From assembly GCA_947475225.1 (NCBI GenBank), contig CANJMQ010000011.1, positions 1 to 64,000 of the forward strand: a stretch of 64,000 bases of DNA, read 5' to 3'. The DNA comes from Bradyrhizobiaceae bacterium (lineage in GTDB: Bacteria; Pseudomonadota; Alphaproteobacteria; Rhizobiales; Aestuariivirgaceae). This document shows positions 1 through 64,000 of this stretch, in pieces. The notes beneath the pieces are model-generated. The model ran no database searches. It was not told the origin of the DNA and worked only from the letters and a program-made list of their open reading frames with translations. Numbering within the stretch: position 1 is the stretch's first letter; each line of letters begins with the position of its first letter. The position numbers and the translations under genes are program-made.

Positions 1-359
1 ATGCCGCGTTGAAGCAGGCACTGGGCGAGCGGGTGAAGGACGTCCGTTCCTCCAAGCGCCTCACGGAAAGTGCGGTCTGCATCGTCAACGACAGCATGAT
101 GGACCGCACGCTGGAAAAGCTGCTGTCACGACAGAAGGATTCCGGCATCTCGGTGTCGGCACCCATCCTGGAGGTGAACCCCACCCACCCGCTCATCAAG
201 GCGCTCGCCGCGCTGGTGAAGGCCAAGGGTGCGGCGTCTGTCGATGATGCAGCACAGCTGCTTCTCGACCAGGCCTTCATCATCGAAGGTGAGCAGGTTC
301 CGGACCCGGCGAATTTTGCGAAGCGGCTGGCGGATGTGATGGCGAAGGCGTTCGGGTAA
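1..359 (+). CDS. htpG: Molecular chaperone HtpG (Hsp90), C-terminal end only
   Basis: The frame is open from the window edge (codons from base 3) to a stop at 359, giving about 118 C-terminal residues. The stretch with VKDVRSSKRLTESAVC followed by LEVNPTHPLIKAL matches the C-terminal dimerisation domain of bacterial Hsp90. That family is an ATP-dependent cytosolic chaperone of about 620-640 residues, so roughly four fifths of the gene lies upstream of the window. The ATPase domain cannot be judged here. A palindromic repeat follows directly and may end transcription. Confidence 0.9.
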   Translation, partial: AALKQALGERVKDVRSSKRLTESAVCIVNDSMMDRTLEKLLSRQKDSGISVSAPILEVNPTHPLIKALAALVKAKGAASVDDAAQLLLDQAFIIEGEQVPDPANFAKRLADVMAKAFG

Positions 360-371
360 TATGATTGACGC

Positions 372-464
372 CGTCACCCCGGCGAAAGCCGGGGCCCCGC
401 TTTCTTCCCGCCTTCCCGCGTGATTGGCGCCCAAAGCTGGGCCCCGGCTTTCGCCGGGGTGACG
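372..464. repeat. REP-like extragenic palindrome pair between htpG and efp
   Basis: A left arm reading GTCACCCCGGCGAAAGCC (from 373) and a right arm ending GGCTTTCGCCGGGGTGAC (to 463) are reverse complements and flank about 45 bases. Each arm can also fold on itself (CCCCGGC..GCCGGGG). The motif recurs at 24528, 27425 and 60439 in this window, always between genes. It lies between htpG and the converging efp, so it could act as a bidirectional terminator. Confidence 0.8.
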
Positions 465-540
465 TGGTTTGGGGCAAGCACCAAAAAAATGGCCGGGACA
501 AGCCCGGCCATGATGACGATTCAAGGTCCCTGAAAGACGG

Positions 541-1113
541 TCAGTCCTTCGCGCGTTCCACGTAGGAGGCGTCTTCCGTCTGCACCACGATGCGGGTGCC
601 GGATGCGATGTGCGGCGGCACCATGGTGCGCACGCCGTTGGACAGCAGCGCGGGCTTGAAGGAGGAGGACGCCGTCTGGTTCTTGATGGCGGGCTCGGTC
701 TCGACGATCTCGAGCGTCACGCGCTGCGGCAGTTCGATGGAGATCGGCACGCCGTTGAACAGGGCGATCTGGCATTCCATTCCTTCCTGCAGGAAGGGGG
801 CGCTATCGCCCAGCATGTCGGCCGGAACCTGGATCTGCTCATAGTTCTCGGGGTTCATGAAGACGTAGTTGTCGTCATCCTTGTAGAGGTAGGAGTGCGT
901 AATGGTCTCGACGAAGGCGCGCTCGAGGGGGTCGGTCGTCTTGTAGCGCACCACCGTCTTCACGCCGTCCGAGATGCGGCGCATGTCGATCGTGGTGGTC
1001 GGCGTGCCCTTGCCGGGGTGCATGGATTCGGCCTTCAGCACGACATAGAGCTTGCCGTCCTCGTGCTCGATGACATTGCCCTTGCGGACACCGCTTGCGA
1101 TTACCTTGACCAA
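541..1113 (-). CDS. efp: Translation elongation factor P
   Basis: EF-P binds between the ribosomal P and E sites and relieves stalling at polyproline stretches. From a TTG start at 1113 the product is 190 residues, the usual size for the family. It begins with [20 protein letters not shown] and carries the modification loop HPGKGTP, with Lys35 as the expected beta-lysylation site. An OB domain and the C-terminal domain follow. The frame is open further upstream to 1395, but that extension has no EF-P similarity and overlaps epmA. A purine-rich GAGAGACGAAA precedes the TTG. It is divergent from epmA, whose product modifies it. Confidence 0.93.
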
Positions 1114-1159
1114 TTTCGTCTCTCGTTTTCTGAAGAATTGCCGGATTTGGTTGCGCGGG

Positions 1160-1188
1160 GTATTAGCAGCGGCCACCCCGGAAGCCAA
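1160..1188 (-). promoter_or_regulatory. Candidate sigma70-type promoter for efp
   Basis: Read on the minus strand, TTGGCT (complement of 1183-1188) and TAATAC (complement of 1160-1165) are 17 bases apart, about 45 bases upstream of the efp TTG start. The match to consensus is partial. The 95-base gap between efp and epmA must hold promoters for both genes. Confidence 0.35.
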
Positions 1189-1208
1189 CCCCCCAGGAGA
1201 ATCAGCCC

Positions 1209-2243
1209 TTGGCTGCCCAGGAGTCCCACTGGTTCGACCCGGCCCGTCACGCCGACCGCCGCCCCTTCCTGCTGGCCAGGAACCGTATCGTGGCGGGTAT
1301 CCGCCAGTGGTTCGCCGAGCGCGACTTCGTGGAGGTGGACTGCGCCGCGCTGGCCATTTCGCCTGGCAACGAGGCCCATCTCCATGCCTTTTCAACCGAA
1401 TTGATCCTGCCGGATGGCTCCACCGCGCGGCGCTACCTCCACACCTCGCCTGAATTCGCCGCCAAGAAGCTGCTGGCGGCTGGGGAAACCCGCATCTTCA
1501 ATCTCGGCCATGTGTGGCGGAACCGCGAGCGGACGCTGACCCATTCGCCTGAATTCACCATGCTCGAATGGTACCGGGCGCGGGAGGATTACGAGATCAT
1601 CATCGCCGATACGCTGGCGCTCGTGCAGCTCGCCGCACAGGTGGCGGGCACGCGCCAGTTCCGCTGGCGCGGCCGCGCGGCCGATCCCTTCGCCGGGGCG
1701 GAGTGGCTCACCGTGAATGATGCCTTCAAGGCCCACGCCGGGGTGGATCTGCTCGCGACGCTGAAGCCGGATGGCACGGCCGACGCGCAAGCACTGGCCG
1801 CCGTCTCGCCCGTGGCCTTCGGCGCGGGTGAGAGCTGGTCGGATATCTTCAGCCGCATCCTGTCGGAGAAGGTGGAGCCGCAGCTCGGCAACGGCCGCAT
1901 GACGGTTCTCTATGAGTATCCATCCGTCGAAGCGGCCCTGGCGCGCACCACGGCGCGCGACAGCCGCGTGGCGGAGCGCTTCGAGCTCTATGCCTGCGGT
2001 GTGGAGCTGGCCAACGGCTTCGGTGAGTTGACCGATCCGGAAGAGCAGCGCCGCCGCTTCATCGCCGAGATGGACGTGAAGGAACAGGTCTATGGCGAGC
2101 GCTATCCGATCGACGAGGAACTGCTGGAGGCGCTGGCAATCATGCCGCCCGCCTCGGGCGTTGCCCTCGGCCTCGACCGGCTGGTGATGCTGGCCTCGGG
2201 CGCCACGCGCATCGACCAGGTGCTGTGGACGCCGGTCGTGTGA
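1209..2243 (+). CDS. epmA: EF-P (R)-beta-lysine ligase EpmA (PoxA/GenX)
   Basis: A 344-residue paralogue of the lysyl-tRNA synthetase catalytic domain without the anticodon-binding domain, as expected for EpmA. Class II motif 2 is visible near residues 97-125 ([13 protein letters not shown], then [13 protein letters not shown]). Motif 3, [12 protein letters not shown], is near the C terminus. The family ligates beta-lysine to EF-P. The TTG start at 1209 is chosen because AGGAGA lies about 9 bases upstream and the product then has the usual length. The substrate gene efp is divergent next door. The partner mutase EpmB is not visible in this window. Confidence 0.9.
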
Positions 2244-2318
2244 CGCAACGCCTCGATGGCGGCCCCGTGCGGCGTTAGGGTCTGCGCCTGCAACAGTGAA
2301 TAGATAAAGGGGAGCAAG

Positions 2319-3395
2319 ATGGGCAAGGTTCGTTACGCGGTCATTGGCACAGGCTGGATTTCACAGATCGTCTTCATGCCGGCCATCGCCCAGACCGGCA
2401 ATTCCGAGATGACCGCGATCGTATCGGGCAGCCCTGACAATGCCCGCAGGCTCGCCGAGTTCTATGGCATCCGCGATGTCTATTCCTATGACCGCTATGG
2501 CGAGATGCTCAAGAGCGGGAAAGTGGATGCCGTCTATATAGCACTCCCCAACTCCCAGCACGCGGCGTTCGCAGTGCCGGCGCTGGAAGCAGGCATCCAC
2601 GCGCTGGTGGAAAAGCCACTCGCCACCACGAGTCAGGAATGCGACGCCATGATTGCGGCGGCCGAAAGATCCGGTGCGCGGCTCATGACGGCCTATCGCC
2701 TGCACAGCGAGCCGGGCACGCTGGAGGCGATCGACATGATCCGCCGCGGCGAGATCGGCGAACCGCGCATCTTCTCCTCGGTCTTCGCCTTCCCGGTGCC
2801 TGCCGGCAACCACCGCCTGCTGGCGCAGCATTGGGGCGGCCCGCTGCAGGACCTTGGCGTCTATTGCATCAACGCGGTGCGCCATCTCTTTGGGGCGGAG
2901 CCGACGGAAGTGATTGCTGCAACGGCCCGGCGGCCGGATGATGCGCGTTTCGGCGAAGTGGAGGAAATGGTCTCTGTCACCCTGCGCTTCCCCGGTGACA
3001 GGGTCGGCCAGTTCGTCGCCAGCTTCGGCGGCGACGACATCGACCAGTATCGCGTGGTCGGAACGACAGGCCAGATCGAGGTTTCCTCGGGCTATCGCTT
3101 CGACCGGCCGATCACTGTCCGCCTCACCAGGGGCGGCAAGACGGAAGAGACCTGTTTCCCGCAATATGACCACTTCAGCGGACAGATCGATTATTTCTCG
3201 GACTGCATCCAGAAGGGGCTGAAGCCGGTGGCCGATGGTGCCGACGGCCTGGCCGACGTCGTCATCATGCGCGCCATCGAGCAGTCCGCGGCGACCGGAA
3301 TGGCCCAGAAGATCTCGCTTGCCCCCGCCGCCCGTCACCCGGTGAAGGACATGGCGCGCAGCTTCCCCATGGCGGAGCGCCGGCTGATGTTGTGA
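2319..3395 (+). CDS. Gfo/Idh/MocA family NAD(P)-dependent oxidoreductase
   Basis: A 358-residue protein with an N-terminal Rossmann fold (YAVIGTGWIS, residues 6-15), the family signature EKP at residues 98-100, and a C-terminal alpha/beta substrate domain. These enzymes oxidise or reduce sugars, inositols or related hydroxyl compounds with NAD(P). The substrate cannot be read from sequence, and no sugar transporter is adjacent. An ATG start follows a GGGGAGCAAG ribosome binding site. It converges on mch with only 7 bases between the stop codons. Confidence 0.85.
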   Translation: MGKVRYAVIGTGWISQIVFMPAIAQTGNSEMTAIVSGSPDNARRLAEFYGIRDVYSYDRYGEMLKSGKVDAVYIALPNSQHAAFAVPALEAGIHALVEKPLATTSQECDAMIAAAERSGARLMTAYRLHSEPGTLEAIDMIRRGEIGEPRIFSSVFAFPVPAGNHRLLAQHWGGPLQDLGVYCINAVRHLFGAEPTEVIAATARRPDDARFGEVEEMVSVTLRFPGDRVGQFVASFGGDDIDQYRVVGTTGQIEVSSGYRFDRPITVRLTRGGKTEETCFPQYDHFSGQIDYFSDCIQKGLKPVADGADGLADVVIMRAIEQSAATGMAQKISLAPAARHPVKDMARSFPMAERRLML

Positions 3396-3402
3396 GCCGG
3401 GC

Positions 3403-4455
3403 TCAGCGCACCATCAGCGCCCAGTAGTCGAGCTCCAGGATCACGCCGGGCTTGTCCGGCGTGCCGTCCTCCACCGGAAATTCCGCACACGGAACATCCC
3501 GCGTGGCGCGCGTCACGATGCGCAGCGCGCCGACGTCGCTGCGCCCCGGAAGTTCTGCAGTCTCGATGATCTCCGACCACGCGAACACCGTGCCGCCGGC
3601 GAACAGTGGCGCCACATGGCGGCCGCCGTTGATGGCGGCGATGTGGAAGGCATTGGCGAGCCCGTTGAAGCTCAGGGCGCGCGCCAGCGAGATGACGTGG
3701 CCGCCATAGATCAGCCTGCGGCCGAAGCGCCCCTGCGCCTCCGAATGCTGGTTGAAATGCACCTTGGCGGTGTTCTGGAAGAGGCGCGTGGCGATCTGAT
3801 GCTCGGCCTCCTCCACCGTCATGCCATCCACATGGTCGATCTTCTCGCCCGCCGCATAATCCTTGAAGCGATGGGTGGAACCGGCAAGGCCGTCATCCCA
3901 GTTCCTCGCGTCGATCAGCGGGCAGGCGCGGCCCAGTTCGGCGAGGTCCACGCGCTTCGGCAGCGTCGGCACAACGGCCTCCGGCGCAGGGGCCTTCTCG
4001 TCGCGCTTTCTCACCATCACCCAGCGCACATAGGAGAGCACCTCTTCGCCCCGCTGGTTGGTGCCGACCGAGCGCATATAGACGGTGCCGGTCTTGGCCG
4101 TGGAATTCTCCTTGAGGCCGATCACCTCGGACACGGTCGAGAGCGTATCGCCGGGATAGACCGGTTTGAGGAACCGGCAATCGGCATAACCGAGATTTGC
4201 CACCGCATTGAGCGAGATATCCGGCACCGTCTTGCCGAAGACCACGTGGAAGGTGAGCAGGTCATCAATCGGCGCCTGCGGGTAGCCCACCGCCTTGGCG
4301 AAGGCATCGGATGACTGCACGGCAAAGCGCGAGCCATAGAGCGCGGTGTAGAGCGCCACATCGCCCACCGTCACCGTGCGCGGTGTGGCATGGCGGATCT
4401 TCTGGCCGAGGCGGAAGTCCTCGAAATAATTGCCGGTGTTGGTCTTGATGCTCAC
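3403..4455 (-). CDS. mch: Mesaconyl-CoA hydratase (beta-methylmalyl-CoA dehydratase), MaoC type
   Basis: A 350-residue double-hotdog MaoC-like protein. The N-terminal half (NYFEDFRLGQKIRHATPRTV, then DDLLTFHVVFGKTVPDISLN) and the C-terminal half (DHVDGMTVEEAEHQIATRLF, then YGGHVISLARALSFNGLANA) closely follow Rhodobacter-type mesaconyl-CoA hydratase as I know it. That enzyme hydrates mesaconyl-C1-CoA to beta-methylmalyl-CoA in the ethylmalonyl-CoA pathway of acetyl-CoA assimilation. The GTG start at 4455 overlaps the TGA of mcl2 (GTGA), so the two are translationally coupled. An itaconate- or methylaspartate-type hydratase is a less likely alternative. Confidence 0.85.
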   Translation of the reverse strand: MSIKTNTGNYFEDFRLGQKIRHATPRTVTVGDVALYTALYGSRFAVQSSDAFAKAVGYPQAPIDDLLTFHVVFGKTVPDISLNAVANLGYADCRFLKPVYPGDTLSTVSEVIGLKENSTAKTGTVYMRSVGTNQRGEEVLSYVRWVMVRKRDEKAPAPEAVVPTLPKRVDLAELGRACPLIDARNWDDGLAGSTHRFKDYAAGEKIDHVDGMTVEEAEHQIATRLFQNTAKVHFNQHSEAQGRFGRRLIYGGHVISLARALSFNGLANAFHIAAINGGRHVAPLFAGGTVFAWSEIIETAELPGRSDVGALRIVTRATRDVPCAEFPVEDGTPDKPGVILELDYWALMVR

Positions 4456-5312
4456 GAAATTGCCTCCGCAATGGCCGCCATGCGTTCTGCCATGGCAAGG
4501 TGCAGGCGTTCCACCATCTTGCCGTCGACCGTGATGACGCCCTTCGCCGCATTCTCCGGCAGCTGGAAGGCCTCGATGATCCTGCGCGCCCAGGCCACCT
4601 CTTCAGGCGCCGGCGAGAACATCTCGTTGCAGGCGGCGATCTGGCCGGGGTGGATCAGCGTCTTGCCGTCCATGCCCAGCGTGCGGCCCTGCTCGCATTC
4701 GGCACGGAAGCCCTGTTCGTCACGGAAGTCGTTGTAGACGCCGTCGATCACGTCGAGGCCATAGGCGCGGGCGGCCAGCAGCGTCATCGACAGCCACGGC
4801 AGAATGGCGAAGCGCCCGCCGGTGGCCAGTGCGCGCGATTCCTTCAGCAGGTCATTGGTGCCCAGCACGAAGCAGGAGAGACGCGCCACCTGGTGCACCG
4901 AGGCGATCTCGCGCACGTTGAAGATGGCCATGGGCGTTTCCATCATCGCCCACATGCGGGTCTTCTCGGCCCCGCCCATGCCGACATGGATCTTCGAGAC
5001 ATTCACGATGTCGCCGGGGCGGGCGACCTTCGGCACCAGGATGGCATCGGGGTTCACCTCCGCCGCCATCTTCAGGTCTTCCACGCCCCACGGCGTGTCG
5101 AGGCCGTTGATGCGGATGACGAGCTCGCGCCGGCCGAAGCCCCCGGCCTTCACGGCGGCTGCCACCTTGGCGCGGGCCTCGGACTTGGCGTCGGGGGCGA
5201 CCGAATCCTCGAGGTCGAGGATCAGCGAATCGGCGTCGAGGGACTTTGCCTTCTCGAGGGCGCGCTCATTGGCGCCGGGCATGTAGAGGACGCTGCGTCT
5301 GGCTCTGAACAT
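4452..5312 (-). CDS. mcl2: CitE-like malyl-CoA thioesterase / beta-methylmalyl-CoA lyase family protein (Mcl2-like)
   Basis: A 286-residue HpcH/HpaI aldolase/citrate lyase beta family protein. It begins MFRARRSVLYMPGANERALE and contains LILDLEDSVAPDAK, METPMAIFN and the C-terminal FRDEQGFRAECEQGR block. This resembles Mcl2, the (3S)-malyl-CoA thioesterase of the ethylmalonyl-CoA pathway, more than Mcl1 lyase, although lyase activity cannot be excluded. The ATG at 5312 is used because upstream sequence in this frame is non-coding in character and GAGACGGAAAAGACAAG precedes it. It overlaps mch by GTGA and is divergent from the oxidase operon. Confidence 0.8.
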   Translation of the reverse strand: MFRARRSVLYMPGANERALEKAKSLDADSLILDLEDSVAPDAKSEARAKVAAAVKAGGFGRRELVIRINGLDTPWGVEDLKMAAEVNPDAILVPKVARPGDIVNVSKIHVGMGGAEKTRMWAMMETPMAIFNVREIASVHQVARLSCFVLGTNDLLKESRALATGGRFAILPWLSMTLLAARAYGLDVIDGVYNDFRDEQGFRAECEQGRTLGMDGKTLIHPGQIAACNEMFSPAPEEVAWARRIIEAFQLPENAAKGVITVDGKMVERLHLAMAERMAAIAEAIS

Positions 5313-5429
5313 CTTGTCTTTTCCGTCTCTTGCTGCGCTGCAAGCTAGTCGCCGCAATGCGCCAAGGGAAGCCCACTTTTGGATGCGCCGCATGGCTTCT
5401 GCCCTTGTGGGGATGTGCCGCTTTGGGCA

Positions 5430-6614
5430 ATGTCCGCTCCCATGAAAACATATGATGTCGTGATCGTGGGCGGCGGCGTGGTGGGCAGCGCCAGCGCCCA
5501 TTACCTGCGTAAAAACGGCTTTACAGGCTCCATCGCCCTGGTCGAGAAGGACACGAGCTGGGCGCAGGGCTGCACCGCCCGGTCGGTCGGGGGCTTGCGC
5601 CAGCAGTTTTCGACGCCCGAGAACATCCATCTTTCGAAGTTCGGGGTGGCGCTGGTCAAGACCCTGAAGCAGGAGTTCGGGCCGGATGCCGACGTCGGCT
5701 TCAAGGAGCAGGGCTATCTCATTTGTGCAACGCCCGAGGGCCTGCCCGTCCTCGAAGAGAATCACGCCGTCCAGATCGCCAACGGCGCCGACAACGTGCT
5801 GCTGCGTGGTGACGCGTTGGCCGCGCGCTTTCCCTGGCTGGTGACGGACGGGATCGCGGCGGCCTGCTTCGGCCTCTCGGGCGAGGGTTGGGTGGACCCC
5901 TACATGTTCGCCGCGCTGTTCCGGAAATCCGCCATCGCCCGGGGCGTCGAGCTGATCCAGGACGAGGTGACGGGTGTCACCCGCCAGGGCGGCCGCATCA
6001 CCGGCGTCACGCTGGCGTCTGGTGAAGCCATCGCCTGCGGCACGCTGGTCAATGCGGCGGGCACGGGAGCGGGCAAGCTCGCCGCCATGGCAGGGATCGA
6101 GCTGCCGGTGGGCCCGCGCAAGCGCTATGTCTATGTGCTCGATTGCCCGGCCGCCACCGAGGCGCTGCACAAGGCCCCGCTCACCGTCATTCCCGGCGGC
6201 GTCTATTTCCGCCCCGAGGGCCGCAACTTCCTCGCCGGTCTTTCACCCGAGGAGCATCAGGAGCCGGACAATCTCGACTGGGAGGTCGACCACGCCTGGT
6301 TCGAGGACAACATATGGCCAGCACTCGCCGAGCGCATTCCGCTGTTCGAGGCGATCAAGGTCACCAGCGCCTGGGTGGGGCACTATGACTACAATGCGCT
6401 GGACCAGAACGCGGTGATCGGCCCGCATCCGGAGGTCGCCAACTTCCTCTTTGCCAACGGCTTCTCAGGCCACGGCTTGCAGCAGGGCCCGGCGGCGGGC
6501 AACGCGATTTCCGAACTCGTCATCGATGGGGGGTACAAGACCATCGACCTGGCGCGTTTCGGCTATGACCGCATCCGCAACAAGGCGCCGCTGTTCGAGA
6601 AGAACGTCATCTGA
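5430..6614 (+). CDS. FAD-dependent amino-acid/amine oxidase (DAO family)
   Basis: About 394 residues from the ATG at 5430 (a second ATG at 5442 is equally possible). The N terminus carries the dinucleotide-binding motif VVIVGGGVVGSASAHYL and the C terminus the DAO-family block FANGFSGHGLQQGPAAGNAI. Members related to sarcosine or glycine oxidase and dimethylglycine dehydrogenase oxidise the C-N bond of amino acids or N-methyl amines. There is no folate-binding GcvT-like domain. It heads a coupled operon: its TGA and the pdxY ATG share one base. With FolD and a PLP dehydratase downstream, an N-methylated or simple amino acid substrate is plausible, but this is inference. Confidence 0.82.
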   Translation: MSAPMKTYDVVIVGGGVVGSASAHYLRKNGFTGSIALVEKDTSWAQGCTARSVGGLRQQFSTPENIHLSKFGVALVKTLKQEFGPDADVGFKEQGYLICATPEGLPVLEENHAVQIANGADNVLLRGDALAARFPWLVTDGIAAACFGLSGEGWVDPYMFAALFRKSAIARGVELIQDEVTGVTRQGGRITGVTLASGEAIACGTLVNAAGTGAGKLAAMAGIELPVGPRKRYVYVLDCPAATEALHKAPLTVIPGGVYFRPEGRNFLAGLSPEEHQEPDNLDWEVDHAWFEDNIWPALAERIPLFEAIKVTSAWVGHYDYNALDQNAVIGPHPEVANFLFANGFSGHGLQQGPAAGNAISELVIDGGYKTIDLARFGYDRIRNKAPLFEKNVI

Positions 6615-7381
6615 TGAAGGTCTTGAGCATCTCCAGCCAGGTCGTCTGGGGCCCCGTCGGCAATTCTGCGGCCGTTCCGGCCCTTCAGGCGAAGGGCTAC
6701 GAGGTGCTGGCACTGCCCACCATCACGCTGTCGAATCATCCGGGCCATGGCGCACCGGCGGGCTTCCGCACGCAGGCCGAGGACATGGCGCGCATGTTTG
6801 CAGCGCTTGAAGCACTGGGCGCGCTTCACAACCTCGACGCCATGCTCACCGGCTACTTCGCGACGACAGGCCAGGTGGAAGAGGTGGCCGGGCTTCTTGG
6901 CCGTGTTGCCGTGCCCTATCTGCTGGTCGATCCGGTGATGGGTGACCACGGCAGGCTCTACATCCCGCAGGAGGTGGCCGAAGCCATCCGCGCCCATCTG
7001 GTGCCGCGCGCCAGCTGCCTCACGCCGAACGCCTTCGAGCTTGCATGGCTGTCAGGCCATGATGTGACGGACGAGGCGAGCGCCATCGCCGCCGCGCGCT
7101 CACTCTCACTCCCTGAAGTGCTCGCCACCTCCGTTCCATCGCGTGATGGCCTCGCCACGCTGTTGGTAACGCCCGATGAGGTTCACAGTATTGTCGCGCC
7201 GAAGCTCGACAAGGTGCCGAATGGCACGGGTGATTTCCTCAGCGGCCTTTATCTCGCCGAACGCCTCGAGCACGCGCCGCAGCAGGCATTCGCGGCGGCG
7301 ATGAAGACCTTGTCCCGCGCCATTGCCCTCAGCACCGGCATCACGGTGCTGAACGTGGCGGGCGCGCTGCACGGATCATGA
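6614..7381 (+). CDS. pdxY: Pyridoxal kinase PdxY/PdxK
   Basis: A 255-residue ribokinase-superfamily protein. It begins MKVLSISSQVVWGPVGNSAA, the PLP-salvage kinase N terminus. It contains LVDPVMGDHGRLY (phosphate/metal region) and DKVPNGTGDFLSGL, the GTGD anion-hole motif with the catalytic Asp. It phosphorylates pyridoxal for PLP salvage. The start shares a base with the stop of the oxidase (TGATG), and the end overlaps the DUF429 gene by ATGA. Supplying PLP fits the PLP-dependent dehydratase at the end of the operon. Confidence 0.9.
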   Translation: MKVLSISSQVVWGPVGNSAAVPALQAKGYEVLALPTITLSNHPGHGAPAGFRTQAEDMARMFAALEALGALHNLDAMLTGYFATTGQVEEVAGLLGRVAVPYLLVDPVMGDHGRLYIPQEVAEAIRAHLVPRASCLTPNAFELAWLSGHDVTDEASAIAAARSLSLPEVLATSVPSRDGLATLLVTPDEVHSIVAPKLDKVPNGTGDFLSGLYLAERLEHAPQQAFAAAMKTLSRAIALSTGITVLNVAGALHGS

Positions 7382-8079
7382 CGCCTGTCGTCGGCGTCGA
7401 TGGCTGCCGCGGCGGCTGGATCGCCGTGCACTGGGCAGAGACCGTCTCCCATCATCTCTGCCGCAGCTTCGCGGAGGTTCTCGCGATGGATGCGGCGGTC
7501 ATCGCCGTCGACATGCCCATCGGCTTTCCGCAGGGATCGGGCCGCGCCGCCGAGCGCGAGGTGCGGCAGCGGCTGGGTGAGCGGCAGTCGAGCGTCTTTT
7601 CGGTGCCCTCGCGCGCCGCCGTGATGTGCACTGACTATCGCCAGTCCTGTGCGGCCAATCTCGCCAATTCCGATCCGCCGAAAAAAGTCTCGAAGCAGAT
7701 CTTCCACATCTTCCCCAAGATGCGTGAGATCGATGCGCTCATCACGCCCACGTTGCAGACGCGCATCGTCGAGGTCCACCCGGAACTGGCCTTCTGGGTA
7801 ATGAACGGCGAAGCACCGCTGCCGCTGCCCAAGAAGGTGAAGGGCAGTCCGCATCCGCCCGGCCTCGAACTGCGCCAAGCGCTTCTCGCGGCGGCCGGCT
7901 TCCCGCTCGCCACCCTTCAGCCCGCAACCTACCGCCGTACCGACGTCGGTGCCGACGATCTCCTTGACGCCTGTGCCTGCGCGTGGAGCGCCCGGCGCAT
8001 CCATGAGGGGCGCGCCGTCCGCTTCCCGGCCGATCCGCCGCTCGATGCAAGGGGCTTGCGCATGGCGATCACGGCGTGA
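7378..8079 (+). CDS. DUF429 domain-containing protein
   Basis: A 233-residue protein with the DUF429 pattern: GVDGCRGGWIAV at the N terminus, AVDMPIGFP near residue 43, then the family block with SVFSVPSRAAV. The fold is predicted to be RNase H-like, with acidic residues at positions equivalent to the nuclease site (Asp8, Asp44). Its substrate and biological role are unknown. The ATG overlaps the pdxY stop (ATGA), and folD starts about 33 bases downstream. Confidence 0.85.
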   Translation: MTPVVGVDGCRGGWIAVHWAETVSHHLCRSFAEVLAMDAAVIAVDMPIGFPQGSGRAAEREVRQRLGERQSSVFSVPSRAAVMCTDYRQSCAANLANSDPPKKVSKQIFHIFPKMREIDALITPTLQTRIVEVHPELAFWVMNGEAPLPLPKKVKGSPHPPGLELRQALLAAAGFPLATLQPATYRRTDVGADDLLDACACAWSARRIHEGRAVRFPADPPLDARGLRMAITA

Positions 8080-8112
8080 GAAAGAGACGCCCAAGCCAGG
8101 AAAGTGCCGACA

Positions 8113-9051
8113 ATGACCGTCCAGACCGCAGTCCGTCACAATGCCTTGCTGGGCAAGCCCGTTGCCGAGGAAATCACCCGCAGCGTCTATCAGGGCGTGG
8201 AGGACCTTGCCTCCAAGGGCTGGTCGGTGAAGCTCGTCTCCATCACCATCGGCGATGTTGCCGCCGTCAACCTCTATGTCCGCAACCAGGCGCGCGGCGC
8301 GGACAAGGCCGGCATCATGTTCGAGGAGCGACATCTGCCCGCGACTGTCTCTCGCGTCGAGATGCTGGCCATGCTGCAGGCGCTGAATACCGATCCGCGC
8401 GTCACCGGCGTCATCATCCAGCGCCCCGTCCCGAAGCATCTCGACATCCGCGAGCTGCAGACTGCCGTCCACCCGTTGAAGGACGTGGAAGGCATGCACC
8501 CGGCGTCGATCGGCAACATCGTCTACAGCGACACCTCGCTCGCCCCCTGCACGGCGGCGGCCTCGGTCGAGTTGCTGAAGCGCACCGGCCTCAAGCTTGA
8601 AGGTCTCGAAGTGGTGGTGATCGGCCACTCGGAAATTGTCGGCAAGCCCATCGCCTTCCTGCTGATGGCCGAAGGTGCAACGGTCACCGTCTGCCATCAC
8701 ATGACCAGGAACCTCGCCGTCCACTCGCGCGCCGCGGATGCGATCTTCGTCGCTGTCGGCAGGCCGCGCTTCATCACGCCCAACATGATCAAGCCGGGCT
8801 CCGCCGTCATCGACATCGGCATCAACCAGATCGAGGAGAACGGCAAGAATATCACCGTGGGCGACGTGGACTATGAGGCCTGCGCGGAGACGGCGGGCTG
8901 GATCACGCCCGTGCCGGGCGGCGTCGGTCCCGTCACCGTGGCCATTCTCATGCGCAATGCCTTGACTGCGGCGCAGGCCCAGAAGCGCTATTACGACCAG
9001 GTGTTCGGCGGCAAATCGGACACCTTGGTCAGCGTGGCGCCCGCCGCATGA
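8113..9051 (+). CDS. folD: FolD-like methylenetetrahydrofolate dehydrogenase, divergent paralogue
   Basis: A 312-residue protein from the ATG at 8113, which has AGGAAA 9 bases upstream; a GTG at 8104 lies too close to that site. The FolD fold is clear from GHSEIVGKPIAFLL (NADP loop) and TPVPGGVGPVTVAIL at the C terminus. Key positions differ from FolD. The YVxxK motif is YVRNQ (codon CAG, Gln59), KDVDG is KDVEG, and the usual PCTPxG is PCTAAA. In human FolD, Lys56 at this position is needed for cyclohydrolase activity, so this protein may be dehydrogenase-only or act on another pterin. It overlaps the dehydratase gene by ATGA. Confidence 0.82.
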   Translation: MTVQTAVRHNALLGKPVAEEITRSVYQGVEDLASKGWSVKLVSITIGDVAAVNLYVRNQARGADKAGIMFEERHLPATVSRVEMLAMLQALNTDPRVTGVIIQRPVPKHLDIRELQTAVHPLKDVEGMHPASIGNIVYSDTSLAPCTAAASVELLKRTGLKLEGLEVVVIGHSEIVGKPIAFLLMAEGATVTVCHHMTRNLAVHSRAADAIFVAVGRPRFITPNMIKPGSAVIDIGINQIEENGKNITVGDVDYEACAETAGWITPVPGGVGPVTVAILMRNALTAAQAQKRYYDQVFGGKSDTLVSVAPAA

Positions 9052-9980
9052 TCACGCGAGAGGCCATCACCCGCGCCGCAGCGCGCATCACCAATCACGT
9101 GCGCCGCACGCCCGTCGTCAGCGTGACGGTCGAGGGCGTCGAACTCCCGGTCACGCTCAAGCTCGAGCTGCTGCAGCATGCCGGCAGCTTCAAGTCGCGC
9201 GGCGCCTTCAACACGCTGCTGCAGGCCAGTGTCGGGCCGGGTGGTGTTGCCACGGCGTCCGGTGGCAATCATGGCGCGGCGGTGGCCTATGCATCCAGGC
9301 AGCTTGGTCATCGCGCCAAGATCTTCGTTCCTGAAATCTCCTCACCCGCCAAGGTCGCCCGCATCGCCTCCTATGGCGCCGAGGTGGTGCAGAGGGGTGC
9401 GAATTATTCCGAGGCGCTGGCGTTGTGCGAAGCCTGGGTCGCTGAGAGCGGCGCCACCGGCGTCCACGCCTATGACGCCGAAGCAACGCTCGAAGGACAG
9501 GGTACGCTGGGCCGCGAGCTGGAAGCGCAGGCGCCGGGGCTCGACACGCTGCTGGTCGCGGTGGGGGGTGGCGGTCTCATCGGCGGCATCGCCGCGTGGT
9601 ACCAGTCCGGCGTGAAGATCGTGGGCGTCGAACCTCAGACCTGCAACACGCTGCATGCGGCAATCGCGGCGGGCGAACGCGTGGCGGTCAGGCCCTCGGG
9701 GCTGGCCACCGATTCGCTCGGCGCCAGCACGGTGGGCAAGCTGATGTTCGAGATCGCCAAGGATCACATCGCGCAGGTGACGCTCATCTCCGACGACGAC
9801 ATCCGCAATGCCCAGCGCCACCTGTGGCGAGAGATGCAGCTGGTCACCGAGCCAGGCGGTGCCGCCGCCTTCGCGGCTCTTCTCTCGGGCGCCTACAAGC
9901 CGGAGAAGGACGAGCGCATTGGCGTGGTGGTCTGCGGCGCCAACACCTCGATGGATGTCTTCGGCCAGCTCTTCATCTGA
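9048..9980 (+). CDS. PLP-dependent threonine/serine dehydratase or racemase family protein
   Basis: A 310-residue fold type II PLP enzyme. The Schiff-base lysine is in GSFKSRGAFN (about residue 48), the substrate loop is ASGGNHGAA, and the phosphate-binding glycine loop is VGGGGLIGG. There is no ACT regulatory domain, so it resembles catabolic threonine/serine dehydratase, serine racemase or hydroxyaspartate dehydratase rather than biosynthetic IlvA. It is the last gene of the operon, coupled to folD by ATGA. Its stop overlaps the converging amine oxidase by 8 bases. Confidence 0.85.
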   Translation: MITREAITRAAARITNHVRRTPVVSVTVEGVELPVTLKLELLQHAGSFKSRGAFNTLLQASVGPGGVATASGGNHGAAVAYASRQLGHRAKIFVPEISSPAKVARIASYGAEVVQRGANYSEALALCEAWVAESGATGVHAYDAEATLEGQGTLGRELEAQAPGLDTLLVAVGGGGLIGGIAAWYQSGVKIVGVEPQTCNTLHAAIAAGERVAVRPSGLATDSLGASTVGKLMFEIAKDHIAQVTLISDDDIRNAQRHLWREMQLVTEPGGAAAFAALLSGAYKPEKDERIGVVVCGANTSMDVFGQLFI

Positions 9981-11247
9981 GCTTCAGCACGGCCTCTGCC
10001 GCATCCTCGCCGGAAATCACCGCGCCCTCGAACCAGCCCGCCTGTTCGCGCGCATAGTCGGAGGAGGCGAACGCGATGCGACCTTCCGGCTGCCAGTTTG
10101 CCGCATCAAGCCCTGCCTCATGGCCCGCCAGGGCAGCCACCCATGTGCCGCGCGCGAAGGAATCGTCTACCCAGTCGTGCCAGTCATGCGACAGCACCCG
10201 CGCATCGGGAAACAGCTTCGCCGCCTGGCGCCTTACCCATGCGGGATCGGAAGGATCGTTACCCTCCTGCATCAGCCCGAAACCCACGATGTAGGTGGCG
10301 CCGCCCTCGACCCGCTCGGCGAAGGCGAATTCGATGCCGCTGCCATCACCCGTCACCAGCGTGCCGACGGGAACGCCCTCCGCCCTGATCCACAGCTTGA
10401 AGGAGCGCCCGCCATGGCCCGCTGCCAGCGCGGCAGTCTTCCCGTCGGAGAGCCACGGCGTGAAGCCGATGCCCGGCATCTGGTTGATGCCCAGCGCGAT
10501 AATGCAGGCCTTCGCCCTGTGCCGCCGCGTACCGGCAACCACCTCCACATGCCCGGTTTCCTGAACCACCTGGGTCACTGGATCGTCGAGGATCAGCTCG
10601 GCGCCGGAGCCCGCAATCATGCGCTCCGCAAGCACGCCCATGCCCGGCACCACGGTGTCGGACCAGAACTTGATCATGCCCTCGGCAAGCCCATTGTCAT
10701 AGGCGCAGCTCGCCAGGAATTCGGATGCCGCCACCTTGTCGTGGTCTCCGTTGCCTGACACCGTCCACCAGGCGGAGAACAGGTTGCGTGTCGATTTCGG
10801 GCAGCCCAGCCGGTCGAGATAGGCGGCAAAGGAAACGCCGGTCAGCGCCTCGTTGTTCTCGTTCTCGGTGAGGCCTTTCTTGAGCAGCATCGAATCGGCG
10901 GCCACGCGCGCAATGGCGCGCTCATGCGCCGTCACGTCACCAGGTGCGACAGGGCCACTGCCCCTCACGCCGTCGCGCAGCCACAGCCGGTTGGTCACGG
11001 GGTGGCGCGGGCGCAGTTCGAGGCCGTATTCGGGAACGAGTGCCCGCAGCCGGTTCTGCCATGGCGTGATCCACGCCCCGCCGAATTCGAGCTGCGGCCC
11101 GTCGCCTCCATGGGCCCGTGCGAAACCACGCCCGCCGCAGCGATCGCGCGCCTCGATCACGCGCACCCGCTTGCCAGCCTTGGAGAGCCTGCGGGCAGCG
11201 GCCGCACCTGCCAGCCCTGCACCCACCACGATCACATCCGCATCCAT
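9973..11247 (-). CDS. Flavin monoamine oxidase family FAD-dependent oxidoreductase
   Basis: A 424-residue protein with an N-terminal FAD-binding motif VIVVGAGLAGAAAARRL, an Arg/Gly-rich GG doublet (RCGGRG), and a C-terminal block ending GAVISGEDAAEAVL, typical of the amine oxidase family. It probably oxidises an amine or amino acid; the substrate is unknown. There is no secretion signal. It converges on the dehydratase operon with overlapping 3' ends. A 24-base gap separates its start from the small gene upstream. Confidence 0.85.
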   Translation of the reverse strand: MDADVIVVGAGLAGAAAARRLSKAGKRVRVIEARDRCGGRGFARAHGGDGPQLEFGGAWITPWQNRLRALVPEYGLELRPRHPVTNRLWLRDGVRGSGPVAPGDVTAHERAIARVAADSMLLKKGLTENENNEALTGVSFAAYLDRLGCPKSTRNLFSAWWTVSGNGDHDKVAASEFLASCAYDNGLAEGMIKFWSDTVVPGMGVLAERMIAGSGAELILDDPVTQVVQETGHVEVVAGTRRHRAKACIIALGINQMPGIGFTPWLSDGKTAALAAGHGGRSFKLWIRAEGVPVGTLVTGDGSGIEFAFAERVEGGATYIVGFGLMQEGNDPSDPAWVRRQAAKLFPDARVLSHDWHDWVDDSFARGTWVAALAGHEAGLDAANWQPEGRIAFASSDYAREQAGWFEGAVISGEDAAEAVLKLR

Positions 11248-11271
11248 CGGGCGAGGCTAGCACCTGTCCTT

Positions 11272-11466
11272 TCACATGAACAACCGTCCGGCGACCACCT
11301 GGTAGCGGATGCGCTCGTGTGCCTCGCGCAGCTCCTGCTGCATGCGGTACAGCTCACGCGGTTCCATGGGCGTGTCCGGCCGCTTCAGGCCTGTATTGAG
11401 TTTGCGGGCCACTGCCTTCGCCATGCCGATGGTGGGGAAGAGCAGGTCGAATTTGAGAGAGAACAT
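11272..11466 (-). CDS. Hypothetical small protein (64 aa)
   Basis: The ATG at 11466 is preceded by GGAG about 6 bases upstream. The product begins MFSLKFDLLFPTIGMAKAVA and ends with a charged, probably helical segment, RMQQELREAHERIRYQV. There is no clear signal peptide, transmembrane helix or recognised domain. It lies just upstream of the amine oxidase on the same strand and could be co-transcribed. I do not recognise the family. It could be spurious, but the ribosome binding site and amphipathic character argue for a gene. Confidence 0.5.
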   Translation of the reverse strand: MFSLKFDLLFPTIGMAKAVARKLNTGLKRPDTPMEPRELYRMQQELREAHERIRYQVVAGRLFM

Positions 11467-11797
11467 GCAATGCTCCATCGCGAAAACACGGGCCGTCCCA
11501 TGCGCGTGAACAGATGTGGCTTCGCCGTGTGTGGGCATGCAGGGCGCGAGGCACTGTGCAGACCAGCAAGCCGGCAAAAGATTCAGTGATGTGATGACAG
11601 CGCCTGAAGCGCGAAGGATACGCTATCCGCCTGAGGCCCGAGCCTCAGAGCGGCCCGGAGATCAGCAGCGCGTAAAAGATACTCCCATGGCCGATTCTCC
11701 TCTGTTTGCTTGCGTGTGCAAGCTTGGTAGCATCAAAGCGCAACGCAGGGAAGCACGCGCGACCAAATTGAGCGCGATGTTGCGCGGCTGCAACAGC
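11467..11797. other. Intergenic region, no convincing gene
   Basis: About 330 bases between the small gene and the RNA methyltransferase. Two perfect hairpins are visible: CTGAGGC/GCCTCAG at 11632-11649 and GCTTGC/GCAAGC at 11708-11723. Plus-strand reading frames through it lack a ribosome binding site and family resemblance. It probably holds the terminator of the methyltransferase operon and the promoter of the small gene. Confidence 0.5.
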
Positions 11798-13015
11798 TCA
11801 GCGGGTGAACTGCGCCACGATCTCCACATGCGATGACCATTTGAACTGGTCCACCGCCGTGACCTTGTTCAGCGCGTAGCCGCCACCCACCAGAATCTCG
11901 GCATCACGCGCAAATGTCGCGGCGTCGCAGGACACGGCCACCACCGTCTTCACCTTGCTGCGCGCCAGTTGCCTGGCCTGTGCCTCGGCACCGGCGCGCG
12001 GCGGGTCGAAGACCACGGCGTCGAGTTCCTTCATCTCGTTCGGCACCAACGGCTCGCGGAACAGGTCGCGCGCCGCGGCGGTGATGGGTTTCAAGCCTGA
12101 AGTTACCTTTGCCGCCGCGTTCAGCGCGGCGATTGCCGCGCGGTCATTGTCATAGGCCTCGACGCGGGCGCGCTCGGCGATCCTGAAGGCGAAGGGGCCG
12201 ATACCGCAGAACAGGTCCGCCACACTCTTCGATTTGCCCAGCGCCTCGATCACCAGCCGCGCCAGCGTTTCCTCGCCCAGGGCTGTCGCCTGCAGGAAGC
12301 CGCCGGGCGGCAGCGCCACGCTGGCCTTGCCGATCTGCATCCGTGGCGGCACGGCTGTGGCGATCACCTCGCCATTCACGCTGAGACGCGCGAGATTGAG
12401 GTCCCGCACGAAGCTTGCGAGCTTGGCGTGCTCGGCCTGCGCGAACTTGCGCTCGGCGCGCACACTCACGTCAAGCCCGGTCTGCGTCGACGTCACTGCC
12501 ACGTCGCAGTCGGAGAGCTTGGCGCCGATGGCCCGGCCCATGTCGAAGGCGCGCGCCATGTCGGGTTCGAGAATGGGGCAGCTGGCGATGTCGAGCAGCG
12601 TATGGGTTCGCGCCTCCATGAAGCCTGCCGTGACCACGCCGTCCCTCTTGCGCACATGCAGGCTGGCCCGGCGGCGGCCTGCGCCATGCGCGTCGATGAT
12701 GCCGCTGATCTCGGAGGGCAGGCCGCGTGCCTTCAGCTGTTCGGACACCAACGAGGCTTTCCACGCGCGGTAGGGCTCTTCGCGCCAGTGCTGCAGCTGG
12801 CAGCCGCCACATCGGCCGTAGTAGGCGCAGAACGGCGTCACGCGGTCCGGCGACGCCCGCTCGATGGCGATGAGCGCGAGGCGGTCACCATCGCCCGCCG
12901 CCGTCACCTTTTCGTTCGGCAGTGTGCCCGGCACGAAGACGGTGCGGTCATCGAGCCGCGCCACACCTTCGCCGCGTCGGCCCATGCCCTCGATGTTCAG
13001 CTCAGCCTCAGACAT
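11798..13015 (-). CDS. Class I SAM-dependent RNA methyltransferase, TrmA/RlmD family
   Basis: About 405 residues from the ATG at 13015. An N-terminal TRAM-like segment (GMGRRGEGVARLDDRTVFV) is followed by a cysteine cluster CAYYGRCGGC plus a later Cys (ASCPILEP), the 4Fe-4S pattern of the 5-methyluridine methyltransferases. The SAM site is VADLFCGIGPFA, the substrate motif FDPPRAG, and the catalytic cysteine VAVSCDAATFARD. These enzymes methylate uridine C5 in rRNA or tRNA; the target cannot be assigned. The start overlaps the end of thiamine diphosphokinase by 8 bases. Confidence 0.87.
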   Translation of the reverse strand: MSEAELNIEGMGRRGEGVARLDDRTVFVPGTLPNEKVTAAGDGDRLALIAIERASPDRVTPFCAYYGRCGGCQLQHWREEPYRAWKASLVSEQLKARGLPSEISGIIDAHGAGRRRASLHVRKRDGVVTAGFMEARTHTLLDIASCPILEPDMARAFDMGRAIGAKLSDCDVAVTSTQTGLDVSVRAERKFAQAEHAKLASFVRDLNLARLSVNGEVIATAVPPRMQIGKASVALPPGGFLQATALGEETLARLVIEALGKSKSVADLFCGIGPFAFRIAERARVEAYDNDRAAIAALNAAAKVTSGLKPITAAARDLFREPLVPNEMKELDAVVFDPPRAGAEAQARQLARSKVKTVVAVSCDAATFARDAEILVGGGYALNKVTAVDQFKWSSHVEIVAQFTR

Positions 13016-13649
13016 CGGCGGCCTGCGGCGGATAGGCGATAACGATGCCATGACCGCCCCTCACTGAAATCTCCACAGGTCCAAGCGCCACGTTGGACAG
13101 CGTGAGGGTGGAGCCAACAGGAACGTCGCGGCTGGTGAGAGGCCATTTCACGCCCGCGAGGTCCAGCCCCTGAAGATCCGTGAACGGAATGATGCTGAGG
13201 CGCGTCTCCGCCGGAAGGTCGACATGAAGATGGCCTGCGATCAGCGGCCAGGCCTCCTCCACGCCGCTGGTCAGCAGGCAGGCAATGCCATCGCGCGCAA
13301 TGCGGATGCTCTGGCCGAGCAGGCCCACCGTGTGGTCGGTCTGCCCGCCCAGACCGCCGAGCAGGATGATCTCCGTCGCCCCCCGCCGGATCGCCTCGGC
13401 AACCGCGATGGCGCCGTCGGTCACGTCCTTCTCTGGTGGAAAGGTTTCGCGCGGTACGTCGCGGTATTGCATGGTGAGTTCCGACCCGGCGCTGTCGAAG
13501 TCCCCCACCCAGAGTTCGGGCACGGCATTGAGGGCTGCGGCATGCATCATGCCGCTGTCGGCGGCGATGAGGCGTGCGCCCCGGATCTGGGACTTGAGCC
13601 GCGGCGTCACCGTCAGGTCGCCGCCGAGCAGGATTGCAAAACGTGTCAT
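13008..13649 (-). CDS. Thiamine diphosphokinase
   Basis: A 213-residue protein with ADSGMMHAAAL (substrate Asp), the conserved VGDFDS motif, the PPEKDVTDGAIAVAEAI block and the LGGLGGQTDHTVG signature. It pyrophosphorylates thiamine to TPP in the cytosol. It is divergent from the TPP riboswitch and thiBPQ uptake operon, so imported thiamine would be activated by its neighbour. The riboswitch is not upstream of this gene. The 3' end overlaps the RNA methyltransferase start. Confidence 0.9.
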   Translation of the reverse strand: MTRFAILLGGDLTVTPRLKSQIRGARLIAADSGMMHAAALNAVPELWVGDFDSAGSELTMQYRDVPRETFPPEKDVTDGAIAVAEAIRRGATEIILLGGLGGQTDHTVGLLGQSIRIARDGIACLLTSGVEEAWPLIAGHLHVDLPAETRLSIIPFTDLQGLDLAGVKWPLTSRDVPVGSTLTLSNVALGPVEISVRGGHGIVIAYPPQAADV

Positions 13650-13711
13650 GGCCTGCTTCTAGCAAAAGCCTCTTGCCAGCGCACGCATGAAGCCTTACCT
13701 CTGGATCTGCT

Positions 13712-13800
13712 CTCAACGGGGTGCCGCGTAAGCGGCTGAGACGGGGCTCCTGCCCCGGACCCGCTGAACCTGATCCGGATCATGCCGGCGGAGGGATTGC
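13712..13800 (+). ncRNA. TPP riboswitch aptamer (THI element)
   Basis: The conserved thi-box elements are present in order: GGGGTGCCG at 13718, the CTGAGA motif at 13736-13741, a variable GGGGC/GCCCC stem, then CCGCTGAACCTGATC and CCGGATCATGCCGGCGGAGG. The aptamer lies upstream of thiB and reads in its direction. TPP binding would be expected to repress the thiamine transporter. Confidence 0.95.
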
Positions 13801-13804
13801 GGGC

Positions 13805-13854
13805 GGACATTCCGGAAGGTCATGTCCAAACCTCCATCCAACGGCGAATGGAGG
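13805..13854 (+). promoter_or_regulatory. TPP riboswitch expression platform with Shine-Dalgarno sequestering hairpin
   Basis: Two stems follow the aptamer: GGACAT (13805-13810) with ATGTCC (13822-13827), and CCTCCAT (13831-13837) with ATGGAGG (13848-13854). The second stem contains the GGAGG ribosome binding site of thiB, whose ATG is at 13860. No U-run follows, so control looks translational rather than by termination. Confidence 0.7.
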
Positions 13855-13859
13855 TACTT

Positions 13860-14855
13860 ATGAAGAAGACAACTACAGCCCTGTTCGCGCTCCTCACGCT
13901 CACTGCTCCCGCGATGGCGAAGGATACGCTTACCATCTACACCTATGACAGCTTCGTCGCCGAGTGGGGACCCGGCCCCAAGGTAAAGGAAGCCTTCGAG
14001 AAGACCTGCGACTGCACCATCGAATGGGTGGCGCCGGGCGATGCCGTGGCCATGCTCAACCGCCTGAAGCTCGAGGGCAAGAACACCAAGGCCGACGTGG
14101 TGCTTGGGCTTGATACCAACCTCACCACCGAAGCGGTGAAGACCGGCCTGTTCGCCAAGCATGGCCTTGACGTGAGCCAGGCGAAGACGCCCGTTGCGTG
14201 GACGGATGAATACTTCATGCCCTTCGACTATGGCTATTTCGCCGTGGTCTATGACAGCCAGACCCTGAAGGATCCGCCCAAGTCGCTGGACGAGCTGGTC
14301 AACGGCGATCCTTCCCAGAAGATTGTGCTGGAAGATCCGCGCTCCTCCACGCCGGGCCTCGGCTTCCTCCTGTGGATGAAGCAGGTCTATGGCGACAAGG
14401 CAGCGGATGCCTGGAAGAAGCTGGAGCCGCGCATCCTCACCGTGGCGCCCGGCTGGTCCGAGGCCTATGCGCTGTTCACCAAGGGCGAGGCGCCGATGGT
14501 GCTGTCCTACACCACGTCTCCCGCCTACCACGTGATCGCCGAGAACACCGACCGCTACAAGGCCGCCGCCTTCGCGGAAGGCCATTACATGCAGGTGGAA
14601 GTCGGTGGCCTCGTCGAAGGCAGCCAGCACAGGGAGCTGGCGCAGAAGTTCCTCTCCTTCATGATGCAGCCCGGCTTCCAGGACCAGATTCCGACCAACA
14701 ACTGGATGTTCCCGGCGGGTGCCATCTCTGCCCCGTTGCCCGCGGCTTTCGACCAGCTGGTGAAGCCTTCCAAGACGCTGCTCTATTCGCCGGACGAGGT
14801 GGACCAGAACCGCCGCGCCTGGATCGACGAGTGGCTGAACGCCACGGCCAAGTGA
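13860..14855 (+). CDS. thiB: Thiamine ABC transporter substrate-binding protein
   Basis: A 331-residue periplasmic protein. Residues 1-20 are a Sec signal ending APAMA, followed by [20 protein letters not shown], the TbpA/ThiB start. Blocks [10 protein letters not shown] and [12 protein letters not shown] follow the family. The ATG at 13860 is 5 bases after GGAGG, which sits in the riboswitch hairpin. It delivers thiamine to ThiPQ and heads the operon. Confidence 0.93.
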
Positions 14856-14865
14856 CCGGGGCAAC

Positions 14866-16395
14866 GTGATCGCCTACCGACCATCGCGAGCGCCGGGTTA
14901 CGCGGCGCTCGCCCTTCTCGGCCTCGCCCTTGCGGCGGGTTTCCTCCCCGTGCTGCGCCTCGGCGCGGAGCAGGGGCTCTCCGGCCTTGATCCCTACGTC
15001 TTCCGCGTGCTGCGCTTCACGCTGCTGCAGGCCGGGCTGTCAACGATCCTGTCACTCGCGCTCGGCCTGCCGCTGGCCCGCGCGCTGGCGCGGCAATCCG
15101 CCTTTCCCGGCCGCGCACTGCTGCTCAGGCTCCTCAATCTGCCGCTGGCACTGCCGGCCATTGTTGTTATCATCAGCATCATCGAGGTCTATGGCGCGAA
15201 GGGCTGGCTCGGTGGCATCTTCGATATCTATGGCCTGCAGGGCATCCTGCTTGCACATGTCTTCTTCAACGTGCCGCTCGCCGCGCGCCTGATCCTTTCG
15301 GACCTCGAGCGCATTCCGGCTGAAAGCTGGAAGCTCGCGGCCCAGCTGGACCTTCCTTCACTCGCCATCTGGCGACTTGTCGAATGGCCGGCGGTCAGGA
15401 GCGGCATCGCGGGTGCGGCACTCCTCATCTTCCTGCTCTGCGCGTCAAGCTTCGCTGTGGTGCTCACCTTGGGTGGTGGTCCGCGCGCCACCACGCTGGA
15501 GGTGGCGATCTACCAGTCGCTGCGCTCTGATTTCGATCCGCAGCGCGCCGCCATGCTGGCGCTGGTGCAGCTGGCGCTCTGCGCCACGCTGGCGCTCGTC
15601 GCGCAGGCCTGGGGCGGGCTCGGCGTCAGCTGGCCGGCGCTCCGCCTGCAGCCGAAGCGCTATGACGGCCAGTCCGCCATGGCGCGGCTCGTCGATGGCG
15701 GCGTGGTGCTGCTGGCGCTTCTGCTGCTCGTGCCGCCGCTGGTGGCGCTCGTCGCGGCGGGGCTGTTCCACATCATGCCTTCGGCCCTTCTGCTGCGCGC
15801 CCTGCTGACCAGCCTCGCGCTGGGCTCTGCCAGTGCTGCGCTCGCCTTCGCCGTCACCTGGCCTCTCGCTGCCTTGGCGGTGCGCAGCGGCGCATGGCGG
15901 AAGATCGCTTCCATCGCCGTGCTCACCTCGTGGATCGTGCCGCCTGCCGCGCTGGCCACCGGCTGGTTCATCAGCCTCATCGCCTATGCGGGTCTTTCAG
16001 GGCTTGCGGCTTTCCTGGTCATCGCCATGAATGCGCTGATGTCGCTGCCCTTCGTCGCCCGCGTGCTGATGCCTGCGCTTGCCCAGTCGGCGGAGGCGCA
16101 TGACCAGCTGTGCCTCAGCCTCGGCCTCTCTGGCTGGAGCCGCTTCCGGCTGGTGGAGCTGCCGGTCATGAAGCGGGCGATCGGCCTCAGCCTCATCATG
16201 GCGCTGATCCTGTCATTGGGTGACCTCACCGCCATCTCGCTGTTCGGCACGCAAGGTTTCGTGACGCTTCCGGCGCTGATCTACCGCCAGATGGGCAGCT
16301 ACCGCTTCGACGAGGCGATCGGCACCGCGCTGGTGCTGAGCGCCCTGGTGCTCGCCTTCTCCACCCTCGCCGAGCGCTGGAGCGACCAGCGATGA
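14866..16395 (+). CDS. thiP: Thiamine/thiamine pyrophosphate ABC transporter permease
   Basis: A 509-residue inner-membrane protein made of two homologous permease halves, each with about six transmembrane segments. Each half carries an EAA-type loop that contacts the ATPase: one around PAESWKLAAQLDLPSLAIWR, the other around EAHDQLCLSLGLSGWSRFR. The fused two-half architecture is typical of ThiP. The GTG start at 14866 is 10 bases after the thiB stop. The 3' end overlaps thiQ by ATGA. Confidence 0.92.
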   Translation: MIAYRPSRAPGYAALALLGLALAAGFLPVLRLGAEQGLSGLDPYVFRVLRFTLLQAGLSTILSLALGLPLARALARQSAFPGRALLLRLLNLPLALPAIVVIISIIEVYGAKGWLGGIFDIYGLQGILLAHVFFNVPLAARLILSDLERIPAESWKLAAQLDLPSLAIWRLVEWPAVRSGIAGAALLIFLLCASSFAVVLTLGGGPRATTLEVAIYQSLRSDFDPQRAAMLALVQLALCATLALVAQAWGGLGVSWPALRLQPKRYDGQSAMARLVDGGVVLLALLLLVPPLVALVAAGLFHIMPSALLLRALLTSLALGSASAALAFAVTWPLAALAVRSGAWRKIASIAVLTSWIVPPAALATGWFISLIAYAGLSGLAAFLVIAMNALMSLPFVARVLMPALAQSAEAHDQLCLSLGLSGWSRFRLVELPVMKRAIGLSLIMALILSLGDLTAISLFGTQGFVTLPALIYRQMGSYRFDEAIGTALVLSALVLAFSTLAERWSDQR

Positions 16396-17090
16396 TCCGC
16401 CTCGAGCACGTGAGCTTCCGCTACGAAGAGATGGAGATGCGCTTCGATGCGCAATTCCCCACCGCCTCCTTCACGGCGGTGATCGGCCCCTCAGGCGGCG
16501 GCAAGTCCACGCTCCTGAACCTCATCGCGGGTTTCGAGGTGCCGGAGAACGGCCGTGTGCTGATCGACGAGACCGACGTCACCACGCTGCCGCCCGATCA
16601 GCGCCCGGTGAGCATGATCTTCCAGGACAACAACGTCTTTGCGCATCTTGACCTGTGGCAGAACGTGGCGCTGGGCATCGCACCCTCGCTTAGGCTCGAT
16701 GCCACACAGAAGGCCCGCGTCGATGCAGCGCTCGCCGAGGTGGGCCTCGCCGCGCTCGCCCACCGCAAACCCGGCGAGGTCTCGGGTGGCGAGCGCCAGC
16801 GCGTCGCCGTGGCCCGTGCCCTGGTGCGCGATCGGCCCGTGCTGCTGCTGGACGAGCCCTTCGCCGCCCTCGGCCCCGCGCTCAGGCGCGACATGCTGGA
16901 CCTCGTGAAAACTATGAGCCAGGCGCGCCATCTCACCACCGTCATGGTGACCCACCAGCCGGAGGACGCGCTCGCCGCCGCCAGCCACACCGCCTATCTC
17001 GAAACCGGCCGCATCGTTGCATTGCGCCCCACGGCGGAGCTGTTTGCCGCCAAGGACCTGCCGGGGCTGAGAGCGTATCTCGGTGACTGA
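16392..17090 (+). CDS. thiQ: Thiamine ABC transporter ATP-binding protein
   Basis: A 232-residue ABC ATPase with Walker A GPSGGGKST, Q-loop region MIFQDNNVFAHL, signature VSGGERQRVAVARAL, Walker B VLLLDEPFAALG and the switch His in MVTHQ. It powers ThiBP thiamine uptake at the inner membrane. The ATG overlaps the thiP stop (ATGA). A short inverted repeat follows the stop at about 17104-17136. Confidence 0.93.
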   Translation: MIRLEHVSFRYEEMEMRFDAQFPTASFTAVIGPSGGGKSTLLNLIAGFEVPENGRVLIDETDVTTLPPDQRPVSMIFQDNNVFAHLDLWQNVALGIAPSLRLDATQKARVDAALAEVGLAALAHRKPGEVSGGERQRVAVARALVRDRPVLLLDEPFAALGPALRRDMLDLVKTMSQARHLTTVMVTHQPEDALAAASHTAYLETGRIVALRPTAELFAAKDLPGLRAYLGD

Positions 17091-17184
17091 AAGCCCGGTC
17101 CCGCTCTCCCACATGCATGGGGGAGGGCAACAGCTTTGATGGCGGTTCCCCATTCCCCACAAATGCTCTACACCCCGCGCCATC

Positions 17185-18990
17185 ATGAGCAGGATCCTCC
17201 TCCACCTCCGCGGCATCGGCCTCACCTTTGGCGGACGTCCCATTCTCGAGAATGCCGAGCTTGCGGTTGCCGAGGGTGAGCGCGTGGCCCTCGTCGGGCG
17301 CAATGGTTCTGGCAAGTCAACGCTGCTCAAGATCGCGGCGGGCATGATCGAGGCCGACAAGGGCGAACGCTGGGTGCAGCCCGGCACGACGATTCGCTAC
17401 CTCCCGCAGGAGCCCGATCTCTCCGCCTGCAAGACCGTGATGGAATATGTTGAGTCGGGCCTCGGCCCCGCCGATGACCCGCACCGCTGCACCTATCTGC
17501 TGCGCGAACTGGGCCTCACGGGTGACGAAGACCCGACGCGGCTGTCGGGCGGCGAGATCCGACGCGCGGCAATTGCCCGCACGCTTGCGCCTCAGCCAGA
17601 CGTGCTGCTGCTGGACGAACCGACCAACCATCTGGACCTTCCGGCCATCGAGTGGCTCGAGGCCGAGCTCAGGTCATTGCGCTCCGCCTTCGTGCTGATC
17701 AGCCATGACCGGCGCTTCCTGCAGTCGCTCACCAACCGCACGGTATGGCTGGACCGCGGCTCCTCGCGCCGCCTCGAGCGCGGCTTCGCCGACTTCGAAA
17801 CCTGGCGTGACGAGGTGCTGGCCAAGGAAGAGGCCGAGCAGGTGCTGCTCGCCAAGCGCATCGAGGCGGAGGAGCACTGGATGCGTTATGGCGTGACGGC
17901 GAGGCGCAAGCGCAACATGCGTCGCGTCGACCTGCTCGCAACCTTGCGCACCGAGCGCAAGGAGCATGAGGGCCAGCAGGGGGCCGTGCGCATGGCTGCC
18001 ACGTCGGGCGATATGTCGGGCAAGCTGGTGGCGGAAGCCAAGGTGATGTCAAAGAGCTTCGGCACGCGTGCCATCGTGTCGAACCTCGATCTCCTCGTCA
18101 TGCGGGGAGACCGGCTGGGCATCGTTGGCCCCAATGGTGCGGGCAAGACCACGCTCATCAAGCTGCTGACCGGCGCGCTCGATCCCGACAGCGGCGCCAT
18201 CCGCCTCGGTACCAACCTCCAGACCGTGACGCTGGACCAGAGCCGCCAGAGCCTTGATCCCACGTCCACGCTGGCCGACGTCATCACCGATGGCCGCGGC
18301 AATTCCGTCTCGGTCAATGGCGAGACCAAGCACGTCATCAGCTACATGAAGGACTTCCTGTTCCCGCCGGACAAGGCGCGGACCCCTGTCAGTGTGCTGT
18401 CGGGCGGCGAGCGTGGTCGCCTCATCCTGGCGCGCGAACTGGCGAAGCCCTCGAACCTTCTGATCCTCGACGAGCCCACCAATGACCTTGACCTCGAGAC
18501 GCTCGACATGCTGCAGGAGATGCTGGCGGATTATCCCGGCACCATCCTGCTGGTCAGCCATGACCGCGACTTCCTCGACCGCGTCGCCACCTCGGTGCTG
18601 ATGGCCGAGGGCGAAGGCAAATGGATGGAATATGCCGGCGGCTATTCCGACATGATCATGCAGCGCGGGGCCGGTGTTGAATCGCGCAAGGTCAAGGCCG
18701 AGGCCGCGAAGTCTTCCTCCTCCGCGCCCAAGGCCGAGGCTCCGCAGGCGCAGCGCAAGCTCTCCTTCAAGGAAAAGCACGCGCTGGAAACATTGCCGGC
18801 AACGATGAAGAAGCTGGAGAACGAGATCGGCACGCTGGAAGCCAAACTCGCCGATGCCGCGCTGTTCTCGCGTGACCCCAAGGCCTTCGACCAGGCGGCG
18901 TCACGCCTGACGACGGCGCGCGATGAACTGGCCAAGGCCGAGGAACAGTGGCTCGAGCTTGAGATGAAGCGCGAGATGCTGGAGGGGTGA
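17185..18990 (+). CDS. ABC-F family ATPase, Uup-like
   Basis: A 601-residue soluble protein with two ATPase cassettes and no membrane domain. Cassette 1 has GRNGSGKST and signature LSGGEIRRAAIARTLA; cassette 2 has GPNGAGKTT and LSGGERGRLILAREL. Each is followed by a DEPTN Walker B. A C-terminal coiled coil (about 530-600, rich in Lys/Glu) matches Uup rather than EttA. ABC-F proteins act on ribosomes or, for Uup, also on branched DNA intermediates. It is about 95 bases downstream of thiQ and probably has its own promoter. Confidence 0.88.
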   Translation: MSRILLHLRGIGLTFGGRPILENAELAVAEGERVALVGRNGSGKSTLLKIAAGMIEADKGERWVQPGTTIRYLPQEPDLSACKTVMEYVESGLGPADDPHRCTYLLRELGLTGDEDPTRLSGGEIRRAAIARTLAPQPDVLLLDEPTNHLDLPAIEWLEAELRSLRSAFVLISHDRRFLQSLTNRTVWLDRGSSRRLERGFADFETWRDEVLAKEEAEQVLLAKRIEAEEHWMRYGVTARRKRNMRRVDLLATLRTERKEHEGQQGAVRMAATSGDMSGKLVAEAKVMSKSFGTRAIVSNLDLLVMRGDRLGIVGPNGAGKTTLIKLLTGALDPDSGAIRLGTNLQTVTLDQSRQSLDPTSTLADVITDGRGNSVSVNGETKHVISYMKDFLFPPDKARTPVSVLSGGERGRLILARELAKPSNLLILDEPTNDLDLETLDMLQEMLADYPGTILLVSHDRDFLDRVATSVLMAEGEGKWMEYAGGYSDMIMQRGAGVESRKVKAEAAKSSSSAPKAEAPQAQRKLSFKEKHALETLPATMKKLENEIGTLEAKLADAALFSRDPKAFDQAASRLTTARDELAKAEEQWLELEMKREMLEG

Positions 18991-18997
18991 TTGATGT

Positions 18998-19023
18998 CTT
19001 CTCCTGTTCCTTCAGCGGGAGAA
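18998..19023. repeat. Degenerate CTTCTCC...GGGAGAA palindrome
   Basis: CTTCTCC (18998-19004) and GGGAGAA (19017-19023) flank a 12-base core ending CCTTCAGC. The same arms occur at 43596-43622 and at 58166-58299, so this looks like a decayed copy of a dispersed family. It sits between the converging ABC-F and DUF2207 genes, where it may serve as a terminator. Confidence 0.45.
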
Positions 19024-19064
19024 AACGATAGGCCCGCCTCTGATGAAATCATTGGGCGAAGAAC

Positions 19065-20975
19065 TCACCAGCCTCCGCCGCCGCCTCCGCCTCCGCCGCC
19101 GCCGGAGAACCCACCCCCGCCACCGCCTGAGCCGGACGTGCTGCCGGGCGCCGTCGCAGCAGACGCGGCACTCGATGCCAGGCCGCGCCCGAGGCTGTCG
19201 GTGAAGCCTCCGGAGCGGCCATAGTCCCAGTTGCTGCCGGAATACCAGATTGGCGCTGCCGCGCCTGCAGCGGCTGCGGCCGCCAGCACGGCGGTGAACT
19301 TGGCGTTCCACTCGTTCTCGCAGTCCAGCGCCAGCGCGTATGGCAGGTAGCGCTCGAACAGCTCCGGCGTCTTCTCCGGCGGGTTCAGCGCCTTCAGGCG
19401 CTCCTCCTCGGCGGTGGAGAGGTAAAGCCTGAAGCCCTCGATCTGGTCCATCAGCTGGCGGCCTGACTGGGTGGGTGCGCGCAGCAGATGGTAGAAGACC
19501 ACGTTGATGAGGCCCAGCAGCACCGCGGCCCCCACCAGCGCGTAAAGGCCGGGCGAGCCTGCGCCCTGCGAGAAGATCAGGGCTGGCGCGATGATGCCGG
19601 CGCCGGCAAAGGGAATGAGGAAGAGCAGGGCACCGAGCGAGGTGATCTTGGACCACAAGCCCCGCGCCGCGAACAGTCCCTTGAAGCTGGCCCAGCCAAC
19701 CGACAGCACCACGCCCCACCATACGCCCATCCAGCCGAAGGCGAAGAGGCCCTGCACGCCGTCGGCGCCTGGCAGCAGGAAAGCGCCGAAGACGAGGCAG
19801 AGGACGGAGATCGCAAGCCCAACCGCAAACCAGCCAAGGTTCCTGAGGAAGGCCGTGCCCTCGAACTCGTTCTTCAGCGCCTGGTCCACCGCGCTGCGGG
19901 CCGCACTGATCACGGCGTGGTTGGACTGCCTCAATGAGGTGCTCCCCGACGGGAGAGCCGTGTAAAGCGCGTTCTCGGCGGGCGTCAGCGGTTCCTTGCC
20001 CGTGCCGGCCAGCTTGGTGATGGTGAAGCTGCGGTCATCGTCGGCAATCTTCAGCCGACCCTTCACGGCCAGCCCCACCATCGCCGCCGCGAAGCCCTTG
20101 TCGTCGGAGCCATAATGGGTGACGAAACGCACGGCCGAGGGCCCCAGGCCCTTGGGTGGCTGGAACAGCGGAATGATGGTGCCCTTGGGCGGATCGCGCC
20201 CCACCTTGTTCCAGGCGAAGAGGAAGTAGAGGGCGGAGGCGAGCAGCCCCAGCGCCAGCGTGAAGAAGCCGGCATTGTCGGAGGCCCACCAGGCCCATTT
20301 CTGGGTGTCCGATGGCGGCGTCACCAATCCCTTCTGCCAGCCCACCGCCACGGTGAAGCCCTCGTTGGGGTTCAGTGCATTGGTCGTCTCCGCTTCGAAG
20401 ACATTCCCCGTGGCCGAGATCACGCGGCTGAAATTCTCCGTGGAGCGATAGCCGCCGGTGAACTCGTCATGCTGGATGATGCCCGCACCCTGTGGCAGGG
20501 TGATCCTCACCCGCGCATCGTCAATCGGAAAATCCCAGCCATTGCCGGTGACGTTCCAGTAGAGCTCGTCGAACTTGTCGAAGAAGCCGATCTGCCGCGT
20601 GGTGCGATAGCTGATCTCGTAGCGGTGCGGCGCATCCTCCAGCCACACATCCTTGTCGCCGATCCTGATGCGCACGCCATTGCTGAGCGACTCGAGAACA
20701 TAGGGCTCTTCGCGACCGTCACGCTTCACGTCGATGACGTCGAGGCCGACGATCACCCGTTGGCCGTGACGGTCGGTATAGGTTGTCGGGAAATCACGGA
20801 AGATGCCGTGCTTGATCCCGTTGCCTTCGGAATTGACGGTGATCGTTTCGTGCACGTCGATGGAGGCATCGGCATTCACCGTCACGTCGCTCAAGAAGCT
20901 CTTGATGCGCTCCTCGGCCAGTGCCGGGGACGCGCATGCAAGCGCAAGAAGAAGGAAGGCGAGAAGCCGGCGCAT
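19065..20975 (-). CDS. DUF2207 domain-containing membrane protein with glycine-rich tail
   Basis: A 636-residue envelope protein. It has an N-terminal signal peptide (LLAFLLLALACASPALA), a large extracytoplasmic DUF2207 domain (about residues 25-215, with HETITVNSEGNGIKHGIFRD), a transmembrane segment near 228-248, and paired hydrophobic segments near 390-470. The C terminus is almost pure Gly/Ser (about 20 residues, ending in Trp), a feature shared by many DUF2207 and TPM proteins. Function is unknown. It lies 1 base downstream of a LemA gene, a recurrent pairing in bacteria. Confidence 0.87.
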   Translation of the reverse strand: MRRLLAFLLLALACASPALAEERIKSFLSDVTVNADASIDVHETITVNSEGNGIKHGIFRDFPTTYTDRHGQRVIVGLDVIDVKRDGREEPYVLESLSNGVRIRIGDKDVWLEDAPHRYEISYRTTRQIGFFDKFDELYWNVTGNGWDFPIDDARVRITLPQGAGIIQHDEFTGGYRSTENFSRVISATGNVFEAETTNALNPNEGFTVAVGWQKGLVTPPSDTQKWAWWASDNAGFFTLALGLLASALYFLFAWNKVGRDPPKGTIIPLFQPPKGLGPSAVRFVTHYGSDDKGFAAAMVGLAVKGRLKIADDDRSFTITKLAGTGKEPLTPAENALYTALPSGSTSLRQSNHAVISAARSAVDQALKNEFEGTAFLRNLGWFAVGLAISVLCLVFGAFLLPGADGVQGLFAFGWMGVWWGVVLSVGWASFKGLFAARGLWSKITSLGALLFLIPFAGAGIIAPALIFSQGAGSPGLYALVGAAVLLGLINVVFYHLLRAPTQSGRQLMDQIEGFRLYLSTAEEERLKALNPPEKTPELFERYLPYALALDCENEWNAKFTAVLAAAAAAGAAAPIWYSGSNWDYGRSGGFTDSLGRGLASSAASAATAPGSTSGSGGGGGGFSGGGGGGGGGGGW

Positions 20976-20976
20976 C

Positions 20977-21558
20977 TCAGCGGGTCTTGAAATCGACCTT
21001 CGGCACTTCGCGCGCCGCCGCGTCGCCGATCTCGAAGAACTCCGCCTTCTCGAACTTGAAGTTGTTGGCGATCAGGTTGGTGGGGAAGCTCTCGATCATG
21101 GTGTTGTAGTTCCGCACCGCACCATTGTAGTAGCGGCGCGACAGCTGGATCTCGTCCTCGATGCCGGCGAGCTTGTCCTGCAGGTCGCGGAAATTGGCAT
21201 CCGCCTTGAGCTGCGGATAGGCCTCGGCCACCGCGAACAGCTTGCCCAGCGCCTGGCTCATCGCCTGGCCCACGGCCGACTGTTCGGCAACCGAGCCCCC
21301 CGAGATCGACTTGGCGCGCAGTTCCGCGATGTCATGGAACAGCTTGTCCTCGTGGGCGGCATAGCCCTTCACCGTCTCGATCAGGTTGGGGATCAGGTCG
21401 GCGCGGCGGCGCAATTGCACGTCGATGCCGCTCCAGCCCTCCGCCACGAGGTTCTTGTTCTTCACCAAGCCGTTGTAGGCCGACATCAGGTAGATGCCGA
21501 TGAGGACGATGACGCCCAGAATGATATAGCCGATCACGATACCCGTTCTCCTTGTCAA
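20977..21558 (-). CDS. lemA: LemA family protein
   Basis: A 193-residue protein with one N-terminal transmembrane helix (IVIGYIILGVIVLIGIYLMS) and a helical domain with the family block WSGIDVQLRRRADLIPNLIE. The conserved NFRDLQDKLAGIEDEIQLSR and RRYYNGAVRNYNT also match LemA. The molecular function is not established. The adjacent DUF2207 gene on the same strand suggests that the two act together at the membrane. Confidence 0.92.
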   Translation of the reverse strand: MTRRTGIVIGYIILGVIVLIGIYLMSAYNGLVKNKNLVAEGWSGIDVQLRRRADLIPNLIETVKGYAAHEDKLFHDIAELRAKSISGGSVAEQSAVGQAMSQALGKLFAVAEAYPQLKADANFRDLQDKLAGIEDEIQLSRRYYNGAVRNYNTMIESFPTNLIANNFKFEKAEFFEIGDAAAREVPKVDFKTR

Positions 21559-21570
21559 CCCAAGCGCGAG

Positions 21571-22413
21571 TTATGAGGCCTTGGGCGTTGCGAGGCAAGT
21601 GGCTGAATAGGGTTTGTCATGTCTCAGCGAGGGGATGCGCCGGCGCGTCTCGGCCACGGTGTTCAAGTCGATTTCTGCCGTCACGATGCCGGGTTCGGTG
21701 CCGCCATCGGCCAGCACGCGGCCCCACGGGTCGACGATCAGCGAGTGGCCACAGCATTCGGCCCCGCCCGCCAGCGTGCCGCATTGCCCGGGCGAGATCA
21801 CATAGGCGCCGTTCTCGATGGCGCGCGCCCGCTGCAGCACGTGCCAGTGCGCGTCCCCCGTCACACGGGTAAAGGCGGCGGGTGCTGCCAGCATCTCGGC
21901 CCCTTCCTGCGCATAGGCGCGGTAGAGATGCGGGAAGCGGATGTCATAGCAGATGGAAAGCCCGATCAGGCCTTCAGCACAGGGTGAGATCACCGCAGCC
22001 TTGCCCGCCTCGATGGTGGCGGACTCGTGGTAGCTGCCTCCCGCGCCCAGGTTGATGTCGAAGAGATGGATCTTGTCATAGCGCGCCGTGATCGCCCCTG
22101 AAGGCGAGAGCATGAAGCAGCGATTGAAGATCTTGCCGTCAGGAGCGCGCACCCCGATGGAGCCGATGAGCAGCCACACGTGGAGTTCCTTCGCCAGCCC
22201 CTGCATGGCCGGCAGCACCGGGTGCTCGGCTTCCGTGAAGGCCACGGGGAACATCTTGCCGCCCTTCGTGTCGAGCCCGGCGCAATATTCCGGCGTGGCG
22301 ATGAAGCCCGCACCCGTCGCGGCAGCGGCGCGGATGAAACCGGTCAGGACAAGGATGTCGGCGTGAACGTCCGGCGTGGCGGTCGATTGAACGCAGGCGG
22401 CGATGAAGCTCAT
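21571..22413 (-). CDS. Nitrilase-superfamily carbon-nitrogen hydrolase
   Basis: A 280-residue Nit-type amidohydrolase with the full catalytic triad: Glu42 (ATPEYCAG), Lys114 (RYDKIHLFDI) and Cys155 (LSICYDIRFP). The resemblance is closest to Nit1/Nit2-like omega-amidase and deaminated-glutathione amidase members. The ATG at 22413 overlaps the LysR stop (ATGA). A longer upstream reading would only duplicate the LysR C terminus. Co-translation with a regulator facing phnWAY hints at a link to that pathway, though a housekeeping repair role is equally possible. Confidence 0.87.
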   Translation of the reverse strand: MSFIAACVQSTATPDVHADILVLTGFIRAAAATGAGFIATPEYCAGLDTKGGKMFPVAFTEAEHPVLPAMQGLAKELHVWLLIGSIGVRAPDGKIFNRCFMLSPSGAITARYDKIHLFDINLGAGGSYHESATIEAGKAAVISPCAEGLIGLSICYDIRFPHLYRAYAQEGAEMLAAPAAFTRVTGDAHWHVLQRARAIENGAYVISPGQCGTLAGGAECCGHSLIVDPWGRVLADGGTEPGIVTAEIDLNTVAETRRRIPSLRHDKPYSATCLATPKAS

Positions 22414-23267
22414 GGGCTCTCCGGCGTGAAGAAGGAGCGGATGACGTGCAGCGAACTGCGCGATTTCAGACAGATCATCCACTCCTCCATCTCGGTCGTC
22501 CAGTCCGGAATGGCGAGTGCTGCCAGCCGCCCGTCGGGCACGAGCTCGCCTTGCGACATGATGGCGAGGCCCAGCCCCTGGGCCGCCGCCTCGCGCGCCG
22601 CCTCGCGGCTCTCGATCTCGATCGAGCCGGCAAGGGTGAGGCCGCGCCGCTGCGCTTCCTCGAGCAGCAGGGTGCGCGTCATCGAGCCTTCCTCGCGCAG
22701 GATCAGCGGCAGCTTGACGAGCTGCGCGAAGGGCATGTCCTTCAGCCTGGCCAGCTTCGAGGAGCGCTGCACCACCGCCACCAGCCGGTCGCTCCTCAGC
22801 TTGCGGGCGAGAAAGGCCGGGCCGGGCGGCCGCCCGGCGGTAATCGCGATGTCGATGGAGAAATCCTCCAGCCGCTTCACCAGCTGGGCGGAATTGCCGG
22901 TGACCAGCCGCACTGAAAGCTTCGGGTGCTTCAACCGGAAGCGGGCCAGCTCCGGTAATATGTGCACGGCCGCGTCGGCGCCGATGGTGAGCTGCCCTTC
23001 CTCCAGCGTCCGCCCGCGCGACAGGAGTTCAAGCGCCTCCGATTCCGCCTCGAACTGCCGCTCGGCAATGGCAAAGAGCTTGCGCCCCATGTCGGTGAGC
23101 GCCACGCCCGACGGGCCCCGGGTGAAGAGCTGCACCCCATAGGTCTCCTCCAGCTTCCGCACATGGTCGGACACGGCGGGCTGGGTGAGGCCCAGGGCCT
23201 CGGCCGCGCGGGAGAATCCGCTGTGCACGGCAACGGCATGGAAGGCTTTCAGCTGGGCATGTCGCAT
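22410..23267 (-). CDS. LysR family transcriptional regulator, divergent from phnW
   Basis: A 285-residue LTTR with an N-terminal winged helix-turn-helix (FSRAAEALGLTQPAVSDHVR) and a C-terminal effector domain. The ATG at 23267 (MRHAQLKAFHAV) is preferred over an in-frame ATG at 23291, because the longer start would place coding sequence over a palindromic operator-like site. Divergence from phnWAY suggests that it activates 2-aminoethylphosphonate catabolism. The stop overlaps the amidohydrolase start (ATGA). Confidence 0.87.
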   Translation of the reverse strand: MRHAQLKAFHAVAVHSGFSRAAEALGLTQPAVSDHVRKLEETYGVQLFTRGPSGVALTDMGRKLFAIAERQFEAESEALELLSRGRTLEEGQLTIGADAAVHILPELARFRLKHPKLSVRLVTGNSAQLVKRLEDFSIDIAITAGRPPGPAFLARKLRSDRLVAVVQRSSKLARLKDMPFAQLVKLPLILREEGSMTRTLLLEEAQRRGLTLAGSIEIESREAAREAAAQGLGLAIMSQGELVPDGRLAALAIPDWTTEMEEWMICLKSRSSLHVIRSFFTPESP

Positions 23268-23277
23268 ATCAGTCACA

Positions 23278-23294
23278 CTTATGTGGTGCATAAG
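23278..23294. promoter_or_regulatory. Candidate LysR operator between the LysR gene and phnW
   Basis: A perfect inverted repeat, CTTATG-TGGTG-CATAAG, includes the T-N11-A arrangement of LysR boxes. It is about 65 bases upstream of the phnW start and 11 bases upstream of the LysR ATG. A second, wider inverted pair (ATCAGTCA at 23268 and TGACTGAT at 23306) surrounds it. Confidence 0.55.
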
Positions 23295-23358
23295 AACATA
23301 CGATTTGACTGATGGGGGTCAAGCGCCCATTTTCCCCGCTGAAATCGAGGATCATCCC

Positions 23359-24519
23359 ATGGACAAGCAGCCCCACCGTTTCGCTGGCCCCCCCGGCCAG
23401 GAGGACATGCCCTATCTGCTCACGCCCGGTCCGCTCACCACCTCGCGCGGCGTCAAATCCGCCATGCTGGCCGACTGGGGCTCGCGCGACATCGAGTTCC
23501 GCCGCGTGGTCTCCGAAATCCGCAAAGGCCTGCTCGGCCTCGCCGGCTGTGACGAGAGCTATGAATGCGTCATCATGCAGGGCTCGGGCACCTTCGCCAT
23601 CGAAGCCTCGCTCGGCGCCTTCTGCCCCAAGGCCGACACGAAGACGCTGGTCGTCGCCAACGGCGCCTATGGCGACCGGGCCGCCGCCATCCTCACCCGG
23701 CTCGGCCGCCCGGTGGTCAAGATCGACAAGGGCGACAGCGCCGCGCCCACCGTCGAGGACGTAACGACTGCGTTCGATGCCGATCCCAAGATCAGCCACG
23801 TGTGGATCATCCACTGCGAAACGACGTCGGGCATCGTCAACCCGATCAACGAGATTGCCCAGGCCGTGAAGGCGCGTGGCAAGACCTACATGGTCGATGC
23901 CATGTCCTCCTTTGGCGCCGTGGCGCTGAACATGGGTGTGGGCATGGACGTCATGGTGTCGTCCTCCAACAAGTGCATCGAGGGCGTGCCCGGCTTCTCC
24001 TACGTGCTGGTGAAGCGGAGCATGCTCGAGGCGTCGAAGGGCATGAGCCACTCCGTGGTGCTCGACCTCTTCGAGCAGTGGAAGGGGCTGGAGGCCAACG
24101 GCCAGTTCCGCTTCACGCCGCCCACTCACGCGCTCGTCGCCTTCCATCAGGCCATGAAGGAACATGCGGAGGAAGGTGGCGTTGCCGCCCGTGGCGCCCG
24201 CTACCAGCGCAATGCTCAAGTACTCATCAAGGGCATGCGCGACATGGGCTTCTCGACGCTGCTGTCCGACAACCAGGCCGGCCCCATCATCCAGACCTTT
24301 CTCACGCCGCGTGACAAGAACTTCCATTTCGAGCGCTTCTACGAAGACCTGCGCGTCCGTGGTTTCGCCATCTACCCCGGCAAGCTGACAAAGCGCCCGT
24401 CCTTCCGCATCGGCACCATTGGCAAGGTGGACGAGGCGGTGATGAACGGCGTGCTGAAGGCCATCCGCGAGGTACTGGCCGATATGAATGTCACCGATAT
24501 GGCACCGCTGGAAGCCTGA
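23359..24519 (+). CDS. phnW: 2-aminoethylphosphonate-pyruvate transaminase
   Basis: A 386-residue class V aminotransferase. LLTPGPLTTSRGVKSAMLAD near the N terminus and the PLP lysine in SSSNKCIEGVPGF (Lys205) are typical of PhnW, as are IMQGSGTFAIEA and IHCETTSGIVNP. It transfers the amino group of 2-aminoethylphosphonate to pyruvate, giving phosphonoacetaldehyde and alanine. It is the first gene of phnW-phnA-phnY and divergent from a LysR gene. The 58-base gap to phnA contains a partial REP arm. Confidence 0.94.
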   Translation: MDKQPHRFAGPPGQEDMPYLLTPGPLTTSRGVKSAMLADWGSRDIEFRRVVSEIRKGLLGLAGCDESYECVIMQGSGTFAIEASLGAFCPKADTKTLVVANGAYGDRAAAILTRLGRPVVKIDKGDSAAPTVEDVTTAFDADPKISHVWIIHCETTSGIVNPINEIAQAVKARGKTYMVDAMSSFGAVALNMGVGMDVMVSSSNKCIEGVPGFSYVLVKRSMLEASKGMSHSVVLDLFEQWKGLEANGQFRFTPPTHALVAFHQAMKEHAEEGGVAARGARYQRNAQVLIKGMRDMGFSTLLSDNQAGPIIQTFLTPRDKNFHFERFYEDLRVRGFAIYPGKLTKRPSFRIGTIGKVDEAVMNGVLKAIREVLADMNVTDMAPLEA

Positions 24520-24527
24520 TGATGATT

Positions 24528-24552
24528 GCCGTCATCCCGGCGAAGGCCACTC
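24528..24552. repeat. Partial REP-like arm between phnW and phnA
   Basis: GCCGTCATCCCGGCGAAGGCC matches one arm of the palindromes at 372 and 60439, but the matching second arm is missing. Only a weak CTGGAATC tract follows. It sits inside the phn operon. Confidence 0.6.
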
Positions 24553-24577
24553 CAAGAGAACTGGAATCGAGACACAG

Positions 24578-25816
24578 ATGAAAACCGTCACCGTCAATGG
24601 CCGCAGCTACAACTGGCCTTCCGCCCCGCTGGTCGTCATCTGCTGTGACGGCAGCGAGCCCGCCTACATGGAAATCGCCATGAGCCAAGGCCTCATGCCC
24701 AACCTGAAGGCCATCATTGCCAAGGGCGAGAACCGGCGTGGCCACTCGGTCATCCCGAGCTTTACCAACCCGAACAACCTCTCGATCGTCACCGGCCGTC
24801 CGCCGGCAGTGCACGGCATCTGCGGCAACTATCTCATCGATCCGGCGACCGGGCAGGAAACGATGATGAACGACCCCAAGTGGCTGCGCGCCCCCACCAT
24901 CTTCGAAGCCTTCCAGAAGGCCGGTGCCAAGATCGCCATGGTGACCGCCAAGGACAAGCTGCGCCTGCTGCTCGGCAAGGGCCTGGTCTTCAACGGCACG
25001 GCCGTCGCCTTCTCCTCGGAAAAAGCCGACAAGGTGAACCTGAAGGACAACGGCATCGAGGACGTCTGTGGCATGGTCGGCATGGGCGTGCCGGATGTCT
25101 ATTCGGCGGAGCTCTCGGAGTTCGTCTTCGCGGCGGGCGTCAAGCTGCTCAAGTCGATGCACCCGAACCTGATGTATCTCTCCACCACTGACTATGTGCA
25201 GCACAAATATGCGCCGGGCTCAGAGGGTGCGAACCGCTTCTACGCCATGATGGACAAGTACCTCGGCGAACTCGATCAAGGTGGCGCCATCGTCGTCATC
25301 GTCGCCGACCACGGCATGAAGGACAAGCATCTCGCCAATGGCGAGCCCGACGTTCTGTACCTGCAGGATGTGCTGGATGTGGAGTTCGGTGCCGGCAAAA
25401 CCAAGGTCATTCTGCCGATCACCGATCCTTACGTGGTGCATCACGGCGCGCTCGGCAGCTTCGCCACCGTCTATGCCTATGGGCCGGAGGTGAAACACAT
25501 CATGGCCACCATTGCCAGGCAGGACGGCATTGACGTCGTGCTGAACAAGCAGGACGGCTGCGCCCGCTTCGAGCTGCCGGAGGACCGCATGGGCGACATC
25601 ATCGTCGTCTCCGGCGGCCCCAGGGGCTCAAGGGTGCTCGGTACCTCGCGCGACAAGCATGACCTCTCGGGGCTGAACGAGCCGCTGCGCTCGCATGGCG
25701 GCCTCACCGAGCAGGAAGTGCCGGTCATCGCAAACCGCAAGTTCAAGGACGCGCCGGCAGGGCTTCGCAACTTCGATGCCTTCGCCCTCGGCTGCAACAA
25801 CACCGTGGAGGTCTGA
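24578..25816 (+). CDS. phnA: Phosphonoacetate hydrolase
   Basis: A 412-residue alkaline-phosphatase-superfamily enzyme that cleaves phosphonoacetate to acetate and phosphate. The metal and nucleophile residues are all visible: Asp24 (CCDGSEP), Thr63 (SFTNPNN), Asp205 and His209 (STTDYVQHK), Asp244-His245 (VADHGMKD) and His373 (RSHGGL). Their spacing agrees with the characterised rhizobial enzyme as I recall it. The ATG at 24578 follows phnW by 58 bases, and phnY starts 2 bases after its stop. Confidence 0.94.
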
Positions 25817-25818
25817 AC

Positions 25819-27279
25819 ATGAACGTCGCTGCAACAAAGCGCCCCGTCATCAAGGAATCGATGCGGATCGGTGGCAAGAAGGTGGATGCCGAGGGCGTGG
25901 TGCCGGTGCATTATCCGTACACGAACGAAGTGATCGGCACCGTGCCCGCAGGCACCGCCGAGCACGCGGCGAAGGCTTTCGAGATCGCCCGCAGCTACAA
26001 GCCGAAGCTCACCCGCTACGAGCGCCAGCAGATCCTGTTCCGCACCGCGGAGCTCATCAAGGCGCGGAAGGACCAGCTTTCGGACCTCATCACGCTGGAG
26101 CTTGGCCTTTCGAAGAAGGACTCGCTCTACGAAGTGGGCCGCGCCTATGACGTCTATTCGCTCGCCGGCCAGCTCTGCATCCTCGATGATGGGCAGATCT
26201 TCTCCTGCGACCTGACGCCCCAGGGCAAGCCGCGCAAGATCTTCACCAAGCGTGAACCGGTGGGTGTCATCTCCGCCATCACGCCGTTCAACCACCCGCT
26301 CAACATGGTGTCGCACAAGGTGGCCCCGGCCATTGCCACCAACAACTGCGTGGTCGCCAAGCCCACGGAGCTGACGCCCCTCACCTGCATTGCGCTTGCT
26401 GACATCCTCTACGAGGCGGGCCTGCCGCCGCAAATGTTCCAGGTCGTCACCGGCTGGCCGCATGAGATTGGCGACGAGATGGTGACCAATGACAACATCG
26501 ACATCATCACCTTCACCGGCGGCGTGCGCGTCGGCAAGATCATCGCGGCCAAGGCGGGCTACAAGCGCGCCGCCCTCGAGCTCGGCGGCAACGATCCCCT
26601 CATCATTCTTGACGATCTTTCGGACTCGGACCTCGACAAGGCGGCCGACCTCGCCGTGGCGGGTGCCACCCGTAATTCCGGCCAGCGCTGCACCGCCGTG
26701 AAGCGCATCCTGGTGCAGGAGCGTGTGGCGGACAGATTTGTCGAGAAGGTGCTGGCCCGCGCCAAGGCCATCACGTTCGGCGACCCCATGGACCCCGCAA
26801 CCGACCTCGGCACGGTGGTGCACGAGGAGGCCGCCAAGACCTTCGAGGCCCGCGTCTACAAGGCTGCCGAGCAGGGTGCCAAGGTGCTTTACGATCCGGG
26901 CCGCAAGGGCGCTCTGCTGCCGCCCATCACGGTGGACTTCGTGCCGCACCAGTCGGACCTCGTCTTCGAGGAAACATTCGGCCCCATCGTCCCCATCGTC
27001 CGCGTGCCGAACGATGATGACGAGGTGATCCGGATTTCCAACTCCACCCCCTTCGGCCTGTCGTCGGGCGTTTGTACCAACAATCTCTCGCGCATCACCA
27101 AGTTCATCGAGGGGTTGAACGTCGGCACCGTCAACATCTGGGAAGTGCCGGGTTACCGGATCGAGATGTCGCCCTTCGGCGGCATCAAGGACTCGGGCAA
27201 TGGGGTAAAGGAAGGCGTCATGGAGGCCATGAAGTTCTTCACCAATGTGAAGACATGGTCACTGCCCTGGCCTCAGTGA
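25819..27279 (+). CDS. phnY: Phosphonoacetaldehyde dehydrogenase
   Basis: A 486-residue aldehyde dehydrogenase. The catalytic Cys291 is in [11 protein letters not shown], Glu254 in ALELGGNDP, and the NAD site in TPFNHPLN and FTGGVRVGK. Its position after phnW and phnA identifies it as PhnY, which oxidises phosphonoacetaldehyde to phosphonoacetate, the PhnA substrate. It ends the operon; a REP-like palindrome lies about 145 bases further on. Confidence 0.93.
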
Positions 27280-27424
27280 TGCTGAATTGCACCCAGGCAT
27301 CGCCGTCCTGCAAACATGCAAAGGACGCGGAGGGGCATTTGTATTCACGATGTCAATCAGCAGGCTGCCGATATAGCACATCGTAGGAAAAAAAGCAAGT
27401 AGGAATTTTAGCTCTGCAGGGGCT

Positions 27425-27450
27425 GTCACCCCAGCATTCGCCGGGGTGAC
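27425..27450. repeat. REP-like palindrome downstream of phnY
   Basis: GTCACCCC (27425-27432) and GGGGTGAC (27443-27450) are perfect inverted arms around AGCATTCGCC. It lies between the converging phnY and aminotransferase genes and may terminate both. The preceding stretch, 27280-27424, is AT-richer than its surroundings and shows no gene. Confidence 0.75.
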
Positions 27451-27492
27451 GCCCACCTGGGGGTGGCTCATGCTTCCTCAAGGAACGGCAGT

Positions 27493-28833
27493 CTAGGCCA
27501 GTCCCTCAGCCTTCAACACCTGTCGAATTGACAGCGCGGTCTTCTCGGTGATCTCATCGAGCTCCGTGTCGGTCACGTTGTAGGGCGGTGCAATGATGAT
27601 CACGTCGCCGTTGATGCCATCCACATTGCCGCCCACGGGGTAGCAGATCAGCCCGTTGTCGAAAGCCTTCTGGCGAACCTTCATGAACAGCTTGCGCTCA
27701 GCGGGAAAGGGCGCCTTGGTCTTGCGGTCAGCCACCAGTTCCAGCGCCTGGAAGAAGCCGCGGCCGCGAATGTCACCCACCGCCTCGATGTCCTTGGTGG
27801 CCTCGGCCAGCGCGTTGCGCAGCGCGCCTTCCATCTTGTGCACGCGCTCCACCAGCCTGTCGCGCTCGACGATCTTCTGCACGGCAACGCCTGCCGCGCA
27901 GCAGGCGGTGTGCGCGGTGAAGGTGTGGCCGGTCATTGGCGCGCCATGCTGCTCATGGATCGCATTGGCTACCTTGTCGTTGTAGATCGCTGCGCCCAGC
28001 GGCAGGTAGCCGGCGGCCAGGCCCTTGGCGACCGACATGATGTCGGGCTCGACCCCGTCCTGCTCCAGCGCCCGCCAGGTGCCGGTGCGGCCCGCGCCGC
28101 ACATCACTTCATCCGAGATCATGATCACGCCGTACTTGTCGCAGATGTCGCGCACCCGCTTGGCATAGCCCTTCGGCGCTGGAACGCAGCCACCCGCCGC
28201 ACCCACCACCGGCTCGAAGATAAAGGCGCAGATGTTTTCAGGCCCCACCCGCAGGATCTCGTCTTCGAGCTCCTTGGCGCCAGCCTCGCCCACGGTTTCC
28301 GGCGTCGAACCGGCAATCGGCCGGTAGGCGTTGACGGGCGACAGGCGGGAGACGTCGAGCAGGGAGCCCTCGAAGGCGCGCTTGCGCTCCAGGAAACCCG
28401 AGACCGAGAGCGCGCCCAGCGTGTTGCCGTGCCAGGAGCGCTCGCGTGCGATGAAGCGGCGCCGGCTCATCTCGCCGCGTGCCGCATGATACTGCAGCGC
28501 GAGCTTGAGGCAGGATTCGACGGCCTCGGAGCCACCCGTCACATAGACCATGTTGTTCAGCGTGCCGCCACAGCGGCGGCGGATGATCTCGGTCAGTTCC
28601 TCCATCGCGTCTGAGGAGAAGTTGTAGCGATAGCCGTGGGCGATCCGGTCCAGCTGGTCCTTGATCGCGTCATTCACCTCGGCGTTGGAATGGCCGATGC
28701 AATAGACGGCGGGCCCGCCCGAGCCGTCGATGTACTGCTTGCCGTCCGCGTCATGGACATAGGAGCCCTTGGCCCAGGCGACTTTCGGCAGGTCGCCGGT
28801 GGAGTGGATATGCTTCGGGAGGGCGGAGGACAT
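27493..28833 (-). CDS. Class III PLP-dependent aminotransferase
   Basis: A 446-residue class III (omega-type) aminotransferase. It has the N-terminal block YIDGSGGPAVYCIGHS, the cofactor region FIFEPVVGAAGGC and MISDEVMCGAGRTG, and the PLP lysine in SVAKGLAAGYLPLGA. The family moves amino groups from omega-amino acids, diamines or other amines to pyruvate or 2-oxoglutarate. The exact donor cannot be assigned. It is divergent from the deacetylase operon across a 180-base gap that contains a Rhizobiales-type palindrome. Confidence 0.88.
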   Translation of the reverse strand: MSSALPKHIHSTGDLPKVAWAKGSYVHDADGKQYIDGSGGPAVYCIGHSNAEVNDAIKDQLDRIAHGYRYNFSSDAMEELTEIIRRRCGGTLNNMVYVTGGSEAVESCLKLALQYHAARGEMSRRRFIARERSWHGNTLGALSVSGFLERKRAFEGSLLDVSRLSPVNAYRPIAGSTPETVGEAGAKELEDEILRVGPENICAFIFEPVVGAAGGCVPAPKGYAKRVRDICDKYGVIMISDEVMCGAGRTGTWRALEQDGVEPDIMSVAKGLAAGYLPLGAAIYNDKVANAIHEQHGAPMTGHTFTAHTACCAAGVAVQKIVERDRLVERVHKMEGALRNALAEATKDIEAVGDIRGRGFFQALELVADRKTKAPFPAERKLFMKVRQKAFDNGLICYPVGGNVDGINGDVIIIAPPYNVTDTELDEITEKTALSIRQVLKAEGLA

Positions 28834-28878
28834 GTTGGCTAAGCCTTGCTTTGCTGTGAACGCTCGCCCAAAATCCTA

Positions 28879-28927
28879 GAGCATGAGCCGCAAAAGTGGA
28901 AACCACTTTTGCGATAAGATCATGCTC
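28879..28927. repeat. Nested palindromic intergenic repeat, Rhizobiales type
   Basis: The outer arms GAGCATGA (28879-28886) and TCATGCTC (28920-28927) enclose perfect inner arms GCAAAAGTGG (28890-28899) and CCACTTTTGC (28903-28912) around a 3-base loop. I recognise this layout as the GAGCATGA-type element dispersed in many Rhizobiales genomes. It lies in the shared upstream region of the divergent aminotransferase and deacetylase genes. Confidence 0.8.
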
Positions 28928-29014
28928 GAGGTATCATCTGGCGCGAGTTCTTGTCGACCAGGCGATCCGCCCGGTCGGAACGCGCGCTAGCAAAGAGAGA
29001 GACACGGCAAACCG

Positions 29015-30046
29015 GTGATCACCGTCTTCGACGATACGCAACGCTCCCATGCACCCCGCGAATTCATCGTCTCGGGAAAGCCGCAGCCTATTCCGGAGCG
29101 CCCGGAGCGCATCGATATGCTCATGGAAGGTGTCACCCGCCTCGGCGGACCGGTGGTGGCACCGCCCGAGATCTTCGGCGACAGCCTCGCGCTGGTCCAT
29201 GACCGGCGCTACATCCAGTTCCTTTCCACCGTCTGGGAGCGCTGGAAGCGGCTGCCGGACGCAGCGGAAACGCCCTCCGCCAATGTCTTCGCGCTCGGGC
29301 GCCCCAGCCTGCCGCCCACGCATTACCCGGACAGCGTGGTGGGCCAGTGCGGCTGGCATCTGGGTGACGGCTCCGCCCCGATCACGTCGCACACCTGGGC
29401 CGCGGCACGTGCCAGTGCTGCCACCGCGGCGCATGGCGCGAAACTGGTGCTGGAGGGCGAGCGCATCGCCTATGCGCTGTGCCGCCCGCCGGGCCACCAT
29501 GCGGCGGCCGACGTCGCGGCGGGCTTCTGCTATTTCAACAATTCGGCACTGGCCGCGGCACTCTTCACGCAGACCGGCAAGCGCACGGCGGTGCTCGACA
29601 TTGATGTCCACCACGGCAACGGGACCGAGGCGATCTTCTATGACCGGGCCGACGTGCTCACCATCTCGCTCCATGCCCACCCCAAGCGCTTCTACCCGTT
29701 CTTCTGGGGCTATGAGGAGGAGCAGGGGCGTGGCGAGGGCGAGGGCTTCAACCTCAACCTGCCGATGGAGCGGGGCACCACCATCAAGCCCTATCGCGCG
29801 GCCCTCGACGCGGCGCTGAAGCGCATCGCGGATTTTGGCGCCGAGGTGGTGGTGGTCGCGGCGGGGCTCGACATCGCGGTCGACGATCCGTTCCAGGGCT
29901 TTGCCATCCAGACGGCGGAATTCGCGGAGATCGGCCGCCACATCAAGACGCTGCAGCTACCCATGCTGGTGGTGCAGGAGGGTGGCTATCCCTCGCCCAA
30001 CCTCGGCCTCAACCTCGAATCGCTGCTCAAGGGCCTCTCTGCATGA
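29015..30046 (+). CDS. Histone-deacetylase-like amidohydrolase (acetylpolyamine amidohydrolase family)
   Basis: A 343-residue Zn-dependent deacetylase. The catalytic histidines are His161-162 (RPPGHHAA), the Zn ligands Asp197 and His199 (DIDVHHGNG) and Asp286 (AAGLDIAVDDPF), and the transition-state Tyr325 is in QEGGYPS. Bacterial members deacetylate acetylated polyamines, other acyl-amines or acetyl-lysine. The GTG start at 29015 gives the normal N terminus. It heads a coupled operon (ATGA into the GNAT gene) and is divergent from a class III aminotransferase, so an N-acetylated amine is a reasonable substrate guess. Confidence 0.9.
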   Translation: MITVFDDTQRSHAPREFIVSGKPQPIPERPERIDMLMEGVTRLGGPVVAPPEIFGDSLALVHDRRYIQFLSTVWERWKRLPDAAETPSANVFALGRPSLPPTHYPDSVVGQCGWHLGDGSAPITSHTWAAARASAATAAHGAKLVLEGERIAYALCRPPGHHAAADVAAGFCYFNNSALAAALFTQTGKRTAVLDIDVHHGNGTEAIFYDRADVLTISLHAHPKRFYPFFWGYEEEQGRGEGEGFNLNLPMERGTTIKPYRAALDAALKRIADFGAEVVVVAAGLDIAVDDPFQGFAIQTAEFAEIGRHIKTLQLPMLVVQEGGYPSPNLGLNLESLLKGLSA

Positions 30047-30516
30047 GCCTCGATGTGCGGCAGATGCGTGCCGACGAAGCCGAAACCGTGGCCGGAATGG
30101 TGCATGGCCTGGCCTTGCACATCGGAACGGATTTCGTTCCCGCGCTGACGGGCGAGAAACTGCGCAATGCCAGTGACCTGATCGACGTTGTCGTCGCCGA
30201 TGATGGCGGCAAGCTGGTCGGCGCCTGCCTGGGGCTCATGACCTTTTCCACATGGCGGGGTGCACCCGGCCTCTATGTGGTCGATCTCTTCGTGCTGCCG
30301 GAGGCGCGCGGCCGCAATCTGGGGCTGGACCTGCTGCGCTGCTCCGCCCGGCGCTTCGCTGCGCGCGGGGCCCAGTTCATAAAGCTCGAGGTGGACGAGA
30401 CCAACACCGGGGCTGAGCGCTTTTATGCACGGCTCGGTTTCAACAAGAAGCCGGAAGACAGGCTCCACATTCTAGAGCAGGATCAGTTCAAACAATTCCT
30501 GGGAGGGAACACATGA
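30043..30516 (+). CDS. GNAT family N-acetyltransferase
   Basis: A 157-residue single GNAT domain. The acetyl-CoA loop is in LFVLPEARGRNLGLDLL, and KLEVDETNTGAERFYARLGF is the conserved beta5-alpha region. The acceptor is unknown; small amines or amino acids are common. It is translationally coupled (ATGA) both to the deacetylase upstream and to the dehydrogenase downstream. The last 15 codons (from 30471) resemble the edge of a dispersed CTAGAGCAGGATCAG repeat, so the C-terminal tail may be a recent addition. Confidence 0.87.
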   Translation: MSLDVRQMRADEAETVAGMVHGLALHIGTDFVPALTGEKLRNASDLIDVVVADDGGKLVGACLGLMTFSTWRGAPGLYVVDLFVLPEARGRNLGLDLLRCSARRFAARGAQFIKLEVDETNTGAERFYARLGFNKKPEDRLHILEQDQFKQFLGGNT

Positions 30517-31406
30517 CCATCAAGCGCGTCGGCCTCATCGGCGTTGGCCTCATGGGCCACGGCATCGGCAAGAACATCCTCGACAAGGGTTATCATCTCA
30601 CCGTCATGGCGCACAAGAACCGTGGCCCGGTCGATGATCTCATCGCCAAGGGCGCCCATGAGCGTAACAACGCCATTGCGGTGGCCAAGGAATCGGACCT
30701 CGTCATCCTCTGCGTCACCGGCACGCCGGAGGTCGAGGGGCTCATTTACGGTGAATATGGCCTTCTCAATGCCGTGCGCGATGGGTTGATCATCGCCGAC
30801 TGCTCGACGGCAGAGCCCGACTCAACCAAGAGGATTGCGGTGGACGTCGAGTCCAAGGGCGGCCATTTCGTCGATACCCCGATGACGCGCACGCCGAAGG
30901 AGGCCGCCGCCGGCAAGCTCGGCCTGATGACCGGCGGCCCGCAAGCAGTGATTGCCAGGATCCGCCCGGTGCTCGACTGCTTTGCCGACACCATCGTCCA
31001 TGCCGGCCCTGTTGGTTCCGCGCATCAGCTGAAGCTCATCAACAACTTCCTGTCGATCTGCCATGCAGCGGTGGCGGCGGAAGCGATCACGGTGGCCGCC
31101 AAGGCCGGCGTGGACATGAATGCGCTGAAGGACATCGTCATGGCGGGAGGAGCGGCTTCCGTCATGTTCGGCCGCCTCATCAACGTTCCGCTCCACGACG
31201 ACGACAGTGCCGCGCAGTTCGCCATTCGCAACGCGCGCAAGGACCTGCGCTACTACACCAACATGACGGAGCAGCTGCCCGTCACCTCCTTCCTTGCCGA
31301 GACGGCGCACCAGATGACCGTGATGGCTGACAACATGGGCTATGGCGACCGCTTCATCCCGCGCCTCATCGACGTGCTGATGCAGGTCAACGGGGTGAAG
31401 AAGTGA
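30513..31406 (+). CDS. NAD(P)-dependent beta-hydroxyacid dehydrogenase (3-hydroxyisobutyrate dehydrogenase family)
   Basis: A 297-residue protein with the N-terminal Rossmann motif VGLIGVGLMGHGIGKNI, the substrate motif DTPMTRTPKEAAAGKL, and the catalytic lysine in SAHQLKLINNFLS. The family oxidises beta-hydroxyacids such as 3-hydroxyisobutyrate, tartronate semialdehyde or L-threonate; the specificity is not readable. It is coupled to GNAT by ATGA and to the SDR gene by GTGA. Confidence 0.87.
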   Translation: MTIKRVGLIGVGLMGHGIGKNILDKGYHLTVMAHKNRGPVDDLIAKGAHERNNAIAVAKESDLVILCVTGTPEVEGLIYGEYGLLNAVRDGLIIADCSTAEPDSTKRIAVDVESKGGHFVDTPMTRTPKEAAAGKLGLMTGGPQAVIARIRPVLDCFADTIVHAGPVGSAHQLKLINNFLSICHAAVAAEAITVAAKAGVDMNALKDIVMAGGAASVMFGRLINVPLHDDDSAAQFAIRNARKDLRYYTNMTEQLPVTSFLAETAHQMTVMADNMGYGDRFIPRLIDVLMQVNGVKK

Positions 31407-32149
31407 GCATCTTCTCGCTCAAGGGCCGGGTTGCAATGGTCACCGGCGCGTCGCGTGGCCTTGGCTTCGCGATGGCCAAGGCGCTTGCAGAAAACGGCGC
31501 CACCGTCATCGTCAATGCCCGCAACGCGGAAGAGCTGAAGGCGGCGGCGGCGAAGATCGGCGCGGAACCTCTGGCCTTCGACGTGACGGACTCCAAGGCG
31601 TCGCGTGCCGCACTTGAAGGTGTCGTGGCGCGGCACGGCAAGCTTGATATCCTCGTCAACAATGCCGGCATCCAGCATCGCAAGCCCGTCACTGAATGGG
31701 AGGACGCGGACTTCGACCGGGTGATCAACGTCAACCTCTCCTCCTGCTTCCGGCTGGCGCGGGACGCGGTGCGGCTGATGCTGCCGAACAAGCACGGTCG
31801 CATCATCAACATCGGCTCGATCGCGGGCATCCTGGCGCGGCCCACCATCCACGCCTATGTGGCGGCCAAGGCCGGGCTGCACGGGCTGACGCGCTCGATG
31901 GCAGCCGAGCTCGGGCGCTCGGGGATCACGGTGAATGCCATAGCGCCCGGTTACTTTGCCACGGAACTCAACACGGCGCTGCTCGAAGACAAGGTCTTCT
32001 CAGCCTGGGTCGAGGGCCGCACGCCGGCGGGACGCTGGGCAAAGCCGGAGGAGCTCGGTGGTGCCGTGGTGTTCCTCGCTTCCGATGCTGCGGCCTACGT
32101 GAATGGGCATGTGCTTGCGGTGGATGGCGGGCTGTCGGTGACGATGTGA
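31403..32149 (+). CDS. SDR family oxidoreductase (gluconate 5-dehydrogenase-like)
   Basis: A 248-residue classical short-chain dehydrogenase with the cofactor motif TGASRGLG, the NNAG motif followed by IQHRKP as in gluconate 5-dehydrogenase (IdnO/Gno), and the active-site Tyr/Lys in YVAAKAGLHGLTRS. The cofactor is NAD(P). The GTG start overlaps the previous stop (GTGA). It is the last gene of the four-gene coupled operon. With the beta-hydroxyacid dehydrogenase it could process an aldonic or hydroxyacid substrate. Confidence 0.87.
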   Translation: MSIFSLKGRVAMVTGASRGLGFAMAKALAENGATVIVNARNAEELKAAAAKIGAEPLAFDVTDSKASRAALEGVVARHGKLDILVNNAGIQHRKPVTEWEDADFDRVINVNLSSCFRLARDAVRLMLPNKHGRIINIGSIAGILARPTIHAYVAAKAGLHGLTRSMAAELGRSGITVNAIAPGYFATELNTALLEDKVFSAWVEGRTPAGRWAKPEELGGAVVFLASDAAAYVNGHVLAVDGGLSVTM

Positions 32150-32182
32150 GATGATCGGGGTGACGTCAGCTTGGGGATGGCC

Positions 32183-33148
32183 TCAAGCCGCCGGCGTCCT
32201 GCCCTCCAGCACCTCGGCGAATTTCGGCATGTCGATGTTGCCGCCCGACAGGATCACACCCGCCCGCTTGCACTTCATCTTGTCTCGTTCCTGCATGAGT
32301 GCTGCGAGCGGTGCGGCCCCGGCACCCTCGGCCACCGTGTGGCAGCAGCGGAAGTAGAGACGCACGGCCTCGGCAATTTCGTCGTCACTCACCGTGACGA
32401 TGCGGTCCATGCCCTTGTGGATGTGGGCGAAGGCCTCCGGGTTGACGACGCGCACCGCCATGCCGTCGGCGAAGGTGGAGGCGGCATTGGTGGAGATGGG
32501 CTTGCCCGCCGCGAAGGACAGCGCCACGGCATTTGCCCCCTCGGCGACAACGCCGACCACCTTGGTCTTCAGCCCCAGCATGTCACGCGCCGCGATGGTG
32601 CCGACGATGCCGGAGCCCATGCCGATGGGCACGTAGACAGCATCGAGTTCTCCGGCAGCGCGGAACAGCTCGTGGGCATAGGTCGTCACCCCCATCACCA
32701 GCTCCTTGCCGAAGGACGGGATGAAGGCGAGGCCGCGCTCCTTGGCCATTGCCATCGCCGTCTCGCGTGCTGCATCGAAGTCGTGGCCGGTCTCGATCAG
32801 CTCGGCACCGAGCGCACGCATGGCGGCGTTCTTCTCGGGCGAGTTGCCGACAGGGCAGACGATGGTGGACTTGATGCCGACGCGGGCGGCGGCGAAAGGG
32901 ATGGACTGGCCATGGTTGCCGCGCGTCGCGGTGATGACGCCACCTGTCTCGCCGCGGTCTTTGCGCATCTTCATGTGGACGAGGCCGCCCCGCACCTTGA
33001 AGGCGCCGGTGGGTGTGTGGTTCTCGTGCTTCACCCAGGTTTCGCAGCCGGTGGCCAGGGCCAGCAGCGGCCAGGCGAATTGCGGGGTGGGCGGCATGGC
33101 GGCATAGACGATGCGGCTGGCCTGTTCGAGCTCGTCGGCGGTGTACAT
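32183..33148 (-). CDS. Threonine dehydratase-like PLP enzyme
   Basis: A 321-residue fold type II PLP enzyme. The Schiff-base lysine is in PTGAFKVRGGL, the substrate loop is TRGNHGQS, and the glycine loop is GMGSGIVG rather than the usual GGGGLxxG. There is no ACT domain. It probably deaminates threonine, serine or a hydroxylated analogue. It converges on the SDR gene and is divergent from fabD with about 100 bases between starts. It is a second such enzyme in the window, clearly different from the one at 9.0 kb. Confidence 0.85.
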   Translation of the reverse strand: MYTADELEQASRIVYAAMPPTPQFAWPLLALATGCETWVKHENHTPTGAFKVRGGLVHMKMRKDRGETGGVITATRGNHGQSIPFAAARVGIKSTIVCPVGNSPEKNAAMRALGAELIETGHDFDAARETAMAMAKERGLAFIPSFGKELVMGVTTYAHELFRAAGELDAVYVPIGMGSGIVGTIAARDMLGLKTKVVGVVAEGANAVALSFAAGKPISTNAASTFADGMAVRVVNPEAFAHIHKGMDRIVTVSDDEIAEAVRLYFRCCHTVAEGAGAAPLAALMQERDKMKCKRAGVILSGGNIDMPKFAEVLEGRTPAA

Positions 33149-33249
33149 GGAACGGAAGTAAGGCCCTTTCCCCCGGAGCGGTCAACCTTGACTCTGCTGG
33201 CGGCGCATGTTTCGTGCCCCCAACCACAGGAATCACGAGAGGTTTCAGG

Positions 33250-34197
33250 ATGACAACGGCCTTCATCTTCCCCGGCCAGGGCAGCCAGGCGGTCGGCATG
33301 GGCAAGGCGCTGGCAGAGAATTTCGCAGCGGCCCGTGCCGTGTTCGAGGAGGTCGACGCCGCATTGGGACAGAAGCTCTCGGTACTCATGTGGGAGGGCC
33401 CCGAGGCCGACCTGACGCTCACCGAGAATGCCCAGCCCGCCCTGATGGCCGTGTCCATGGCGGTGATCCGCGTGATGGAGGCCGAGCACGGCATCACTGT
33501 GGCCAACACGGCGATATTCGTGGCCGGCCATTCGCTCGGTGAATATTCAGCGCTCGCCGCCGCGCAGACCTTCACGCTCGCCGATGCGGCACGACTGCTC
33601 AAGACGCGCGGGCAGGCCATGCAGAGTGCCACACCCGTCGGCACCGGTGCCATGGCGGCGTTGCTCGGCCTCGATTTCGCCACCGCCGCCGCTGCCGCCG
33701 CCGAGGCGGCCGAGGGCGACGTCTGCCAGGCGGCCAATGACAACAGCGACGGGCAGGTGGTCGTGTCCGGTTCCAAGGCCGCCGTCGAGCGCTGCGCCGA
33801 GATCGCCAAGGCCAAGGGCGCCAAGCGCGCCATCATGCTGCCGGTCTCCGCCCCCTTCCACTGCGCGCTGATGCAGCCTGCGGCGGATGTGATGGTGCAA
33901 GCGCTTGCGAAGGTTGCCATGAAGGCCCCGGTGGTGCCGGTCGTCGCCAATGTCGGGGCCGCCCCGCTCACCGATCCCGCCGCGATCCGTGCGAGCCTTG
34001 TCGCCCAGGTGACAGGCACGGTGCGCTGGCGCGAGTGCGTGGGCTGGATGGCCGCGCAGGGCGTCAGCCGTTTCTGCGAGATCGGCGCCGGCAAGGTGCT
34101 GACGGGCCTGTCCAAGAAGAACGCGCCGGAGGCCACGGCTTTCGCCATCAACACACCGGATGACATTGCCGCCGCGGCGGCCCAGATCAAGGGGTAA
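33250..34197 (+). CDS. fabD: Malonyl-CoA:ACP transacylase
   Basis: A 315-residue enzyme that loads malonyl groups onto ACP for fatty-acid synthesis. It has the N-terminal FIFPGQGSQAVGMGK and the nucleophile Ser95 in VAGHSLGEYSAL, with the later VSAPFHCALM histidine motif. The ATG at 33250 follows GGTTTCAGG. It starts the fabD-fabG pair, and acpP and fabF lie about 4.8 kb downstream beyond an insertion. Confidence 0.94.
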   Translation: MTTAFIFPGQGSQAVGMGKALAENFAAARAVFEEVDAALGQKLSVLMWEGPEADLTLTENAQPALMAVSMAVIRVMEAEHGITVANTAIFVAGHSLGEYSALAAAQTFTLADAARLLKTRGQAMQSATPVGTGAMAALLGLDFATAAAAAAEAAEGDVCQAANDNSDGQVVVSGSKAAVERCAEIAKAKGAKRAIMLPVSAPFHCALMQPAADVMVQALAKVAMKAPVVPVVANVGAAPLTDPAAIRASLVAQVTGTVRWRECVGWMAAQGVSRFCEIGAGKVLTGLSKKNAPEATAFAINTPDDIAAAAAQIKG

Positions 34198-34201
34198 TCA
34201 C

Positions 34202-34942
34202 ATGTTCGATCTCACGGGAAAGGCCGCCCTCGTCACCGGCGCCACGGGCGGCATCGGCGCCGCCATCGCCAAGACGCTGCACAAGGCGGGCGCCACGGTG
34301 GCCATCTCCGGCACGCGCGCCAATGTTCTTGAAGAACTGAAGGCAGATTTGGGCGGCGAGCGGGTCTTCGTGCTGCCGTGCAATCTGTCTGACGCATCAG
34401 CCGTCGAGAAGCTGGTGCCGGAGGCGGAAGCTGCGATGGGCGCGCTCGACATTCTCGTCAACAATGCGGGCATCACCAAGGATGGCCTTGCCATGCGCAT
34501 GAAGGACGACGACTGGGCGTCCGTCATCGACGTGAACCTCACGGCGTCCTTCCGTCTCGCGCGCGCCGCGATGCGCAACATGATGAAGAAGCGCCACGGC
34601 CGCATCATCAACATCACCTCGGTGGTGGGTGTGACGGGCAATCCGGGGCAGGCGAACTACGTGGCTTCCAAGGCTGGCGTCATCGGCCTCACCAAGTCGC
34701 TGGCGCAGGAACTGGCGGCGCGCAACGTCACCGTCAATGCGGTCGCGCCGGGCTTCATCGCCACGCCGATGACCGATGTGCTGAACGACAAGCAGAAGGA
34801 AATGATCCTGGGCCGTGTTCCGGCGGGCAAGCTCGGCACGCCGGAGGATATCGCGGCTGCGGTACTCTACCTCGCGTCGGACGAGGCGGGCTATGTGACG
34901 GGGCAGACGCTGCACGTCAATGGCGGCATGGCGATGATTTGA
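34202..34942 (+). CDS. fabG: 3-oxoacyl-ACP reductase
   Basis: A 246-residue SDR with the cofactor motif TGATGGIGA, NNAG, catalytic Ser140, Tyr153 and Lys157 (NYVASKAGV), and an N terminus MFDLTGKAALVTGATG usual for alphaproteobacterial FabG. It reduces beta-ketoacyl-ACP with NADPH. It starts 4 bases after the fabD stop. The usual next gene, acpP, is displaced by the DUF2142/GT2 insert. Confidence 0.93.
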   Translation: MFDLTGKAALVTGATGGIGAAIAKTLHKAGATVAISGTRANVLEELKADLGGERVFVLPCNLSDASAVEKLVPEAEAAMGALDILVNNAGITKDGLAMRMKDDDWASVIDVNLTASFRLARAAMRNMMKKRHGRIINITSVVGVTGNPGQANYVASKAGVIGLTKSLAQELAARNVTVNAVAPGFIATPMTDVLNDKQKEMILGRVPAGKLGTPEDIAAAVLYLASDEAGYVTGQTLHVNGGMAMI

Positions 34943-35061
34943 TCGCAGAGCTTCCCCGCACACGGCGTGAAGTCGTGATGGGGTCTTGCAATGCAGTTGC
35001 GGAATGTGGCTAGTTAAGATCAGACCTTGAACTCATCTGCGGTTGGGAGCTTGCATGGCAC

Positions 35062-36633
35062 ATGGCGGTCAATCTGAAGTTCCTTGTTGCAATTCTCCTT
35101 CTCACGGCCAGCGTCGTTCTTGCAGTCATCATCCCTCCGTTTCAGTCTCCTGACGAAAACGATCATATCAAGCGCGCCTTTCTCTTGTCGCGGGGAGTGT
35201 TGATAGTTGAAACTCCTCATGGCATGTCGAGCGGAGGCTTGATCGACAGTGGTCTGCTGACCTTTATGGACGCTTATCCGCCGCGGATGACGGCGCAGTC
35301 TGTCAGCCCGGAAGTCAACAAGCTGACGTGGACAGGAAACCGTATTTTCTCAGCCGCTCCGGGAACTGGCTACTACCTTCCCTTGGTATATGCGCCCCAG
35401 GCAGTGGCCCTTGCCATCGGGCAAGCCCTCGATCTTACCATTGACCTGTCCTATCGGTTGGCCAGAGGTGCGGCGCTGGCGGCATCTCTTCTGCTGATTG
35501 TCGCCGCGCTCAGCCTTTACCCTGCAAGCCCATTGGTTCTGGCGCTGTTGGCGCTTCCGATGACCCTCTTTCAGCTGTCCTCCGCAAGTCTCGACGGCAT
35601 CACAACGGGTCTCGCCTTGTTCGCCGTGGCTGCCTTCATGCGGATCGCTCAAGATCGGGAGGATGCATCGCGCTGGCTCACCTTGGGACTGGCGCTGGCT
35701 GTCGTGCTTCTGGCGACGAGCCGCATTCATGCGGCTCCTCTGCTGCTCTTGCTGCTGGCAGCCTGCTACATTCAGAGGGACTGGAGAGCGGCGGTGCTGT
35801 TCGTGGTGTCTGTCTGCATCTTTCTCGCGTGGACTTACTTCGCCATGAATAGTGTCGCTGATCTACGAGTAGCGGGAAACCAGCCACCGGGTATGATTGT
35901 CAGCTATTATCTCACCCATCCCTTCGCCTTTGTTTCTCTTGTGGCTGCGACGCTATCTGCTCCCAACTACCTGAACGGGTACCTGGTGTCCTTTCTGGGC
36001 GTCCTGGGCTGGCTGGATGCGTCGTTCAGCGCCGAATTTTACCAAACTGTCCTGAGGCTGGTCGCCGTCATCGGTGGACTTTCCCTGTCTCTCAGCGACC
36101 TGAAATCGGACTGGCCGGAGCGGCTTGTTCTCTTGCTGTTGTCGGCAGCTTCTGCCGCACTTGTCTTCCTGGCGCTGCTCGTCACATGGAACCCGCACCC
36201 CGCGCACCTCATCGACGGGGTGCAGGGAAGGTATTTTCTCATTCCTGCGATCATGCTTTCATATGCGGTGGCCGGAGGACGCCCAACCTCCATCATATGG
36301 GGCCGTGGGATAGCTCTCTTCCTCTGCCTGTGTCTCTTCCTTGTTTCCTTAAGGGGTACCGCCGAACTGCTGCTTGAGCGCTACCATCTGCCGTCGGCGC
36401 CGTCGCAGACAGGCGCAGCCGGAATGATTCCGCTGGATATTTTGCGGGAAGTACCTGACCTTGCCTCGGCAATGAGTAGCCATTCACCTGAGACGCGCAA
36501 GCGGTTCGCCCTGAACCTGACGAACAGTTGGCACGGTTCCGTTGCCGTCGAGGTTGCCTGGCCAGTGTGGCAGGGTGGCCGGACATCACCACTCGTGGCG
36601 CTGGCGGCGAACAGGTCCTTGAAGTTTCTATGA
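35062..36633 (+). CDS. DUF2142 family polytopic membrane protein
   Basis: A 523-residue protein with about 10-11 hydrophobic segments and the DUF2142 N-terminal pattern PPFQSPDENDHIKRAF, in which the acidic DEND lies in the first periplasmic loop, as in GT-C glycosyltransferases. The family is linked to polysaccharide or glycolipid assembly. GC content looks lower than in the flanking fab genes. The stop overlaps the possible ATG of the GT2 gene (ATGA at 36630). It is probably an acquired surface-glycan gene. Confidence 0.82.
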   Translation: MAVNLKFLVAILLLTASVVLAVIIPPFQSPDENDHIKRAFLLSRGVLIVETPHGMSSGGLIDSGLLTFMDAYPPRMTAQSVSPEVNKLTWTGNRIFSAAPGTGYYLPLVYAPQAVALAIGQALDLTIDLSYRLARGAALAASLLLIVAALSLYPASPLVLALLALPMTLFQLSSASLDGITTGLALFAVAAFMRIAQDREDASRWLTLGLALAVVLLATSRIHAAPLLLLLLAACYIQRDWRAAVLFVVSVCIFLAWTYFAMNSVADLRVAGNQPPGMIVSYYLTHPFAFVSLVAATLSAPNYLNGYLVSFLGVLGWLDASFSAEFYQTVLRLVAVIGGLSLSLSDLKSDWPERLVLLLLSAASAALVFLALLVTWNPHPAHLIDGVQGRYFLIPAIMLSYAVAGGRPTSIIWGRGIALFLCLCLFLVSLRGTAELLLERYHLPSAPSQTGAAGMIPLDILREVPDLASAMSSHSPETRKRFALNLTNSWHGSVAVEVAWPVWQGGRTSPLVALAANRSLKFL

Positions 36634-37715
36634 TGGGTGGTGGTGTCATGACAACGTCTGACGGGCCGAAGATTGCAGTTGTGATCCCGTCCTACCGGGT
36701 CCGGGACAAGATTCTCGAGGTACTGGCGCGCATCGGTCCTGAAGTTTCTGCAATCTACGTCGTCGATGATGGTTGCCCGGACGGCAGTGGACGATGGGTC
36801 GAGGAGCACAATTGCGATCCGCGTGTAACTGTCATCTACAATGCGGTGAATCTCGGGGTTGGCGGCGCAACCCTGGCGGGGATGCGGCAGGCGCGGGAAG
36901 ACGGTTGCGGAATACTTGTGAAAATTGACGGCGACGGCCAGATGGATCCTGCAATGATCGGCACCTTCTGTGCCGTCATTCTATCCGGTCAGGCCGACCT
37001 TGCGAAGGGCAACCGCTTCTTCGAGGTGGAGGGGCTCAAGTCCATGCCGCGCTTGAGGCTTTTGGGAAACGCCGGCCTCTCCTTGCTCTCCAAGCTGTCG
37101 ACGGGCTACTGGCATGTTTTCGATCCGACCAACGGCTTCCTTTGCATGCACGGCGTGATTTTCGACCACCTGCCAGTAGACAAGATCGAAAAGCGATACT
37201 TCTTCGAATCCGACCTCCTCTTCCGGTTGAATGTCCTTGGCGCCACTGTCGTCGACATTCCGATGCATAGTTTTTATGATGGCGAGAAAAGTGAAATGCG
37301 GCCGATGCGCGAGGTTCTCCCGTTTTTCGGGAGACATGCGCGCAACACGGCGAAGCGCATTTTCTACAATTACTTTCTCCGGGACTTCAGCATCGGTTCA
37401 CTGGAACTCGTCTTGGGGCTTGCAGCGATCACATTTGGACTCATCTTCGGCCTGCTGCATTGGGGTACCACAGAGCCCGCCACGTCCGGTACCGTGATGG
37501 TGGCAGCCCTTCCCATCATAACGGGAACACAACTCGTCATCGCATTCCTCAATTACGATATCAGGATGACGCCGCACTCACCTCTGCACAGCCGCCTGAG
37601 TTCGCCGGCGTTCATTCTCCGGCCCCTCAGGCACGCGGGCTGGAAAACCAGCGCCATCGACGGTAGCGAGGGGGACGGCGCCAGCAGCGCCAAGACGCGA
37701 ACCGAAGAGCAGTGA
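36630..37715 (+). CDS. Family 2 glycosyltransferase, dolichol/undecaprenyl-phosphate sugar transferase-like
   Basis: About 361 residues from the ATG at 36630; an ATG at 36648 after GGTGGTGG is equally likely. The GT-A domain shows VVIPSYRVRDKI, VVDDGCPDGSGRW and the metal motif KIDGDGQMD. Two hydrophobic segments near 260-320 resemble the membrane anchor of polyprenyl-phosphate hexosyl/mannosyl transferases. Such enzymes make lipid-linked sugars used by GT-C proteins like the DUF2142 neighbour. The C-terminal 40 residues are polar and low in conservation. Confidence 0.83.
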   Translation: MMGGGVMTTSDGPKIAVVIPSYRVRDKILEVLARIGPEVSAIYVVDDGCPDGSGRWVEEHNCDPRVTVIYNAVNLGVGGATLAGMRQAREDGCGILVKIDGDGQMDPAMIGTFCAVILSGQADLAKGNRFFEVEGLKSMPRLRLLGNAGLSLLSKLSTGYWHVFDPTNGFLCMHGVIFDHLPVDKIEKRYFFESDLLFRLNVLGATVVDIPMHSFYDGEKSEMRPMREVLPFFGRHARNTAKRIFYNYFLRDFSIGSLELVLGLAAITFGLIFGLLHWGTTEPATSGTVMVAALPIITGTQLVIAFLNYDIRMTPHSPLHSRLSSPAFILRPLRHAGWKTSAIDGSEGDGASSAKTRTEEQ

Positions 37716-37981
37716 CACGAAGAAGTTTCGAGAGTTGCCAGATTACGACCAGTTCGTGGATCGTTGGCTCGCCTCTTGCGATGAGAGCAACTATACCGGC
37801 GGCCTGTCAGGCTAAGTGCTGACGCACACCCAAGGCCTGATCGAGAAGTCATTCGGTGCAGACGTTCATTTCAGTACTGTTCTTGACGTCGGCGCGGCGA
37901 ACGCTCGCGCATCTTCCCTTCATCCGGCACAGATATGATCGCTACATCGCCTCGGATCACGACCCCAAGGTGCTCGAGGCT
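37711..37981 (+). pseudogene. Remnant of a class I SAM methyltransferase gene
   Basis: One frame from 37711 reads FRELPDYDQFVDRWLASCDE, then NYTGGLSG, an in-frame TAA at 37813, then VLTHTQGLIEKSFGADVHF and TVLDVGAAN. The following block, HLPFIRHRYDRYIASDHDP plus KVLEA (37910-37981), continues only in the +1 frame. Together these resemble the N-terminal half of a methyltransferase (motif I VLDVGAxN, acidic motif II SDHD) broken by one nonsense codon and one frameshift near 37893-37910. The C-terminal half is missing. Confidence 0.7.
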
Positions 37982-38221
37982 GTTGCCCTGGTGGCACTGG
38001 CCGTGGCGCTCTGTGCCGCCTCGATAGTCGCATGGGCTCTATCGTTGCGAGTGGTGCCGCTGTCACTCGCATTCATGTTCAATGTTATTTCCTTCGCACT
38101 GGTGCCGGCCGCTGGATTTCTGATATTCGGGGGGCTGTTTCCCCGATTCTTCTGGCTCGGATCGATATTCATCCTGGTGGGTCTGGCGCTGATCCTGGTG
38201 CCTTGCGCCGCACTGGATTGA
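37982..38221 (+). pseudogene. 3' fragment of a small DMT/EamA-type (ArnE/F-like) membrane transporter
   Basis: Residues from VALVALAVALCAASIVAWAL to the stop at 38221 contain two to three hydrophobic helices with the pattern SIVAWALSLRVVPLSLAF, typical of the C-terminal part of small EamA/SMR-like flippases. Its start is missing: the open frame runs in directly from the methyltransferase fragment, so a deletion seems to have joined the two. A flippase would fit the neighbouring polyprenyl-phosphate glycosyltransferase. Confidence 0.65.
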
Positions 38222-38238
38222 GGAACAGCGAAGGCCGC

Positions 38239-38817
38239 TCACCGCTCCATCACGAGAATGTCGAGCTTCGATTCGTACTGAGGTGCCGGGAACAGCAGGA
38301 TAAGCTTGTTCTTCCCCCGGCGCTCGACGATGGCGACCTGATTTTCTCTTGCGTCCTGGCCGTAGATGCGCGGCGTCTCGCCGTTGACGTAGCCTGCACC
38401 CAGATAGGCAAGTCTGGTCGCCGAGAGCGTGTAGAACATGCCCTTGGTGCGCTGCGAGCCGGTGCGTTTTTCAAGCTGCCAGCCGGCACCGTCCTCGCTG
38501 ATGCGGCAGGCGAACCACGGATAGACGGTGAGCGGCAAGGTGCCGCCCGCCTTGATGGTGCGGCACTTCCAGTTGCCTTTGGGGTCATAGCCCTCGGCCA
38601 AGGGCAGTGGCGTTCCGGCCAGAGCGGCGTCGAGGATGGCCAGGTCTTCCTTCGAGCCTCCGGCGCGGGCCTCGGCAAGCGCTGCCATGACGTTGACGTC
38701 AACCTTGGCCAGACGTTCTTTGTCGAATGGTGTCAAACGCTTGTCGAGCACGCCATCGGCGTGTGCAATCGATGAGACGGTAGCCAGGGCAAGCAGGGTG
38801 AAAAGGATTTTGCGCAT
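38239..38817 (-). CDS. DUF4893 domain-containing secreted protein
   Basis: A 192-residue protein with an N-terminal signal peptide (KILFTLLALATVSSIAHA, cleavage after residue 20). The mature domain has two cysteines about 24 residues apart (NWKCRTIK and PWFACRIS), followed by YLGAGYVNGETPRIYG, matching DUF4893. It is probably periplasmic, with unknown function. It lies on the minus strand between the pseudogenes and acpP, opposite to the fab cluster. Confidence 0.8.
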   Translation of the reverse strand: MRKILFTLLALATVSSIAHADGVLDKRLTPFDKERLAKVDVNVMAALAEARAGGSKEDLAILDAALAGTPLPLAEGYDPKGNWKCRTIKAGGTLPLTVYPWFACRISEDGAGWQLEKRTGSQRTKGMFYTLSATRLAYLGAGYVNGETPRIYGQDARENQVAIVERRGKNKLILLFPAPQYESKLDILVMER

Positions 38818-38894
38818 AAGAACAGGCTGCCAAAGTCCCGTGGTTTGCGCAACCCCTGACTGAAATAGGGCGGGCGTCCGTCACCAAGCCCCTT

Positions 38895-38922
38895 TTGACG
38901 TGCCTGCGAATTGTGCTAGGGA
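38895..38922 (+). promoter_or_regulatory. Candidate acpP promoter
   Basis: TTGACG at 38895-38900 and TAGGGA at 38917-38922, 16 bases apart, lie about 80 bases upstream of acpP. The -35 is a good match and the -10 is weak but of the TGCTAGG type common in alphaproteobacteria. acpP needs its own promoter because fabG is 4 kb away. Confidence 0.45.
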
Positions 38923-38999
38923 AGCCTCCGGCGTGTGGGGGGCTGCAGGGGGTCCTGCTGTCCTGCCGGAACGAAAAAACAACCAAGGACGAAATGACA

Positions 39000-39236
39000 A
39001 TGAGTGATGTTGCTGAGCGGGTGAAGAAGATCGTCGTCGAGCATCTCGGCGTTGACGCCGACAAGGTGAAGGCGGAAGCGAGCTTCATCGACGACCTCGG
39101 CGCCGACAGCCTCGACACCGTCGAGCTGGTCATGGCCTTCGAGGAAGAGTTCGGCATCGAGATTCCGGACGATGCGGCCGAATCGATCCAGACCGTGGGC
39201 GACGCCGTCAAGTTCATCGAAAAGAGCGCGGCCTGA
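39000..39236 (+). CDS. acpP: Acyl carrier protein
   Basis: A 78-residue acidic protein beginning [20 protein letters not shown]. The 4'-phosphopantetheine site is Ser37 in [10 protein letters not shown]. The ATG at 39000 gives the standard length and has AAGGA 10 bases upstream; an ATG two codons earlier is possible. It carries growing acyl chains for FabF, FabG and FabD, and fabF lies 105 bases downstream. Confidence 0.96.
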
Positions 39237-39341
39237 TCGCTGCACTTGATCGTGCCTCCGGCGCGATCAACCTGAGTTTCTGCGCGGAGGCAGGCTAAGA
39301 GACAAGCCTGCCGCCGCTTTTTCGTATAGAAAGGGCATTCA

Positions 39342-40607
39342 ATGCGCCGTGTCGTCGTCACCGGACTTGGTATGGTCTCCCCGCTCGCCAATGGCGTGGA
39401 CGAGACCTGGAACCGGCTTCTCGCCGGCCAGTCCGCCGGCGGAAAGATCACCCGCTTTGATGCCTCCGACCTGCCCTGCCAGATCGCCTGCGAGATTCCG
39501 CGCGGCGACGGCACGAACGGCACCTTCAATGCCGAGCAGTGGATGGACGCCAAGGAAATCCGCCGTTACGACGACTTCATCATCTATGCCATGGCGGCTG
39601 CCAAGCAGGCGATGAGGGACTCCGGCGTCGAGATCAAGACCGAAGACGAGAAGTATCGTGCCGGCGTGCTCATCGGCTCCGGCATCGGTGGTCTTTCGAA
39701 CATCGCCGACACCACGACGCTGATGAACGAGAAGGGTCCGCGCCGCATCAGCCCGTTCTTCATTCCGGGCTCGCTGATCAACCTGGCCTCGGGCCTGGTT
39801 TCAATCGAGTTCGGGCTCAAGGGCCCCAACCACGCGGTGGTCACTGCCTGCTCGACCGGCTCGCATGCCATCGGCGACGCGGCCCGCCTCATCGCGCTCG
39901 ATGATGCCGACATCATGGTGGCGGGCGGCGCCGAATCGGCGATCTGCCGCATCGGCATCGCCGGCTTCATCGCCTGCAAGGCGCTGGCCACCAAGTTCAA
40001 CGATGAACCCACCAAGGGCTCGCGTCCCTATGACAAGGATCGCGACGGCTTTGTTATGGGTGAGGGCGCGGGCGTCGTGGTGCTCGAGGAACTCGAGCAC
40101 GCCAGGGCGCGCGGTGCGAAGATCTATGCCGAGGTCGTGGGCTACGGAATGTCAGGTGATGCCTATCACGTCACCGCCCCCTCATCCGATGGCGATGGCG
40201 CCTATCGCTGCATGACCAACGCGCTGAAGCGTGCCGGACTCCAGGCGCACGAGATCGATTATGTGAATGCGCATGGCACCTCGACGCCGCTGGGTGACGA
40301 AATCGAACTGCGCGCGGTGGAGCGCCTGATGGGCAACCGTACGGCGGAGCTCACCATGTCGTCGACCAAGTCGTCGATCGGGCACCTGCTCGGTGCGGCG
40401 GGTGCGGTGGAGGCGATTTTCTCCATCCTCGCCATCCGCGACAATGTGGCGCCGCCGACCATCAATCTTGACAACCCTTCGGTTGAAACGCGCATCGATC
40501 TCGTGCCGAAGGTGGCCAAGAAGAAAGAGATCAACACAGTTCTGTCGAATTCCTTTGGTTTTGGTGGTACCAACGCTTCACTGATCATGCGCCGCTTCGC
40601 GGCCTGA
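39342..40607 (+). CDS. fabF: Beta-ketoacyl-ACP synthase II
   Basis: A 421-residue condensing enzyme with catalytic Cys170 in VTACSTGSHAIGDA and the two active histidines in NAHGTSTPLGD and SSIGHLLGAAG. Length and N terminus RRVVVTGLGMVSPLANGVDE fit FabF. It elongates acyl-ACP with malonyl-ACP. The mltG start is 17 bases downstream. Confidence 0.95.
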   Translation: MRRVVVTGLGMVSPLANGVDETWNRLLAGQSAGGKITRFDASDLPCQIACEIPRGDGTNGTFNAEQWMDAKEIRRYDDFIIYAMAAAKQAMRDSGVEIKTEDEKYRAGVLIGSGIGGLSNIADTTTLMNEKGPRRISPFFIPGSLINLASGLVSIEFGLKGPNHAVVTACSTGSHAIGDAARLIALDDADIMVAGGAESAICRIGIAGFIACKALATKFNDEPTKGSRPYDKDRDGFVMGEGAGVVVLEELEHARARGAKIYAEVVGYGMSGDAYHVTAPSSDGDGAYRCMTNALKRAGLQAHEIDYVNAHGTSTPLGDEIELRAVERLMGNRTAELTMSSTKSSIGHLLGAAGAVEAIFSILAIRDNVAPPTINLDNPSVETRIDLVPKVAKKKEINTVLSNSFGFGGTNASLIMRRFAA

Positions 40608-40624
40608 GGCGCGGAGGAGACAGG

Positions 40625-41971
40625 TTGCAGACACCGCAGCCAAGCGTGAAAGTGCCCGCACCGCGCAACGCCAAGCACCGGCGGTCGGCGATCTCACGCG
40701 TGCTGCTGTGGACCTTCCTGATCATGCTGGCCGGCGCCATCGTGACCGGTGTTTCAGGTCTTTATGCCTATACTGAATATTCCACCCCGGGTCCGCTCGC
40801 CGAGAACAAGGTGGTCATGGTGGATTCCGGCAAGTCGGTCACCGAGATTGGCGCGGCGCTGGAGCAGAACGGCGTCATCTCCAATGGCCGTATCTTCGCG
40901 CTGATGGCGGAGCTGACCGGCCAGCGGACGAAGCTGAAGGCCGGCGAATATGCCTTTCCCAAGGGCGCCTCCATGGCCGAGGTGATAGCACTGATCGCCA
41001 GCGGCAAGGCCGTTACCTATAAGATCTCGATCCCTGAGGGCTTTACCAGCCAGATGGCGCTTGATCGCGTCAATGCCAACGAGGTGCTGGCAGGAGACCC
41101 CGCCGCGCTGCCGCCCGAGGGCTCGATCCTGCCTGACACCTATGTGTTCCGGCGCGGCATGACGCGCCAGAAACTCGTCCAGGACATGCAGGCGGCGCAA
41201 GCCAAGCTGCTGGCCGAGCTGTGGGACAAGCGCAAGCCGGTGCCAGCCATTGAAACACCCGAGCAGGCGGTGACCCTCGCCTCCATCGTGGAAAAGGAAA
41301 CCGCCCGTGCCGACGAGCGCCCGGTGATCGCCTCGGTGTTCATCAACCGTCTCGACAAGGGCATGCGGCTGCAGTCCGACCCGACGATCATCTATGGTAT
41401 CGTGGGCGGCAAGGGCCGTCTCGACCGACCGCTGAACAAGGCCGATATTGACGCGGAAACGCCCTACAACACCTATCGCATCAAGGGCTTGCCGCCCGGG
41501 CCCATCGCCAATCCGGGTCGGGCCGCGCTTGAAGCCGTGCTGAACCCCGAGGACACCGACAAGCTCTATTTCGTGGCAGATGGCACGGGCGGCCACGCCT
41601 TCGCGGCGACGCTGGAGGAGCATAACCGCAACGTGAAGAACTGGCGGCAGATTGCTGGAAATGCCGCCGCCGCCGCGGCAGCCGACGATGGTGCGGACAG
41701 CCCAACCGCCGCGGCGCCCGCTGCCGATGCGCCGGCGGCAACCCCGTCGGCCGCCGCCGATGACCAGGCCCCGCTCGCCGACGTGGCGCCTGACGCGACC
41801 GCTGCCGAGCCCTCCCAGCCTGCGGCACCCGAGGCCCCCAAGCCACAGGTGAAGCCGCCGCACCCCGTCTCCGCCAAGCCCGCCGCCCCTGCTGCGGCCG
41901 TGGCGCTGAAGCCCGGTACGGTGCTCACGGTGGACGGTCACTCCACCGTCATCCCCAGGCTCCGCCCCTGA
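40625..41971 (+). CDS. mltG: Endolytic peptidoglycan transglycosylase MltG with Ala/Pro-rich tail
   Basis: A 448-residue inner-membrane protein. A basic N terminus precedes one transmembrane helix (about residues 25-48), then a LysM-like region and the YceG catalytic domain with the essential Glu in LASIVEKETARADERP. It cuts nascent glycan strands. From about residue 350 to the end there is an Ala/Pro-rich low-complexity tail, longer than in most MltG proteins, ending VDGHSTVIPRLRP. TTG at 40625 is the likely start, 17 bases after fabF. Confidence 0.9.
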   Translation: MQTPQPSVKVPAPRNAKHRRSAISRVLLWTFLIMLAGAIVTGVSGLYAYTEYSTPGPLAENKVVMVDSGKSVTEIGAALEQNGVISNGRIFALMAELTGQRTKLKAGEYAFPKGASMAEVIALIASGKAVTYKISIPEGFTSQMALDRVNANEVLAGDPAALPPEGSILPDTYVFRRGMTRQKLVQDMQAAQAKLLAELWDKRKPVPAIETPEQAVTLASIVEKETARADERPVIASVFINRLDKGMRLQSDPTIIYGIVGGKGRLDRPLNKADIDAETPYNTYRIKGLPPGPIANPGRAALEAVLNPEDTDKLYFVADGTGGHAFAATLEEHNRNVKNWRQIAGNAAAAAAADDGADSPTAAAPAADAPAATPSAAADDQAPLADVAPDATAAEPSQPAAPEAPKPQVKPPHPVSAKPAAPAAAVALKPGTVLTVDGHSTVIPRLRP

Positions 41972-42035
41972 GGCGTTTCGCGTTTCCCGGAAACGTTCTA
42001 AAGCTTCGTGACTGATTCACTTTCAGGGACGACTT

Positions 42036-42923
42036 ATGCCCATTGCCAGCATGACCGGATTTGCCCGCGCCTCAGGCGAGCGCCAGGGGCTTTTCTGGCA
42101 ATGGGAAATCAAGAGCGTCAACGGCAAGGCGCTGGACGTGCGCCTGCGCCTGCCATCGGGCTTCGAGGCACTGGAAACCCCGGTGCGTGCAGCACTCGCC
42201 TCCGCCTTCAGGCGCGGCAATCTGCAGGTCTCGCTGTCGATCAGCGGGCAGGTCGCCCGCGAAACGGTGCGCCTCAACCAGGACATTCTCGACCGCCTCG
42301 TGGATGCGGGCGAGGCACTGCGCGAGCGGATCGGCGGCGAACCGCTGCGCGCCGACGTGCTGTTGTCCATCAAGGGCGTGGTCGAGGTGGCCGCCGCACC
42401 GGAGGAAGAGGGCGAGGCCGAGGCCCGCAACGCCGCCATGCTCGAATGCTTCGGCGAGGCCTTGGCGTCTCTTGCGGGCGCGCGCCGCGAGGAGGGTGAC
42501 AGGCTCAATGCCATCGTCTCGGCGCAGGTGCGGCGCATTGCCGAACTCGCCGACGCGGCGCGGCGCAATCCCTCGCGCTCTGCCGAATCAATTCGGGCCC
42601 GCCTTGCCGAACAGCTGTCGCGGATCATGGAAACGGGTGTCTCGCTCGACCCTGACCGGTTGCACCAGGAGGCGGTGATCGCCGCGACCCGTGCCGACAT
42701 CCAGGAAGAGCTCGACCGGCTCAATTCGCATGTCGAGGCCGCACAGGGGCTGCTCGCGTCCAATGATGCGGTGGGCCGCAAGTTCGATTTCCTGGCGCAG
42801 GAATTCAACCGCGAAGCCAACACGCTGTGCTCCAAGGCCTCCGACCGCGCGCTGACCGGCATCGGCCTCGACCTCAAGACCGTCATCGACCAGATGCGCG
42901 AGCAGGTCCAGAACATCGAATGA
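42036..42923 (+). CDS. YicC family endoribonuclease
   Basis: A 295-residue protein with the YicC N-terminal block ASMTGFARASGERQG, EIKSVNGKALDVRLRLP, and the C-terminal DUF1732 block GRKFDFLAQEFNREANTLC. E. coli YicC is a Mn-dependent endoribonuclease that affects small-RNA turnover. Placement between mltG and gmk is conserved in alphaproteobacteria. It starts about 65 bases after mltG; a GTTTC/GAAAC palindromic scrap lies in the gap. Confidence 0.92.
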   Translation: MPIASMTGFARASGERQGLFWQWEIKSVNGKALDVRLRLPSGFEALETPVRAALASAFRRGNLQVSLSISGQVARETVRLNQDILDRLVDAGEALRERIGGEPLRADVLLSIKGVVEVAAAPEEEGEAEARNAAMLECFGEALASLAGARREEGDRLNAIVSAQVRRIAELADAARRNPSRSAESIRARLAEQLSRIMETGVSLDPDRLHQEAVIAATRADIQEELDRLNSHVEAAQGLLASNDAVGRKFDFLAQEFNREANTLCSKASDRALTGIGLDLKTVIDQMREQVQNIE

Positions 42924-42936
42924 AGAAGATGAGCCA

Positions 42937-43569
42937 ATGACCGACATTCCCCGCCGTGGCCTGCTGCTCGTCATGTCGTCCCCCTCGGGGGCGGGCAAGA
43001 CCACGCTGTCGCGCCGCCTTCTGGCAACCGATCCGAATATCACCATGTCGGTCTCCGTCACCACCCGTGCGCCGCGGCCCGGCGAAGTGGATGGCAGGGA
43101 CTATCACTTCATCGCCCACGAGGAATTCGGACGGCTGCGCGACCGCGGCGACCTTCTGGAATATGCCGAGGTGTTCGGCAATTTCTACGGCACGCCGAAG
43201 CGCCCGGTGGTGGAGGCGCTGCAGCATGGGCGCGACGTGCTCTTCGACATCGACTGGCAGGGCACACAGCAGCTGGGCGCCACGATGGAAGAAGACCTGG
43301 TGCGCATCTTCATCCTGCCGCCCTCGGCAGAGGAGCTGCGCGACCGGCTCATCGGCCGTGCCCAGGACTCGGCCTCAACGGTTGCCAAGCGCATGGCCAA
43401 GGCGGCGGACGAGATCAGCCACTGGCCAGAGTATGACTATGTGATCGTCAATGACGACATCGACGCGGCACGAGCCGAGATCGAGGCGATCCTCCGCGCC
43501 GAGCGGCTGAAGCGGCGGCGGCGGGTGGGACTGAGTGATTTCGTCCGTGGGCTGACGAAGGGGTTGTAG
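42937..43569 (+). CDS. gmk: Guanylate kinase
   Basis: A 210-residue kinase that converts GMP to GDP. The P-loop is SSPSGAGKTTLSRRL; SVTTRAPRPGEVDGRDYHFI is the GMP-binding block, and VLFDIDWQGTQQL follows the family. It starts 13 bases after yicC and closes the cluster. It converges with rsmA. Confidence 0.95.
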   Translation: MTDIPRRGLLLVMSSPSGAGKTTLSRRLLATDPNITMSVSVTTRAPRPGEVDGRDYHFIAHEEFGRLRDRGDLLEYAEVFGNFYGTPKRPVVEALQHGRDVLFDIDWQGTQQLGATMEEDLVRIFILPPSAEELRDRLIGRAQDSASTVAKRMAKAADEISHWPEYDYVIVNDDIDAARAEIEAILRAERLKRRRRVGLSDFVRGLTKGL

Positions 43570-43595
43570 GCGGTCGTTCGTCATATTCTTTTCGT

Positions 43596-43622
43596 CTTCT
43601 CGCGCTGAAGGAGCGGGAGAAG
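43596..43622. repeat. CTTCTC...GAGAAG palindrome between gmk and rsmA
   Basis: The arms CTTCTC (43596-43601) and GAGAAG (43617-43622) flank GCGCTGAAGGAGCGG. The element resembles those at 18998 and 58166-58299. It lies between converging genes and is a plausible bidirectional terminator. Confidence 0.5.
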
Positions 43623-43657
43623 CAGGAAGTTCGGCCATTGAGGGTGTGGGGGCGGAT

Positions 43658-44497
43658 CTAGCCGCCAATCCTCTGCGCCAGCCTTGCAAAGGCCTCCACC
43701 GGCAATTGCTCGGCGCGCAGTTCAGGGTTGATGGCCAATTCGTTCAGCAGCGCTTCGGGCTCGGGCAGCAGGCTTTTGAGGCTTGCCCGCAGCATCTTGC
43801 GGCGCTGGCCGAAGGCGGCGGCCGTGACGCGTTCCAGCACACCAAGGCGGCATTCGGGCTCAGGCTTAGGTCTTGGAACAAGCTGCACGATCGATGACGT
43901 TACCTTGGGTGGTGGCGTGAATGCGGAGCGGTTGACGTCGAACAGCTTCTTGGTGGATGCGCGATACTGGCACAGCACCGACAGCCGCCCGAAATCCTTG
44001 CCGCCGGGCTTTGCCACGATGCGCTCGGCCACTTCCTTCTGGAACATCAGGGTGAGAGACTCATAGAAGGGCGGCCAATGATCGCCGCCGAGCCAGCCGA
44101 CGAGAAGCGGTGTCGCGATGTTGTAGGGCAGGTTGGCAACGATCCTGGTGGGCCTGCCCGCCACCAGCTTGGCATAATCCGTCTCCAGCGCATCGCCGGG
44201 GATCACCGTGAGGCGGCCGGGATAGGCGGCAGAGATTTCGGCCAGCGCCGCCAGCGCGCGGTCATCGCGCTCGATGGCGATGACATGGGTGGCGCCCTCC
44301 ATCAGCAGTGCGCGGGTGAGGCCGCCGGGGCCGGGTCCGACCTCGATGACCGTGATGCCTTCAAGCGGCCCTGCGGCCCGCGCGATGCGGCGCGTGAGGT
44401 TCAGGTCAAAGAGGAAGTTCTGGCCCAGCGCCTTCTTGGCGCCAAGGCCGTGGCGGGCGATCACCTCGCGCAGCGGCGGCAGCGTATCCCCGTTCAC
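43658..44497 (-). CDS. rsmA: 16S rRNA (adenine1518-N6/adenine1519-N6)-dimethyltransferase
   Basis: A 279-residue KsgA-type methyltransferase with the N-terminal [19 protein letters not shown], the SAM loop [13 protein letters not shown] and the catalytic NLPYN. It dimethylates A1518 and A1519 in 16S rRNA. The GTG start at 44497 overlaps the pdxA stop (GTGA). The pdxA-rsmA order downstream of surA is conserved. Confidence 0.94.
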
Positions 44498-45486
44498 GCA
44501 GCGGCCTTTGCCATCTTGGCCGCGAGACGAATGGCGGCGATGAGGCTCTTCGGATTGGCGATGCCCTTGCCGGCGATGCCGAGGGCTGTTCCGTGGTCCG
44601 GCGAAGTGCGGATGAAGGGAAGCCCGAGGCTCACGTTGATGCCGCCATGGAAGTCCAGCGTCTTCACCGGGATCAGCGCCTGGTCGTGATACATGCACAG
44701 GATGGCGTCATAGGTGGCACGCGCCTCGGCATGGAAGGCGGTGTCGGCGGAGAGCGGCCCCAACACGTCAAAGCCCTCGGCGCGCAGCGTATCGAGGGCG
44801 GGGCGGATCACCTCGATCTCCTCGCGGCCCATGGCGCCATTCTCGCCGGCGTGCGGATTGAGGCCGGTGAAGGCAAGGCGGGGCCTGTCGATGCCGAAGT
44901 AGCGTGTGAGGTCCTGCGCCGTGACGCGGGCCTGCGACTGGATCGCTTCGCGCGTCAGCTGCGCCGGCACGTCCTTCAACGGAATGTGGACGGTCACCGG
45001 AATGGCACGGAGGTCGTCCGCGACCAGCATCATGACTTCCTGCACCGGCTTGCCATTGCGGGCAGAGAGATGCGCGAGATAATCGGTGTGGCCCTGGTGC
45101 CGGAAGCCCGCGCCATAGAGCGCTTCCTTCTGGATCGGGTTGGTGACGATGCCGCTGGCCCAGCCCTTGAAAGCGAGGCTGACCGCCTCGTCGATTGCGG
45201 CGATCACCTGCGGTGCGGTATCGAGGGCGATGCGACCCGGAGCAGGATGCGAGGCGAGCGGGCGGTGGAGAACGGGAAGGGCATTGTCAAATGCCGCAAG
45301 GGCCTCGGCGGGAGACGTGACCTCGGCGATGGGCAGGCCCGGATTTCGTGCCCGCCAGTAATTCGCGTCGCCCAGCAGCGCAAAGGCTTTCCCGGGCTCA
45401 CCGCGCAGTGCGGCCCAGGCGGCAGCCGTGATCTCGGGCGCGATGCCGGCCGGCTCTCCGGAGGTGAGGATGAGGGGAGCCGTCAT
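44494..45486 (-). CDS. pdxA: 4-hydroxythreonine-4-phosphate dehydrogenase
   Basis: A 330-residue enzyme of DXP-dependent PLP synthesis, with the N-terminal [13 protein letters not shown], metal histidines in [12 protein letters not shown] and [11 protein letters not shown], and the C-terminal [16 protein letters not shown]. The ATG at 45486 is used; an in-frame extension to 45531 overlaps surA. It is coupled to rsmA and overlaps nothing else. Confidence 0.94.
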
Positions 45487-45496
45487 CGCGGCCCTC

Positions 45497-46489
45497 CTAC
45501 GGGGCGTAGCTCGGATTGCGGTACTCGACATAGACCTTGTCGCGCGCCGTGGCGAGATACTGCTCCTCCAGCTTGTCGTATTTCTCGTTGAGGACGGCGC
45601 GCTCCACCTGGTCGCGGGTCGGCATGGTGAAATTGGGCTTGGGTGGCGTGAGCTTGCGGACGCCGCACAGGGCGATCAGCTGGATGCCGTCCTTGCCACG
45701 CATGGGACCGATCGCGCGGCCAATGCCCCCCTTGTCGAGTGCGGCCTTCAGCTGCGGTGGCAGCCTTGCGCCATCGGCTTCGAAGGTCTTGCCCTTCCTG
45801 ACGTCGAAGATGCCTTCCGAGGCGGCCTTCAGCCCGTTGCAGCTCTTGAGGCGCTGCACCACCTGCGCAGCCTCTATGGCGCGCGACTGCAGCAGCATCG
45901 GGTCGTTGCCCTCAACCGGCAGGTGGATTTCCATCAGCGTGTAGACGTTGATCGGCTTCATGCGCGGATCACTCATGATCTTGGCTTGTTCCTGGCCGAT
46001 GTTGGCCTTGATCTCCGCCATCTTGGCGTCGACCTCGGCATCCGTCGCCTTGACCTGCTGCTGGTACTTGCCCTGGATAATGCGGGTGAAGGCCATGCCG
46101 GCCTTCACATAATCGCGGAAGGTTGCCTTGCTGATGCCCTTGGCGCCGAGCTTGGCGTAGAGCGCATCGGAGGTGAGCTTCATGCCTTCGGCCAGGCGCT
46201 TGATGCGGTCGTTCAGCTCCGCGTCGCTGGGTATCATGTTGAACCGCCGGGCTTCCTGGATCTTCACCACCTGGTCGATCAGCTGGAGCAGGGCCTTTTT
46301 CTTGTCGATGCCACCCCTAGGCACGTCGTCCATGACCTCGAGCAGTGCGATGCGCTGGGTGAGGTCGAGTTCGGTGATGGGCTGATCGTTCACGATGGCA
46401 ACGAGCGAGGGAGACTGGGCATGGGCCGCCGGGGCACATGCAAGGACCATCGCGAGCACCGCAGCGGGAAGGATGCGAAACAATGTCAT
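45497..46489 (-). CDS. surA: Periplasmic peptidyl-prolyl isomerase/chaperone SurA-like
   Basis: A 330-residue protein. Residues 1-24 are a signal peptide (ILPAAVLAMVLACAPAAHA), then a SurA N-terminal domain (LVAIVNDQPITELDLTQRIA), and one parvulin-like region near 190-290 (TLMEIHLPV, then IGPMRGKDGIQLIALCGVR). It escorts outer-membrane proteins such as LptD. The ATG overlaps the lptD stop by one base (TGATG). It has one rotamase-type domain where the E. coli protein has two. Confidence 0.88.
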   Translation of the reverse strand: MTLFRILPAAVLAMVLACAPAAHAQSPSLVAIVNDQPITELDLTQRIALLEVMDDVPRGGIDKKKALLQLIDQVVKIQEARRFNMIPSDAELNDRIKRLAEGMKLTSDALYAKLGAKGISKATFRDYVKAGMAFTRIIQGKYQQQVKATDAEVDAKMAEIKANIGQEQAKIMSDPRMKPINVYTLMEIHLPVEGNDPMLLQSRAIEAAQVVQRLKSCNGLKAASEGIFDVRKGKTFEADGARLPPQLKAALDKGGIGRAIGPMRGKDGIQLIALCGVRKLTPPKPNFTMPTRDQVERAVLNEKYDKLEEQYLATARDKVYVEYRNPSYAP

Positions 46490-48792
46490 CAGAGCACGAA
46501 CCCGCCTGCCAGGGTACCAATCGTCCTGAGCTCGATGCTGAGGTCGAGGCGATATTCGGTGCCGTTGTCGGAAACGCCAAACTGGTCGGTATGTGACATG
46601 GAATAGACGAGGTCCGCCTTCATGCAGTCGCAGTCGAAGGTGACGCCCATGCTCTCTCCCATCGGCTTGCCGTTCTGGACGTCGTAACGGGCACTGCCGA
46701 AGACGCTCCAGGCATCCGAGAGATAGTAGCGGGCGTCGCCCCACATCTGCTCTTCGTTGTCCGGCCGTCCATAATTGGCGGCCGCCGATATATCGGCGTA
46801 GTTGAGAGAGCCATAAAACTTGCCAAAATTGAGACCAAGCGAGGCTTCCTGCACATTGATGCGCGAGAAATCCTCCTCCCAGCGCGCCTGGTAGCCCAGG
46901 GTCACGTGGGGATTGAACTGCAGCGCAATGGCGCCGACCATGTCAGATGAGGTGCCGTCGAGGCCGGAGCCCACCAGATAGCTGTTCTCGCCGGCGATGT
47001 GGAAGCTCTCACCCAGGGCGGCGCGCACGAAGCCGCCATTGGGCGCCAGCAGCGTGTAGTTGATGCCGGCATTGGCCCGCACGCCACCCTCCCAGCGGTC
47101 ATAACCGGTGAAACGGTCGCTCAGGAACAGGTTCGAGGTATCGAAGTTGAGGGTGATCGCATCCTCGTTGCCGTTCTTGTTCTGGTTGGGCTCGGAGGGC
47201 GATGCGATCATCTGCAACACCGGCGTCAGCACGCTTTCATAGTCGCCGATCGCGGTGACGAAGGGCATGCGCGTATCGATGCCGGCGGTCGGCGACACCG
47301 AGAAATCGGACGCGGTGTCGGCCATGGCGGTGGGGACGTTCTGGGAATAGAACCCGTCGCCGCGAACGCCCGCGAAGGGCGTGACCACGAGCCCCGAGTC
47401 CGAGATCATCTGTCGCTTCCAGTCGGCATAGCCCATCATGTGCGTCTGGTTGGTGCCGAGATTGAGGGTAAGCTCGTCCTTGCCGTTGCCGCTGCTGTTG
47501 TTGCCATAGTCGGTGGTGTCGATCGAGTTCTGGCGCTCCAGCGTGTAGTAATTGAAGCCATAGGAAAACTCTCCGCCCATCAGCTCCTGCGGCAGCACAT
47601 AGTCGCCGGTGATGAAGGGCGTGGCGATCGGCATGTCGCCCTGGTTCTCGCCGTCGACGAGCGATTGCCAGCCGATGACCTGCGCCTTGGTGTAGTTGCG
47701 GTCGTCGAGGCCGGTGGCCTGCACGTAATCCGCCACCATGTTGCGCGGGTCGATGCTGTAGTCCGACATGAACAGCTTGTCGCTGACCAGCGTGCCGTCC
47801 CAGCCCCATGTCCACTTGTCGTTGATGCGGAAGTCGGACTGCGTGCGCGCTGCACCGCGCCACGGCGTGTCATAGGGGTTGTTGGGGGCCGGCGATGCCT
47901 CGTGGATGCCCCAGCCCTCGATGCTGTAGGAGCCGGAGGCAAGGGCCTGCCGGAACTGCAGATCGGCCAGTGGACCGCGCTTGGTTGTCCACATCGGCGC
48001 GAGGGTCATGTCCATGCTGCGGTTGATCGCCCAGAAATAGGGCGTGGTCAGACCGAAGCCATATTGGCCCCAGTGGACAGACGGCAGGAGCAAGCCGGTG
48101 CGGCGCGTCACCGTCGGGTCGGGATAGGCGAAGTAGGGCGTGAAGAACACCGGAACGGGGCCGAATTTCAGCTGCGCGTCCTTGTAGTAGATGGTGTGTT
48201 CCTTGTTGTCGTGCTTGGCCTCGCGGGCCACGATCTGCCACACCGGGGAACCATCCGCCGTCACGCAGGTCTTGCACGCGGTGTAGCTCGCATGCTGGTA
48301 GATGGTGATGCCGTTTTCGTACTTGCGGGCATATTGCGAGGTGATCGTCACGTTGTTGGTGAGCAGCGCCTTCACATGTTCAGCGAAGCCCGCCGCGAAG
48401 GTGTCCTTCATGGTGGCCGTATCGGCTTCCATCACGTTGCCGTTCGGTTCCTTGAGGATGACCGAGCCATTGGCCGAGAAGGTCTTGTCCTTCATGTTGT
48501 AGACCACCCTGGTGGCGGTCAGCACATACGGCCCATAGGTCAGCTGCACGAGGCCAGTGGCGGTGGCGATCTTGGTCTTGTCGTCATAGGTCAGGGTATC
48601 GGCGATGACGTCAACGCGGGTTCCCTTGGGAACCGGGCCGGTCTCCGGCGCGACGAATGCGGGCTGGTTGTTGACGCCCGCCCGCGTGCCCCCGACGCTG
48701 AGTGCGAGACCGGCAGCCGCCAGCAGTCCGAGAAGACAGACATGCAGCCCCCGCACCCGTGCATAGCGCTGGTTGAAACGGTGTTTTCGCAC
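46489..48792 (-). CDS. lptD: LPS-assembly protein LptD
   Basis: An outer-membrane beta-barrel of about 767 residues that inserts lipopolysaccharide. The hydrophobic signal is LLGLLAAAGLALSVGG; an OstA/LptA-like N domain follows (VDVIADTLTYDDKTKIATAT), then the barrel with PVFFTPYFAYPDPTVTRRTG. Cysteine pairs occur at TACKTC and near the C terminus, FDCDC. The GTG at 48792 after GGGG is a likely start; TTG at 48822 is the other option. It heads the lptD-surA-pdxA-rsmA operon. Confidence 0.9.
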   Translation of the reverse strand: MRKHRFNQRYARVRGLHVCLLGLLAAAGLALSVGGTRAGVNNQPAFVAPETGPVPKGTRVDVIADTLTYDDKTKIATATGLVQLTYGPYVLTATRVVYNMKDKTFSANGSVILKEPNGNVMEADTATMKDTFAAGFAEHVKALLTNNVTITSQYARKYENGITIYQHASYTACKTCVTADGSPVWQIVAREAKHDNKEHTIYYKDAQLKFGPVPVFFTPYFAYPDPTVTRRTGLLLPSVHWGQYGFGLTTPYFWAINRSMDMTLAPMWTTKRGPLADLQFRQALASGSYSIEGWGIHEASPAPNNPYDTPWRGAARTQSDFRINDKWTWGWDGTLVSDKLFMSDYSIDPRNMVADYVQATGLDDRNYTKAQVIGWQSLVDGENQGDMPIATPFITGDYVLPQELMGGEFSYGFNYYTLERQNSIDTTDYGNNSSGNGKDELTLNLGTNQTHMMGYADWKRQMISDSGLVVTPFAGVRGDGFYSQNVPTAMADTASDFSVSPTAGIDTRMPFVTAIGDYESVLTPVLQMIASPSEPNQNKNGNEDAITLNFDTSNLFLSDRFTGYDRWEGGVRANAGINYTLLAPNGGFVRAALGESFHIAGENSYLVGSGLDGTSSDMVGAIALQFNPHVTLGYQARWEEDFSRINVQEASLGLNFGKFYGSLNYADISAAANYGRPDNEEQMWGDARYYLSDAWSVFGSARYDVQNGKPMGESMGVTFDCDCMKADLVYSMSHTDQFGVSDNGTEYRLDLSIELRTIGTLAGGFVL

Positions 48793-49002
48793 CTGACCCC
48801 GACAACTCACTTCACGCCGCAAGTCTTAACGGCTTTCGGGGGGGGCGGGAAGCCCTGGAGTGGCATTTCCTGCGCGAAAGGGGGTCGCTGCGGAAGAGTG
48901 CCCCGCCATGGTTAATATTTGTTCAACGGACGCCGCGGACCTTTGATTCCCAAGCCGCGAAAAACCCGCTAAGAGAGGCCTTTCCCAGCTTGAAGGCATC
49001 CC

Positions 49003-50481
49003 ATGAAAATCAGTTTTTCCCCGGCCAGCCTGCCGAAATCCGGCGTGTTGATCCTGCTCGTTCCCGAAGGGCAGCCTCTGGCTGGGCTTGCCGCCGAGGC
49101 TGACCATCGCACCGGGGGGCAGATCAGGCGCGCCATGACCGCCGCGGGCTTCACGGGCAAGCGGGATTCGACCCTCGACATTGTCGCTCCCGGTGGAAGC
49201 TTCAGCCGCGCCGTGCTGTTTGGATTGGGGCAACCCTCGGCGCTGCGTCCCCTCGACCTCGAGATGCTGGGTGGCGCTACGGCAGGCGTTTCGCAGGCCC
49301 TCAAGGCAGACGCGGTCACGATTGCCGCGGATGTGGCGGCAGCTGGGCTGTCGTTGGGTGAGACCGCGGCGCTCATTGCATCGGGGATCAGGCTCCGGGC
49401 CTACAGTTTCAATCAGTACAAGTCGAAGAAGCCTGACGCAAAGGAGCTGAAGCAGGTAACGCTGCTCACAGGCGACGTGAAGGGGGCACGACAGCGTTTC
49501 CCGGCGCTCGAGGCCGTTGCCGAGGGTGTCCACTTCGCCCGGGACCTCGTCAATGAGCCGCCCAATCACCTCCATCCGGTGGAATTCGCCAACCGCATGA
49601 AACCATTGGCGAAACTCGGGCTCAAGATCTCGATCCTCACCCCGGCCCAGATGCAGAAGCTCGGCATGAACGCGCTGCTGGGCGTTGCGCAGGGTTCTGC
49701 CCATGAGGCGCGCATGGTGGTCATGGAATGGAAGGGCGGCAAGGCCAGCGAGCCGCCGCTCGCCTTCATCGGCAAGGGCGTCACCTTTGACACCGGCGGC
49801 ATTTCGATCAAGCCGGCGGGTGGCATGGAGGACATGAAGGGCGACATGGGTGGTGCCGCCTGTGTGGCCGGCCTGATGATGGCGCTGGCCAAGCGCAAGG
49901 CCAGGGTCAATGCGGTGGGTGCCATCGGCATTGTCGAAAACATGCCCGACGGCAAGGCGCAGCGGCCGGGCGATGTGGTCACCTCCATGTCGGGCCAGAC
50001 CATCGCGGTGCTCAACACCGATGCCGAAGGCCGCCTCGTGCTGGCCGACGTGCTCTGGTATATTCAGGAGCGTTTCAAGCCGCGCTTCATGATCGATCTC
50101 GCGACGCTCACCGGCGCCATCATGGTGGCGCTCGGCAAGGAGCATGCTGGCCTGTTCTCGAACAACGACGAGCTTGCGCAGCGCCTCTCCGAAGTGGGCT
50201 ATGCAACGGGCGAGAAGGTGTGGCGCATGCCGCTGGCCCCTGAGTATGACAAGATCATCGATCACGAAGTGGCCGACGTGAAGAACACCGGCGGCCGATA
50301 TGCCGGCGCGATCACCGCGGCGCAGTTCCTGCAGCGCTTTGTCAACAATGTGCCATGGGTGCATCTCGACGTGGCTGGAACGGCCATGGACGCGCCGCGC
50401 AACGCGATCAGTCAGAGCTGGGGCTCCGGCTGGGGCGTGCGGCTGCTGGACAGGCTGGTGACGCAGTTCTACGAGCGCTGA
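49003..50481 (+). CDS. pepA: Leucyl aminopeptidase (M17)
   Basis: A 492-residue cytosolic metallo-aminopeptidase. The C-terminal catalytic domain has [18 protein letters not shown] (metal Lys/Asp) and the M17 signature [12 protein letters not shown]. It releases N-terminal amino acids from peptides. It is divergent from lptD with a 180-base shared upstream region, and its stop is 7 bases from the converging LacI gene. Confidence 0.94.
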
Positions 50482-50488
50482 AGTTTTC

Positions 50489-51502
50489 TCATGCGGCGAC
50501 GGCGGTGCGCGTCGGCGCGCAGCTTCCGCGCAGCTTGAGTTCCACCGGCAGCACCGTGTCCGGCATCACGGCCTGGCCGCGGATCAGCCCCACCAGCTTT
50601 TCCACCGCGCGGCTGCCCGCTTCGGCGCGCGGCACGTTCACCGTGGTAAGCGAGGGGAAGGCGAAGAGCCCGTCCGCCGTGCCGTCCGCACCGATGAAGG
50701 AAATGTCACCCGGTACATGGATGCCGCGGTCGCGGCACACGTCCATTGCGGCGCAGGCCATCGTGTCATTGGCGCAGAACACTGCGGTGGGGGCCAGTGG
50801 CAGTTCCAGCAACTGCTTCATTGCCTCCGCACCGCCTTCGCGATGGCCATGGCCATTCTTCACGAGCTGGTCCTCAACGGGGAGGCCAAGCCGGGCCATG
50901 GCCGCCCGGTAACCTTCACGGCGCTCGCGGGCCGAATGCCGGTCGGCAGCCCCGGAGATGTGGGCAATGCGGCGATGGCCCATGGAGGCCAACTGGTGTA
51001 CGGCGAGATCGGCGACCTGCTGTTCATCCACACGCACCACCGGCACCTGCGTTTCGTAGATCTTGTCGAACACCTGCACCACCGGCAGGTCCGGCTGGGG
51101 GCCGGTGAAGCGGTCCACACCAGATCCGCCGTCCATCACCAGCAAACCGTCCACCCGGCCGGCGCTCAGAAGCTCGGCATAGGCCTCGCGGTGCCTGTCA
51201 GCCTTGTTCGTGAAGCCGATGATGATGGCATAGCCCATGGCCAGTGCCGTATCCTCGATGCTGCGCACCAGGGCGGGGTAGAAGCTGTTGTCGATGCAGG
51301 GGGCAAGGACAAGAAGCGTGTCGGTGCGCTGGATGCGCAGCGAGCGCGCCACAAGGTTGATCTTGTAGCCGCAGGAGGCGGCTGCCTCGCGTACGGCGCG
51401 CCTTGTGCCGTCAGCAACGAGGTCGGGATTGGACAGGGCACGCGAGGCGGTGGCTACGGATACTCCGGCAAGCTTGGCAACATCGGCTAAAGTCGGTCGC
51501 AT
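50489..51502 (-). CDS. LacI family transcriptional regulator
   Basis: A 337-residue repressor. The helix-turn-helix is TLADVAKLAGVSVATASRAL, the hinge helix follows (ALSNPDLVADGTR), and the C-terminal part is a periplasmic-binding-like sensor domain. The ATG at 51502 is used; a TTG 9 bases upstream is possible. No sugar-utilisation genes are adjacent, so the target is unknown. Upstream palindromes suggest that it controls itself. It is downstream of fghA on the same strand. Confidence 0.9.
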   Translation of the reverse strand: MRPTLADVAKLAGVSVATASRALSNPDLVADGTRRAVREAAASCGYKINLVARSLRIQRTDTLLVLAPCIDNSFYPALVRSIEDTALAMGYAIIIGFTNKADRHREAYAELLSAGRVDGLLVMDGGSGVDRFTGPQPDLPVVQVFDKIYETQVPVVRVDEQQVADLAVHQLASMGHRRIAHISGAADRHSARERREGYRAAMARLGLPVEDQLVKNGHGHREGGAEAMKQLLELPLAPTAVFCANDTMACAAMDVCRDRGIHVPGDISFIGADGTADGLFAFPSLTTVNVPRAEAGSRAVEKLVGLIRGQAVMPDTVLPVELKLRGSCAPTRTAVAA

Positions 51503-51528
51503 GAGTTTCAACCTGCAATGGTTTACTT

Positions 51529-51560
51529 CGCTAAATTAGCGCACAACTTAAACGCTTTAA
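51529..51560. promoter_or_regulatory. Two candidate LacI-family operators upstream of the LacI gene
   Basis: CGCTAA-A-TTAGCG at 51529-51541 and TTAAA-CGC-TTTAA at 51548-51560 are perfect inverted repeats, 27 and 46 bases upstream of the ATG. A perfect TTGACA hexamer is on the minus strand (complement of 51563-51568) just upstream of the second. This suggests autorepression. Confidence 0.55.
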
Positions 51561-51794
51561 ATTGTCAAAAATACTATACTCCTAACTGGAACTATATATT
51601 TTCTTTTTTTGGCTCTATTCAGTCCTTGCAAGTCAGATGGGTGGATCTGAAACAGAGATGTAACATATTGAAAAAATGAAGAATTTTGCTTTTCAATGAG
51701 AGATTGTAAAGCTGTCCGTGATGCACGTAGATCGCGGCTTCACGCTGTTGCATCTGCGTCATTATGACTTCCGTAAAGTCAAGTACCGCGCGAT
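51561..51794. other. AT-rich intergenic region between fghA and the LacI gene
   Basis: No coding frame is convincing. The segment 51560-51690 is the most AT-rich of the window, with runs such as TTTTCTTTTTTTGG. A perfect hairpin TGACTT-CCGTA-AAGTCA (51765-51781) lies about 14 bases beyond the fghA stop and may help to end that transcript; it has no U-run. Confidence 0.5.
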
Positions 51795-52640
51795 TCAAGC
51801 GGCGAATCGTTTCGCATGCCAAACGATATGGTCCGCCACGAAGCTGGACACGAAATAATAGGAGTGGTCGTAGCCCGCCTGCATGCGCAGCGAGAGAGGC
51901 AACGAGACCGCCCTGCAGGCCTCCTCCAGAAGCCATGGCCGCAGCCCATCCGCGAGGAAGGAATCGGCAGTTCCCTGGTCGACCAGCAATTCGGGAAACC
52001 GGGCACCATCCTCGATCAGCGCCACGGCATCCCACTTGCGCCAAATGGTTTCGTCGGAACCCAGATAGGCGGCGAGTGCCGGGCGGGACCAGTCCGCCGT
52101 CATCGGGTGGACGATGGGCGCGAAGGCAGAGCAGCTCAGGTATCGGCCCGGGTTCTTCAGCGCCGCGATGAGTGCGCCGTGGCCACCCATCGAATGGCCG
52201 AAGACGCCCTGCCGCCCCATGTCTGCCATGGGAAAACTGGCGGCGATGACGGCAGGGAGTTCCGCCGTCACATATGAATACATCCGGTAATGCGCCGACC
52301 ATGGCTCCTGCGTGGCATCGACATAGAAGCCTGCACCAAGGCCGAGCTTCCAGTCGCCGGGAACATCCGCCACGCCTTCACCGCGTGGGCTGGTGTCCGG
52401 GCAGACGATGATGACGCCATGTTCCGCGGCGGCCTTCCGGTATTCCCCCTTCTCCATGACATTGGCATGGGTGCAGGTGAGACCCGAGAGGTACCACAAG
52501 ACGGGCAGCTTCTGGCCTTCAGCATGTGGAGGCACATAGACCGCGAAGGTCATGGCGCAGGCGCAGGCCGCGGAGGCATGACTGTAGACGCCCTGCATCC
52601 CGCCATGGGCTTTCCACAGCGACTTGGTCTCCAGCGCCAT
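51795..52640 (-). CDS. fghA: S-formylglutathione hydrolase
   Basis: A 281-residue esterase-D type alpha/beta hydrolase with the nucleophile serine in GVFGHSMGGHGAL, the His in AGYDHSYYFVSSF, and LSGLTCTHANVMEKGEYRKA near the N terminus. It hydrolyses S-formylglutathione to formate and glutathione, the second step of glutathione-dependent formaldehyde oxidation. The start is 2 bases after the stop of the class III alcohol dehydrogenase, which makes its substrate. Confidence 0.94.
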   Translation of the reverse strand: MALETKSLWKAHGGMQGVYSHASAACACAMTFAVYVPPHAEGQKLPVLWYLSGLTCTHANVMEKGEYRKAAAEHGVIIVCPDTSPRGEGVADVPGDWKLGLGAGFYVDATQEPWSAHYRMYSYVTAELPAVIAASFPMADMGRQGVFGHSMGGHGALIAALKNPGRYLSCSAFAPIVHPMTADWSRPALAAYLGSDETIWRKWDAVALIEDGARFPELLVDQGTADSFLADGLRPWLLEEACRAVSLPLSLRMQAGYDHSYYFVSSFVADHIVWHAKRFAA

Positions 52641-52642
52641 GG

Positions 52643-53770
52643 TCAGAACAGGATGACGCTGCGGATCGACTTGCCTTCATGCATCAGCTCGAAGGCCTTG
52701 TTGATGTCCTCGAGCGGCATGGTGTGGGTGATCATCGGGTCGATCTCGATCTTGCCCGACATGTACCAGTCGACGATCTTCGGGACATCCGTGCGGCCGC
52801 GGGCGCCGCCGAAGGCCGTGCCCTTCCAGACCCGGCCGGTGACCAGCTGGAACGGGCGCGTCGCGATTTCCTGACCAGCAGCGGCAACCCCGATGACGAT
52901 CGACTGGCCCCAGCCGCGGTGGCAGCTTTCCAGCGCGATGCGCATGACCTTGACGTTGCCGGTGCAGTCAAAGGTGTAATCCGCGCCGCCGAACTGATCG
53001 GCCCCGCGCTTCGTCATGTTGACCAGATGGGCGACGAGGTCGCCCTGCACGTCGGTGGGATTGACAAAATGCGTCATGCCGAAGCGCTCGCCCCATTCCT
53101 TCCTGGAGCTGTTGATGTCGACGCCGATAATCATGTCGGCGCCTGCCATCCTCAGTCCCTGGATGACGTTGAGGCCGATGCCGCCCAGCCCGAAGACGAT
53201 GGCCGTTGCACCAGACTCGACATTCGCTGTGTTCAGCACCGCGCCAACGCCGGTCGTCACGCCGCAGCCGATGTAGCAGATCTTGTCAAAGGGGGCCTTG
53301 TCGTTGACCTTGGCCAGCGCGATCTCCGGCAGCACGGTGTAGTTCGAGAAGGTGGAGCAGCCCATGTAGTGGTGCACCTTCTGCCCCTTGTAGGAGAAGC
53401 GCGAGGTGCCGTCCGGCATCACGCCCTGGCCCTGAGTGGCGCGGATCGCCGTGCACAGGTTGGTCTTGCGCGACAGGCATGAGGGGCACTGTCGGCATTC
53501 CGGCGTATAGAGCGGGATGACATGGTCGCCCGGCTTCAGCGTGGTCACGCCGGCGCCCACTTCCACCACGACGCCCGCGCCCTCATGCCCGAGGATGACT
53601 GGGAACAGGCCCTCCGAATCGGCACCCGACAGGGTGAACTCGTCGGTGTGGCAGACGCCCGTCGCCCTGATCTCGACCAGCACCTCGCCGGCCTTCGGGC
53701 CTTCCAGGTCGACCTCGACGATTTCCAGCGGCTTTCCAGCCTGAAAGGCAACGGCGGCGCGCGTCTTCAT
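52643..53770 (-). CDS. frmA: S-(hydroxymethyl)glutathione dehydrogenase / class III alcohol dehydrogenase
   Basis: A 375-residue Zn-dependent enzyme. The catalytic Zn site is in [12 protein letters not shown] and LGHEGAG, the structural Zn cysteines in [15 protein letters not shown], and the NAD fold in [14 protein letters not shown]. It oxidises the formaldehyde-glutathione adduct to S-formylglutathione. The ATG at 53770 ([14 protein letters not shown]) is the standard start. It forms an operon with fghA, relevant to the C1 metabolism suggested elsewhere in the window. Confidence 0.95.
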
Positions 53771-53957
53771 GGGGATCATCCTTACTCTAGCCAGCTCTGG
53801 TGCAAGCACATATCGCGGCGGGACGCCCAAGGCCAGAGGGAGTGAACCGGTCCCAAGGGCGCTCCGGCGTCTTCGATCCGCGGCCAGTCATGGGAGCGTA
53901 TGGAAAGGTGGAGGTTTTCGGCCTAGGGTCGCGGGCCGTGGCATAGGGTGTTTGTTG

Positions 53958-55085
53958 ATGAGAGGTTTCGTTTACTTGCTGGTGGGCATCGCCGCCGTAG
54001 CGGCGGCCGCGTTCGGCGTCCGGCATTATGGCATCGACGTCGCGGCGCTCACCGGGCTCGGCGGACCGGTAAAGACCCAGGCATCAGGCGGCGACGCGGC
54101 CAAGGGCCAGGCGGGCGGGCGCCCCAATCGCGGACCCGCAGCCGTTGAGACAGCAAAGAGCGGCTCGGCAAAGTTGAGTGACGACGTTTCGGCGATCGGC
54201 ACGCTGCTGTCCGATGAAAGCGTCGCCATCGCCCCTGAAACCAGCGGGCGGGTGGCCAGCATCACCTTTGCAGATGGCTCCACGGTCGAGAAGGGCGCGG
54301 CCCTGTTCCAGTTCGACTCCGACCTGGCCCGGTCCGACCTCGCCGAGGCCAAGGCGCGGCTGCAACTGGCCGAGGCGAGCTTTGCGCGCAACCAGAAGCT
54401 CCGGCAGTCCGGCAACGTGGCGCAGAGCGCCTATGACGAGGCGCTGTCGGCGCGCGACGTGGCGCGGGCCACCGTCGAGGCATCGCAAGTGCGGCTCGAC
54501 AAGCTCACCATCTCAGCGCCCTTTTCCGGTACGCTCGGCTTTCGCACCGTGTCCGAGGGAGCCTATGTGACGGCCGGAACGGCGCTTGTTCAGCTCGACA
54601 AGACCGACCGGCTGCAGGTGAGCTTTTCCGTGCCCGAGCTCCAGGAGCAGGTCGTGCAGGCGGCGAAAGCCGTCAGTTTCACGGTCGACGCCTTGCCCGG
54701 TCAGACGTTCACGGCGGAGATTTCCGCACTCAACCCGGTAATCAACGTCAACGGGCGGGCACTTCAGGTGCGCGCGCTGTTCAACAACGCCCAAGGCAAG
54801 CTCCGGCCGGGGCTGCTCGTGCGCGTCACCGTCAAGGGGCCGGAGCGCATGGGCGTGCTGGTGCCGGAGTCCGCCATCGTGCAGCGCGCCGGCGGGGCCG
54901 TGGTCTTTACCATTGCGGACGGCAAGGTTTCCGAAGTGAAGGTGAAGCTCGGCAAGCGCCTCGATGGCAAGGTCGAGGTGGTGGACGGTCTCAGGGACGG
55001 TGACACGGTGGTGACCGCCGGCAACGCCCAGCTCTCCAGCGGCGCCAAGGTCGAGGTGGTGCCGCCCGCCGCGACGGCCGAGTAA
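53958..55085 (+). CDS. RND efflux periplasmic adaptor subunit (membrane fusion protein)
   Basis: A 375-residue HlyD/AcrA-like protein. It has an N-terminal membrane anchor (YLLVGIAAVAAAAFGV), a disordered Gly/Ala linker, the lipoyl half-motif SVAIAPETSGRVASI, a coiled-coil hairpin (about 130-200), and a beta-barrel region. It has no lipobox cysteine. The ATG at 53958 is chosen because it gives the anchor directly. It pairs with the permease 5 bases downstream; no outer-membrane factor gene is nearby, so TolC is probably supplied from elsewhere. Confidence 0.9.
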   Translation: MRGFVYLLVGIAAVAAAAFGVRHYGIDVAALTGLGGPVKTQASGGDAAKGQAGGRPNRGPAAVETAKSGSAKLSDDVSAIGTLLSDESVAIAPETSGRVASITFADGSTVEKGAALFQFDSDLARSDLAEAKARLQLAEASFARNQKLRQSGNVAQSAYDEALSARDVARATVEASQVRLDKLTISAPFSGTLGFRTVSEGAYVTAGTALVQLDKTDRLQVSFSVPELQEQVVQAAKAVSFTVDALPGQTFTAEISALNPVINVNGRALQVRALFNNAQGKLRPGLLVRVTVKGPERMGVLVPESAIVQRAGGAVVFTIADGKVSEVKVKLGKRLDGKVEVVDGLRDGDTVVTAGNAQLSSGAKVEVVPPAATAE

Positions 55086-55090
55086 TCCCC

Positions 55091-58000
55091 ATGGGGTTCA
55101 CCGAACTCTGCATCCGGCGCCCGGTCTTCGCCACCGTGCTGAGCCTCGTGCTGCTGCTGGCCGGGCTGATGTCCTTCTCACGGCTCACGGTGCGGGAATA
55201 TCCCAAGATCGACCAGCCACAGGTCTCGGTCCAGACGGACTATCCCGGCGCTTCCGCCGAGGTCGTCGAGTCTCAGGTGACCCAGGTTCTGGAAGGCTCG
55301 CTCGCCGGCATCGAGGGCATCGACACGCTCGAATCAACCTCACGCGCCGAGCAGAGCCGCATCACCGTCACCTTCCGCTCGAGCGTCAACATCGACGCCG
55401 CAACGAGCGACGTGCGCGACCGGGTGAGCCGCGTCAGGCGGCAGCTTCCCGGCGAGATCAGCGAGCCCAACATCGCCAAGGTCGAGGCCGACGCGCAGCC
55501 GATCATGTATCTCGTGATGCAGTCGGACAGCATGGATGCCGCGGCCTTGACCGACTATGTCGACCGCAACATCGTCAACCGCTTCAAGAACCTCGACGGC
55601 GTGGCCGATGCGGCGATCAACGGGGCGCGCATCTATGCGATGCGGGTGTGGATCGACCCCGCGCGGCTTGCCGGGCAGGCCCTGACCGTGCAGGACGTCG
55701 AGACCGCCATCCGCAGCCAGAACGTCGAGATCCCGGCAGGCCGCATCGAGAGCCGCGACCGCGAATTCACGGTGTTGTCCCGGACGTCGCTGGGAACGGC
55801 AGAGGAATTCGCCAGCATCGTGCTGAAGCAGGCAGGCGGGCTGCAAGTGCGGCTGGGTGACGTGGCGCGCGTCGAACTCGGCACGGCGGATGTGCGCCGC
55901 GAGAGCCGCTACAATGGCGCCACGGCCATCTCCATCGGCATCGTCAAGACGGCGGTGGCCAACCCGCTTGACGTGGCACGCGAGGTGAAGGCGCTGCTGC
56001 CGCGGCTGAATTCGGAACTGCCCAAGGGCACCTCGATCTCCATCGGCTTCGACTCGACGGTGTTCATCGACCGCTCGATCCAGAACGTCTTCCACACCAT
56101 TCTCGAGGCCATTGGCCTCGTGCTGCTGATCATCCTGTTCTTCCTGCATTCCTTCCGCGCGGCGCTGATTCCCATCGTGACGATCCCGGTGTCGCTCGTC
56201 GCCACCTTCGCCATCATGTATGCCACGGGCCTCACCGTGAACACGCTGACCCTGCTCGCCATGGTGCTGGCCATCGGCCTTGTGGTCGATGACGCCATCG
56301 TGGTGCTCGAGAACATCTACCGGCACATCGAGGAGGGCATGAAGCCCTTCGATGCAGCCATCAAGGGCGCGCGCGAGATCGGCTTCGCGGTCGTCGCCAT
56401 GACGCTGACGCTGGCCGCCGTCTATGCGCCGATCGCCTTCACGCCCGGACGCACCGGGCGACTGTTCCTTGAATTTGCTGTGACGCTGGCGGGGGCCGTC
56501 ATCGTCTCGGGCTTCGTGGCCCTCACGCTGACGCCGATGATGTGCTCGAAGCTGCTCAAGCATTCCGAGCGCCGCAACATCTTCGCGCGGATCATCGAAG
56601 GGTTGCTCGACGGGCTCGAGCGTGGCTATCGCGGTGCGCTGTCGCTGGCGCTGACGCTGCGCTGGCTGGTGCTGTTGCTGGCGCTGGGCGTGGGCATTGC
56701 CGGCGGCTGGCTGTTCACGCAGATGAAGTCCGAGCTTTCGCCCACCGAGGATCGCGGAACCATCATCATCAACGCCAGCGCGCCGGAGGGCGCGAGCTTC
56801 GCTTACACCAGCCGCTATGCCTCGCAGGCGGAGGAGCTGCTGGCGCAGGTGCCGGAGCTGCAATCCTACCTGATGATCGTCGGGCCGGGGGACGTCACGC
56901 AGTTCCTGTCCTTCGCGCGCCTCAAGGACTGGTCGGAGCGCCATGTCTCGCAGCAGCAGATCGTGCAGGGCCTGTCACCCAAGCTGCGCAAGATCGCCGG
57001 CGTGCAGGCCTTCGCGACGAACCCCGCATCGCTCGGCGTGCGCGGCTTCGGCAAGCCCTTCCAGTTCGTGATCCAGTCGTCGGCCTCCTATGCCGAATTG
57101 AACACGCTGGCGCAGAAGCTGGTTGAGAAGCTGAAGGACAATCCGGGCCTTGCCGATCTCGACACCGACATGCGCCTCAACAAGCCGGAGGTCGACGTCG
57201 AGATTGACCGCAGCCGCGTGGCCGACCTGGGGCTCGACATCGCGGTGATCGGGCGCACCCTGGAAACACTGCTGGGCGGGCGCAACGTGACGACCTTCCA
57301 GATCGGCTCGCAGCAATATGACGTGACGGTGGCGCTGCCTGCAGCCCAGCGCACCTCGCCCGAGACGCTGGCCAACATCTTCGTCAAGGGCAAGAACGGC
57401 GAGATGGTGCAGCTGTCCAACATCGTGACGGCCAAGGTGGGTGTGGCCCCGCGTGACCTGCGCCGCTTCAACCAGCTGCGCGCCATCACGATCCAGGCCA
57501 ACCTCGCGCCAGGTTACACCCTGGGCGAGGCGATCAAGGACGTGCAGCTGGCCGCCTCCGAGGTTCTGCCCCCCGGCACGCTGACGGACCTCACGGGACA
57601 GGCGCGCGAATATCGCGATGCAAGCTCCAACCTCTTCCTCGTCTTCGCGCTGGCGCTGGCCTTCATCTATCTCGTGCTGTCGGCACAGTTCGAGAGCTTC
57701 CGCGATCCCATCATGATCATGGTCTCGGTGCCGCTGTCGATGACGGGCGCACTCGGCGCACTCTATCTCACCGGCGGCACGCTGAATGTCTATTCGCAGA
57801 TCGGACTCGTGACCCTTATCGGCCTCATCACCAAGCACGGCATCCTGATCGTCGACTTTGCCAACAAGCTGCAGCTTGAAGGGACGGAGCATCGTACGGC
57901 GATCATCGAGGCGGCGCGGCTCCGCCTCAGGCCCATCCTGATGACCACGGCGGCGATGATCCTCGGCGCCATTCCACTGGCCCTGGCGACGGGTGCGGGG

Positions 58001-58159
58001 GCGGAAAGCCGCCAGCAGATCGGCTGGGTGATCGTCGGCGGCATGAGCCTCGGCACGTTGCTCACGCTGTTCGTGGTGCCGTGTGTCTATGCGGTGATGG
58101 GCTGGCGGCCGAAGAAGGACGCGGCACAGCAGGCTGGCACGCCGCTCGCAGCTGAGTAG
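55091..58159 (+). CDS. RND multidrug efflux permease
   Basis: A 1022-residue inner-membrane pump of the AcrB/HAE1 class. It begins with a TM helix (VFATVLSLVLLLAGLMSFSR) and has two large periplasmic loops and 12 TM helices. The proton-relay double Asp in TM4 is in AIGLVVDDAIVVLENI, and the second half has LIGLITKHGILIVDFAN. The substrate cannot be read. No regulator gene is adjacent. Confidence 0.93.
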   Translation: MGFTELCIRRPVFATVLSLVLLLAGLMSFSRLTVREYPKIDQPQVSVQTDYPGASAEVVESQVTQVLEGSLAGIEGIDTLESTSRAEQSRITVTFRSSVNIDAATSDVRDRVSRVRRQLPGEISEPNIAKVEADAQPIMYLVMQSDSMDAAALTDYVDRNIVNRFKNLDGVADAAINGARIYAMRVWIDPARLAGQALTVQDVETAIRSQNVEIPAGRIESRDREFTVLSRTSLGTAEEFASIVLKQAGGLQVRLGDVARVELGTADVRRESRYNGATAISIGIVKTAVANPLDVAREVKALLPRLNSELPKGTSISIGFDSTVFIDRSIQNVFHTILEAIGLVLLIILFFLHSFRAALIPIVTIPVSLVATFAIMYATGLTVNTLTLLAMVLAIGLVVDDAIVVLENIYRHIEEGMKPFDAAIKGAREIGFAVVAMTLTLAAVYAPIAFTPGRTGRLFLEFAVTLAGAVIVSGFVALTLTPMMCSKLLKHSERRNIFARIIEGLLDGLERGYRGALSLALTLRWLVLLLALGVGIAGGWLFTQMKSELSPTEDRGTIIINASAPEGASFAYTSRYASQAEELLAQVPELQSYLMIVGPGDVTQFLSFARLKDWSERHVSQQQIVQGLSPKLRKIAGVQAFATNPASLGVRGFGKPFQFVIQSSASYAELNTLAQKLVEKLKDNPGLADLDTDMRLNKPEVDVEIDRSRVADLGLDIAVIGRTLETLLGGRNVTTFQIGSQQYDVTVALPAAQRTSPETLANIFVKGKNGEMVQLSNIVTAKVGVAPRDLRRFNQLRAITIQANLAPGYTLGEAIKDVQLAASEVLPPGTLTDLTGQAREYRDASSNLFLVFALALAFIYLVLSAQFESFRDPIMIMVSVPLSMTGALGALYLTGGTLNVYSQIGLVTLIGLITKHGILIVDFANKLQLEGTEHRTAIIEAARLRLRPILMTTAAMILGAIPLALATGAGAESRQQIGWVIVGGMSLGTLLTLFVVPCVYAVMGWRPKKDAAQQAGTPLAAE

Positions 58160-58165
58160 CAGTTG

Positions 58166-58299
58166 CTTCTCCCGTCCGAAGGATGGGAAAAGGTGGCCGA
58201 CAGGCCGGATGAGGGCTGGTACAACAACGGGACTCGCGGAGAGAGGCCCTCATCCCCCCCTTCGAAGACCTTCTCCCATTGCGGCGCAACGGGAGAAGG
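58166..58299. repeat. Compound palindromic repeat downstream of the RND genes
   Basis: The first hairpin is CTTCTCCC/GGGAAAAG at 58166-58191. Outer arms GGATGAGGG (58207-58215) and CCCTCATCC (58247-58255) follow, and last a hairpin CCTTCTCCC/GGGAGAAGG (58269-58299) around ATTGCGGCGCAAC. It is the most complete copy of the CTTCTCCC family, a type I associate with Rhizobiales genomes. It sits between converging genes. Confidence 0.7.
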
Positions 58300-58309
58300 G
58301 GCTGGCACT

Positions 58310-58498
58310 TCACCCCTCGCGGTTCTCACCCTCGTCGGGCTCGTCCTCCTCAACCGGAATTGCATAGTTGCCGCCGAACCAGCGGTTCAGGTCGATCTGG
58401 GCGCAGCGCGATGAGCAGAAGGGATGGTACTTCTGCAGCGATGTCTTCTGGCAGATGGGGCAGGGACGCTTCGGGCGAAGCCGCACCGGCTCGGTCAT
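58310..58498 (-). CDS. yacG: DNA gyrase inhibitor YacG (zinc-finger protein)
   Basis: A 62-residue protein with the Zn pattern CPICQ (CxxC) followed by FCSSRCAQIDL (CxxxC), then WFGGNYAIP. E. coli YacG binds GyrB and inhibits gyrase. It follows maf by 1 base; infA-maf-yacG is a conserved order. The Glu/Asp-rich tail is normal for the family. Confidence 0.92.
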   Translation of the reverse strand: MTEPVRLRPKRPCPICQKTSLQKYHPFCSSRCAQIDLNRWFGGNYAIPVEEDEPDEGENREG

Positions 58499-58499
58499 C

Positions 58500-59114
58500 T
58501 CAGACCTCCGATTGTGGCGCCGTCATCCAGCTGTGGAACACCGGGTAGCCGGCTCCTTCGAGGAGACTGACCGTCTCATAGAGTGGCAGGCCCACCACGG
58601 CAGAATGGGATCCGCTGAGCAGACGCACGAAGGCCTCGGCGCGACCCTGGATGGCATAGCCACCGGCCTTGCCGCGCCACTCGTTGGACGCCATGTAGCT
58701 GTCCACGTCCTCGCGTGACAGGCGCTTGAAACGCACCTTGGTCTCGACACAGCGCGTCGATATCTTGTTGCCTGGGGCGATGAGGCAGACGGTGGAATAA
58801 ACCCAGTGCGAGCGGCCCGAGAGCAGCGACAGGCAGTCGCGCGCCTCGTCCAGCGTCTCGGCCTTGGGCAGGATGCGGCGGCCGAGGCCGACGACCGTGT
58901 CCGCCCCCAGCACGAAGGTGTTGTGGCCCAACTCCTTCACCAGCGGCATCTCGAGGGCGCGCTGGGCCTTCTCCCGCGCGAGGCGGATCGACAGCGCGCG
59001 TGGCGTCTCGCGCTTGTGGGGAAGTTCGTCGATGTCAGAGGGGTTGAGGAGGTCGGGCGTCAGACCGACACGCTCCAGCAACTGCAGCCGGCGCGGCGAG
59101 GCGCTCGCCAGCAC
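58500..59114 (-). CDS. maf: Maf family nucleoside triphosphate pyrophosphatase
   Basis: A 204-residue house-cleaning enzyme with the N-terminal LASASPRRLQLLERVGL, the catalytic VLGADTVVGLG and the conserved SGRSHWVYSTV and YAIQGRAEAFV blocks. It hydrolyses non-canonical or selected NTPs to NMPs. GTG at 59114 is the only standard start in frame; most homologues have a few more residues (KLVLASASP), so CTG at 59117 is an alternative. It is downstream of infA. Confidence 0.92.
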   Translation of the reverse strand: MLASASPRRLQLLERVGLTPDLLNPSDIDELPHKRETPRALSIRLAREKAQRALEMPLVKELGHNTFVLGADTVVGLGRRILPKAETLDEARDCLSLLSGRSHWVYSTVCLIAPGNKISTRCVETKVRFKRLSREDVDSYMASNEWRGKAGGYAIQGRAEAFVRLLSGSHSAVVGLPLYETVSLLEGAGYPVFHSWMTAPQSEV

Positions 59115-59145
59115 CAGCTTGACGGGGGCCTGCGCGCCCTTGGCT

Positions 59146-59364
59146 TTACTTGAAGCGATAATTGATGCGGCCCTTCGTCAGGTCATAGGGCGTCATCTCG
59201 ACCATCACGCGGTCGCCGGCCAGCACGCGAATGCGGTTCTTGCGCATCTTGCCGGCAGTGTGGGCGATGATCTCGTGATTGTTGTCGAGCTTCACGCGGA
59301 ACGTCGCGTTGGGAAGAAGTTCGGTCACGGTACCTTCGAATTCGAGCAGTTCTTCCTTGGCCAT
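59146..59364 (-). CDS. infA: Translation initiation factor IF-1
   Basis: A 72-residue OB-fold protein beginning [20 protein letters not shown] and ending KGRINYRFK, full length for IF-1. It occupies the ribosomal A site during initiation. It is the first gene of infA-maf-yacG; the upstream gap of about 78 bases to the AEC transporter should contain the promoter. Confidence 0.97.
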
Positions 59365-59442
59365 GTGGCTCCTTGGGTAGTGGGGTTCAGAAATTCGCGC
59401 GGAAAATGGACCTGTTCACCCGTAAAATCAAGCCTGACGGGC

Positions 59443-60390
59443 CTAAATCGCACCTGTGTCCATGAGATAGAGCAGAACCGAGGCGCTGACCGCCGCCAAT
59501 GCCGTTCCCAGTGCTATGGCGCCTGAAACCGCCGCGGTCGCCTCGTTGTTACGCTGCGAGAACAGAAAGGCGTTGGCTCCCGTCGGCATGGCGGCGAACA
59601 GCACCGCCACATGGCCCCACAGCGGCGGGATCGACACCACGTAGTGCACCAGCAGGAAGACGAGAACGGGCATCAGCACCATCTTGAGGCCGATCAGCGT
59701 GAACATGCCGCTCCACGACCCCTTCAGGGAATAGCCCGCCAGCGAGACGCCCAGTGCAAACAGTGCTGTGGGAACGGAGGCATCCGCCAGCATGCCGAGC
59801 ATCGTGCCGAAGACCGGGTGCAGGCCCCAGCCGGTAAACCGCCACAGGCTGCCGGCAACGAGGCCCAGCACGATGCCATTGGTGGCGAGGTGCTTGAACA
59901 GTTCCTTCGCCGTCCGGCCGATTGAAAATCCCCCCGTGGTCTGGAACAGGGCCCGGTGCAGCATGGCGGTGAACCACAGGATGGGGGCATGGATCGACAG
60001 GATCATGCCGAGCGGAATCGCCACCTGCTGGCCGAAATGCGAAAGCGCGAGCGGCGTGCCGAGGAGCGCCAGGTTGCCGAAGCCTGCCGCCATGGAGGCC
60101 GCCGCCCCGCCCGAGACATTGAGCGAGGGCACAAGGCGCGAGACCAGCCCCGCCGTGATCCAGGTGATGAACAACCCACCGAAGAAGGCGATCCACAGTT
60201 CCCAGGGCGCGCCCTGCTGGGCACCCATGCTGGCCACCGTCTTGAAGAGGAGTGCCGGGATGGCAACATTGAAGACGAAGAGCGAGAGCCCGCGGCCCGC
60301 CGCCGCGTCGAAGACCTTGGCCTTGGTGAAGCCGTAGCCCAGCACGATCATGCCGAAGACCGGCAGTACAGTGGTGAGGATCGCCTCCAC
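59443..60390 (-). CDS. AEC (auxin efflux carrier) family transporter
   Basis: A 315-residue inner-membrane protein with about 10 hydrophobic helices in two halves, a family N terminus (PVFGMIVLGYGFTKAKVF), and the broken-helix motif near FAAMPTGANAFLFSQR in the second half. AEC members transport small organic anions such as malonate or malate, or amino acids. The substrate is unknown. It is on the same strand as leuD but separated from it by a REP palindrome. Confidence 0.87.
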   Translation of the reverse strand: MEAILTTVLPVFGMIVLGYGFTKAKVFDAAAGRGLSLFVFNVAIPALLFKTVASMGAQQGAPWELWIAFFGGLFITWITAGLVSRLVPSLNVSGGAAASMAAGFGNLALLGTPLALSHFGQQVAIPLGMILSIHAPILWFTAMLHRALFQTTGGFSIGRTAKELFKHLATNGIVLGLVAGSLWRFTGWGLHPVFGTMLGMLADASVPTALFALGVSLAGYSLKGSWSGMFTLIGLKMVLMPVLVFLLVHYVVSIPPLWGHVAVLFAAMPTGANAFLFSQRNNEATAAVSGAIALGTALAAVSASVLLYLMDTGAI

Positions 60391-60438
60391 TAGTGCGTCG
60401 TTCGAATGGAACCGGGTGTGCGCGCCCGCACCCCCAAC

Positions 60439-60474
60439 ATTCCGTCATCCCGGCCTTCGCCGGGATGACGGAAT
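60439..60474. repeat. REP-like palindrome between leuD and the AEC transporter gene
   Basis: Perfect 15-base arms, ATTCCGTCATCCCGG and CCGGGATGACGGAAT, surround the loop CCTTCG. This is the strongest hairpin of the GTCAYCCCGGCG family in the window. It lies about 40 bases past the leuD stop, where it could terminate the argC-leuD transcript. Confidence 0.8.
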
Positions 60475-60511
60475 TCTCTTTTGCCCCGACCTTCCACGTT
60501 GCGATGGCTTA

Positions 60512-61117
60512 TCAGAGCCAGGGCTGACTCTGTGCCTGCTTCGTCTCGAAGCTGTCGATGGAAGAGGACTTCTCGAGGCTGAGGCCGATGTCGTCGAGGC
60601 CGTTGAGCAGGCAATGCTTGCGGAACGGGTCGAGGTCGAACTTGATGGTGCCGCCGTCGGGACCGCGGATCTCCTGGTTCGGCAGGTCGATGGTCATGGT
60701 GGCATTGGCGCCGCGCTCGGCATCGTCCATCAGCTTCTTCAGGTCTTCCGGGCTGACCTTGATCGGCAGGATGCCGTTCTTGAAGGAGTTGTTGTAGAAG
60801 ATGTCGGCGAAGGACGTGGAGATGACGCAGCGGATGCCGAAGTCGAGCAGCGCCCAGGGCGCATGCTCACGCGACGAGCCGCAGCCAAAATTGTCGCCCG
60901 CCACCAGGATCTCCGCCTTGCGGTAGGCGGGCTTGTTGAGCACGAAATCCGGCACTTCGACGCCATCCTGGGTGAAGCGCATCTCGAAGAACAGCGACTT
61001 GCCGAGGCCCGTGCGCTTGATGGTCTTCAGGAACTGCTTGGGGATGATCATGTCGGTGTCGATGTTGACGATGTTCAGCGGAGCGGCGACACCGGTGAGC
61101 GTTTCGAACTTCTGCAT
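60512..61117 (-). CDS. leuD: 3-isopropylmalate dehydratase small subunit
   Basis: A 201-residue swivelling-domain subunit with [20 protein letters not shown] at the N terminus and the conserved [17 protein letters not shown]. With LeuC it isomerises 2- and 3-isopropylmalate in leucine synthesis. It is 11 bases downstream of argC, not of leuC, which lies 2 kb away on the same strand. Confidence 0.95.
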
Positions 61118-61128
61118 AGCGTTGATCC

Positions 61129-62085
61129 TCAGGCAGCTTGTGGGAGGTCGGTGCCGAGGGTTTCCTCCGCGCCGATCATGATGTTGAGATTCTGCACGGC
61201 GGCGCCGGAAGCGCCCTTGCCGAGATTGTCGTAGATGGCCATCAGCAGTACCTGCCCGCGCGCATCGTTGGCGAAGACGTGGAGGCGCATGCGGTTGGTG
61301 TTGTTCAGCGTCTCGGGGGTGATGTGCGCAGCGCGTTCGATGGGCTCGAAATGCGCGACCTCGATGAAGGGCTGGTTGGCATAGGCCAGCGACAGGCAGT
61401 CGCGGATGTCCTGGCCCTTCACCTTCTTCTGGAGAAGCTCCGCAAACACCGGCACGCAGCCCATCATGCCCTGCGCATAGTTGCCGACCGCGGGCTGGAA
61501 GATGGGCGCATGGGCGATCTCGGCATAGACCTGCATCTCGGGCAGGTGCTTGTGAGAGAAGCCGAGGCCATAGGGATAATAGGGAATGGCGGCAGCCCCC
61601 TTCGCCTCATAGTCCTCGATCATTTTCTTGCCGCCGCCCGAATAGCCGGACACGGCGTTGTAGGTGACGGGATAGTCCGCCGACATGATGCCGGCATTCA
61701 CCAGCGGGCGGACCAGCGCGATCAGCCCCTGCGGGTAGCAGCCGGGGTTGGCGACGCGCGTGGCACCGGCAATTTTCTGGCGGTGGAGAGCGGATATCTC
61801 CGGCATGCCATAGGCCCAGCCCTCGGCCACGCGGAAGGCGGTCGAGGCATCGATGACGCGGATCTTTGAGGAGGGCTCGATCATCGCCACGGCGTCCTTC
61901 GCCGCGTCGTCGGGCAGGCAGAGGATGGCGACGTCGACGGAGTTGAGGAGCTCGCGGCGGGCGCTCGGGTCCTTGCGGCGCTCCGGGTCGATCGAAACGA
62001 GCGTCACGTCCGAGCGGTTCTGCAACCGCTCGCGGATCTGGAGTCCGGTGGTTCCGGCCTCGCCATCGATGAAAATGCTGGTCAT
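61129..62085 (-). CDS. argC: N-acetyl-gamma-glutamyl-phosphate reductase, type 2
   Basis: A 318-residue enzyme of arginine synthesis. The NADP fold is [17 protein letters not shown], the active cysteine is in ANPGCYPQG, and the C-terminal half has [10 protein letters not shown]. The short type 2 form is usual in alphaproteobacteria. It precedes leuD by 11 bases, an unusual arginine/leucine pairing. The start at 62085 is an ATG. Confidence 0.94.
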
Positions 62086-62145
62086 GGGCCGTTCCTATAG
62101 AGGGGAAGGGCAGGGGCTGCAACATGGCGCCCGGGTTTCGCCCGA

Positions 62146-62556
62146 CTAGGGGGTGCGGTCCTCGATGGCATACATGTCGTCGTCGGAGAGGCCGAAATGG
62201 TGGCCGATTTCGTGCACCAGCACGTGGGTGACCACGGCGCCCAGGGTTTCCTCGTGTTCCGCCCAATAGTCGAGCATGGCGCGTCGGTAGAGGAAGATCA
62301 TGTTGGGCATGCGCCCGGTTTCCGGGACAGCCCCGTCATGGGCGAGGCCTATACCCTGGAACAGGCCGAGCAGGTCGAAGGGCCCGGCGTCCATGTCGTG
62401 TTGCACCTCTTCCGTGGGGAAGTCGGTGACAGTGATGATCACCTCGCCGCACAGGGTGCGAAAACCGTCGGGGAGACTGCTGAAAGCCGCCGCCGCCAAG
62501 TCTTCGATGTCGCTGATGGAGGGGGCGGAGAGTCCGGCCAGCCGGTGTTCCGCCAT
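62146..62556 (-). CDS. Metallopeptidase family protein (minimal zincin, HExxH)
   Basis: A 136-residue protein whose zinc site is His115-Glu116-His119 in VHEIGHHFGLSDDDM, the pattern of the DUF1025/MMP-like minimal zincins. The conserved LLGLFQGIGL and MPNMIFLYRRAMLDYW blocks match. No signal peptide is seen. Function is not established. It lies 60 bases upstream of argC and 10 bases downstream of a small membrane gene. Confidence 0.85.
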   Translation of the reverse strand: MAEHRLAGLSAPSISDIEDLAAAAFSSLPDGFRTLCGEVIITVTDFPTEEVQHDMDAGPFDLLGLFQGIGLAHDGAVPETGRMPNMIFLYRRAMLDYWAEHEETLGAVVTHVLVHEIGHHFGLSDDDMYAIEDRTP

Positions 62557-62566
62557 GGTGGAGAAA

Positions 62567-62722
62567 TTATTCGCAGCTGCTGGCGCAGCTGGCCGCCGAA
62601 CCGGTCATCGCCTGCACGGTGGTGAGGCCGGCGAGGCCGCCGGTGACGAGCGTCAGAAACACGAGGCCCAGGAAAATGCGGCGCAGGAACTTTGCGTCCG
62701 CCTGAACAGTTGAAGTAGCCAC
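62567..62722 (-). CDS. Hypothetical small single-pass membrane protein (51 aa)
   Basis: The GTG at 62722 is preceded by a GGGGG tract at good spacing. The product begins VATSTVQADAKFLRRIFLG, has one hydrophobic helix (FLGLVFLTLVTGGLAGLTTV), and ends with two Cys (SCASSC). I do not recognise it. Placement 10 bases before the metallopeptidase and the strong hydrophobic segment support a real gene. Confidence 0.5.
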   Translation of the reverse strand: MATSTVQADAKFLRRIFLGLVFLTLVTGGLAGLTTVQAMTGSAASCASSCE

Positions 62723-63020
62723 TTGAAACCCCCACTCGAATATTGGCGCCGCCCTTGACGTTGGCATCACCCTATCGCCACGCCGGTGACATAAGGCTTA
62801 ACGAAAAGTTCAGCAATCGTTAATGATCTGCGTCACACACGTGACAGGATCATTAAGCATCCCCGTTGAATTGCAGTCCCTGCCGGGGTTTTCCCCGTGC
62901 CGGAACGCCTGTTGGATCTAGGCCCTAGCTGAGCCGGCGATTGTTCGCAAATGAACTTTCCCGGCCCGAAATTTTCAATGGCCAATCAAGGACAAGGCCG
63001 GGGTGCCCGTTTGAAACGCC
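62723..63020. other. Intergenic region, no gene seen
   Basis: About 300 bases with lower GC near 62810-62860. The palindrome GTCAC-ACAC-GTGAC sits at about 62832-62845, and a GGGGTTTTCCCC hairpin at about 62886-62897. It presumably holds the promoter of the small membrane gene. No reading frame is convincing. Confidence 0.5.
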
Positions 63021-63049
63021 AACGGCCCCGCGGGTAAAGCGGGGCCGTT
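63021..63049 (-). terminator. Hairpin terminator of leuC
   Basis: Perfect 11-base arms, AACGGCCCCGC (63021-63031) and GCGGGGCCGTT (63039-63049), with a 7-base loop, begin 23 bases past the leuC stop. On the minus strand GGCGTTTCAAACG follows, which is only weakly U-rich. Confidence 0.7.
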
Positions 63050-63072
63050 CAGCAGAATCACCTAGGCGATGT

Positions 63073-64000
63073 TCAGGCGCCCTTGCGCACGTCCACGAAG
63101 CGCCCCGCCAGTGCGGCAGCGGCGGCCATCTCGGGCGATAGCAGGTGGGTGCGGCCCTTGTAGCCCTGGCGGCCCTCGAAGTTGCGGTTGGAGGTGGAGG
63201 CGCAGCGCTGGCCGGGCTTCAACTGGTCCGGGTTCATGCCGAGGCACATGGAGCAGCCGGGCTCGCGCCATTCGAAGCCGGCGGCCCTGAAGATCTTGTC
63301 GAGGCCCTCGGCCTCGGCCTGTTCCTTCACGAGGCCGGAGCCCGGCACGATCATCGCATAGGCCAGGCGGTCCGACACCTTCTTGCCCTCGACGACCTTG
63401 GCGACGTTGCGCAGGTCCTCGATGCGGCCATTGGTGCAGGAGCCGATCCACACGACATCGAGCTCGACGTCGGTCATCTTCGTTCCCGGCTTGAGGCCCA
63501 TGTATTCCAGCGCCCGCCACTTGGACTGGCGCTTGCCATCATCGGCGATCTCGTCAGGGTTCGGGATGGTGCCGTCGATGGTGATGACGTCCTCAGGGCT
63601 GGTGCCCCAGGAGACGAGTGGCGGCAGGCTGGCCGCATCAAGCGTGATGATGCGGTCGAAATGCGCGCCCTCGTCGGTCTTCAGCGTTTTCCAGTAGGCG
63701 ACGGCCTTGTCCCAGGCCTCGCCCTTGGGCGCCATGGGGCGGCCCTTGAGGTATTCATAGGCCTTCTCGTCCGGCGCGATCATGCCGGCGCGCGCGCCAC
63801 CCTCGATGGTCATGTTGCAGACCGTCATGCGGCCTTCCATGGAGAGGTCGCGGATCGCCTCACCGGCAAATTCGATGACCGAGCCCGTACCGCCTGCCGT
63901 GCCGATCTGGCCGATCACGGCAAGGATGATGTCCTTGGCGGTCGAATGCTTCGGCAGCTTGCCGTCTACCTGGACGAGCATGTTCTTGGCCTTCTTCTGG
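63073..64000 (-). CDS. leuC: 3-isopropylmalate dehydratase large subunit, C-terminal part
   Basis: The frame is open from the window edge to a stop at 63073, about 308 residues of the usual 465-475. The 4Fe-4S ligands are visible in GSCTNGR and GCSMCLGMN, and the end has the QPNFEGRQG-like [10 protein letters not shown] block. The N-terminal third, including the start, lies beyond the window. Its partner leuD is 2 kb away on the same strand, separated by argC and two other genes. Confidence 0.95.

Follow-up and report, generated by a model that had tools for sequence, protein, structure and literature searches.

A FolD subfamily with glutamine in place of the active-site lysine, a probable dehydrogenase-biased partner of canonical FolD

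RESULTS

Gene content of the locus

The window (the whole stretch of 64,000 nucleotides analyzed here) harbors a FolD-like open reading frame on the plus strand at 8104-9051. The preliminary description had placed the gene at 8104-9051, where the frame opens with a GTG; the frame itself stands, but because an AGGAAAG stretch is located about 8 bases upstream of ATG 8113, translation likely starts at this ATG, which would yield a protein of 312 residues (Table 1). Glutamine occupies the position of the lysine in the YxxxK motif of canonical FolD, and proteins with the two residues are hereafter referred to as Q-type and K-type FolD, respectively. Both Pfam domains of the window protein exceed their cut-offs (PF00763, 97.4 bits; PF02882, 201.4 bits), and the protein scores below the cut-off of every NCBIfam model among the 25 matches listed. 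Its AF2 model (mean pLDDT, 90.9; pTM, 0.88) was matched by Foldseek to FolD/MTHFD structures with TM-scores by target of up to 0.95, and a K-type FolD that was also modeled is predicted to have the same fold.

Table 1. Genes and residue-level features in and around the Q-type folD gene of the window
Feature	Position	Strand	Basis or remark
EpmA (EF-P lysine aminoacylase)-like gene	1209-2243		Over genX cut-off
MaoC/mesaconyl-CoA-hydratase-like and CitE/HpcH-like C-C lyase genes	Within 3403-5312	-	Below NCBIfam equivalog cut-offs
FAD-dependent amine/amino-acid oxidase-like gene	5433-6614	+	DAO; weak sarcosine-oxidase-beta match
Pyridoxal-kinase-like (PdxY-like) gene	6614-7381	+	Below NCBIfam cut-off
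DUF429 protein gene, upstream in the same gene run	7378-8079	+	Pfam
Q-type FolD paralogue, 312 residues (likely start)	8113-9051 (stop, 9049-9051)	+	ORF; Pfam PF00763 and PF02882; conserved clade
CAG, Gln59 replacing the YxxxK lysine (YVRNQ; human Lys56, E. coli Lys54)	8287-8289	+	Alignment
CGC, Arg104 replacing Leu (human Leu101)	8422-8424	+	Alignment
KDVEG, with Glu126 (GAA, 8488-8490) replacing the pterin-binding Asp (human Asp125)	8479-8493	+	Alignment
PCTAAA replacing PCTPxG	8545-8562	+	Alignment
His172 in GHSEIVG, replacing Arg of the cofactor motif GRSxxVG	8626-8628	+	Alignment
His196 in CHHMT, replacing Ser on the cofactor side (presumably human Ser197)	8698-8700	+	Alignment
Serine/threonine dehydratase-like gene (4-bp overlap with the FolD stop)	9048-9980	+	PRK08246 over cut-off
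Thiamine diphosphokinase gene	13008-13649	-	
ThiB-like binding protein gene	About 13869-14855	+	
ThiP-like permease gene	14866-16395		Below cut-off
ABC ATPase gene beside the thiamine genes	16392-17090		

Several neighbors recur in the 81 Q-type loci, the window included in each count: the PdxY-like gene in 14, and the amine-oxidase-like and serine/threonine dehydratase-like genes in 12 each. Relatives of the MaoC-like and CitE-like genes likewise lie near Q-type FolD genes in other loci, and their products might act on glyoxylate or on a C5 acid. The window Q-type gene adjoins neither the gene for Fhs (formate-THF ligase) nor a K-type folD gene, and the same is true in its genus; the local role of the protein in its own organism is therefore less certain.

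Residues fixed in Q-type FolD

The replacement of the cyclohydrolase lysine by glutamine, as well as the KDVEG and PCTAAA motifs, all of which had been pointed out in the preliminary description, were confirmed. The glutamine aligns with the lysine of YVANK in a second, canonical FolD of the same genome (contig C33, locus L002; 43% identity), which reads KDVDG and PCTPTG at the other two motifs, so that the existence of a canonical copy elsewhere in the genome, a point raised earlier, is now established. In an alignment of 80 sequences, consisting of the window protein and 79 of the best 80 of 530 relatives obtained by a scan of genome contigs, Gln59 and Glu126 are present in all 80, which places the glutamine far beyond chance or sequencing error; the second motif reads KD(V/L)EG throughout. 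One locus outside this alignment (L005) was checked separately and also encodes Gln.

Residues were then compared between 81 Q-type and 51 K-type sequences aligned together. Position 59 is Gln in 81/81 Q-type and Lys in 51/51 K-type sequences, and position 126 is Glu in 81/81 and Asp in 51/51, respectively. Arg104 is found in every Q-type sequence, whereas the K-type sequences have Leu (46/51), Phe (3), Met (1), or Ser (1). The Pro and Gly of PCTPxG, invariant in the 51 K-type sequences, are replaced by Ala148 (77/81, with Ser in the remaining 4) and Ala150 (81/81). On the cofactor side, His172 and His196 are both present in 81/81 Q-type sequences, against Arg in 49 and Ser in 48, respectively, of the 51 K-type sequences. 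Arg104, His172, and His196 are three fixed changes beyond those of the preliminary description, which likewise did not include the paired operons of other bacteria described below. The two histidines, at sites aligned with human Arg173 and, in a numbering that is partly our assumption, Ser197, suggest by alignment that Q-type FolD has a different coenzyme preference, perhaps for NAD+.

Other parts of the active site are retained, including the PGGVGP loop. In the alignment of 80 sequences (the window protein and 79 relatives), Tyr55 and Gln103 (human Tyr52 and Gln100) are conserved in 80/80, as are Gly269 (80/80) and Gly272 (79/80), which we take to correspond to human Gly273 and Gly276. Seven key residues have been described for human FolD, namely, Tyr52, Lys56, Gln100, Leu101, Asp125, Gly273, and Gly276 (PMC3368264), and the equivalents of three of the seven (Lys56, Leu101, and Asp125) are replaced throughout the Q-type proteins. 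Use of NADP+ or NAD+ has been linked to Ser197 versus Arg233 (PMC9173628).

Clade, selection, and distribution

Q-type and K-type sequences fall on opposite sides of one branch with an SH-aLRT value of 100 in a tree of 70 of the 135 available rows, three plasmid rows having been added, which was built by the "quick" method and leaves out 48 of the 81 Q-type and 17 of the 51 K-type rows (L102, L104 to L108, L111, L142, L143, and eight others). The K-type rows all come from genomes examined here and are not a sample of FolDs at large. The Q-type rows in the tree are from Pseudomonadota, with others from Verrucomicrobiota, Kiritimatiellota (Pontiellaceae), and a SAR324 bacterium. Within the window's family and the genomes behind named records, the identity of full-length matches to the window protein is either 60 to 100% or 38 to 45%, with none in between. 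The Q-type proteins are one clade, and the glutamine marks a fixed subfamily rather than an isolated substitution.

Two individual cases were noted. G024, a member of the window's family with a 44% match, also encodes an 83-residue fragment (C99:7-258) that is 61% identical to residues 206 to 288 of the window protein. The Q-type sequence of G003 (L100/L161) branches with two Rhodobacterales plasmid Q-types and not with those of its own family, as if it had been transferred.

The dN/dS ratios between the window gene and six relatives, estimated by the method of Nei and Gojobori, are about 0.05 to 0.18, with dS above 1 in three of the pairs; a seventh pair was saturated. The Q-type gene is under purifying selection, which makes a pseudogene unlikely. 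Q-type genes are present in 19 of 60 genomes of the window's GTDB family, in 15 of 398 genomes of a phylum sample (the 14 besides that of the window being confirmed by their residues), and in 32 of 248 genomes of a further family (f17). We read f17 as Rhodobacterales-like because the trimethylamine-oxide demethylase (Tdm) and formate dehydrogenase of one of its members, G492, are about 97% identical to proteins of Ponticoccus alexandrii.

A canonical FolD nearly always accompanies the Q-type

Of 36 Q-type genomes behind named records, 35 were covered by the search (all but that of L044); each of the 35 encodes at least one K-type FolD, and the 41 K-type places in these genomes all read YxxxK. 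Of the 19 Q-type genomes in the window's family, 18 have a K-type FolD as well; no canonical FolD was found in the remaining one, G003, which is 89% complete. K-type FolD is present in 29 of 31 Q-type genomes of f17, with 22 checked by residues and 7 assigned by at least 64% identity to a K-type. In the other two, G492 and G637, where the search gave no K-type, the contig of the Q-type gene opens within the terminal part of a K-type-like folD located directly upstream. G492 additionally encodes the initial 51 residues of a K-type-like FolD, behind Fhs, at two further contig ends; these remnants are partial pieces without the lysine position. Each of the two Fhs copies of G492 precedes the same 51-residue FolD start (L297, L299, and L300), an arrangement suggestive of a duplicated fhs-folD region. 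Ruegeria pomeroyi is described as having two nearly identical copies of fhs (PMC4744692).

These counts indicate that a Q-type FolD is nearly always additional to a canonical one. A survey of the family describes most bacteria as having only one FolD (PMC11064299).

Gene runs in other bacteria

Evidence for operons comes from the Rhodobacterales-like family f17, which was examined after the first set of loci. Its 31 loci, all Q-type, represent 30 of the 32 Q-type genomes (G623 and G672 were left out) and one genome from the phylum sample. In 22 of the 31 loci, the immediate neighbor of the Q-type gene on the same strand is a K-type folD, and Fhs adjoins 21 of these 22 tandem pairs in the order Fhs-Q-K or Fhs-K-Q; for the remaining pair (L278), no Fhs was present in the stretch fetched. 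Some f17 loci, tandem or not, additionally carry genes for formate dehydrogenase, Tdm, or a type III glutamine-synthetase-like protein. The last, for which the query protein is named type III glutamate-ammonia ligase by NCBIfam, is read here as a putative gamma-glutamylmethylamide synthetase. On plasmid p-SCP4 of Ponticoccus alexandrii, the order is formate dehydrogenase, Fhs, folD(K), folD(Q), and tdm, followed by serine-cycle genes.

The spacing of the paired genes bears on the idea that the Q-type protein is mainly a partner subunit, forming a heterodimer with the K-type that alters flux, channeling, or coenzyme use. FolD is a dimer, and the two types share a predicted fold. Of 23 pairs (the 22 of f17 and that of Ponticoccus, where folD(K) and folD(Q) overlap by 4 bp), 17 have a candidate gap or overlap of no more than 25 bp, four have a larger one, and two have no start candidate. 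Such close spacing would fit a heterodimer, but the window's organism and the majority of the 35 genomes searched behind named records carry the two genes at distant sites or on separate contigs, and we regard a role mainly as a partner subunit as quite unlikely.

Outside f17, the setting of the Q-type gene varies. In Verrucomicrobiota and Pontiellaceae it is found near genes for Fhs, MetF-like and methyl-THF methyltransferase-like proteins, and a formate transporter; in Pelagibius and its kin, near N-methylglutamate-pathway-like genes; and in SAR324, near genes for a GcvT-domain oxidase and a glycine-betaine-monooxygenase-like protein. For the first set of loci, the flanking stretches retrieved show C1 genes no more commonly beside Q-type than beside K-type folD (17/81 versus 8/40 loci, or 7 in one count), in a tally that used an E value of 1e-25 and 40% coverage and that counts a 28% GMAS match. 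Methylated-amine loci are also served by a K-type FolD alone, as in Paracoccus aminophilus, where a K-type folD lies between sarcosine oxidase genes and purU.

Partner enzymes and the C1 carrier

Searches for Fhs, FchA, Mch, and the alpha family of sarcosine oxidase covered 80 of 95 genomes, 53 of the 80 having a Q-type FolD; the 15 left out include one Q-type genome (G029). FchA was found in just 1 of these 80 genomes and in 0 of 17 genomes of a further set, and it was not found in the genome of the window, which is 87.8% complete. FchA is accordingly not supported as the partner cyclohydrolase. With one exception, K-type FolD was the sole known cyclohydrolase to turn up alongside the Q-type in the genomes searched for FchA. 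Two candidate markers of the Q-type proved uninformative, as Fhs alone is present in 76/80 genomes and the sarcosine-oxidase alpha family in 72/80, with or without a Q-type. No Fhs was found in G637, so that an Fhs route cannot be assumed there. In G037, a 99% complete genome of the window's genus, neither FolD nor Fhs was matched, which may reflect an assembly gap or a different way of making 10-formyl-THF.

The same searches address whether the Q-type protein might oxidize a different C1 substrate or act on another pterin carrier, as the preliminary description had put forward. Two pterin-pocket residues are changed throughout the subfamily (Asp125 to Glu and Leu101 to Arg), as one might expect of an altered substrate. 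Taken as methanopterin, however, the other pterin is not supported, since the marker Mch was found in only 1 of 80 genomes and not in that of the window. The retention of Tyr55, Gln103, and the PGGVGP loop, together with the fact that the partners in the gene runs are folate enzymes, also argues against a change of substrate, which we judge very unlikely.

DISCUSSION

Proposed function of Q-type FolD

Canonical FolD oxidizes methylene-THF to methenyl-THF and then hydrolyzes the latter to 10-formyl-THF. With moderate confidence, we propose that the Q-type protein is a dehydrogenase-biased FolD that works together with a canonical FolD in folate-linked C1 oxidation. It would oxidize 5,10-methylene-THF to methenyl-THF with little or no cyclohydrolase activity, the direction of the reaction presumably being oxidative; the canonical lysine-containing FolD of the same cell would hydrolyze methenyl-THF to 10-formyl-THF, from which Fhs or another enzyme could release formate. 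The pair would in this way divide the two activities of a bifunctional FolD and serve catabolic C1 flow from demethylations. In Ruegeria pomeroyi, fhs is reported to be required if the choline methyl groups are to be oxidized completely (PMC4744692), and on the simplest reading the Q-type would dehydrogenate and the K-type would hydrolyze within such an Fhs route.

Published work implicates the lysine in the dehydrogenase as well as the cyclohydrolase step of FolD, with proton transfer or acid-base catalysis suggested for the hydrolysis (PMC3368264, PMC3338484). E. coli FolD K54N is reported to keep about 19% of its dehydrogenase activity with undetectable cyclohydrolase, which is also undetectable upon deletion of K54-R55; methenyl-THF hydrolysis can be spontaneous, according to the same authors (PMC5688156). 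The silkworm MTHFD variant K53A, in contrast, is reported to have near-wild-type cyclohydrolase (kcat/Km of 0.097 versus 0.13; PMC6443876), so that absence of the lysine is by itself no proof that this activity is lost. A dehydrogenase-only enzyme, the first of the functions offered in the preliminary description, would thus fit the change fixed in the clade, the canonical FolD elsewhere in the genome, and the E. coli K54N variant, with the silkworm variant pointing the other way. The supporting result cited at the time for human K56Q was not found in our literature search, in which the sole paper listed with "K56Q" (PMC7439476) concerns, by its title, a formate dehydrogenase of gas-fermenting bacteria. 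Silkworm Asp120Ala, at the Asp125 position, loses measurable turnover of methylene-THF (PMC6443876), and by analogy the change from Asp to Glu at position 126 might affect the dehydrogenase as well.

The Q-type protein would still be bifunctional if the lysine were dispensable in this scaffold, or if Arg104, beside the conserved Gln103, supplied the charge. Arg104 is fixed together with Gln59 in 81/81 sequences, but Arg is a poor general base. The silkworm variant is consistent with a dispensable lysine, and two RefSeq plasmid records annotate Q-type proteins as bifunctional, presumably by homology. The two E. coli variants lacking detectable cyclohydrolase speak against it, and the canonical FolD retained in nearly every genome, often in an adjacent position, would be redundant. 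We therefore consider a fully bifunctional Q-type protein rather unlikely.

The E. coli K54N variant raises a further possibility, as its residual dehydrogenase is insensitive to carolacton, a myxobacterial natural product that binds through the lysine (PMC5688156): Q-type FolD might be an inhibitor-insensitive bypass. What the Q-type genes are linked to is C1 genes, with no biosynthetic or resistance context noticed at the loci viewed, and such a bypass would leave several of the other fixed changes unexplained; we regard it as highly improbable.

Returning to the dehydrogenase-biased reading, a more specific form of it can be put forward tentatively. A bifunctional FolD would have been split once more into a Q-type dehydrogenase, perhaps using NAD+, and K-type hydrolysis, both co-encoded with Fhs in the Rhodobacterales-like family and perhaps forming a heterodimer. 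This raises the possibility of a C1-oxidation module that resembles MtdA plus FchA but is made from two FolD paralogues, a scheme that we consider possible though less than probable.

FolD is a textbook case of one active site catalyzing two reactions, and annotations assume both. A subfamily in which three of seven key residues are replaced, with a normal copy alongside and, in places, Fhs, provides a natural test of the role of the lysine, on which the published mutants disagree (E. coli K54N [PMC5688156] versus silkworm K53A [PMC6443876]). The subfamily bears on how Alphaproteobacteria oxidize methyl groups from methylated amines, and also on annotation, given the bifunctional label in the two RefSeq records. 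No description of it was found by title or start of abstract among the papers listed, at most 25 per search, in a literature search outside of which most subscription journals lie.

Comparison with known systems

Q-type FolD resembles bifunctional FolD/MTHFD in its two Pfam domains, its predicted fold, the active-site Tyr, the equivalent of Gln100, and the glycine loop. It differs in lacking the equivalents of Lys56, Leu101, and Asp125, in the changes at two cofactor-site residues and in PCTPxG, and in forming a separate clade. As a proposed dehydrogenase without cyclohydrolase, it would be functionally analogous to the monofunctional methylene-THF dehydrogenases, such as the NAD-dependent yeast Mtd1 and the enzyme of Peptostreptococcus productus. 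It is not close to yeast Mtd1 in sequence: 1edz, which we take to be the structure of Mtd1, is the weakest of 27 PDB matches (E value of 3.4e-9) and is aligned only over residues 12 to 192. Mtd1 is among the references cited by PMC11064299, and the P. productus enzyme is mentioned in PMC6443876.

Another functional parallel may be the pair MtdA and FchA of methylotrophs, in which Fch and MtdA act in sequence (PMC4543880), since dehydrogenase and cyclohydrolase would in both cases reside on two proteins. No MtdA or MtdB domain was detected in the window protein, in which the two FolD domains are the only matches at an E value of 1e-5 or better, and the FchA domain PF04961 (FTCD_C) gave no match at that threshold. 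In contrast to MtdA and FchA, both members of the Q-type/K-type pair have the FolD fold, and FchA is almost absent from these genomes. The second FolD of Arthrobacter sp. 31Y is similar in being, as described, a divergent paralogue encoded beside a separate cyclohydrolase in a C1 cluster; that partner, however, is a nonhomologous protein and not a FolD (PMC5023230), whereas the proposed partner of Q-type FolD is its own canonical paralogue.
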